Shown here piece after piece: positions 1-35,254 of a DNA stretch of 35,254 nucleotides. Positions within the stretch are counted from its first letter, which is position 1. Each line of letters starts with the position of its first letter. The stretch is from Paracoccaceae bacterium (GTDB lineage: Bacteria; Pseudomonadota; Alphaproteobacteria; Rhodobacterales; Rhodobacteraceae). The stretch covers positions 1 to 35,254 of the forward strand of contig REER01000052.1 in the NCBI GenBank assembly GCA_007694945.1, read 5' to 3'. The translations under genes were made by a program, and so were the position numbers. The notes under the pieces were generated by a model. It saw nothing but the letters and a program-made list of their open reading frames with translations. It did no database searches and was not told the DNA's origin.

Positions 1-254
1 CTGGCGCTCTTTCGGTTGGTCTGGATGACCTGACCGAGTAGGGTCGGCCCTTTGCTGACGGTTGGTCTTTCATGCGAGTGTCATCGATCCGGACATTCCG
101 GTAGCGCGCAGCATAGCCTACCGCAGATATTTGGTCGTGAATCGAAAGGCGAACGGTAGCACCATCGGTGTTAGGCAATAACATTCGACCTGTGTCCAGA
201 TTCTCGTGAAGAACACACCCGGTTTTTATGTTTATCTGACGCCATCCTGCCCGC
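1..254. other. Left-end stretch with no assigned gene
   Basis: No gene can be named here. On the minus strand one reading frame stays open from about 259 to the window edge. It reads GRMLLPNTDGATV followed by AARYRNVRIDD, lacks a convincing start or ribosome binding site, and directly follows the dctM stop codon. On the plus strand the first 36 bases could encode a protein tail ending LDDLTE before a stop at 37-39. Either could be the edge of a gene lying mostly outside the window, or decayed coding DNA. No hairpin terminator for the TRAP operon was found between the dctM stop and the edge. Confidence 0.3.
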
Positions 255-1541
255 TCACATAAATCCGAGCAGCCGGGGAAGCCAAAGCGAGAAGGCCGGA
301 ATAAAGGTTACCAACAGCGCCACGGGCACTGCGACCGTCAGGATCATCATGATCGCGGGCTTGATCGAATGATGCACGGACACCTTTCCGATCCGGCATG
401 CCATATAGAGACAAGGTGCAACAGGTGGGCTGTTCGCGCCGATGACGACCGAGCAGGCCACGATCGCCCCGTAATGCACTGGATTGACACCGTGCAATTC
501 CATCAATGGCATAAACAGCGGCGCAATTACGACTGTTACCGAGAGATCGTCCATCACCATGCCGACTAGGATCAGAAACAGATTGACCATCAGCAGCACG
601 AGGATTCGCTCGTCGGTGATCAGAGAGACGGCGCGGGTCAGGTCCTGCGGCACACCCTCGAATGCGAGGATGCGTCCGATCATGAAGGAAAAAAGCAGGA
701 TCAGAATAATCGTTCCGGTCGTTTCGCCAGCTGCTACCAGACTGTCGCGGAACTTACGGAAAGTCAGGTCCCGATAGATGAAGAAGCCAATCAGCGTTGC
801 GAAGACCACAGCGATCGCCGCAGCCTCGGTCGGAGTAAAATAGCCCCCGTAGATACCGCCAAGAATAATGAACGGCAGCGCAAGCCCCGGTAGCGCGCGC
901 CAGGTCAGGCCGAGCGTCGTGCTGTCTTTTTCAAGCGGCAGTCCGGTGCCTTCTGGTTTGTTTCTGAAGACGATCCGGTTGAACAGGATCAATCCGAGCG
1001 CCAGCATCAGACCAGGCACGAGGGTGGCGGCAAATAGCGCGGTGATCGACTGGCGGGTGACTACGCCGAACAGGATCAGTGTGATTGAGGGGGGTATCAG
1101 TATACCGATGAGCGAGGACAAGCCAAGCAGCGCGCTTGAATAACCACGCTCATAACCGCGTTGGGCCAGTGGATCGATCATGATGGTGCCTACCGAGGCG
1201 ATCGCGGCGGTTGCTGTGCCGGAAATCGCTCCGAACACCGTTGAGGACATGACCATCGAGGCGCCAAGACCGCCCTTGCGGCCCCGCATCATGCGCTCGA
1301 TGAACGCGATCAGGCGCTGCGCGATGCCACCCGACTGCATCAGGTAGCCGGCCAGAACGAACAAGGGCAGTGCCAGCAGGATGACTGAATCAAGCGACCG
1401 ATAACCTTGCAGCAACAACGTGGCCGTATTTGCCTCGTAGGCCCAGACGAGATAGAGCAACACACCAGCAAACGACCACGCTACCGGCACGCCCAGAATC
1501 ATGAAAAGCAAAAGCAGGCCGATTCCGACCAGAGGGATCAT
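255..1541 (-). CDS. dctM: TRAP transporter large permease subunit (DctM)
   Basis: Large inner-membrane subunit of a tripartite ATP-independent periplasmic transporter. It forms the ion-coupled path that moves a solute, usually an organic acid, handed over by the DctP binding protein. The 428-residue protein is almost wholly hydrophobic with a dozen or so membrane segments, and has the family's glycine/alanine-rich stretches such as SGTATAAIASVGTIMIDP and GGIYGGYFTPTEAAA. An upstream in-frame start would add 50 polar residues that are really the dctQ end in another frame. I chose MIPLVGIG because its ATG overlaps the dctQ stop codon (ATGA), implying translational coupling. The 428-residue length matches stand-alone DctM proteins. 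Substrate cannot be told from sequence. Confidence 0.93.
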   Translation of the reverse strand: MIPLVGIGLLLLFMILGVPVAWSFAGVLLYLVWAYEANTATLLLQGYRSLDSVILLALPLFVLAGYLMQSGGIAQRLIAFIERMMRGRKGGLGASMVMSSTVFGAISGTATAAIASVGTIMIDPLAQRGYERGYSSALLGLSSLIGILIPPSITLILFGVVTRQSITALFAATLVPGLMLALGLILFNRIVFRNKPEGTGLPLEKDSTTLGLTWRALPGLALPFIILGGIYGGYFTPTEAAAIAVVFATLIGFFIYRDLTFRKFRDSLVAAGETTGTIILILLFSFMIGRILAFEGVPQDLTRAVSLITDERILVLLMVNLFLILVGMVMDDLSVTVVIAPLFMPLMELHGVNPVHYGAIVACSVVIGANSPPVAPCLYMACRIGKVSVHHSIKPAIMMILTVAVPVALLVTFIPAFSLWLPRLLGFM

Positions 1542-2041
1542 GGCTGCTTGCTCCTGAAGCTGATGGCTGCCACGAAGAGATCTCGAACCGCGTAGATCAC
1601 TGCAAAGCCTGCCGCAACTATGATGGCTGACTGCGCCCAGAGCTGCGACAGCCCAAGCGCGGGCGTCCGTTGCGGGCGAGTAGTGGCCCAATTCAGCAGA
1701 TCGAGGGCGAGGCGCGCGAAGAAAATCGTGATGAATAGAACGATCAGAGAGTTCACCAGCGCCAGCACTGACGCCCAGCGGGGGTTAGCGATTTTGCTGG
1801 CAAGATAATCGACAGTGATGTGCTCTCGGTTGCGCAGGGCGACGATGGCACCAATCATGTATAGCCACATCGCTGCCATAAGGGCCAATTCGTGAATGCC
1901 CATCCAAGATGTTCCGATGGCCAGTCGGTCAAGCACAAGGAAGGCCACAAGGATGATCAGGATAATCGATGCCAGGATGATCACCCATCCTGCCAGATGC
2001 ATGAGCATGCGATCCAGCTTTCTGAAAAACTCAATGATCAT
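1538..2041 (-). CDS. dctQ: TRAP transporter small permease subunit (DctQ)
   Basis: Small four-helix membrane subunit of the TRAP transporter, which pairs with DctM. The 167 residues hold four hydrophobic segments (roughly 15-40, 50-70, 90-115 and 130-155). The segment around MAAMWLYMIGAIVALRNREHITVD is typical, with the NREHITVD loop common in DctQ proteins. It ends with an arginine/lysine-rich cytoplasmic tail. The gene lies 75 bases after dctP and overlaps dctM by four bases, so the order is dctP-dctQ-dctM in one operon. The gap to dctP contains a strong hairpin that may lower expression of the two membrane subunits relative to the binding protein. Confidence 0.92.
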   Translation of the reverse strand: MIIEFFRKLDRMLMHLAGWVIILASIILIILVAFLVLDRLAIGTSWMGIHELALMAAMWLYMIGAIVALRNREHITVDYLASKIANPRWASVLALVNSLIVLFITIFFARLALDLLNWATTRPQRTPALGLSQLWAQSAIIVAAGFAVIYAVRDLFVAAISFRSKQP

Positions 2042-2083
2042 TGAGTGCTTCCTGCAGAATCAATATCGCTGAAGTTATGGGAA

Positions 2084-2105
2084 GCCGGGGGCAAGCACCC
2101 CCGGC
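2084..2105 (-). other. GC-rich stem-loop between dctP and dctQ
   Basis: GCCGGGGG (2084-2091) and CCCCCGGC (2098-2105) form a perfect 8-bp stem with a 6-base loop. On the minus-strand transcript no U run follows, so it is more likely a partial terminator or an RNA-stabilising hairpin after dctP than a full stop. Such hairpins are common after genes for binding proteins needed in excess over their permeases. Confidence 0.6.
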
Positions 2106-2116
2106 CAGCGGCAATC

Positions 2117-3127
2117 TTACCGTGCACGTTCGCGGATCAGGTCCATGATTTCGGCCCCGATCTCGGCATCCATCTGAGGCCACACGACGCTCCGCACCTT
2201 CTCTGCAAGAGCGGCAAGCTGTTCGTCGCTGGGCAGGATATACTCCATGCCAGATTCCTGCGCGAGCGCGATGTAATGCTCATCCTCGGCCCGCGCGCTT
2301 TCGAAGCGTGCCGCCATCTGTTCCACGGCGGTGGTACGGATCAGGTCCTGATGCTCGGGCGAGAGGCGCTCGAATGATGCCTGGTTGGCCAACAGGTTCC
2401 CGGTCACGAAGTTGTGGCGGGTCTGTACATAATAGTCGAGCACGTCGCGGAAGTATTCGTAATCCCAGTAGATGACATTCCCCGCCTCGCCATCGACGAC
2501 GCCGGTCTGGATCGAGGTGAAAACCTCACCCCATGCGATCGCTGCGGTTTGATAGCCCATTGCCTGAAGTGTCTGTGCGATGGGGTAGAAGGGTGGCACG
2601 CGCACACGCATCCCAGCGCTTTGTGCCTCTTCGACCGTTATGGCATGCCGGCCCCGGGTCGCCACGCCATTGAATCCTTCTGGCCAAGCCCCGAAATAGA
2701 CTAGGCCAATATCATTAAAGACAACGTTGAGCACACCGTTGACCCAGCCACCTGGGCGATAGGCCTCAAAGGCGTCTTCCCAGGTGGTAACCATATACGG
2801 CGTGTTCAGGACGCCGATCCGTGCGTCATAAGATGTCGACGGCCAGCTGAGCATCAGATCGACCTCACCTGCGACAAACAGGTCGAATACCTCGAGCTGA
2901 TTGCCGAGTTCTTCCTGATAGAAGACCCGCACCTGAAGCTCACCGTCTGAGCCTTCTTCGATAGCCCTAGCCCAGTCAGCTATGGCGTTCCCTGATGGCG
3001 AACCAGCCGCACCCGAGTCCGTGGCGACTCGCAATGTCGTCTGCGCATGACCCGCAGCACTCAGCATCAGGATACCACCAGATGCGATCAGCGTGGCAGC
3101 GGCGAAGCTGCTCAAGATGTTCTTCAT
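2117..3127 (-). CDS. dctP: TRAP transporter substrate-binding protein (DctP family)
   Basis: Periplasmic solute receptor that captures substrate and delivers it to DctQM. The 336-residue product starts with a signal peptide (MKNILSSFAAATLIASGGIL, likely cut after GHA), followed by the mature start TTLRVATDSG. The segment around GMRVRVPPFYP carries the conserved arginine that contacts the substrate carboxylate in this family, and the later GVVDGEAGN stretch is also typical. A longer frame adds ten residues, but GGGGAG lies seven bases before the chosen ATG, so this start is preferred. It is the first gene of the operon and is transcribed away from the TetR-type regulator. The substrate is unknown; an organic acid is the family default. 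Confidence 0.92.
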   Translation of the reverse strand: MKNILSSFAAATLIASGGILMLSAAGHAQTTLRVATDSGAAGSPSGNAIADWARAIEEGSDGELQVRVFYQEELGNQLEVFDLFVAGEVDLMLSWPSTSYDARIGVLNTPYMVTTWEDAFEAYRPGGWVNGVLNVVFNDIGLVYFGAWPEGFNGVATRGRHAITVEEAQSAGMRVRVPPFYPIAQTLQAMGYQTAAIAWGEVFTSIQTGVVDGEAGNVIYWDYEYFRDVLDYYVQTRHNFVTGNLLANQASFERLSPEHQDLIRTTAVEQMAARFESARAEDEHYIALAQESGMEYILPSDEQLAALAEKVRSVVWPQMDAEIGAEIMDLIRERAR

Positions 3128-3158
3128 GTCTGTCTCCCCATTGGTCAAAGCCATCAAA

Positions 3159-3190
3159 TAACAGTTGTTATCTTAAAATAACGTATGTTA
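3159..3190. promoter_or_regulatory. Tandem palindromic operators between dctP and the tetR-type gene
   Basis: TAACAGTTGTTA (3159-3170) and TAACGTATGTTA (3179-3190) are two 12-bp imperfect palindromes preceded by the same AAA. They are spaced exactly 20 bp apart, about two helical turns, so dimers would bind the same DNA face. The second overlaps the predicted dctP -10 region. Their position beside a TetR-family gene suggests they are its operators, controlling both directions. The binding assignment is inference. Confidence 0.65.
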
Positions 3191-3209
3191 CGAAAGTGCC
3201 ATGTGTCAA
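3180..3209 (-). promoter_or_regulatory. Predicted promoter of the TRAP operon
   Basis: On the minus strand a perfect -35 TTGACA occupies 3204-3209. A -10-like TACGTT lies at 3180-3185 with an 18-bp spacer. The -10 falls within the palindrome at 3179-3190, which would let a bound repressor block RNA polymerase. Confidence 0.5.
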
Positions 3210-3253
3210 CCCTCATGGAATAGACTGCACTCATGGGCTCCGAGGTAAAACGA

Positions 3254-3892
3254 ATGCGACGTCGTGGCGAATTGTCTAGACAAGACTGGATTGAGGCGGC
3301 ACGCGATATACTGATTAACGGTGGGAAAGCATCGCTCAGCCTTCGCGGACTTTCAGAGGCTCTGGGTGTCACCACCGGTGCCTTCTATTCGCTCTTCACA
3401 AATCTGGACGAACTGCATGACGCGATCCTGGAGGAATGGATCAAGCAGAATTCGGAACCATTAACGCGTGCTATTGAAGCCGCTGGTTCAGATGGTATGG
3501 AGCAGTATCTTGCCTATGTGCGAGAGCTGGTTCTTGGGACCCATTTCGATCCGCGCTTTGACAACGCGATCAGAGATTGGGCGCATAGCTCGCAAAAAAC
3601 GGCCGCAGTGCTTCGGGACGTCGAAGCCCGCCGTGTTGAAGAATTGAGGCGGGTCTTTCTGGCGATGGGATTCACTGGGAAAGCTGCGTTGATACGCGCA
3701 CGCGTCACCTACTTTCATCAGGTTGGGTACAACGCTATGCAGATCAAAGAAACGCTGGAAGAGCGGTTGACCAATATTCCTTACTATGCCGAAATCCTGA
3801 CAGAGAGAACGGGCCTTCTTGATTGCGTCGAAGCGGAAGATGTCCGCGACGTTCTCCTTGGAAAACTCAGCCTCCAGAACATGAAGGGTTAG
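3254..3892 (+). CDS. TetR/AcrR family transcriptional regulator
   Basis: One-component regulator with an N-terminal helix-turn-helix (about residues 8-55). The motif SLRGLSEALGVTTGAFYSLFTNLDELHDAIL is the classic TetR recognition region. The rest is an all-helical ligand-binding and dimerisation domain without a recognisable ligand signature. I chose the ATG at 3254 because GAGG lies eight bases before it. An ATG at 3233 would add seven residues but has only a weak binding site. It is divergent from the TRAP operon and shares its operator-bearing promoter, so it likely represses transport genes until an inducer, perhaps the transported solute, binds. Family assignment is firm; the target is inferred. 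Confidence 0.9.
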   Translation: MRRRGELSRQDWIEAARDILINGGKASLSLRGLSEALGVTTGAFYSLFTNLDELHDAILEEWIKQNSEPLTRAIEAAGSDGMEQYLAYVRELVLGTHFDPRFDNAIRDWAHSSQKTAAVLRDVEARRVEELRRVFLAMGFTGKAALIRARVTYFHQVGYNAMQIKETLEERLTNIPYYAEILTERTGLLDCVEAEDVRDVLLGKLSLQNMKG

Positions 3893-4151
3893 AAGCTAAC
3901 TGTTTCACCTCGGATGTTCACATCTACCATCGGCGATCTGCCCTGTTCATGGAAACCGCGTAAAAGGTTATACTTTGCATTACTGCCGACCATGGCGACG
4001 TTGCGAGCGGCAGCTTTCGCAGAATCCTGAGGATTCATTTCTGCAAGATCACAGTCGGCAAACCGCCCTTCGCGTCGGCAATGCCGCAACAGCGAAGGAT
4101 ATCTGCGCAGGCGCAGCGAACTGCAGAAAGGTCCCACAAAGCCGCCATCCC
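3893..4151. other. Intergenic stretch with a doubtful small reading frame
   Basis: A minus-strand frame of 88 residues starts with GTG overlapping the stop of the neighbouring reductase (GTGA) and ends at 3889, overlapping the regulator's stop. Its product (FCSSLRLRRYPSLLRHCRR at the start) is rich in Arg and Ser, has no domain I recognise, and lacks a signal peptide. The DNA, especially about 4010-4150, resembles the dispersed intergenic repeats of Rhodobacteraceae more than a gene, though that resemblance is from memory. I do not call a protein here. Confidence 0.35.
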
Positions 4152-5597
4152 TCACCCCAACCCCACAAACCCCGCCACGCCTAGCGCCAGTGCGGCGCCC
4201 ACGCTCAGGATATTGCGCGTGCGGGCGCGGTCCTGGCGCGAACGGGCGCTGCCGGCATAATCGAAGCGTTCATAGACGACATGGCGCATCGGCATACCCA
4301 GATCGAGCAGCGTGTCCGACACCACCACCACCATCGGCCCCGGCCCGCAGATCAGAGCGCGCGCGGTCGTCGCGTCGAGCCCGTCGAGCATCTCGGCCAG
4401 CCGCTCGCGCGTCAGCCGCCCCTGCAGCACATCGCCTTCGACCGGCCCGTCCTCGCTGAGCAGCCACAGATTCAGGTCCAGCGTCTCCATGGCTGCGTGA
4501 ATCTCGTCGAGACAGGCGAAATTCGCGGGCTGGCCGACGGCATAGGCGAGCCTTATGGGACGGGTTTCACCGCGCGTGATACAATCTCGCAGGATGCCGA
4601 TCAGCGGCGCGATCCCCACCCCGCCTCCGATCAGCAGGAGCGCTTCGCCCCCCTGCGCCTCGAGCGTGAATTCGCCATAGGGCCCGTCAATGCCGATCAC
4701 GCGCCCCTCGGGCAAGGTGCCGATCTGGTCGGTGAAATCGCCCGCCTCCTTGATCAGCAGGCTCAGCCCCTCTCGCCGCGGGCTGTCCGAGATTGAGAAC
4801 GGATGGTCGAAGAGCGGGAAGCGGCGCTTGCCCTCACTCATCCAGACGAATTGCCCGGCGTGATAGGGCAGGGGTGGCGTGCCGGGGTCGGGCTGGATGT
4901 CGAGCTCCCACATGCGATCGGCGCGTTTTGTGACGGCGGCCAGCCGCCAGGGTCGGTGATGCAGCCGCCACCAGCGCCAGCCATAGAGCACGGTCATGAC
5001 CGCCAGCACCGCCAGCGCCACCAGCCCCCAGAACCCCGCCAGCACCCCCTGTGCGCTGAACCGCCCCACAGCCACGGCGTGATGCAGCCCGCCCAGCACC
5101 GCGGTCAGCCCGAGCAGGAGATGGACCGCGCGCCAGGCTTCATAGGGCCAGGGCAGCAGGTCGCGCAGCACCGAAGAGAGGATGAGCAGCACCAGCGCGC
5201 CAAGGGCCACGACACCGCTGAGATAGGCGGGGTCGGTGAGGTAGAAGTGCAGGCGAATCCAGCCCAGTTCCGGGTCATCCATCCATGTCGGCAGCACATA
5301 GGCCAGCGGGTGCAGCACCAGCGCGAGCGCGACCCAGAGCGCAGCGATCTTGTGGAAGGCCATGATCTTGTCGATGCCAAGCCGCCCGGAGATACCTTCA
5401 AACCGCCCCGAGGTCACGAATTGCACCGCCATCCCCCAGAGCGCGATCAGCCCCATCGCTGCAGCGGCCAGTTCCCACGGGTCGGCGGGGGCAACCGATT
5501 GCGTAAGTGCGAGAGCCAGCGGCAGGAAAGCGGTGAGCAGATAGGCTGCTGCCAGAGCAGGGCCGGAGAGGCGGGGAAGGGCGGGTTGTGCTTGCAT
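4152..5597 (-). CDS. Ferric-reductase-like membrane flavoprotein (FAD/NAD(P)H oxidoreductase)
   Basis: Membrane electron-transfer protein of 481 residues. The first ~210 residues hold about six membrane segments of the ferric-reductase/NOX type, with histidines at 82, 96, 159, 172 and 173 as candidate b-heme ligands. A cytoplasmic ferredoxin-reductase module follows: FAD-binding HPFSIS (265-270) preceded by YHAGQFVWM, then the NAD(P)-binding GGGVGIAPL (324-332) and ALICGPGPM. An unusual extra hydrophobic helix closes the C-terminus after the NAD domain. It should carry electrons from NAD(P)H across the membrane. The divergent neighbour encodes a pentaheme cytochrome, a plausible periplasmic partner, and a shared FNR-type box suggests oxygen control. 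The acceptor is unknown. Confidence 0.85.
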   Translation of the reverse strand: MQAQPALPRLSGPALAAAYLLTAFLPLALALTQSVAPADPWELAAAAMGLIALWGMAVQFVTSGRFEGISGRLGIDKIMAFHKIAALWVALALVLHPLAYVLPTWMDDPELGWIRLHFYLTDPAYLSGVVALGALVLLILSSVLRDLLPWPYEAWRAVHLLLGLTAVLGGLHHAVAVGRFSAQGVLAGFWGLVALAVLAVMTVLYGWRWWRLHHRPWRLAAVTKRADRMWELDIQPDPGTPPLPYHAGQFVWMSEGKRRFPLFDHPFSISDSPRREGLSLLIKEAGDFTDQIGTLPEGRVIGIDGPYGEFTLEAQGGEALLLIGGGVGIAPLIGILRDCITRGETRPIRLAYAVGQPANFACLDEIHAAMETLDLNLWLLSEDGPVEGDVLQGRLTRERLAEMLDGLDATTARALICGPGPMVVVVSDTLLDLGMPMRHVVYERFDYAGSARSRQDRARTRNILSVGAALALGVAGFVGLG

Positions 5598-5620
5598 GAT
5601 ACTCGGGATCAGGTCATCCT

Positions 5621-5630
5621 TGAGATAGTT
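5621..5630 (-). promoter_or_regulatory. Possible -10 region of the reductase gene
   Basis: On the minus strand AACTATCTCA (complement of 5621-5630) contains a -10-like ACTATC. The FNR-type box centre (5660.5) would lie near -41.5 from a start point around 5619, the position used by activating FNR proteins. Weak sequence match; the support is the geometry. Confidence 0.3.
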
Positions 5631-5653
5631 TTGTCAAGAAAACTGCATATGCC

Positions 5654-5667
5654 TTGATCCGGGTCAA
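5654..5667. promoter_or_regulatory. FNR/FnrL-type box between reductase and pentaheme cytochrome genes
   Basis: TTGATCCGGGTCAA matches the FNR consensus TTGAT-N4-ATCAA at nine of ten conserved positions. Its centre is about 63-66 bp from the start codon of each divergent gene, so one site could activate both. FNR/FnrL proteins switch on genes when oxygen is low. Confidence 0.7.
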
Positions 5668-5726
5668 TGGTGGAGGGCCCTTGTTGTCCTAGCCTGTCGG
5701 GATCATCTGCCCGCATGGAGGACATG

Positions 5727-6803
5727 ATGCGCCTGCTTTTCATCCCGCTTATCGCATGTCTGGCCTTTCCGGCCTCGGCCCTGCGCGCCGAGGAGGGGCT
5801 GGAGGGGCTCGAACGTCTGATCGCTGCCTGGCTCGACTCGCCGCATGGCGATTATCAGTCGCTCTCCTTCACTTATTGGAACGAACAGGGCGAAGTGCCC
5901 GAAAATTGTGCGATGTGTCATTCCGAGACAGGCTTTATGGATTTTCTGGGCGTTGGTGGACTGACAGCCGGCGGCGTCGATCATCCCGGCACGATCAACA
6001 CGGTCATCGGGTGCGCGTCATGTCACACCGCCGAGGCGCATGCGCTGGATGCGGTGACCTTCCCCTCCGGGATCGAGGTGGCGGAGCTGGGGTCTTCGGC
6101 GACCTGCATGGTCTGTCATCAGGGGCGCCAGTCGAGCGATCAGGTAGCGGAACGGGTTGCGGGCAAGGCGCTGGATCAGGTCTCGGATGAACTGGCCTTC
6201 CTGAACATCCATTACGCGGCCTCGGCGGCGACGATGCTCGGATCGGTCGCGCGGCCGGGCTATCAGTATGAAGGGCGGTCCTATGCGGGCCAATTCATGC
6301 ATGTGCCGGGTGCCGATACCTGTGTCGCCTGCCACGAGCCGCATAGCACGCAGGTCGAACCCGATGGCTGTCTGGCCTGCCATCGTGGCGTGGAAGAGAT
6401 GCGCGACATCCGCACCCAGCATCAGGATTTTGCGGGCACCGGGGATCGTTCGGGTGGAATCCATGCTGAGATCATGGCGCTGCATGGCCAGTTGCTGGAT
6501 GCGATCCGCCTTTATGCTGTAGAGGTGGCGGGCACGCCAATCGCCTATTTCAGCGGCTTCCCCTATTTCTTCAACGACCCGACCGGGACTGGGGATCTGC
6601 CCTCTGAACTGGCCACGCGCGACAACCGCTATCAGAGCTGGACACCGCGCCTGTTGAAGGCGGCGTATAATTATCAGGTCGTGGCCAAGGACCCGGGCGG
6701 ATATGTCCATAACCCGCGCTACATGCTGCAGCTCTTGCATGATTCGCTGGCCGATCTGGCCGAGACGGTGGAGATTGATATCTCGCGGATCATCCGGCCA
6801 TGA
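5727..6803 (+). CDS. Secreted pentaheme cytochrome c
   Basis: Periplasmic multiheme c-type cytochrome of 358 residues. A signal peptide (MRLLFIPLIACLAFPASALRA) is followed by five CXXCH heme-attachment sites: CAMCH (61-65), CASCH (96-100), CMVCH (127-131), CVACH (199-203) and CLACH (215-219). The ~140-residue C-terminal part has no CXXCH, but has the pattern AAYNYQVVAKDPGGYVHNPRY often seen near the end of multiheme cytochromes. GGAGG sits five bases before the chosen ATG; an in-frame ATG immediately before it and longer starts are less likely. It is divergent from the membrane flavoprotein with an FNR-type box between them, which suggests a low-oxygen electron-transfer pair. I cannot assign a named enzyme; it is not NrfA-like in its visible motifs. 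Confidence 0.88.
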   Translation: MRLLFIPLIACLAFPASALRAEEGLEGLERLIAAWLDSPHGDYQSLSFTYWNEQGEVPENCAMCHSETGFMDFLGVGGLTAGGVDHPGTINTVIGCASCHTAEAHALDAVTFPSGIEVAELGSSATCMVCHQGRQSSDQVAERVAGKALDQVSDELAFLNIHYAASAATMLGSVARPGYQYEGRSYAGQFMHVPGADTCVACHEPHSTQVEPDGCLACHRGVEEMRDIRTQHQDFAGTGDRSGGIHAEIMALHGQLLDAIRLYAVEVAGTPIAYFSGFPYFFNDPTGTGDLPSELATRDNRYQSWTPRLLKAAYNYQVVAKDPGGYVHNPRYMLQLLHDSLADLAETVEIDISRIIRP

Positions 6804-6888
6804 CGCTGGCGGTATTCCGGGGCCATGACAGGGTCAGGCGCCCGCTCGGCGTGCCCCCCCTCCCCACCCGCCCCTGCACGCCTCGCGG

Positions 6889-6922
6889 GCGCCCCGATGC
6901 TGCGCATCGGAAAAAGGGGCGC
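6889..6922. terminator. Nested inverted repeat between convergent genes
   Basis: GCGCCCC (6889-6895) pairs with GGGGCGC (6916-6922). Inside, CCGATGC (6894-6900) pairs with GCATCGG (6904-6910) around a TGC loop, followed by five A. The two pairings compete at 6894-6895. It lies between the convergent cytochrome and ribF genes and is probably a bidirectional transcription end, though the expected U run is missing on the plus strand. Confidence 0.5.
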
Positions 6923-6937
6923 ACCCCTCATGCTGGT

Positions 6938-7867
6938 TCAGTCTAGGGCAGCGAGGATGGCGCGGGCGCGGGCACTGTCGGCATCCATCTGCGTGATCAG
7001 CGCGTCGAGCGTATCGAAGCGAATCTCGTCGCGCAGATGATCGATCAGGGCCACCGAGAGATGCGTGCCATAGAGATCGCCTGTGAAATCGAAGAGGAAG
7101 GTTTCGAGATTGGGCAGGTTCTTGCCGAACATGGGTCGTACCCCGAGCGACGCCACGCCTCCATGTCGTCCGGCATGGGGGCCAGAGAGGATGTCGACCT
7201 GCACCACATAGACCCCGAAGCGCGGCGGGTGCAGCCCGGCGATGGACATGTTCGCGGTCGGATAGCCCAGTTCGCGCCCGCGTTTCGCACCATGCAGGAC
7301 TTCGCCCTCAATCCTGTGCCAGTGACCCAGCATCGCGGCCGCGTCGCGGGGGCGGCCCTCGCTGAGCGCAGTGCGGATGGCCGTGGAGGAGAAGACGCGG
7401 TCGCCATTGGCCAGCAGCGGCGCAACCGTGACCTCGAAGCCGAGTTGCGCGCCAAGGGTGACAAGGTCCGACGCGGTGCCGAGGCGGCCCTTGCCGAAGC
7501 AGAAATCCGCTCCGACCACGACATGGCGCAGCCCGAGCCCCTCTGCCAGGACCTCGCGCGCGAAGCGCTCGGCGCTCAGACCCGCCAGTGTCGCATCGAA
7601 GGGCAGTTCATGCAGCACGTTCGTCCCCAGCCGCGCCAAACGGTTAGCGCGCGCTTCGCGATTCATGAGCCGGAAAGGGGGGCTGTCGGGCGCGAAGAAC
7701 TCTCTCGGATGCGGCTCGAACGTGACGATACCCAGCGGCATATCGGGGCGGCGAGCCAAGTCGATCACGCGCTGATGGCCGCGATGCACACCGTCGAAAT
7801 TGCCAATCGCAGCCGAAGCGCCCTGCGCCTCGGCGGGCGTGGCGTGCCAGTGTCGTGTGATGCGCAT
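6938..7867 (-). CDS. ribF: Bifunctional riboflavin kinase / FAD synthetase
   Basis: Makes FMN from riboflavin and then FAD from FMN. The 309-residue protein has the usual two-domain layout. The N-terminal FMN adenylyltransferase domain carries AIGNFDGVHRGHQRVI near residue 20. The C-terminal riboflavin kinase domain carries the GYPTANM motif around residue 210. I start it at MRITRHWH because GAGGG lies just upstream; a longer frame adds 39 residues with no support. It lies 34 bases downstream of the maoC-type gene on the same strand, so the two are probably co-transcribed. Its flavin products serve, among others, the TrxB and the membrane flavoprotein encoded in this window. Confidence 0.95.
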   Translation of the reverse strand: MRITRHWHATPAEAQGASAAIGNFDGVHRGHQRVIDLARRPDMPLGIVTFEPHPREFFAPDSPPFRLMNREARANRLARLGTNVLHELPFDATLAGLSAERFAREVLAEGLGLRHVVVGADFCFGKGRLGTASDLVTLGAQLGFEVTVAPLLANGDRVFSSTAIRTALSEGRPRDAAAMLGHWHRIEGEVLHGAKRGRELGYPTANMSIAGLHPPRFGVYVVQVDILSGPHAGRHGGVASLGVRPMFGKNLPNLETFLFDFTGDLYGTHLSVALIDHLRDEIRFDTLDALITQMDADSARARAILAALD

Positions 7868-7901
7868 CTGCCCTCTATTGCGGGGCGGATGCGCCCCTTG
7901 C

Positions 7902-8360
7902 TCAGTCGAATTTGCGGCTGGGCGCAAGCACCGTGGCTTCGCCCTTGAGCACAGTCGTATCGCCGACAGTGCAGCGACATTCAAGAGTGACGCGGCGCTT
8001 GGCGTAGTCGATAGTCAGAACCGTGACTTCGGCCAGCACGACATCGCCAGGGCGCACAGGGGCCATGAATTTCAGCGTCTGGCCCATGTAGATGGTGCCA
8101 TGGCCGGGCAATTGCTCGCCGATCACGGCCGAGATGAGCCCTGCGGTCAGCATGCCATGGGCGATGCGGCCCTCGAAGATCGTGTCCTGCGCGTAGGAAT
8201 CGTCGAGGTGAACCGGGTTTCGGTCGGTCGAGACTTCAGCGAAAAGCTCGATGTCGCGGTCGGTAATCTCCTTGCGCAAATGGCGCGACATGCCGATCTC
8301 GAGATCTTCGATGCAGATCGTACCACGCGGAAAATTGTCATTCATACCCGTGTCCAACAT
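7902..8360 (-). CDS. MaoC-family (R)-specific enoyl-CoA hydratase-like protein
   Basis: Hot-dog-fold protein of 152 residues, in the MaoC/PhaJ dehydratase family, which hydrates trans-2-enoyl-CoA to (R)-3-hydroxyacyl-CoA. The catalytic pair is visible as Asp46 and His51 in TDRNPVHLD, followed by the helix GRIAHGMLTAGLISAVIG. The start is set at MLDTGMND, preceded by AGGAAAGG nine bases upstream; MNDNF five residues later is an alternative. It forms an operon-like pair with ribF. PHA synthesis or fatty-acid oxidation is the family's usual setting, but no PHA gene is present here, so the pathway is unknown. Confidence 0.88.
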   Translation of the reverse strand: MLDTGMNDNFPRGTICIEDLEIGMSRHLRKEITDRDIELFAEVSTDRNPVHLDDSYAQDTIFEGRIAHGMLTAGLISAVIGEQLPGHGTIYMGQTLKFMAPVRPGDVVLAEVTVLTIDYAKRRVTLECRCTVGDTTVLKGEATVLAPSRKFD

Positions 8361-8447
8361 CTTCGAGCGCCTTTCCTGCCAAGTGAAACCGATACTCTGT
8401 TGCGTTGCAGCAATATGCGAAAACGGATCATAGCGCAACCGCTTAGA

Positions 8448-8491
8448 GCAATATTGCTACCAAAGTGGCAGCGTTAAGGCAATTATATTGC
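8448..8491. promoter_or_regulatory. Palindrome pair upstream of the maoC-type gene
   Basis: GCAATATTGC (8448-8457) is a perfect 10-bp palindrome, and GCAATTATATTGC (8479-8491) is a perfect 5-3-5 inverted repeat. Both share GCAAT/ATTGC arms and lie about 90-130 bp before the maoC-type start, in an AT-rich pocket. Likely binding sites of an unidentified regulator. Confidence 0.45.
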
Positions 8492-8501
8492 GCGACCTTT
8501 T

Positions 8502-8536
8502 GGCGCGGGGCGCGCGCGTTGAGCGCGCCCCGCGCC
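8502..8536 (-). terminator. Hairpin terminator-like structure downstream of the HAD gene
   Basis: GGCGCGGGGCGCGC (8502-8515) and GCGCGCCCCGCGCC (8523-8536) form a perfect 14-bp stem with a seven-base loop. It lies 157 bases after the HAD stop codon on the minus strand. No U run follows, so termination efficiency is uncertain. Confidence 0.55.
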
Positions 8537-8692
8537 GCTAAGTGATACGCAGACGAAGCCCGACCGCACGCACGCGGCTGCTTTCATCGAGGTATGCAAC
8601 AGACGAGCACCTCTTGGAAAGGGCGCTTCCTAACACCCCGGAACACGCACCATTCGAGGCGCGTATCCGCTGCCTGCAGAAGCGAGCTGATG

Positions 8693-9574
8693 CTAGCACA
8701 ACCGCGCCATCGCATAGGTTGGCGGGCTCTCCTGTCGCGCAATCCAGGCCGCGAGGCGGTCTGGGTCCGGTGCATCGGGGTCAGGACCGAACTCGGCAGC
8801 GGCCAGCCCGCTGGTGATGAAGAGCGTATCGAATCCTTCGCCCGCGCCGCCCTTGATATCTGTTGCGATACCGTCGCCAATGGCGATCACCCGATCCTCG
8901 ATCAAGCGCAACCCCGCCTGTGCGGCCAGCCGCCGAGCCAGGTCATAGATCGGAGGATGCGGCTTGCCGAAATACAGGCTCTCGCCGCCCATCTCGTCAT
9001 AGAGTTGGGCCAGCGCACCCGCGCAGTAGATACGACGGTCACCATAATCGACCACGATATCCGGGTTTGCGCATAGGAGTTTCAACCCGCGTGCCTTGGC
9101 CGACAGGAACCGCCCTCGGTAATCCGCAGGCTCCTCGTTCATCTCGTCAAAGGGGCCTGTGCAGACGATTCCCTCGGCCTCTTCGAAACCGACGCGCGTG
9201 ATCGGTGCATGGTTTCTGGCCCATTCGGGCAAGTCGGTGAAGAAACCGTCATCCTTATGTGGCCCGAGATGCCAGACGCGCTGACCGACCGCGCCGATCA
9301 GCATTGCCTCCTGTGCGGCATCACCCGAAGTGGCGATGGCATCATAGGCGTCGCGCGCAAGGTCCAACTCGTCGAGCCGCGCCTGCACGGCATCGCGCGG
9401 ACGGGGTGCATTCGTCACCAGCACCACATAACCGCCATTCTGGCGAAAGGCCTGAAGGGCTGCCTCGGACCCGCGATGGATTGCCATCCCGTTATGCACG
9501 CAGCCCCAGAGATCAACCAGCGCAATATTGTAATTCGCGCTGATTTCGGAAAACGACCCGATGAATTGTGTCAC
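8693..9574 (-). CDS. HAD-superfamily class IIA hydrolase (TIGR01459 type)
   Basis: Haloacid-dehalogenase-fold phosphatase of 293 residues. It begins with motif I as ALVDLWGCVHNG, the DxWG form seen in the TIGR01459 subfamily. VTNAPRP follows as motif II, then GKPHPPIYD, and IGDGIATDIKGG as the acidic metal-binding motif. The physiological substrate of this subfamily is unknown; class IIA relatives dephosphorylate sugar phosphates or nucleotides. The start codon is GTG, overlapping the pyrophosphatase stop codon (GTGA), so the two are translationally coupled. The gene keeps its usual Rhodobacteraceae company near groESL and ribF. Confidence 0.9.
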   Translation of the reverse strand: MTQFIGSFSEISANYNIALVDLWGCVHNGMAIHRGSEAALQAFRQNGGYVVLVTNAPRPRDAVQARLDELDLARDAYDAIATSGDAAQEAMLIGAVGQRVWHLGPHKDDGFFTDLPEWARNHAPITRVGFEEAEGIVCTGPFDEMNEEPADYRGRFLSAKARGLKLLCANPDIVVDYGDRRIYCAGALAQLYDEMGGESLYFGKPHPPIYDLARRLAAQAGLRLIEDRVIAIGDGIATDIKGGAGEGFDTLFITSGLAAAEFGPDPDAPDPDRLAAWIARQESPPTYAMARLC

Positions 9575-10488
9575 AGGGCCAGCACCGGGATGATCTGCTT
9601 CTTGCGGCTCATGACACCGGGAAGCACCACCCGATCGCCTTCGACTGCGACATCGAAGGATTTCTCCGTCACCGCGCGCACCAGTTCATTGGGCACCAAC
9701 AAGGTGGCTTCCTCGTTCAGTATGTCGATGACAAAGAGCATTACCGCGTCGGCCCCGTCCTGATGCGCGACACCAGGCATGGCCGCGACCAGCTCGTCCT
9801 TGCGCGATAGGATCTGCTCTGGTGCTGTGGTCTCCAGCACCGAAATGCGGAAGGTCTTTTCGCCAATGCTGTATTTCTTCGCATCCATCTTCAGCAGTTC
9901 CTCGGCCGAAAACCGCGAAACATCCGATTTCGCGGCGAACATTGCGCTCGCCAGCTCGCCGATCTCGACGTCCAGATCCTGCGCCAGCGCGTGAGCCACG
10001 GCGCGGTCCTCCTGCGTGGTGGTGGGCGAGCGGAATTCGAGCGTGTCCGACAGGATGCAGGACAGCATCAGCCCCTTGATGCCGCGAGGAGCTTGCGCCA
10101 TGTGCTTGCCTATCAGCGAATACATGATCGTTGCCGTGCAGGCGAGCGGGCGCATGGTGATCTCGATCGGCCCCTTGGTCTCGATCCCGCCGACCAGTTT
10201 GTGATGGTCGATGATCGCGCGAATATCGGCCTTATTTATCCCTTCGGGCAGCTCTGCCGGGTTGTTGGTGTCCACAATCACGACCGGCGTGCCCTCAGGC
10301 AGGTCGGTGAGGATGGCAGGCTTTTCCACTCCCCAATGCTGCAGGACAAAGGCGGCTTCGGTATTGGGCTCGCCCAGCAGCACGGCCTCGGCCTCCTGTC
10401 CTTCAATCTGGTTGAGATACCACGCCCAGATCAGCGGCGAGCCGGTAGAATCTGTGTCGGGAGAGAAATGGCCGAAAACTTTGATCAT
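9571..10488 (-). CDS. ppaC: Manganese-dependent inorganic pyrophosphatase (type II, DHH family)
   Basis: Hydrolyses pyrophosphate to phosphate in the cytoplasm. The 305-residue protein matches family II in length and motifs: FGHFSPDTDS near the start, VIVDTNNPAE, the IIDHHKL signature (DHH), and SDTLEFRSPTTT with the next metal ligand. A longer frame would add 39 residues with no similarity; MIKVFGHF is the natural start. It overlaps the HAD gene downstream by four bases. Upstream it is divergent from groES across a 206-base promoter region. Family II pyrophosphatases use manganese or cobalt rather than magnesium. Confidence 0.95.
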   Translation of the reverse strand: MIKVFGHFSPDTDSTGSPLIWAWYLNQIEGQEAEAVLLGEPNTEAAFVLQHWGVEKPAILTDLPEGTPVVIVDTNNPAELPEGINKADIRAIIDHHKLVGGIETKGPIEITMRPLACTATIMYSLIGKHMAQAPRGIKGLMLSCILSDTLEFRSPTTTQEDRAVAHALAQDLDVEIGELASAMFAAKSDVSRFSAEELLKMDAKKYSIGEKTFRISVLETTAPEQILSRKDELVAAMPGVAHQDGADAVMLFVIDILNEEATLLVPNELVRAVTEKSFDVAVEGDRVVLPGVMSRKKQIIPVLAL

Positions 10489-10595
10489 GGCAGAGGTCCG
10501 TTGCTGCAGGTAGCTGCGCTTATAACGGGCTGCCCCGGTCTTGTCACCCACTCCGGGGTCTGTGCGGCACCCCGATTTTTTTCCTGAAGGGCCTG

Positions 10596-10623
10596 TTGAC
10601 AGCATGTCGCAGCTTGCCTACAT
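10596..10623 (+). promoter_or_regulatory. Predicted groESL promoter
   Basis: TTGACA (10596-10601) is a perfect -35. About 16 bases later CCTACAT (10617-10623) fits the heat-shock -10 pattern CYTATNT with one mismatch. The CIRCE element begins nine bases after it, just around the expected start point, as is usual for HrcA-controlled promoters. Confidence 0.5.
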
Positions 10624-10631
10624 CAGCGCCG

Positions 10632-10658
10632 TTAGCACTCGGGAAGAATGAGTGATAA
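10632..10658 (+). promoter_or_regulatory. CIRCE element (HrcA operator)
   Basis: TTAGCACTC (10632-10640), nine spacer bases, then GAGTGATAA (10650-10658). The consensus is TTAGCACTC-N9-GAGTGCTAA, so only one base differs, in the right arm. It lies 36 bases before groES, the standard place for HrcA repression of groESL. hrcA itself is not in the window. Confidence 0.92.
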
Positions 10659-10694
10659 CAAGATTTCAACCTGGAACCAAAGGAGCGTTCTCAG

Positions 10695-12681
<1,987 letters not shown>

Positions 12682-12702
12682 TCTGTACCCATCCCTAATC
12701 AG

Positions 12703-12735
12703 ACAAGGCCGGGGCTTTGCCCCGGCCTTGTTGCT
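12703..12735 (+). terminator. Rho-independent terminator of groESL
   Basis: ACAAGGCCGGGGC (12703-12715) and GCCCCGGCCTTGT (12719-12731) form a perfect 13-bp stem with a TTT loop, followed by TGCTT. It starts 21 bases after the groEL stop codon. Confidence 0.9.
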
Positions 12736-13028
12736 TACCGGCCTGTGTCATCTGCCCTCTCGGGGTGGGCGAGCTCCTTTGAAGGGCTGCGAAACGCCGC
12801 CGAGAGATCTGCAATTGCTGATATGCCCAGAGCGACGGCAAACTGCAAACCTACACATATGCCGCTGCACGGCTCGCGCGGGCACTGCCGATTTGCAGGC
12901 GCGTGCGCGCCGTCCAGAGGTCATGCGATAGGCGCTTGTTGACAGGGGGCTTGCTGACCTTCGCACTCAAGGGGCCGGGGCGCGTTGCGCCCCGGCCCCT
13001 TGAGAACTGTCTCATTTCCGGGAATACC
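12736..13028. other. Intergenic region between convergent groEL and DUF1150 genes
   Basis: Between the groEL terminator and the hairpin at 12966-13004 lie about 230 bases with no credible protein gene. Both strands have only arginine-rich shadow frames. The stretch is less GC-extreme than the hairpins and includes a lone TTGACA (12940-12945). A small RNA is possible, but nothing visible proves one. Confidence 0.45.
12966..13004 (-). terminator. 18-bp perfect hairpin after the hsp20-DUF1150 operon
   Basis: CTCAAGGGGCCGGGGCGC (12966-12983) and GCGCCCCGGCCCCTTGAG (12987-13004) pair without mismatch around a GTT loop, 24 bases after the DUF1150 stop. It lacks a U run on either side but is the most stable hairpin in the window, and likely ends transcription of the minus-strand operon. 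Confidence 0.7.
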
Positions 13029-13253
13029 TCAGTGCACGCTCACGGGTTCGTAATCATTCTGCCGGGCCATGACGAAGGCCATGGTCCGGTCGGTCACAAG
13101 CGCCAGTTGCTCGCCCTCTTCATGATGTATGGCATAGAGCCGTGATACGCCCGGCAGTTGTTCGCGGATCTCTTCGGGTAAGCTCGCCGCCGTGACTTCG
13201 CGTACATAGGCGATGGGCCGCGACGCGCTGGGAATCGGGTATTTGCTGTCCAT
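13029..13253 (-). CDS. DUF1150 family protein
   Basis: Small protein of 74 residues with no known function. The core SLPEEIREQLPGVSRLYAIHHEEGEQLALVTDRTMAFVMARQNDYEPVSVH matches the DUF1150 pattern of alphaproteobacteria, which often follows a small heat-shock gene. GGAG stands seven bases before the ATG. Only 11 bases separate it from the hsp20 stop, so it is co-transcribed and heat-inducible through the sigma-32-type promoter upstream of hsp20. That suggests a role in stress response, but no reaction can be named. Confidence 0.88.
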   Translation of the reverse strand: MDSKYPIPSASRPIAYVREVTAASLPEEIREQLPGVSRLYAIHHEEGEQLALVTDRTMAFVMARQNDYEPVSVH

Positions 13254-13264
13254 GATGCGTCTCC

Positions 13265-13681
13265 TTATCCGCGTGTGATCGTGACAGTCTGGACTTTTTC
13301 TTCCGGCTCGCTGCGGACCAGATCGATATGAAGCAGTCCGTTCTCGAGCACCGCCCGTTCGACCTCAACCCCTTCGGCCAGCGCAAAAGCACGTTGAAAC
13401 TGCCGCGCAGCAATTCCGCGGTGCAGAAATACTCGCGCATCCTTCTCGGCATCCTGTTGCTGCCCGCGGACCAGAAGCTGACGCTTCTCGATGGTGATGC
13501 TCAGATCCTCTTCACGAAATCCGGCCAACGCCAGTGTAATGCGAAAGCGGTGCTCGCCCGTCACCTCGATATTGAAGGGCGGGTAGCCATCGGTGCCCGC
13601 CCGCGCCGTCCGCTCGACCAGCCGCTCAAGCTGGTCAAATCCCAGCAGCAGCGGATGGGAGGGAAAACTCAGTTTTGTCAT
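13265..13681 (-). CDS. Small heat-shock protein, Hsp20 / alpha-crystallin family
   Basis: ATP-independent holdase that binds unfolding proteins. The 138 residues form an IbpA-type protein with a short N-terminal arm (LSFPSHPLLLGFDQLERLVER), an alpha-crystallin domain from about residue 35 to 125, and the signature AVLENGLLHIDL. A seven-residue longer start (MKERARLM) exists; I prefer MTKLSFP, the usual IbpA-like beginning. A consensus-like RpoH promoter lies about 65 bases upstream. It forms an operon with DUF1150. Confidence 0.95.
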   Translation of the reverse strand: MTKLSFPSHPLLLGFDQLERLVERTARAGTDGYPPFNIEVTGEHRFRITLALAGFREEDLSITIEKRQLLVRGQQQDAEKDARVFLHRGIAARQFQRAFALAEGVEVERAVLENGLLHIDLVRSEPEEKVQTVTITRG

Positions 13682-13745
13682 CAGCCTGGCCCTTTCCTTC
13701 AAGCGACTATGCTGCAGGCCCCTCTGCGGCGACCCTTGTCCTCAG

Positions 13746-13773
13746 ATATGGGGTGTCTTCGGCGCGTCGCAAG
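13746..13773 (-). promoter_or_regulatory. RpoH (sigma-32) type heat-shock promoter of hsp20
   Basis: On the minus strand the -35 reads CTTGCGA (13767-13773), followed by a 13-base spacer, and the -10 reads CCCCATAT (13746-13753). The E. coli-type consensus is CTTGAAA-N11-16-CCCCATNT, so the -10 matches fully and the -35 at its core. The predicted start is near 13738, giving a leader of about 57 bases. Confidence 0.8.
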
Positions 13774-13836
13774 GCTTTTGCGAATGCGGAAATGCGGCTA
13801 TTGTCGCGCAATTCCAGTCAGCTTTGAGTCGCACCG

Positions 13837-14055
13837 ATGAATTCACCGCAGGAACTGAGCCATGAGGACGTCTTGCGCGTCAAACTCGAGGTGCTGCGCC
13901 AGAAGCACCGCGACCTTGATGAGGCCATCGCTGCGCTGCAGGAGCAGGGTCCAGGCACACAGTTGACAGTTCAGCGGCTAAAGAAGGAAAAGCTGCGGCT
14001 CAAGGATCAGATCGCCCGGATCGAGGACGAACTGACGCCTGACATCATCGCCTGA
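13837..14055 (+). CDS. YdcH family protein (DUF465)
   Basis: Small helical protein of 72 residues. The pattern VLRVKLEVLRQKHRDLDEAIAAL and then LTVQRLKKEKLRLKDQIARIEDELTPDIIA is the DUF465/YdcH family, with two predicted coiled-coil helices. The function is unknown. It is divergent from the hsp20 operon, and a heat-shock promoter faces the other way. It lies 60 bases before purE and could be read into it, but its promoter is not clear. Confidence 0.85.
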   Translation: MNSPQELSHEDVLRVKLEVLRQKHRDLDEAIAALQEQGPGTQLTVQRLKKEKLRLKDQIARIEDELTPDIIA

Positions 14056-14115
14056 GCCGATTGCGCCCGTCCGCACCATCGCTATAGTGCGCGCGACGCA
14101 AGACCGGGGGAGCCC

Positions 14116-14604
14116 ATGGCAGATATTCGCGTTGGGATCATCATGGGCAGCCAGTCTGACTGGCCGACCCTACGTGAGGCTGCCGAGATCCTCGATGCGC
14201 TCGGCGTCGCCCATGAGGCGCGCATCGTCTCGGCACATCGCACACCTGACCGGTTGTGGGAGTATGGCAGGACGTCCGTTGAACGCGGCTTGCAGGTGAT
14301 CATCGCCGGCGCAGGTGGCGCGGCGCATCTGCCTGGCATGATGGCGTCGAAAACCCGTCTGCCGGTGATTGGGGTGCCTGTGCAGACCCGTGCTCTGAGC
14401 GGGGTCGACAGTCTTTACTCCATCGTGCAGATGCCACGTGGCTATCCGGTCGCAACCATGGCGATCGGGGCCGCGGGGGCGGCCAATGCTGGACTGATGG
14501 CCGCAGGCATCCTCGCCTTGCAGGATACCGCGCTTGCCGCACGCCTCGACAAATGGCGGGCGGAGCTCTCGGCCTCGATCCCCGAGGAACCGGTCGATGA
14601 GTGA
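14116..14604 (+). CDS. purE: N5-carboxyaminoimidazole ribonucleotide mutase PurE
   Basis: Moves the carboxyl group of N5-CAIR to C4 in de novo purine synthesis. The 162-residue product has the class I motifs MGSQSDWPT near residue 10, SAHRTPDRL around 40-50 and [11 protein letters not shown] around 68-78. GGGGGA lies just before the ATG. It overlaps purK by eight bases (ATGAGTGA), so the two enzymes, which act in sequence, are translationally coupled. Confidence 0.97.
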
Positions 14605-15670
14605 GGCGCTGGCGGCAGGCAGTGTGATCGGCATTCTCGGCGGCGGGCAACTCGGTCGAATGCTGTCGGTCGCTGCAGCACGGTTGGGCTATCGCTGTCA
14701 TATTTTCGATCCGGCAGACCATATTCCGGCTTCGGATGTGGCTTCTGCTATCACAAATGCGGCATGGGACGATCACGGTGCTCTCAAGCGTTTCGCGCAT
14801 TTGGTCGATCTTGTGACCTATGAATTCGAAAACGTCCCGACGGCCACACTCGACCTGATCGAGCCGATCTGCCCGATCCGGCCCGGTCGCAAGGCACTGG
14901 CGGTGTCACAGGATCGGTTGGCAGAAAAGACTTTCCTGCGCGACCTTGGTCTGCAGACAGCCCCTTTCGTCGCCGTCGACAGCGCTGAGGCGCTGGCGCA
15001 GGGGCTTGCGGCGCTGGGTGCGCCTGCGATCCTGAAAACGCGCCGCATGGGCTATGACGGCAAGGGGCAAGTGCGACTGGAAAGCATTGCCGACTGTGCC
15101 GCCGCATGGGACGCGATGCGCGGTGCCCCGGCCATTCTGGAAGGTTTCGTGCCCTTTTCGCATGAGGTGTCCGTAATCGCCGCACGCGGATTAGGGGGCG
15201 AGGTTGCCTGCTATGATCCGGGTGAGAACCTTCACAAATCCGGTATTCTGGCCGAAACCCGCGTCCCGGCGCGACTGACCTCCGGCCAGCGTACCGATGC
15301 TGTCCTGATGGCTGCCAGGATATTGAATGCGCTAGACTATGTTGGAGTACTCGGGGTGGAGATCTTTGTCACCGAGGGTGCGCTCGTGGTCAATGAAATC
15401 GCACCCCGCGTGCACAACTCCGGCCATTGGACACAGAATGGCTGCGCAGTGGACCAATTTGAACAGCATATCCGCGCGATTACCGGGCTGCCCTTGGGCG
15501 ATGGTCAACGTCATAGCGATGTGGTGATGGAAAACCTCATCGGCGACGATCTCGACCGATTGCCTGAGTTGCTGCGCGCGCCACATACAGCGGTGCACCT
15601 CTACGGCAAACCCCAGATTCGCGCCGGGCGCAAGATGGGCCATATCAACCGGATCACCCCTGCACGCTGA
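14597..15670 (+). CDS. purK: N5-carboxyaminoimidazole ribonucleotide synthase PurK
   Basis: ATP-dependent enzyme that makes N5-CAIR from AIR and bicarbonate, the step before PurE. The 357-residue ATP-grasp protein begins [22 protein letters not shown] (nucleotide-fold start) and carries [24 protein letters not shown] and the catalytic-site stretch [15 protein letters not shown] near 270. A longer frame starting at 14534 lies within purE and is not used. The ATG sits inside the purE end. A hairpin terminator follows. Confidence 0.97.
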
Positions 15671-15675
15671 GCGCG

Positions 15676-15702
15676 GCATTCGCAGAAGGCGAATGCAGCT
15701 TT
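15676..15702 (+). terminator. Terminator after purK
   Basis: GCATTCGC (15676-15683) and GCGAATGC (15689-15696) form a perfect 8-bp stem with an AGAAG loop, followed by AGCTTT. It sits five bases after the purK stop codon. Confidence 0.7.
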
Positions 15703-15710
15703 ACGCACAG

Positions 15711-16442
15711 TTATGGATTGGCGATCTTGCGCAGAGCATTCGGGAAAGTGATGCCGTGATCGAACACGCCATTGCGCAGAAACTCGATGATTTCAGCGAT
15801 AACCATCGGGTTGTTCATCATGAAGGTGTGTGACACCGGCAGGACGATATGGTCGGTCATGCCTTCGAGCTTGGTGCTTTCAACCGAGACCTTGCCATCA
15901 TCCTCTCCCTCGATCAGCGCGGAGGCCAGCGGGTTGAGCGACAGGTCGCCGGCGATGATGCCGAGATCGTAATCTGCGAAAGCCGGCAGAGTCTGCGGCG
16001 CTGCATCGCGCCGCGTGCCCAGCTCCAACCCCGCGGGGCCATTGATCCAGTGGAAGGCCTCGATATCTTCGAAGAAATCGACCAGTTCCGAGCCGTGATT
16101 GGGCGGAGCCATCATCACCACTCGCCCGAGTTCTTCTGGGCGGTAGCGTTCCAGCCAACCGCGTGCCAGAATGCCGCCCATTGAATGCGTGACGAAATGC
16201 ACAGTGCCCGCGTCGCATTCCTGCACCGCCTCTCCGACATGATCCAGCAGATCGGTAATCGGGGCAGCGCGCGAAGGGTAGCCATGATTGACAACCTGAT
16301 ACCCATGCAGCCGCAGAACCTCTTCCATCACGACCATCGAATTCTCGGTCCGCGCAAGGCCATGCAAGAGCACGACGCAATCGGCCAGAGCCGGTGCCGG
16401 GGCAAGAAACAGGGCTGTCAAAACTGCACGCATGAGGGTCAT
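15711..16442 (-). CDS. Secreted alpha/beta hydrolase, lipase-like
   Basis: Exported alpha/beta-hydrolase of 243 residues, probably an esterase or lipase of the PGAP1/LipA type. A signal peptide ([20 protein letters not shown]) precedes [16 protein letters not shown], whose HG forms the oxyanion region. The nucleophile is Ser87 in THSMGG, with the likely acid in EGEDDGKVS (Asp181/182) and His205 in PVSHTFMM. The ATG at 16442 is chosen; a start at 16433 or 25 residues upstream is possible, none with a strong ribosome site. It is divergent from the Nudix gene across only 40 bases. The substrate is unknown. Confidence 0.85.
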
Positions 16443-16482
16443 ATAGGCATCGTCAATAAACGATACCAGAGGGGAAAGTGCG

Positions 16483-17909
<1,427 letters not shown>

Positions 17910-17967
17910 CTATGCGCTCAGCCATTCAGCACAAGGGCCAATCCTTGTCTGGCGAAGGCAGAAAAAA

Positions 17968-17996
17968 TATTGCGCGATGTTGAAAGATTATTGCGC
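17968..17996. promoter_or_regulatory. Repeated TATTGCGC motifs between trxB and the lrp-type gene
   Basis: TATTGCGC occurs at 17968-17975 and again at 17989-17996, 21 bases apart (about two helical turns). The second extends into the palindrome TTGCGCAA (17991-17998). Their place in front of an Lrp/AsnC gene suggests autoregulation and control of trxB. This is inferred. Confidence 0.5.
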
Positions 17997-18046
17997 AAAT
18001 CGGGGGCACGACATACAAAACGCAACAACAAAGCGAGGATAAGAAT

Positions 18047-18547
18047 ATGTCGAGCGGCAAGCTGGACCCGATTGATCGCAAGATTCTGGCAGAGCTACAG
18101 CTCGACGGCCGGATGACCAATGTCGAACTTGCCAAACGTGTCGGCATTTCAGCACCACCCTGCCTGCGCCGCGTTCGGGCGCTGGAAGAGCAGGGTTTCA
18201 TTCAAGGCTATCATGCGCAGGTCAATGCGCGCGAGCTTGGGTTCGAAGTGCAGGTCTTTGCCATGGTCGGGCTGAATTCCCAGGCCGAGGCTGATCTTGC
18301 CCGGTTCGAGCAACGCTGCCGCGAGTGGCCGCTGGTGCGCGAATGTCATATGCTCAATGGTGAGATCGATTTCATCCTCAAATGCGTTGCCCCCGATCTC
18401 TCCACCTTTCAGCGCTTCCTGACCGAGGAACTGCTCGCGGCGGAGAATGTGATAACGGGCAAGACCTCGCTCGTAATCCGCTGTGCCAAGCAGGAACCGG
18501 GCGTGCCATTCGACGTGCTGGAGGCGCGGGCCTCGGAAATCGTCTGA
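18047..18547 (+). CDS. Lrp/AsnC family transcriptional regulator
   Basis: Small-molecule responsive regulator of 166 residues. The N-terminal helix-turn-helix reads LDPIDRKILAELQLDGRMTNVELAKRVGISAPPCLRRVRALEEQGFI (residues 6-52), the canonical Lrp form. The C-terminal RAM domain includes VRECHMLNGEIDFILKCVAPDL. The ligand, usually an amino acid, is unknown. GAGG lies eight bases before the ATG. It is divergent from trxB, and the stop is three bases from the convergent AAA ATPase stop. Confidence 0.94.
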   Translation: MSSGKLDPIDRKILAELQLDGRMTNVELAKRVGISAPPCLRRVRALEEQGFIQGYHAQVNARELGFEVQVFAMVGLNSQAEADLARFEQRCREWPLVRECHMLNGEIDFILKCVAPDLSTFQRFLTEELLAAENVITGKTSLVIRCAKQEPGVPFDVLEARASEIV

Positions 18548-18550
18548 GGC

Positions 18551-19861
18551 TCAGCGCACGATTTCTTCCTGCCGCACGAACATGTTGTTCCATGCCCGGT
18601 CGATCAGCTCGGGCGACATGTGGCGCGGCTTACCTTCGAAATCGCAGATATTGATCATCTGGTCGATCAGGAAGATCGGCTGATAATTCGAATAGACATT
18701 GTTGATGGTCGGATATTTCTTCTGGATCAGGTGGATGATCGTCTCTTCATCCAGCGGCATCTGGCGCTTCTTGGCCACCATTGCAAAGATTTTCAGGAAA
18801 TCCGACTGGCTTGGGCCGTCGATCTTGATCTTGTAGAAGATCCGGCGCAGCGCGGCCTGGTCGAAAATATCATTGGGATGGAAGTTGGTCGAGAAGATCA
18901 CCAGCGTGTCGAAGGGCACGACAAATTTCTCACCCGATTGCAGGGCGAGAATGTCGTAATTCATCTCCATGGGCACGATCCAGCGGTTCACGATCGCCTG
19001 GGGCGGCTCTTCCTGGCGGCCGAGGTCGTCGATGATAAATACGCCGCCCGTGGCCTTGAACTGCAAGGGGGCCTGATAGGTGCGCGAAACCGGGTTGTAT
19101 TTCAGATCGAGCATGTCGAGCGTCAACTCGCCGCCCGTGATCACGGTCGGGCGTTCGCAATAGACATAGCGGTTGTCGAAGCGATTGCCGGACTGGCGCA
19201 GGAGCGAGGGGTTATCCTCAGAGGTTTCGGCAACGCGGTGAACGATCGGGTCATAGACGCTGATGATCTGCCCCGCATGCTCGACCGCGCGCGGCACATA
19301 GATGCGGTCGCCCATCGCAGCGCGGATGCCGTTCGAGATAGAGGATTTGCCGTTACCAGGCGGGCCATACATCAGGATCGACCGACCGGAACTGACCGCC
19401 GGTCCGAGGTCATCCATCAGGCTGGGTGGCAGGATCAGGTCGCCCATCGCAATCTTGAGCTGGCGGCGGGTGATCTGGATATCGCGTATCGACTGTCGGC
19501 GGATCTGCTCTTCATACATCTTGAGCGGAATCGGCATTGCACCGTAATACTCTGACTGCGACAGAGCATCGAGCGCGCGGGACTTGCCGCCCTCGGTCAG
19601 TTGGAAGCTGGCCTCGGATTTCGTGGTGGCGGCGTGAACCGCCATCGCCTCGATCAGTTTCTCACTTCGGGCGATATCGACCAGTTCGATGGTCTGGGGC
19701 AATGGTAAGCATAGAATGCGCGCAAGGTCTGTTACCTTGCTTAGCGACATGCGGAACATGGTCTTGAGCAGGATATCCCGCATCAGAACAGTTGACAGCC
19801 CTGTCGCTTCGAGGCTGCGCGGCGGTGGAGGCACCGTGATGTGACCGGTCTCGATATTCAT
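18551..19861 (-). CDS. AAA-type ATPase at the end of the Tad locus
   Basis: ATPase of 436 residues. The first ~105 residues look like a winged-helix-type helical domain (MRDILLKTMFRMSL, then TKSEASFQLTEGGKSRALDAL). The ATPase core has Walker A GPPGNGKS (166-173), Walker B VFIIDDLG (274-281) and a sensor-like IFSTNFHPNDIFDQAALRRI. I chose the ATG at 19861; a TTG nine bases upstream sits too close to GGGAG. It follows cpaA by 55 bases on the same strand, so it is probably the last gene of the Tad operon. Similar genes occur by Rhodobacteraceae tad loci, but I know of no assigned function. A regulatory or assembly role is guesswork. Confidence 0.8.
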   Translation of the reverse strand: MNIETGHITVPPPPRSLEATGLSTVLMRDILLKTMFRMSLSKVTDLARILCLPLPQTIELVDIARSEKLIEAMAVHAATTKSEASFQLTEGGKSRALDALSQSEYYGAMPIPLKMYEEQIRRQSIRDIQITRRQLKIAMGDLILPPSLMDDLGPAVSSGRSILMYGPPGNGKSSISNGIRAAMGDRIYVPRAVEHAGQIISVYDPIVHRVAETSEDNPSLLRQSGNRFDNRYVYCERPTVITGGELTLDMLDLKYNPVSRTYQAPLQFKATGGVFIIDDLGRQEEPPQAIVNRWIVPMEMNYDILALQSGEKFVVPFDTLVIFSTNFHPNDIFDQAALRRIFYKIKIDGPSQSDFLKIFAMVAKKRQMPLDEETIIHLIQKKYPTINNVYSNYQPIFLIDQMINICDFEGKPRHMSPELIDRAWNNMFVRQEEIVR

Positions 19862-19916
19862 TCGCGTCAATTCTCCCAGTCTGAGTGCAGCCTAGCGCGG
19901 AATGATGAATCGCACC

Positions 19917-20420
19917 CTAAGCTGTCCCGTTTCCGAATATGCTGGCAAGGCAGAGGTAGAATAGCAGGCTCGGCCCGAGGGCGAGCCCAAGCGGGAATTC
20001 GCGGCGGTGCCAACTTTCCCATGCGGGCGCAAGGTCCTGTGCCAGTGCTGTGCGTCTGACCAGTCGATGTGCAACGAAGCTCACTATCGTGACCGCGGCC
20101 AACAGCATCAGGAATAGGCTGAGATCGCCCAGCGCTATGAATGGGGCCATAGCGGCTATGAATTTCGCGTCTCCTGCGCCCAGGAGGCCCACCGAGCTTA
20201 GTACAAACCCGACCACCAGCACGATCCCGAGGCTCACCCATCCCCACGCCCAAGTCTGGAGCGGCAGAGCCATCAGGCCTATGACCAGATACACCGCCAC
20301 CAGCGCCAGAACGGCATAATTGTGGATTTTCATCCATTTCATGTCGGACCACGCGACCCAAAGTGAAATGGGGGTGACAAAGGGCAGGAACCACAGGGCC
20401 GATTGCGCGGGCAGCATCAT
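19917..20420 (-). CDS. cpaA: Prepilin peptidase CpaA/TadV (A24 family)
   Basis: Inner-membrane aspartic protease that removes the leader peptide of Flp pilins. The 167-residue protein is hydrophobic with about five to six segments. The two catalytic aspartates are visible in AWSDMKWMKIHN (Asp26) and in the GAGDAKF motif near residue 83. It lacks the N-terminal methylase domain, as expected for the TadV type. The ATG overlaps the upstream TPR-gene stop (ATGA). It should act on the two Flp pilins encoded 10 kb away in the same locus. Confidence 0.94.
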   Translation of the reverse strand: MMLPAQSALWFLPFVTPISLWVAWSDMKWMKIHNYAVLALVAVYLVIGLMALPLQTWAWGWVSLGIVLVVGFVLSSVGLLGAGDAKFIAAMAPFIALGDLSLFLMLLAAVTIVSFVAHRLVRRTALAQDLAPAWESWHRREFPLGLALGPSLLFYLCLASIFGNGTA

Positions 20421-21277
20421 ATGCTCTGCCCTCCGCTTTCGAGTGCGCGCAGGGCGCGGACGGCCTCGTCATAATGCTGCGGGTGCGTGTCGATCGCGTC
20501 CTGCAACAGGGTGCGTCCGATCGTGGTGTCGCCCTTGCGAATGGCGGCGATGGCCATGGTGAACAGCATCTTTGCCCGCTCGTGCTGGGTCATGCGCACC
20601 AGCGGAAGGCTGTAGTTCCCTTGACCGGCACGCGCCAGCGCAAGATTGTTCTTCGCGGTGAAGAGGTTCGGGTCATGCTGTAGCGCTTGCATGAACAGCG
20701 GTTCGGCCTCGGCCGGGTTGCCGCGTGTCAGCTTGGAATAGCCCCAATTGTTGAACACATTTGCCGGACGCGTTGTCAGACCTGCGGCGGTTTCGTAGAA
20801 ATGATCGGCGCGCGACCATTGCTTTTTACTGTCTGCGATCATCGCTTCCAGCCGGTAGCGGTCAAAACTCTCATGCGTGGGCGGGATGTCGTTGAGCGTT
20901 TTCTCGGCTTCATCCCAATTGTTGGAGCGGATATAGGCATCCGCCAGCATCACGCGGTCATCATTCGTGGCCTCGGGGTGTTGCGACACGCGGCGCCAGA
21001 CCGGCACAGCCTCGGAACCCCGTCTGGCGCGAGTCAGTGACCGCGCCAGTCCGCGCAGCATGTCGATATCCTCGGGCCGCTCCTCAACCTGGCCAGTGAA
21101 AAAATCGACCGCTTCCTCGGGATCGCCGGCCACGAGCATCAATTCGGCCAGATTCTTCTGGTCGATGGATGTCACGTTATCGATGGCGCGGGTGACACTC
21201 GCCCGGCTGCTATCCTCGCAGGCGGACAGAACGAACACGCTGCCTGACAGCAGCGCAATAACGATGGGGTGGCGCAT
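20417..21277 (-). CDS. tadD: TPR-repeat lipoprotein of Tad pilus assembly (TadD-like)
   Basis: Outer-membrane-anchored assembly factor. The 286-residue protein starts with a lipoprotein signal ending LSAC (MRHPIVIALLSGSVFVLSAC). TPR-like helical pairs follow, e.g. AEKTLNDIPPTHESFDRYRLEAMI and FNNWGYSKLTRGNPAEAEPLFMQAL. A longer frame adds 18 cysteine-rich residues that I reject; GAGG stands eight bases before the chosen ATG. TadD proteins help place the secretin. It overlaps cpaA by four bases and follows a second TPR lipoprotein by 19 bases. Confidence 0.88.
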   Translation of the reverse strand: MRHPIVIALLSGSVFVLSACEDSSRASVTRAIDNVTSIDQKNLAELMLVAGDPEEAVDFFTGQVEERPEDIDMLRGLARSLTRARRGSEAVPVWRRVSQHPEATNDDRVMLADAYIRSNNWDEAEKTLNDIPPTHESFDRYRLEAMIADSKKQWSRADHFYETAAGLTTRPANVFNNWGYSKLTRGNPAEAEPLFMQALQHDPNLFTAKNNLALARAGQGNYSLPLVRMTQHERAKMLFTMAIAAIRKGDTTIGRTLLQDAIDTHPQHYDEAVRALRALESGGQSI

Positions 21278-21296
21278 TTTTGCGTCCTCACTGCTC

Positions 21297-21881
21297 TTAC
21301 AGGGGTGTGGACAGCAACAAGAACCGACCACTTCCCCGTCGCATCAGCAAAAGCTGATATGCCTCGATTTCATGATAGCGGGTTTTATTCCTGTTTTCGA
21401 TGGCTAATAACAGGTTTTCGCGGATTTCGGCGGATCTGCCTGCATCATATGTGAAAGCGTTGCGGAAATGCAGTTCTGCCTCACCCCATTTGCCCTGTTC
21501 GGCCAGTGCGACCCCGAGATTGTTATGCGCGGCGACAAAAGTGCCGTCCTGTTCAAGCGCGCGGCGCAGATCCTGTTCGGCCTGCCCCAGACGACCCAGC
21601 CGGAGATTGGCTGAGCCGATGGCCGAGAGCACATCGACACTCGGGCCATGGGTGACGGCAGCGCGCGTGTAGGCGCGCAGGGCGATCTCGAATTCGCCCG
21701 CTGCCATCGCTCGGTGCCCGACGATTAACCCGTCAACGGCCTCGGGAATATCAGTGCCGCGTTGCGACGGCGGCAACTGATCGGGGCCGGCAATCGCCGG
21801 TCCGCGTTGGGCTTGCTCCTGAGACAGGTCACTGCAACCTGCCGGCAGAAGCAGCGCAAGGATGATAAGGCAAGATCGCAA
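21297..21881 (-). CDS. Second TPR-repeat lipoprotein of the Tad locus
   Basis: Lipoprotein of 194 residues with a signal ending LLPAGC, then TPR-type repeats (residues about 50-160), including VAAHNNLGVALAEQGKWGEAELHFRNAF. The start codon is TTG, two bases after the tadC stop; no better start exists without losing the signal peptide. The C-terminal tail RYHEIEAYQLLLMRRGSGRFLLLSTPL is basic and hydrophobic. It probably works with the neighbouring TadD-like protein in secretin assembly or pilotin function. Two adjacent TPR lipoproteins in a tad locus are known in this group, but the division of labour is not. Confidence 0.83.
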   Translation of the reverse strand: MRSCLIILALLLPAGCSDLSQEQAQRGPAIAGPDQLPPSQRGTDIPEAVDGLIVGHRAMAAGEFEIALRAYTRAAVTHGPSVDVLSAIGSANLRLGRLGQAEQDLRRALEQDGTFVAAHNNLGVALAEQGKWGEAELHFRNAFTYDAGRSAEIRENLLLAIENRNKTRYHEIEAYQLLLMRRGSGRFLLLSTPL

Positions 21882-21883
21882 AA

Positions 21884-22861
21884 TTACATGCCGCCGACAA
21901 CGCCCGGGTTCAACTCGGTTGCAATGCCCACCACCGAAGGACCGATGAGGATGATCAACAGTGGTGGCACTGTGAACATCATTGTGCCCAGAGTCATCTT
22001 GGTCGGCAAGAGGTTTGCCTTTTCTTCGGCTCGCATGATGCGCTTGTCGCGCATTTCCGACGCAAATACCCGCAGGGCATCAGTGATCGATGTGCCATAG
22101 GTCGATGCCTGCACCATCACGGTCGCGAAGGAGGTGATATCCGAAATGTCGCAGCGCTTCGCCATGTCCTTCAGAACCTCTGAGCGCTCGCGCCCGGCCC
22201 GCACCTGTTCACCCACAGTAACGAATTCCTCGGACAGTGCCGGGTAGGAGGCCTTCATTTCGCGTCCGATGCGCTGGATCGCCTGGTCGAGCGACTGACC
22301 AGCCTCGACGCAGATCAGCATCATGTCGAGCGCGTCGGGAAAGCCGGCAGTGATCTCTTCCTGGCGCGCCGTGGCCCGGCGTTCGACCCAGCGTTTGGGG
22401 CCATAATAGCCGATCAGCATCGGCGCGACCATGATCGCGGCAAGGGCCACGGTGCCCTCGAACGCCTCGGGCATGATCACAAAGGCGAGAAGGAACGAGA
22501 CGATCAGACCGCCGACGGCAAGGATGAACTGCAGCGCGGCCATGTCACGCACGGCATTCTTGCCGTAATACCCTGCCTGTATCATTTTCTGGCGGGCGGC
22601 CGAGAGTTCCTGCTCATTCTCAGGCTCGAGAAAGCGGCTGAAAGAATCCAGCGCCTTGATTTCGCGGCCAAGCTCTCGGCGCAGCCTTGCCTTGTCCGCG
22701 ACGGGCTGCTCGCGACCGGGCTTGATCTGGTCCGAGAATTTCTGCATCGGATCAGCCTTGTCGGACTGGCCCATCAGCATGAGCGCGACGGCCAGCAGCA
22801 CGATACCACCCAGACCGGCGAGGATCATCAATCCCATCGGCGTGTCGAAGAGTTCGGGCAT
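21884..22861 (-). CDS. tadC: Tad secretion platform protein TadC
   Basis: Type II secretion F-family inner-membrane protein of 325 residues that, with TadB, forms the platform on which the CpaF ATPase acts. It has a membrane segment near residue 15, a cytoplasmic helical region, further segments near 110-160 and two at the C-terminus. The T2SSF domain signature GFPDALDMMLICVEAGQSLDQAIQRIG is clear, and the tail is MTLGTMMFTVPPLLIILIGP. The ATG at 22861 is used; the GTG one codon upstream has the same ribosome site (AAGGA). It follows tadB by 61 bases. Confidence 0.94.
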   Translation of the reverse strand: MPELFDTPMGLMILAGLGGIVLLAVALMLMGQSDKADPMQKFSDQIKPGREQPVADKARLRRELGREIKALDSFSRFLEPENEQELSAARQKMIQAGYYGKNAVRDMAALQFILAVGGLIVSFLLAFVIMPEAFEGTVALAAIMVAPMLIGYYGPKRWVERRATARQEEITAGFPDALDMMLICVEAGQSLDQAIQRIGREMKASYPALSEEFVTVGEQVRAGRERSEVLKDMAKRCDISDITSFATVMVQASTYGTSITDALRVFASEMRDKRIMRAEEKANLLPTKMTLGTMMFTVPPLLIILIGPSVVGIATELNPGVVGGM

Positions 22862-22922
22862 CACAGTCGGTCCTTGTACAGAGTTTCAGAGCGGTGTTTC
22901 GGGGCTGTGCGAACGGATGGGA

Positions 22923-23891
22923 TCATACCTTGATGTTGGTCATCTTGCGCATGTAGAGCACATTTACGATCAGAAAGGCACAGACCACGATGGCCAGCGG
23001 AACATAGAGCGGCGTCTCTTTCACGGCGTCGTAGTAATCTGGTTTGATCGTCTGGATCATGACCATAGCGCCAATCGGGAAGACCGACAGGAACATGCCG
23101 GACCATTTCGCCTCGGCAGTGATGGCCTTCACACGCCGGAACAGCTTGAATCGTGCGCGCACCACTTTTGACAATCCATCGAGAATCTCGGCAAGGTTGC
23201 CGCCTGATTTCTGCTGGATGCCAACAGCGACCGCCAGAAAGCGGATATCGGGCAGGTCTACGCTGTCGCCGAACTCGGACAGCGCTTCGGAAGCGTCGCG
23301 CCCATATGAGATTTCATCGGCAATCAGCCCCAGTTCAGAGCCCAGCGGGTCGGATACCTCATCGGCGGCGATGGATAGGGCGGCGACAAAAGGGTGTCCA
23401 ACGCGCAGGCTGCGTACCATGAGGTCGATTGCCTCGGGCAATTGTTCCTCGATCGCGCCCACGCGTTTCTTGGCCTTGCTGCTGACCCAGAAAAACACCG
23501 CCCCAAAGCCGAAGGCAAAGGACATGCTGATGCTGACCAGCAGTTCGGTATCGGTCAGCAGGTTCAGCAGCACAAAGCTCAGCACGCTGAGCCCGACCAT
23601 CAGCAGCATCAGGGTCTGGGCGGAAAAGGCGACATTGCCCTTGCGCGCGCGCTCCTCAAGCAACCCATAGATCGGGATCGAAATCCCGCTCTGGTGCGCC
23701 GAGCGCTCCTTGCGCAGCTGCTCCATAACATCTTTCTTGGCCTGACCTTTCTGCAAAAGCTCGAGGCGGCGATTCATCTTGGAATCGTGTTCGATACTCT
23801 TGCCGAAAGCGAGCAGGTAGATGCCCTGAATCAGGAGGAGGATCGCTCCGAAAATGGCGACATAGACCAGCCAGTTGAGTGAGAGATCCAT
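22923..23891 (-). CDS. tadB: Tad secretion platform protein TadB
   Basis: Partner of TadC, also a T2SSF-domain membrane protein, 322 residues. A first membrane helix (LVYVAIFGAILLLIQGIYLLAFG) is followed by a charged linker and a pair of helices near 90-140. The domain signature is EEQLPEAIDLMVRSLRVGHPFVAALSIAADE, with two closing helices. It lies three bases after cpaF, so translation is coupled, and precedes tadC by 61 bases, the usual cpaF-tadB-tadC order. Confidence 0.95.
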   Translation of the reverse strand: MDLSLNWLVYVAIFGAILLLIQGIYLLAFGKSIEHDSKMNRRLELLQKGQAKKDVMEQLRKERSAHQSGISIPIYGLLEERARKGNVAFSAQTLMLLMVGLSVLSFVLLNLLTDTELLVSISMSFAFGFGAVFFWVSSKAKKRVGAIEEQLPEAIDLMVRSLRVGHPFVAALSIAADEVSDPLGSELGLIADEISYGRDASEALSEFGDSVDLPDIRFLAVAVGIQQKSGGNLAEILDGLSKVVRARFKLFRRVKAITAEAKWSGMFLSVFPIGAMVMIQTIKPDYYDAVKETPLYVPLAIVVCAFLIVNVLYMRKMTNIKV

Positions 23892-23894
23892 TTC

Positions 23895-25349
<1,455 letters not shown>

Positions 25350-25361
25350 GACGTGTCCTCG

Positions 25362-26588
25362 TTATTCGGCAGCAAGCTTGGTCGCTTGGGCCGTCTCAAA
25401 CAGCGATGCCGCAAATTTCTGGATTTCCTTGGTCACCGGGTTTTTCGGTGCGAAGGCGGTGAGCGGAAGTCCATGGTCGTTGGCATCGCGAATCTGGGTG
25501 CTGCCATCGGGAATCTGTACCGCAATGCTGATCCCGAGGCTTTCGGCCATACGCTTGGCGCGAGCCTTGCCGCTGAGATCGGTGAAGCGCGGCGCCCGGT
25601 TCAGGATGTAGCGATGCTTGTCCAGCGGGATATTGTCTGCCTTGAGCGCGCGGATCATGCGCAGCGTGTTCTGGGCCGACCGCAGGTCCAGTTCGATCAT
25701 CGAGAAGTACAGATTCGACATCTCCAGTGCGGTCTCTGTCCAGTGGACGATGGTGCGTGGCATGTCGATGATCACGTAATCGAACTGGTCTCGCGCCATT
25801 GCGATCACGCGCTCGATCTCGTCCGGGGTGAGCAGGTCGAGCGGAAGCATGTCGGCCGGGGCGGTCAGGACACTGAGCTTGTCCTGGAAGACCTGGAGCG
25901 CGGCGAAAAAGGCATCACGATCCATGGTGCTGGTCTGCGACAGTAACTCATAAACCTTCTCGGTGCGCGCGAGGTCGAGATAGGTCGAGACCGACCCTGA
26001 CTGGAAATCGAAATCGAGGATGCAGACGCTCTGCTCTTTGGTGATCGCAAGTTGGCTGAGCTCCCATGCGAGGTTGACCGCAAAGGTGGTGCCCCCAGCA
26101 CCGCCGGCCAGCGATTGCACACCGAAAACGGCGCCATTCTTGCCGGTCGGCGTCGCGCGATGCGCAGGTTCGGCATGATGCTCCTGTGCGCGCTTCAGCC
26201 GCGCGATTGCGTCACTGAGCGCCTTTTCGGGTAAGGGATAGGGGACGAAATCATCTGCCCCTGCACGCAGCAACTGGTGCAGCAGAATTGGCGAGAGCGC
26301 TTCTGCGATGAGCAGGATCCTGATGCCGCCCGCGGTGGCCTTTTCGATCACCGACCGGATAACCGGAAATTGTGTTTCGTCTTCATCATCGAGCGCAATG
26401 GCCAGAAGCTCGACCGCCTTCGCCTCGGCGCTGTCGAGAAAGGCGAGCGCCTCGTTGAAGTTCAGATCGCCCCAGGCATCCTGATACTCCGCCTCCATAT
26501 CCTCGATCAGCAGGTCAAAATTCTGCACATTGCGAGAGACTGTGCACGCGCGGATCAATTGGGCATTGTTTATGTCTTCGCTCGCCAT
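25362..26588 (-). CDS. cpaE: Tad pilus localisation protein CpaE/TadZ
   Basis: Pilus localisation factor of 408 residues. The N-terminal ~130 residues form a degenerate response-regulator-like domain. A MinD/ParA-type ATPase-like domain follows, whose deviant Walker A is altered to AGGAGGTT (161-168): both lysines of the usual KGGxGKTT are replaced. That is the atypical form described for TadZ proteins, so nucleotide use is uncertain. VCILDFDFQSGS and YVIIDMPRTIVHWTE carry the other core motifs. GAGG lies eight bases before the chosen ATG; a longer frame adds seven residues. It is the first gene after the internal terminator, so likely starts its own transcript. Confidence 0.93.
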   Translation of the reverse strand: MASEDINNAQLIRACTVSRNVQNFDLLIEDMEAEYQDAWGDLNFNEALAFLDSAEAKAVELLAIALDDEDETQFPVIRSVIEKATAGGIRILLIAEALSPILLHQLLRAGADDFVPYPLPEKALSDAIARLKRAQEHHAEPAHRATPTGKNGAVFGVQSLAGGAGGTTFAVNLAWELSQLAITKEQSVCILDFDFQSGSVSTYLDLARTEKVYELLSQTSTMDRDAFFAALQVFQDKLSVLTAPADMLPLDLLTPDEIERVIAMARDQFDYVIIDMPRTIVHWTETALEMSNLYFSMIELDLRSAQNTLRMIRALKADNIPLDKHRYILNRAPRFTDLSGKARAKRMAESLGISIAVQIPDGSTQIRDANDHGLPLTAFAPKNPVTKEIQKFAASLFETAQATKLAAE

Positions 26589-26609
26589 GGTGGCATCCTC
26601 AATAATCAT

Positions 26610-26777
26610 GCTGCATCCGCTTTCGCTCTGCGCGCAGCAGAATCATGCCAACGCAGTTTAGCGGCTGTTTATTGAGGAAAGATTGTTCATAATTCTGGCG
26701 AGATTTTGGCTAAAGAACTGTAATTGTTCGGCAGGCTCATGCGTTGCGCTGAATTTCCGCTATCGTCTACAGAACAT
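26610..26777 (-). other. Leader region of cpaE
   Basis: 168 bases between the terminator and the start of cpaE with no gene in either strand. It is more AT-rich than the coding parts and must contain the promoter of the second Tad transcript, but I could not identify a clear -35/-10 or CtrA site. Confidence 0.4.
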
Positions 26778-26806
26778 GAAAAGGCCTCTGCCAGCGTAGC
26801 AGAGGC
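26778..26806 (-). terminator. Rho-independent terminator inside the Tad locus
   Basis: GCCTCTGC (26784-26791) and GCAGAGGC (26799-26806) form a perfect 8-bp stem with a seven-base loop. On the minus strand it is followed by CCTTTTC, a proper U run. It lies 25 bases after the OmpA-lipoprotein stop, so it divides the locus into two transcripts. Confidence 0.85.
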
Positions 26807-26831
26807 GTTGGATGATTGACTTTGGGTCGCC

Positions 26832-27458
26832 TCAATTTGGACGGGTGCCCCCACCCTCAGCAGTGTCGACATACTCCCGGTGCACGATGGCGGCATACTC
26901 GCCATCAAGCAACTGCCGGCGCCGAACATGTCCCGAAATCTCGGTCACAGTGCGACGATTGGCTGGCTCGCGGCCCTCGGTCACGATCAATGGTTGGGTT
27001 TCGCCACGCGAGACAACAGCCTCGATGCTGCGTCGCGGCACACCGAGTGAAACAAGATGGTCGCGCACGGCCCGGGCTCTGCGCAAACCGAGATTGTAAT
27101 TGTATGATGCGCTGCCGACCTTGTCGGTGTGACCGTAGATCGTATAACGCAACTCGGGAAACTGCTTCATCCAATGCGCTTGCATGCGCAGGATTTTCAG
27201 CGCCTCCTTGTCCAGTTTGGCGCTGTCGAAGGCGAAATTGACCATCGAGGGCACTTCGGCGTGGAACCGCCAACTCATGACCTTGGCCAGGCTCAACTTG
27301 CCAGTCTGGACCATGTGGTTGTGCATGGTCGGGTTGCCGAAACCTCCTTCATCGAGCCCGATCCCGGCCTCGCGATTGAAGCTGGAATGGGGGTCGCTAC
27401 AGGCCGCCAGTCCAAGACCGGTCGCTCCCAGCAAGAAAAAGCGTCTGTTCATGGCCAT
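26832..27458 (-). CDS. OmpA-domain lipoprotein of the Tad locus
   Basis: Peptidoglycan-binding lipoprotein of 208 residues. The signal NRRFFLLGATGLGLAACS has both a twin-arginine-like start (RRFFLL) and a lipobox (LAAC), so it may be a Tat-exported lipoprotein. The OmpA C-terminal domain spans about residues 75-180, with MVNFAFDSAKLD and YGHTDKVGSASYNYNLGLRRARAV containing the peptidoglycan-binding Asp and Arg. AGGAG is six bases before the ATG. It sits between the cpaC secretin and cpaE, where CpaD/RcpB usually lies, so it may anchor the secretin to the cell wall. That role is inferred. Confidence 0.87.
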   Translation of the reverse strand: MAMNRRFFLLGATGLGLAACSDPHSSFNREAGIGLDEGGFGNPTMHNHMVQTGKLSLAKVMSWRFHAEVPSMVNFAFDSAKLDKEALKILRMQAHWMKQFPELRYTIYGHTDKVGSASYNYNLGLRRARAVRDHLVSLGVPRRSIEAVVSRGETQPLIVTEGREPANRRTVTEISGHVRRRQLLDGEYAAIVHREYVDTAEGGGTRPN

Positions 27459-27497
27459 CTCCGGCTCCTGTGTTAAGCGTCTGATCCGGATATCTTT

Positions 27498-28883
27498 CTA
27501 GTCAAGCACATAGCCGTAGGAACCACCGAAATCCTGTCGGGCAACCTCGCCAAGCGCGCCAGATCCCGGCGACGCCAAGCGACCGTTGAGGAACAACTCA
27601 CGCTCGGTGGGCGGGCGCACACGGTCTGTGGGCAGCATCAGCGCCTCGCCGCGGGTGGGCGTGACCAGATGCGCCGTGATGATGATCACCAGTTCGGTCT
27701 GGTTGCGCTGATAGTCCGAACTGCGAAACAGGGCACCAAGCACTGGCAATTCCGAAAGCCAGGGCACGGCGCTGAGGTTGGCGCGGAAATCATCTTCGAG
27801 CAGTCCGGCAATGGCGAAGCTCTCGCCATCGCGCAGCTCGACTGTTGTCTGCGTTTCGCGCCGGCGGAAGGCAGCGATGGTTGCGCCCCCGCCGAGGTTG
27901 ACAGCATTGGCCGGGTCGAGTGAGCTTACGGCGGCCTCAAGTTCGAGATTGATGACATTGTCATCGAGCACGCGCGGCGTGAAGGCCAGTTCGACGCCAA
28001 AGGGCTTGTAGTCGATACGCACCGAGTCGTCTTCACGAATTGGGATCGGGTATTCGCCACCAGCCAGGAAAGAGGCGCTCTGTCCGGAAAGCGCGGTCAG
28101 ATTCGGTTCGGCCAATGTCCGCGCAAGGCCTTGCGTCTCAAGCGCTTCAAGCAGGACCGTCGCACTCAGACGCCCGCCGCCAATCCGGAAGGACAGTGCC
28201 CCTTCGCGCGGCGTTTGCGAAATGAACTCTGTAGCGCCAACAGGCTGGTTGGCGAAGGCGCCAGTGTCACCTGCCAGACGCCCGTCGTACTGCAACCCGA
28301 TGCTGGTGCCCAGATTCTTGCTCACACCGCGCTGCATCTCGGAGAAACGCACCTTCAGCATGACCTGCTGTGTGCCGCCCACGCTCATCAGGTTCGAGAT
28401 CCGCTCGGGAGCATAGCGCTCGGCAAGCTGGAGCGCGGCGTCAAGCCGTGCGGCGCTGGAGACGATACCTGACAGCACGATTCCGTCATTCGCGGTGCGC
28501 ACCTCGATCGGCTCATTGGGCAGGATCTGGCGCAGACGCTCGCGGAATTCAGCTACATCCGGCGTCACCTGTACCTCGACATTCGACTGCAGATTGCCCT
28601 CCGGACCGAGGATCGTGAGTGTCGTGCGGCCGGGGGTCTTGCCGAGGACATATATCGACCGATCCGAAAGGGTCGAAATGTCGGCAATCCCGGGATTCGC
28701 AATCGAGAGTTCCGCGAAGGGTGTTTCGGTCTCGACAACGACTGCGCGGTTCATGGGCACGCGCAGGGTCGAGGCGGCGGTCCCGTTGAGAATACGCAAG
28801 GTTTCTGCCTTGACGCTGGGCGCGGGTGCGATGCCGAACACGGCACCGGCCAGCAATGCGGCCGCTAGAGTCTTGATCTGCAT
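27498..28883 (-). CDS. cpaC: Tad pilus secretin CpaC/RcpA
   Basis: Outer-membrane channel of the Tad system, 461 residues. A signal peptide (MQIKTLAAALLAGAVFGIAPAPSVKA) is followed by the pilus N0-like domain (TLRVPMNRAVVVETETPFAELSIANPGIADI) and a BON-like domain (residues about 120-165). The C-terminal secretin core (about 180-410) ends with VPWLSELPVLGALFRSSDYQRNQTELVIIITAHLV. A short periplasmic tail follows. It follows cpaB after a 274-base gap and precedes the OmpA lipoprotein by 39 bases. Confidence 0.95.
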   Translation of the reverse strand: MQIKTLAAALLAGAVFGIAPAPSVKAETLRILNGTAASTLRVPMNRAVVVETETPFAELSIANPGIADISTLSDRSIYVLGKTPGRTTLTILGPEGNLQSNVEVQVTPDVAEFRERLRQILPNEPIEVRTANDGIVLSGIVSSAARLDAALQLAERYAPERISNLMSVGGTQQVMLKVRFSEMQRGVSKNLGTSIGLQYDGRLAGDTGAFANQPVGATEFISQTPREGALSFRIGGGRLSATVLLEALETQGLARTLAEPNLTALSGQSASFLAGGEYPIPIREDDSVRIDYKPFGVELAFTPRVLDDNVINLELEAAVSSLDPANAVNLGGGATIAAFRRRETQTTVELRDGESFAIAGLLEDDFRANLSAVPWLSELPVLGALFRSSDYQRNQTELVIIITAHLVTPTRGEALMLPTDRVRPPTERELFLNGRLASPGSGALGEVARQDFGGSYGYVLD

Positions 28884-29157
28884 TTCGCCTGCCTTCCGAG
28901 ACTGCTCAATTTATACAAAGGCAACATTAAGTCGCTTATTGGCGGCTTTTCCGCATTTGATCGCGAGCATGGCTCAATTTCAATTTTTTTACAAGATTCT
29001 TGTGCTTACCATCGATTCTTGATGTGTTTTTTTGCAACGCTCGCGCATGTTTCTACAAGGTTTGGTGGTCTTGGCCCTTGCAGACTCACGATCTGGCCGT
29101 CGGGTTGCCTCCGCGCGACGCGCATATCGGCGCAGAGAGCAAGCTTACAACAGGGGC
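28884..29157. other. Gap between cpaB and cpaC
   Basis: 274 bases without a credible gene. The minus-strand frame at 29006-29221 is a shadow of cpaB end and spacer. Its left half is AT-rich with a T-rich run (28981-28991), which may hold a second promoter for cpaC. I could not identify a factor-binding site or terminator. Confidence 0.4.
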
Positions 29158-29991
29158 TCAGTTCGTGCAGGGAATCTCGATCATCACCAATTCGCCACCA
29201 CGACGGGTGCGGATGTGGCATTTCTCCTCTTCGACTACCTGCACCTCCTGACGCTGCACGCCCAGCATCTGGTCCTGCGTCATCTCGATGGATTCCGAGA
29301 TGCTGTCATCGTCGACACCGACCAGCGCCAGTGTCAGGCGACCGGAGCTTTGTGCCTGGGCCAGGGAGGCCGCGGCCGAGGGGGAGGCTTCAACCGTCAC
29401 CGTCCGTGCAGTCGCCACTGGTGCGGAACGGTCCATGTCAGCGCTCTGATCAACAGCGATCAGGCGCAGGCGTGCCTGTATAAGTTGCGTGACTTCGCCA
29501 CGATCCTGCGTGCGGCCTGTCCAGAACACATCGACATGGTCACCCGGTCGGAGAAAACCCGCGACCCCGCTGGTCTGATTTACCGGGATGGTCACGGCCC
29601 GCATGCCCGGGCTGAGATGCGAGGTGATCCCTGCTTCCTTGCCGGGCTCGGTCAGCTTGGTTTTCAGGATCGGCTCGATGGCGTCCATCGTGCGCAGCAC
29701 TGTGCGCGTGGTAATCCCGGCGGGAAATAGCTCCTCCACATCAGTATAGGCGCCAGGCGGGACAGCCATGGCGGGGAAGGGGGCGACGCGAACATCTTCG
29801 CGGGTCAGGGATTGCCCGTATTGCCTATCGTTCGCCGTGACCAGCACATCGACCGTTTCGGCCCGGTTGGCGGCGTTGCGCGCCTGAGCGAGCTCGGTCT
29901 GCAGGGAGGTGATATGCGTCATGATCTGCCATGACGCGAATCCGGCCAGAGCCACTCCTAGAATAAGCACTGCTCCGAACATCATGCGCAT
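29158..29991 (-). CDS. cpaB: Flp pilus assembly protein CpaB/RcpC
   Basis: Periplasmic assembly factor of 277 residues. A single N-terminal membrane anchor (FGAVLILGVALAGFASWQIM) is followed by a coiled segment and a SAF-type domain (GQSLTREDVRVAPFP, about residues 50-90). The RcpC-type core is LSPGMRAVTIPVNQTSGVAGFLRPGDHVDVF, about residues 125-165. RcpC/CpaB proteins are thought to gate the secretin. It follows the first Flp pilin by 167 bases. Confidence 0.93.
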   Translation of the reverse strand: MRMMFGAVLILGVALAGFASWQIMTHITSLQTELAQARNAANRAETVDVLVTANDRQYGQSLTREDVRVAPFPAMAVPPGAYTDVEELFPAGITTRTVLRTMDAIEPILKTKLTEPGKEAGITSHLSPGMRAVTIPVNQTSGVAGFLRPGDHVDVFWTGRTQDRGEVTQLIQARLRLIAVDQSADMDRSAPVATARTVTVEASPSAAASLAQAQSSGRLTLALVGVDDDSISESIEMTQDQMLGVQRQEVQVVEEEKCHIRTRRGGELVMIEIPCTN

Positions 29992-30158
29992 GGGTAAGTC
30001 CTTCCAGCTTGTGCCCGATATCCTGACTCCGGGCGATTACACTCGATTTGGAAACGTTAGGCGGCAAATATGGCGAAAACGGGCCGCTTGCTTGTCACGA
30101 GCGTGTTGAAAGCCTGGACATGGGGCATCGTCAGTCGTGCTGAACTCGGCACCAAGGC

Positions 30159-30362
30159 CTATTCGAAATTCACCGGCGAGAGCGTGGCGGACTCTGCTGT
30201 CAGACTATTCTCGATTTTGACACCGAGCTCGTCCTGGGGTCCCTTGATCTGTATCACAAAGAGCGCGCCCAACAGGCAGGTTGCGGCCGTAAGGACCACC
30301 CAGTCGACTGTGACGGCCCCGGACTCGGAACAAATAAACTGTGCGAAGGCGTTGTGTTGCAT
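30159..30362 (-). CDS. flp: Flp-family type IVb pilin (second in transcript order)
   Basis: Small prepilin of 67 residues. The leader MQHNAFAQFICSESG is cleaved by CpaA between Gly15 and Ala16, giving mature AVTVDWVVLTAATCLLGALFVIQI. Position 5 of the mature chain is aspartate followed by tryptophan, rather than the usual Glu-Tyr of Flp pilins. The tail (GPQDELGVKIENSLTAESATLSPVNFE) is acidic. It shares the AVTVDWVVLTAA core with the other pilin at 30534 but differs in leader and tail. Confidence 0.9.
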   Translation of the reverse strand: MQHNAFAQFICSESGAVTVDWVVLTAATCLLGALFVIQIKGPQDELGVKIENSLTAESATLSPVNFE

Positions 30363-30455
30363 CGAAATCCCTCGTCAGGTTCTCGCATTCAGTCGTGTCG
30401 AAAAATCGAGCACTGGCGATGTCGGAGGCACATTAGACATTCTATTTTGCAAGCA

Positions 30456-30478
30456 GCCGCACCCTTGGCAGGTGCGGC
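30456..30478 (-). terminator. Hairpin between the two flp genes
   Basis: GCCGCACC (30456-30463) and GGTGCGGC (30471-30478) form a perfect 8-bp stem with a seven-base loop, 55 bases after the first flp stop on the minus strand. No U run follows closely. It may act as an attenuator that lets the first pilin be made in excess over the rest of the operon. Confidence 0.6.
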
Positions 30479-30533
30479 CACCAGTGTCGTTTCTTCGTCG
30501 TGCGCCCTTGTCAGACAAGAGCCTTGTCGAAGA

Positions 30534-30734
30534 TCAGTCGAAGCTCACATCCGCCAGAGTGCCAGCTTCCAGCGAGGACTGGATCTCGCTTGCGACGCTG
30601 GTCGTGCCGGTGCGAACCGATGCGACAACTGCGATGCCCAGGCCCACGATGGCTGCGGTCAGAACCACCCAGTCAACGGTCACGGCGCCCGATTCGTCAG
30701 CGGCGAAGTTCTTGATGTGTGCGAAAAGTTTCAT
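30534..30734 (-). CDS. flp: Flp-family type IVb pilin (first in transcript order)
   Basis: Prepilin of 66 residues and probably the main pilus subunit. The leader MKLFAHIKNFAADESG ends at Gly16; mature AVTVDWVVLTAAIVGLGIAVVASVRTG carries the hydrophobic helix. Its tail is TTSVASEIQSSLEAGTLADVSFD. GGAG lies seven bases before the ATG. It is the first gene of the Tad locus, downstream of a 341-base divergent promoter region, with a hairpin after it. Asp-Trp at mature positions 5-6 again replaces the common Glu-Tyr. Confidence 0.93.
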   Translation of the reverse strand: MKLFAHIKNFAADESGAVTVDWVVLTAAIVGLGIAVVASVRTGTTSVASEIQSSLEAGTLADVSFD

Positions 30735-31075
30735 GTCGTTTCTCCAGTTTGAACGGTTTCTACTCAGCCGCTACGGAAACTCTGTTGTTGGGTTCACCGT
30801 TTGGCTGACAACAGGTATCACCCTGAAACATGTCTGGATTAGGGCATAATTCGAACCTTATCTGTGTTTGTTTGGGGCGAGATTCGTGCACTGTTTCGGA
30901 ACAATGATGGATTCGCGCCGTCCGGAATAACTGTCTCGCCGTGCTTCGGTTTCGGGGCAGATGGACGCTGCGGCCACAGAGATTGGCCGCAGTGCAGGAG
31001 AGAACCGAAAAAAACTGGAAACGCTCTTTCGACACGGGCATACTCCCCTGAAAACATAAAAGAGCAGTAAATCCC
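30735..31075. other. Divergent promoter region of flp and the lytic transglycosylase
   Basis: 341 bases with no credible gene; the ORFs crossing it are arginine-rich shadows. It should contain the flp promoter (minus) and the transglycosylase promoter (plus). A perfect 9-bp hairpin lies at 30968-30992. I found no clear CtrA, sigma-54 or FNR site. Confidence 0.5.
30968..30992. promoter_or_regulatory. Hairpin in the flp / transglycosylase divergent region
   Basis: CTGCGGCCA (30968-30976) and TGGCCGCAG (30984-30992) form a perfect 9-bp inverted repeat with a seven-base loop, 83 bases before the transglycosylase start. It could be a protein-binding site or a leader hairpin; without a U run it is not a classic terminator. 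Confidence 0.45.
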
Positions 31076-31948
31076 ATGCTGAGAATGCGCCTGGCCACCG
31101 GAGTCGTGGCCCTAGCAGCCGTTTGTGCTGTCCCGCTTGGAGGCTCGCCTGCGCATGCAGAGGCCTCCGAAGCGAGCTCGGCACAATCAGACACTGATTT
31201 CACCTTTCGTCGGATCGCCGTTGGCGAGCCCAGCGCAGGACGGCGAATCACGGTCCAGATCGACCCCGAGGATCAGGCGCGCAGGCTGGCGGTGGTGCGC
31301 CCGCCAGTGCCGATCATAACACCGCAGGACACGTCACCACGCGCCGCGCCCTCATCCAGCTATTCCTGGTTCTGGGAGCATGTCTCGCCCGCGCTGGAGG
31401 ATAAGTCCGGGCGATTTCTCAGCGCAATAACGGCCCTCTCGGCCCCGCCTTCGGGCCAGCGAGTATCGCCGCCGCGCATGCAGTTCCTGCAGGATATCGC
31501 CAGCGCCCACGGGCCTGACATCCTGCGCGCCTCGGTCGGTACGCAAGTCTCGCCCGCCCTGGCGCTGGCAGTAATCGCTGTCGAATCGGCGGGGCGGGCC
31601 GAGGCGGTCAGTTCCGCAGGCGCACAGGGGCTGATGCAGCTTATTCCCGCCACGGCCGAGCGATTCGGCGTGACCGATGCTTTCGACACCACTCAGAATA
31701 TCCGGGGCGGGGTGCAGTATCTCGACTGGCTTTTGCGCCATTTCGACAATGACGTGGTGCTTGCCCTTGCCGGCTATAACGCGGGCGAGGGCGCTGTGCG
31801 GCGCAATTCGGGCGTGCCGCCCTTCGCCGAAACGCGCGATTATGTGCCCAAGGTGCTGGCCGCCTGGCTGGTGGCACGCGGGCTTTGCGCGACAGTGCCG
31901 GAATTGCCTAGCGATGGCTGCGTATTCAAGATAGGGCAGGCGGGGTAG
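31076..31948 (+). CDS. Lytic transglycosylase, SLT (family 1) type
   Basis: Exported peptidoglycan-cleaving enzyme of 290 residues. A signal peptide (residues 1-28, ending AHA) is followed by a low-complexity linker. The SLT domain (about residues 140-260) has catalytic Glu170 in AVIAVESAGRAEAVS, GLMQLIPATAERFGV (185-199), GYNAGEGAV (233-241) and PPFAETRDYV (248-257). The start is the ATG at 31076; one nine bases later is possible. Divergent placement next to flp suggests it makes room in the wall for the Tad machine, a common link, but it could also be a housekeeping enzyme. Confidence 0.9.
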   Translation: MLRMRLATGVVALAAVCAVPLGGSPAHAEASEASSAQSDTDFTFRRIAVGEPSAGRRITVQIDPEDQARRLAVVRPPVPIITPQDTSPRAAPSSSYSWFWEHVSPALEDKSGRFLSAITALSAPPSGQRVSPPRMQFLQDIASAHGPDILRASVGTQVSPALALAVIAVESAGRAEAVSSAGAQGLMQLIPATAERFGVTDAFDTTQNIRGGVQYLDWLLRHFDNDVVLALAGYNAGEGAVRRNSGVPPFAETRDYVPKVLAAWLVARGLCATVPELPSDGCVFKIGQAG

Positions 31949-31956
31949 CCCCCGCC
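31939..31956. terminator. Short hairpin between convergent genes
   Basis: GGCGGGG (31939-31945) and CCCCGCC (31950-31956) pair over a TAGC loop that includes the transglycosylase stop codon. Lying in a 14-base gap between convergent genes, it may end both transcripts, though U runs are absent. Confidence 0.45.
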
Positions 31957-31962
31957 CGCAGA

Positions 31963-32592
31963 TCAGTTCACGATGGCTGCTTCGGTCGCCGCGCGGATCT
32001 CATCTTCGCTGACACCATCTGCGGTCTCGACAATCTTCAAGCCGCCATCGACCACATCCAGCACGCCCAGATTGGTTATGATGCGCTTGACCACGCCCTG
32101 CGCAGTCAGCGGCAAGGTGCAGGCTTTCAGCAGTTTCGACTCACCGGACTTGTTGGTGTGGTCCATCACCACGATCACGCGCTCCACACCTGCGACAAGG
32201 TCCATCGCGCCGCCCATACCCTTGACCAGCTTGCCGGGGATCATCCAGTTCGCGATATCGCCGTTCTCTGCCACTTCCATCGCGCCCAGAATCGCCATGT
32301 TGATCTTGCCGCCGCGGATCATGGCGAAGGATTCGCTGCTGTCGAAATAGGCGGTATGGGGCAGGGCTGTAACCGTCTGCTTGCCCGCGTTGATAAGATC
32401 GGCATCAACTTCATTCTCGGTCGGAAATGGGCCAATACCCAGCATGCCGTTTTCCGATTGCAGCGTGACCTGCACGCCTTCGGGAATGTAATTCGCCACC
32501 AGCGTCGGGATGCCGATGCCGAGATTGACATACATTCCGTCTTCCAGTTCGCTGGCCGCGCGTGCGGCCATCTGATTGCGGTCCCAGGGCAT
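31963..32592 (-). CDS. scoB: 3-oxoacid CoA-transferase subunit B
   Basis: Catalytic subunit of a family I CoA-transferase (succinyl-CoA:3-ketoacid or acetoacetate CoA-transferase type), which moves CoA between carboxylic acids. The 209-residue protein has the catalytic Glu47 in [14 protein letters not shown], and [21 protein letters not shown] before it. An upstream frame would add 74 residues that are the DUF1801 gene in another frame. AAGGAGG lies six bases before the chosen ATG. Its partner scoA lies upstream, with the DUF1801 gene between. The exact acyl substrate cannot be read from sequence. Confidence 0.94.
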
Positions 32593-32603
32593 TTTCGCCT
32601 CCT

Positions 32604-32993
32604 TCAGGTTGTCAGGGCCGCGCGGCGCTCTTTGTGCGCGGCGATCATCAGGGCACGCACCGCCGGCGCCATCGCCGCCGCCGGATCGCGCAGTTTCACA
32701 TGCCGCAGGCGCTTGCCGTTGCCCTTGAGCATATCCTCCGGGTCCGGCAGGTCGACGCCGTGGGACAAGCCGAGATTGATATGCGCCTTGTGCGGCATCG
32801 CATAGGCATACCAATACTGCATCTTGCCGCCCTCGAACCCCCAGCTGATCGAGCGTTCCTTGCGGCTCGCCGTCTCAACACCGTCGGGGTGCAGCTCATG
32901 CGCCAGCTTGCGCGGGGCGTCAACCTGCCGGAGCACGTCGCTCGCCTGCGCGGCGATCTCGTCATAGCTGCCAAGGCGCGGATTGACGCGCAT
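32604..32993 (-). CDS. DUF1801 domain protein between scoA and scoB
   Basis: Protein of 129 residues belonging to DUF1801 by its pattern [44 protein letters not shown], and lacking any named function. The ATG overlaps the scoA stop codon by one base (TGATG), so translation is coupled. Eleven bases then separate it from scoB. Its place inside the operon of a two-subunit enzyme suggests a related or accessory task, but I see no catalytic motif. It may simply be a passenger. Confidence 0.83.
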
Positions 32994-33688
32994 CAGGCCG
33001 CGCGCGTGGTGCGCTGTTCGATGCGCTTTTCATGCTCGCCCTGAATCAGGCGGTGCACATAGATACCCGGCAGATGGATGTGATCCGGGTCCAGCTCGCC
33101 CGGCTGCACGATCTCCTCCACTTCCAGCACACAGATCTTGCCGCATTTGGCCGCCGGCGGGTTGAAGTTGCGCGCGGTCTTGCGGAAGATCGCATTCCCG
33201 GTTGTGTCAGCCTTCCAAGCCTTGACGATGGAGAGATCGGCAAGGATGGCGCGCTCGAGGATGAAGGTCTCGCCGCCGAATTCCTTGTGCTCCTTGCCCT
33301 CGGCAATGACTGTGCCGACGCCCGTGCGGGTGTAGAAGCCGGGGATCCCGGCGCCGCCCGCGCGCATCCGCTCGGCGAGCGTGCCCTGCGGGTTGAATTC
33401 CAGCTCTAGCTCGCCGCTCAGATATTGGCGCATGAATTCAGCATTCTCGCCGACATAAGACGACATCATCTTCTTGATCTGGCGGGTTTTCAACAACAGC
33501 CCGAGCCCGAAATCATCGACGCCGCAATTGTTCGAGGCAATGGTGATGTCCTTGGTGCCGGCCTCGCGGATGGCATCGATCAGCAGTTCGGGAATGCCGC
33601 ACAGGCCGAAGCCGCCTGCTGCGATGGTCATGCCATCGAACAACACCTCATCCAGTGCTTCGGCTGCCGAGCCATACACTTTCTTCAT
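32993..33688 (-). CDS. scoA: 3-oxoacid CoA-transferase subunit A
   Basis: Subunit A of the CoA-transferase, 231 residues. The glycine-rich [22 protein letters not shown] (residues 19-40) is the CoA-transferase signature 1 region. [29 protein letters not shown] and the closing [22 protein letters not shown] are standard for subunit A. GGGAG is seven bases before the ATG. It shares one base with the DUF1801 start. It is 83 bases downstream of topA on the same strand, without a clear terminator in between. Confidence 0.94.
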
Positions 33689-33771
33689 GACGCCGCTCCC
33701 TGTTTTCTTTCAATCCGCGAAACTAGTGCCGCGCCGCGCGTGCGAAGTCAACTGCGGCCCCTGCAACCAGG

Positions 33772-35254
33772 TCAGGCTTTTGTGGCGGTTTTCCGGGCAG
33801 AAGGTTTTTTCGCTGCGGTCTTCGTCGTGCTCTTCTTTGGCGCGGCCTTCTTGGCAGCGGCCTTTTTTCGCGGTTTGGCCCCAGCCTTGGCATTCACCAA
33901 CTCGATGGCCTGTTCCAATGTGATCTCTTCGGGAGTCATCTCCTTGGGTAGCGTCGCGTTGACCTTTTCCCATTTGACATACGGCCCATAGCGCCCCTTC
34001 ATGATCTGTAGCGCACCGCCATCGGGGTGATCGCCGAGCACGCGCAGTGGCTCGGCCGCTGCGGCCCGCCCGCGCGTGGGTTTCGACGCGAGAACCTCGA
34101 TTGCGCGGTTCATGCCGATGGTAAAGACCTCCTCCACCTCGGGCAGATTGGCATATTTGCGGCCATGTTTGACAAAGGGCCCATAGCGCCCGATCCCCGC
34201 TTCGATCAACTCGCCATCCTCGGGATGCGGGCCGATGGGTCGCGGCAACGATAGCAGCATCAGCGCCTTTTCCAGATCGATGCTGTCCACCTCCCAGCCC
34301 TTGGGCAACGAGGCGCGCGGCGGTTTGGGCTCGTCCTTGGTCGCTTCGCCGCGCTGGACATAGGGGCCGAAGCGCCCCGTGCGCAGGCTGATCGGGTCGC
34401 CATTGTCATGGCCCAGAAGCTTGCCATCCCCTGCAAGCTCGGCATTACCCTCATCCTCGCCGGCAAGCGGGCGGGTATAACGGCAGTCGGGATAGTTGTT
34501 GCACCCGATAAAGGCCCCGCCCGAGCGCGCGGTCTTCAGGTTCAGCCGACCGGTGCCGCACTTGGGGCAGGAGCGCGGATCGCTGCCATCCTCGCGCGGC
34601 GGGTAGAGATGCGGGGCCAACACCTCGTCGATCTTCTCCAGCACCTCGGTGATGCGCAGATCTGCGGTTTCGGCAATCGCCGCGGAGAAATCACGCCAGA
34701 AGCGGGCGAGAACTTCCTTGTAATCGCGATCCCCTGCAGAGACATCGTCAAGCTGGCTTTCGAGATCGGCGGTGAAGTCATATTCCAGATAGCGGCGGAA
34801 GTAATTGACCAGAAAGATCGTGACCAACCGCCCCTTGTCGGCGGCGATAAGGCGGTTCTTGTCCTTGGTGACATAGCCGCGATCCTGGATCGTGGTGAGG
34901 ATGCTGGCATAGGTCGAAGGGCGACCGATGCCCAACTCTTCCATCTTCTTGACCAGTGTGGCCTCGGTATAGCGCGGCGGTGGTTGTGTGAAATGCTGCT
35001 CGGGCGCGACCTCTCGGGTCTCCAGCGCATCGCCCTCGGCCATCTGCGGCAGGCGCTTGTCGTCATCATCCACGACATCGTCGCGGCCTTCCTCATAGAC
35101 CTTGAGAAAGCCCTCAAACAGCACCACCTGCCCGGTCGCGCGCAGGCCGACCTGCCCGTCCTTGCTGCCGATTTCGACCGTGGTGCGTTCCAGCCTTGTG
35201 GCCTCCATCTGGCAGGCGATGGTGCGCTTCCAGATCAGGTCATAGAGCTTGCGC
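33772..35254 (-). CDS. topA: DNA topoisomerase I, C-terminal part (runs off the right end)
   Basis: C-terminal portion of type IA topoisomerase, which relaxes negative supercoils. The visible ~490 residues continue in frame to the window edge (RKLYDLIWKRTIACQ before MEATRLERT), so the start lies outside. The strand-passage core includes RYTEATLVKKMEELGIGRPSTYASILTTIQDRGYV. A Cys4 zinc finger (CPKCGTGRL ... CNNYPDC) follows. Three Topo-C repeats end in GRFGPYVQ, GRYGPFVKHG and GRYGPYVKW. A Lys/Ala-rich basic tail (AAAKKAAPKKS) closes it, as in other alphaproteobacteria. Confidence 0.95.
   Translation of the reverse strand, partial: RKLYDLIWKRTIACQMEATRLERTTVEIGSKDGQVGLRATGQVVLFEGFLKVYEEGRDDVVDDDDKRLPQMAEGDALETREVAPEQHFTQPPPRYTEATLVKKMEELGIGRPSTYASILTTIQDRGYVTKDKNRLIAADKGRLVTIFLVNYFRRYLEYDFTADLESQLDDVSAGDRDYKEVLARFWRDFSAAIAETADLRITEVLEKIDEVLAPHLYPPREDGSDPRSCPKCGTGRLNLKTARSGGAFIGCNNYPDCRYTRPLAGEDEGNAELAGDGKLLGHDNGDPISLRTGRFGPYVQRGEATKDEPKPPRASLPKGWEVDSIDLEKALMLLSLPRPIGPHPEDGELIEAGIGRYGPFVKHGRKYANLPEVEEVFTIGMNRAIEVLASKPTRGRAAAAEPLRVLGDHPDGGALQIMKGRYGPYVKWEKVNATLPKEMTPEEITLEQAIELVNAKAGAKPRKKAAAKKAAPKKSTTKTAAKKPSARKTATKA

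Follow-up and report, generated by a model that had tools for sequence, protein, structure and literature searches.

The gene pair described here probably encodes a quinone-independent, low-oxygen conduit from NAD(P)H to a periplasmic cytochrome, for which relatives would use two interchangeable donor modules. A more specific form of this reading, to which we give slightly less than an even chance, is a quinone-free NADH:periplasmic-cytochrome oxidoreductase of low-oxygen alphaproteobacteria. One pentaheme cytochrome would be served by two non-homologous forms, the outward half of a Na+-NQR whose NqrB lacks the quinone return path and a NOX-type flavocytochrome, and over the history sampled for the cytochrome one would have replaced the other about once.

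The gene pair of the window

We analysed a stretch of 35,254 nucleotides (the window) from contig REER01000052.1 of a Paracoccaceae bacterium. An earlier note on this DNA had described two divergent genes, one for a membrane flavoprotein with FAD and NAD domains and an extra C-terminal membrane helix and one for a cytochrome with five CXXCH sites, with no terminal reductase next to them. Both open reading frames were found at these places (Table 1), all five motifs are present, and no terminal reductase adjoins the pair.

Table 1. Coordinates of the gene pair and its features in the window.
Feature	Position	Strand	Remarks
NOX-type transmembrane NAD(P)H reductase, 481 aa	4152..5597	-	core with two b hemes; FAD and NAD domains; additional helix at the C terminus
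Additional helix at the C terminus, residues 454-480	4158..4238	-	past the conserved YERFDY at the end of the FNR-like domain; from alignment and structure prediction
FnrL/DNR-type site TTGATCCGGGTCAA	5654..5667	.	centre 63.5 bp from each ATG (flavoprotein 5597, cytochrome 5724)
Exported pentaheme c-type cytochrome	5724..6803	+	start picked by eye
Probable signal peptide	5724..5789	+	by-eye reading
CXXCH heme motif 1 (CAMCH)	5907..5921	+	
CXXCH heme motif 2 (CASCH)	6012..6026	+	
CXXCH heme motif 3 (CMVCH)	6105..6119	+	
CXXCH heme motif 4 (CVACH)	6321..6335	+	
CXXCH heme motif 5 (CLACH)	6369..6383	+	

The Pfam models Ferric_reduct, FAD_binding_8 and NAD_binding_1 all matched the flavoprotein above their cut-offs, in agreement with the domains described. 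In the membrane part, H82, H96, H159 and H173 are invariant in the window's protein and its 41 orthologs (42/42), and 13 residues lie between the histidines of each pair (H82/H96 and H159/H173), which is the spacing of the two-heme NOX core. The predicted structure (mean pLDDT of 91.1) had SpNOX (8qt6) as its best Foldseek match, with an E value of 4.8e-20 and a TM score of 0.80 by target length and 0.67 by query length; as modeled, the flavoprotein is of the NOX-family fold. Members of this family reduce O2 to superoxide, and their hallmark is an aromatic residue as the very C terminus. The window's flavoprotein departs from that hallmark, with about 34 residues, ending in a helix, after YERFDY; this segment is present in all 21 displayed rows of the 42-row alignment. 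The protein therefore resembles SpNOX and the NADPH oxidases in its diheme membrane core and FNR-type FAD/NAD domain but differs from them in the helix added after the aromatic end, in its exported pentaheme partner and in its FnrL-type promoter site. The claim that neither gene matches a named enzyme held insofar as no NCBIfam model scored above its cut-off but has to give way for the flavoprotein to the NOX family, represented by SpNOX.

For the cytochrome, 5724 or 5727 is a likelier start than the mechanical ORF start at 5667, because GGAGG at 5717-5721 is followed by an N terminus resembling a signal peptide (both read by eye). The ten cysteines and five histidines of the CXXCH motifs are invariant in 64 of 64 cytochromes, and exactly five further histidines are invariant in the alignment. 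The resulting ten invariant histidines would suffice in number to close all five hemes. Of the Pfam models for class III and c7 cytochromes, Cytochrome_C7 matched above its cut-off, though along a local part of the protein only (42.2 bits against 24.8), and Cytochrom_CIII fell just below its cut-off. No NCBIfam model matched the window's cytochrome above cut-off or at 1e-4, a threshold at which five models each matched 2 to 9 of the 64 family members.

Spread and partners of the cytochrome

Among the 23 cytochrome-positive genomes of the window's genus, 20 have a flavoprotein ortholog adjoining the cytochrome on the same contig, and the pair is cut by contig ends or decayed in the remaining 3; this co-occurrence is more than chance. 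We found 48 cytochrome loci in 47 of 295 genomes of the family. The NOX-like gene adjoins the cytochrome in 12 of these loci and an nqr operon in 28, with partner and cytochrome on opposite strands in all 40; these counts cover matches as strong as 1e-70 or better for the NOX-like gene and 1e-60 or better for nqrF. A second set, with larger flanks, held 85 loci (the best 80 of at least 512 named loci plus five plasmids) and leans to window-like sequences; it contained 50 NOX-like and 30 NQR loci, 1 locus cut by a contig end and 4 with neither donor nearby. In this set, 76 of the 80 pairs are divergent, and the other four are NQR loci, two with both partners in the same direction and two convergent. 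The family sample likewise includes cytochromes without either donor nearby (G258, G179 and G147, the first being the same contig as L108 of the 85-locus set) and one genome, G228, with a NOX-like homolog (38% identity) and no cytochrome. A profile search of 385 genomes of the class gave three matches, one of them weak (E 7e-4) and the others in the window genome and in a member of the family; the named loci also place the cytochrome in rhizobia and halomonads, which escaped this sample. The partner types need one change on a tree of 94 cytochromes, which was built by a quick method.

The earlier note had read the pair as a candidate undescribed redox module and asked whether relatives keep the genes together and whether either belongs to a known complex elsewhere. 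They are kept together, and in 28 of the 48 family loci the cytochrome adjoins a variant NQR operon. The reading thus survives in part: the divergent pair is conserved, but its flavoprotein has a NOX fold and its cytochrome has an NQR neighbor in relatives. The 50 NOX-type loci (from the best 80 of at least 512 plus five plasmids) share no conserved third gene, frames antisense to the pair aside. A PhaC gene recurs in 8 of the 50 and in L066, and the other recurrent neighbors are generic genes, each in at most 5 of the 50. Two of the 85 loci have a match to the window's ribF, and none has one to its tetR at 1e-20.

NQR is described as a loop in which electrons pass out to NqrC and return via NqrB to quinone. 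Like the Na+-NQR of the Vibrio cholerae type, the relatives' operon comprises six nqr genes, commonly accompanied by apbE and a gene with a CBS domain, and retains the cofactor residues of the outward half. These are the Fe-S cysteines of NqrD, NqrE and NqrF (28/28) and the FMN threonine or serine of NqrC (28/28). Unlike the Na+-NQR, it has a pentaheme gene adjoining and a short NqrB that is 257 to 260 aa long as annotated in four plasmid records, with stop-to-stop frames of at most 320 aa in 22 of 28. The FMN-attachment segment of this NqrB is absent, the FMN threonine column being empty in 27 of 27, and most of the glycine pair and N200 are gone: G140 is lost in 26 of 27 (kept in 1), G141 in 23 (kept in 4) and N200 in 20. 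Part of the riboflavin site is kept, with T162 in 22 of 27 and an acid at position 346 in all 27. The variant NqrB rows were cut 95 residues before the FGG motif, which leaves the N terminus empty by construction; the annotated and stop-to-stop lengths given above bound the protein independently of this cut. L111 was dropped for a wrong frame, and the loci L116 and L135 end ahead of nqrB. The four canonical NQRs fetched from the family retain all these residues of NqrB, NqrC, NqrD, NqrE and NqrF. The cofactor order and riboflavin-site residues follow the V. cholerae enzyme as given in the part of PMC9325719 consulted, and the consulted part of PMC4014512 links the glycine pair to quinone binding.

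By its residues, the variant resembles an NQR reduced to its outward half. Two known arrangements are comparable, as far as the consulted parts of their sources go. MmcA-Rnf of Methanosarcina (PMC12174285) also joins an NQR/Rnf-type complex to an additional multiheme cytochrome, a likeness of the arrangement, but it is archaeal and an Rnf, and the consulted text does not mention a NOX-type replacement. The "NQR/RNF-like" partial systems (PMC8238504) likewise use a single leg of the NQR electron path; in these, mainly from Actinobacteria and CPR, one fusion protein joins an NqrB/RnfD domain to an NqrF-type domain, whereas the variant retains the whole operon with a stripped NqrB.

Four variant nqrF loci of the family sample (L148-L151) have no adjoining pentaheme. 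L148 carries an EB_dh-type heme protein in the divergent position and L151 a small tetraheme cytochrome, L149 stops inside nqrB, and L150 has no multiheme ORF. A candidate second NQR in the window genome, a frame on C102, lies among genes resembling those of phenylacetate degradation (by eye) and was rejected, with no nqrF above cut-off.

Promoter site and proposed route

The site between the two genes of the window is an exact match to TTGATN4RTCAA. The window genome encodes FnrL (NF045989; score 449 bits, cut-off 300), a site of this type lies directly upstream of the gene, and hemN and ccoG lie downstream of other such sites. With at most one mismatch, an FnrL-type site was found in 37 of 50 NOX-type promoters and 24 of 26 NQR-type promoters (from the best 80 of at least 512 named loci plus five plasmids), compared with 2.9% and 5.9%, respectively, of equal-length stretches from the same loci. 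The NQR count covers 26 of the 30 loci, with L111, L130, L131 and L133 left out for their different gene order, and 13 of the 50 NOX-type promoters have no close site. Because related loci are not independent, these counts overstate the number of independent events. In either donor arrangement, most shared promoters thus contain an FnrL-type box, which makes low oxygen the likely setting of the pair.

In the proposed route, the membrane flavoprotein would oxidize cytoplasmic NAD(P)H, load the electrons first on FAD and relay them through two b hemes stacked across the membrane. The exported pentaheme would receive them at the periplasmic face and deliver them to a periplasmic or extracellular acceptor. 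The path from NAD(P)H through FAD and heme b to a periplasmic pentaheme had been suggested before and is plausible for a conserved divergent pair. In relatives, electrons may instead run from NADH through the FAD and 2Fe-2S of NqrF, the 2Fe-2S of NqrD/E and the FMN of NqrC to the same cytochrome. We infer direct transfer between the partners, its direction and induction at low oxygen; neither adjacency nor co-regulation is proof that electrons pass between them.

If the proposed route is correct, a natural NQR with the outward leg only, its return leg mostly lost and a periplasmic cytochrome of its own next to it, would allow asking which of the two legs is the sodium pump. Its exchange for a NOX-type protein would suggest that selection keeps the supply of the pentaheme with electrons from NAD(P)H and not the pump. 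Bacterial NOX-type proteins would gain a role besides superoxide production, and marine and soda-lake Rhodobacteraceae, as well as some rhizobia, would have a quinone-independent branch in their respiratory chains.

Acceptors and other readings

NosZ was not enriched with the cytochrome (10 of 40 family genomes that have the cytochrome versus 10 of 40 that lack it, by a model for one NosZ type only), nor was NapA (5 of 40, one of them below the family cut-off, versus 7 of 40), and these results indicate no acceptor. The positives were 39 genomes with a donor adjoining the cytochrome plus G139, and the negatives were chosen manually, at roughly even intervals along the genome list. The window genome has neither a NosZ nor a NapA gene.

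The pentaheme might itself be a terminal reductase for nitrogen, sulfur or oxygen species, belonging to the NrfA group in the wider sense and receiving its electrons from either donor. An NrfA profile (3ubr) matched it weakly, with a whole-sequence E value of 2.8e-5, in three pieces of 10.4, 13.4 and -2.1 bits, none significant alone, and the fold search returned octaheme nitrite reductase (E 1.9) and NrfA (E 6.0), neither significant. However, the hallmark of NrfA is a lysine-ligated heme bound through CXXCK, and this motif is absent from the cytochrome, which has five CXXCH motifs and the five further invariant histidines. We consider this reading unlikely.

It is quite unlikely that the flavoprotein is a reductase of ferric iron or another metal for iron assimilation, with the cytochrome as its outer relay for metal reduction. 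The Ferric_reduct match is consistent with such a role, and the best fold match of the cytochrome, a weak one, was OcwA (E 0.0095), the surface cytochrome of a metal reducer; the search found no close solved relative. The ten invariant histidines for five hemes and the lack of an NCBIfam match at 1e-4 for the window's protein set the cytochrome apart from the NrfA and OcwA group, with which it shares this weak profile and fold similarity. Against metal reduction, no iron or siderophore genes were seen by eye among the recurrent neighbors of the 50 NOX-type loci (from the best 80 of at least 512 plus five plasmids; few names were looked up), and the promoter site is FnrL-like.

The SpNOX-like fold and heme spacing would also suit a true NOX that makes periplasmic superoxide beside an unrelated or protective cytochrome, but an FnrL-type site is odd for an oxygen-reducing enzyme. 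Elsewhere, moreover, NQR, which is not known to reduce oxygen, replaces the neighbor while the cytochrome and the site persist, and this explanation is very improbable. Inward flow, with the cytochrome collecting electrons from periplasmic oxidations and the membrane module making NAD(P)H, is hardly credible even though the window's genus holds a sulfur oxidizer by name (Natronohydrobacter thiooxidans) and a Na+ gradient could run NQR in reverse, since NOX-type proteins carry no ion pump to pay for the uphill reduction and FnrL-type control better suits an electron outlet.

The divergent pair and its conservation in the genus

The draft genome that contains the window is in 145 contigs; the features that we discuss are collected in the table. 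An AlphaFold2 model of the membrane flavoprotein (mean pLDDT, 91.1) had SpNOX (8qt6) as its top fold match (E = 4.8e-20; TM, 0.80 by target length). We aligned the window sequence with 41 of the 49 orthologs found, and H82, H96, H159, and H173 were invariant in 42 of 42 sequences. In sequence, the spacing of these histidines is that of the two-heme NOX core. A C-terminal segment beyond YERFDY, seen in all 21 rows displayed of the 42 aligned, was modeled as a helix (residues 454 to 480).

Features of the window and of related loci
Feature	Record	Position	Strand or orientation	Details
NOX-type membrane flavoprotein	window	4152-5597	minus	481 aa; Ferric_reduct, FAD_binding_8, and NAD_binding_1 domains
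FnrL-type site	window	5654-5667	shared promoter	TTGATCCGGGTCAA; exact to TTGATN4RTCAA
Exported pentaheme cytochrome	window	start placed at 5724 or 5727	plus; divergent from flavoprotein gene	five CXXCH
ribF (riboflavin kinase/FAD synthetase)	window	6938-7900	convergent with cytochrome	just downstream
PhaC gene	L063	5196-6998		
Pieces of cytochrome and variant nqr genes	L158	995-8540		
Operon with pentaheme	L154	6863-10549		
Defluviimonas-type cytochrome	L051	8887-9990		
EB_dh-type heme protein	L148	1367-2752	divergent position	one CXXCH
Small tetraheme cytochrome	L151	1169-1510	divergent position	
CCP_MauG gene	L178	1616-3201		

The cytochrome model was also confident (mean pLDDT, 92.2), and no solved structure matched it at an E value of 0.001 or better, the best being OcwA (0.0095). 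A profile of 64 cytochrome sequences matched NrfA (2.8e-5) through three weak pieces, with the C-terminal piece scoring negative; its next match was a nonaheme cytochrome (1.6e-4). NrfA has a CXXCK heme, whereas no CXXCK of that type is present in the window cytochrome, which has only the CXXCH sites instead. Ten histidines were invariant in all 64 rows (H44, H166, H196, H210, and H332, and one in each of the five CXXCH motifs), as they were in a separate 69-row alignment, and these would be enough for five bis-His hemes. The protein is best seen, from its sequence, as a divergent electron-transfer cytochrome that perhaps belongs to a wider NrfA/OcwA group, and one of its hemes may be catalytic. 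Its nearest cytochromes among the matches listed from named relatives include those of Natronohydrobacter and Roseinatronobacter.

Our genus search covered 60 genomes, 36 of them from the window's genus. The cytochrome matched in 23 of the 36 (23/60 over all searched), and a flavoprotein ortholog was its neighbor on the same contig in 20 of the 23, although one paired genome (G022) has an internal stop in the cytochrome. Where the pair was not found, the locus runs into a contig end (G001 and G030) or the cytochrome is a fragment with two stops (G009). Genome G020 has the flavoprotein close to a contig start without the cytochrome. The NOX-type pair was also present in the halomonad Billgrantia antri (L091), a gammaproteobacterium, and this suggests that the pair was transferred between classes.

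Exchange of the membrane partner across the family

The membrane partner of the cytochrome is exchanged between a NOX-like protein and an nqr operon. We found the cytochrome in 47 of 295 family genomes, at 48 loci. A NOX-like gene adjoined it at 12 of the 48 (NOX-type loci), and at 28 the nqrF of an nqr operon lay on the same contig within 9 kb (NQR-type loci); cytochrome and donor gene were on opposite strands in 40 of 40. Both types can occur in a single genome, as in G107, which has a locus of each. In G139 and G219, cytochrome and nqrF were on different contigs, and nqrF lay close to the start of its contig; G072 had a weak cytochrome match only; and in G258, G179, and G147 the cytochrome stood alone, with neither donor beside it. 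In G073 (L158), the cytochrome and variant nqr genes were adjacent and both fragmented, which would fit a joint loss, and sequencing error may lie behind the breaks. The pentaheme of G067 (L154) shares its operon with a cytochrome b561 and a nine-heme cytochrome (Cytochrome_cB), which may represent a third kind of donor, linked to quinol.

We also analyzed an 85-locus set, made up of the best 80 of at least 512 named cytochrome loci plus 5 plasmids. It held 50 NOX-type and 30 NQR-type loci, 1 cut locus, and 4 with neither donor. Pairs were divergent in 50/50 NOX-type and 26/30 NQR-type loci of this best-80-plus-plasmids set, and among the other four NQR-type loci two ran in the cytochrome's direction and two were convergent. 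Annotated nqr, ApbE, and CBS genes adjoined the cytochrome in four of the five plasmid records; in the fifth, from Defluviimonas (L051), PepSY, cytochrome b, and ApbE genes were near it. The Defluviimonas-type cytochrome clade (L051, L152, and L153) had neither donor adjacent, yet it had an exact FnrL-type site upstream. On a quick-method tree of 94 cytochromes, NOX-type versus NQR-type was a single change when other labels were left out, and NOX-type versus all others took 2 changes (shuffled labels averaged 31.2, with 0/500 as few); this tree is unrooted and gives no order of the two types.

Neighboring genes varied across the same best-80-plus-plasmids set. A Na+/H+ exchanger gene was found in 10/30 NQR-type versus 1/50 NOX-type loci, and ribF matched in only 2 of the 85. 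A gene for PhaC, the polyhydroxybutyrate (PHB) synthase, closely followed the cytochrome in 8/50 NOX-type loci and also in L066; the window has none. PHB formation is a further sink for reductant.

A variant NQR with a stripped NqrB

Family nqrF matches at 1e-60 or better fell into two groups, 41 at 675 to 711 bits and 35 at 352 to 518 bits. Among the lower-scoring 35, 28 adjoined the cytochrome, 3 began at a contig end or close to one (G139, G219, and the second G202 match), and 4 were without the cytochrome (G168, G304, G096, and G072). The four canonical family nqr operons that we fetched encode an NqrB of about 400 aa with an SGAT motif. Passages of PMC9325719 describe the Vibrio cholerae path as NADH, FAD, 2Fe-2S, FMN of NqrC, FMN of NqrB, riboflavin, and ubiquinone. 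In the variant, the FMN-attachment threonine of NqrB was absent (27/27), whereas the NqrC FMN residue was kept (28/28; 26 Thr and 2 Ser). The Fe-S cysteines of NqrD, NqrE, and NqrF were also kept (28/28). With NqrB residue numbers taken from the alignment, riboflavin-site N200 was lost in 20/27 and N203 in 15/27; T162 was kept in 22/27 and position 346 was acidic in 27/27, which leaves part of the riboflavin site in place. Glycine 140 was lost in 26/27 and glycine 141 in 23/27, and these are presumably the two glycines of PMC4014512. Passages of that paper tie quinone binding to two glycines of one NqrB helix, and passages of PMC9325719 assign the binding of quinone and of inhibitors to NqrA and the N terminus of NqrB. 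The simplest reading of these residues is that electron flow through the variant NQR would stop at the periplasmic face.

Among the variant NQR loci without the pentaheme, L148 and L151 have other heme proteins in the divergent position (table); exchange may have affected the acceptor in addition to the donor. The L149 sequence stops within nqrB, and no multiheme ORF was found in L150.

Among the papers listed from the open-licence PubMed Central library, which lacks most subscription papers, we recognized none that describes the pair or a pentaheme-associated NQR with an NqrB of this kind. Passages of PMC8238504 and PMC11334425 cover NQR/RNF-like fusions that use a single leg, along with related flavinylated systems, and passages of PMC12174285 cover a case of Rnf with a multiheme cytochrome in Methanosarcina.

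A shared FnrL-type site and possible acceptors

The FnrL-type site in the pair's promoter is centered 63.5 bp from both start codons and is the sole TTGATN4RTCAA site in the window (0.12 expected; at least one in 9 of 100 shuffles). The window genome has 32 strand matches, with 0 for the reversed control. We inspected 20 stretches with sites outside the window in this genome; the genes beside them include fnrL, hemN, and ccoG, as well as PPK2, TldD protease, Usp, OmpA, and others, and some sites are inside frames. Across the best 80 of at least 512 loci plus 5 plasmids, a site with at most one mismatch was present in 37/50 NOX-type promoters versus 2.9% of random same-locus stretches and in 24/26 NQR-type promoters versus 5.9%. 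Upstream of seven donor-less cytochromes, the site was exact in five, had one mismatch in one, and was absent in L154. Three readable variant nqrA genes without the pentaheme each had a site with 1 mismatch upstream, and the best sites upstream of four canonical nqrA genes had 1 to 3 mismatches. Judged by these promoters, NOX-type and NQR-type loci share a putative control.

We propose that, at low oxygen, electrons from NAD(P)H would be carried across the membrane by either the NOX-type protein or the outward half of NQR and would arrive at the periplasmic pentaheme. Two denitrification markers, NosZ and NapA, were not enriched in 40 cytochrome-positive versus 40 cytochrome-negative family genomes, and a general acceptor (the cytochrome c pool with cbb3 oxidase, a peroxidase, or an outside acceptor) therefore seems more likely. 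On another contig of the window genome (C144, locus L178), a further FnrL-type site lies about 400 bp ahead of the start of a gene for a diheme cytochrome c peroxidase (CCP_MauG), an enzyme that is a candidate to take up periplasmic electrons when oxygen is low.
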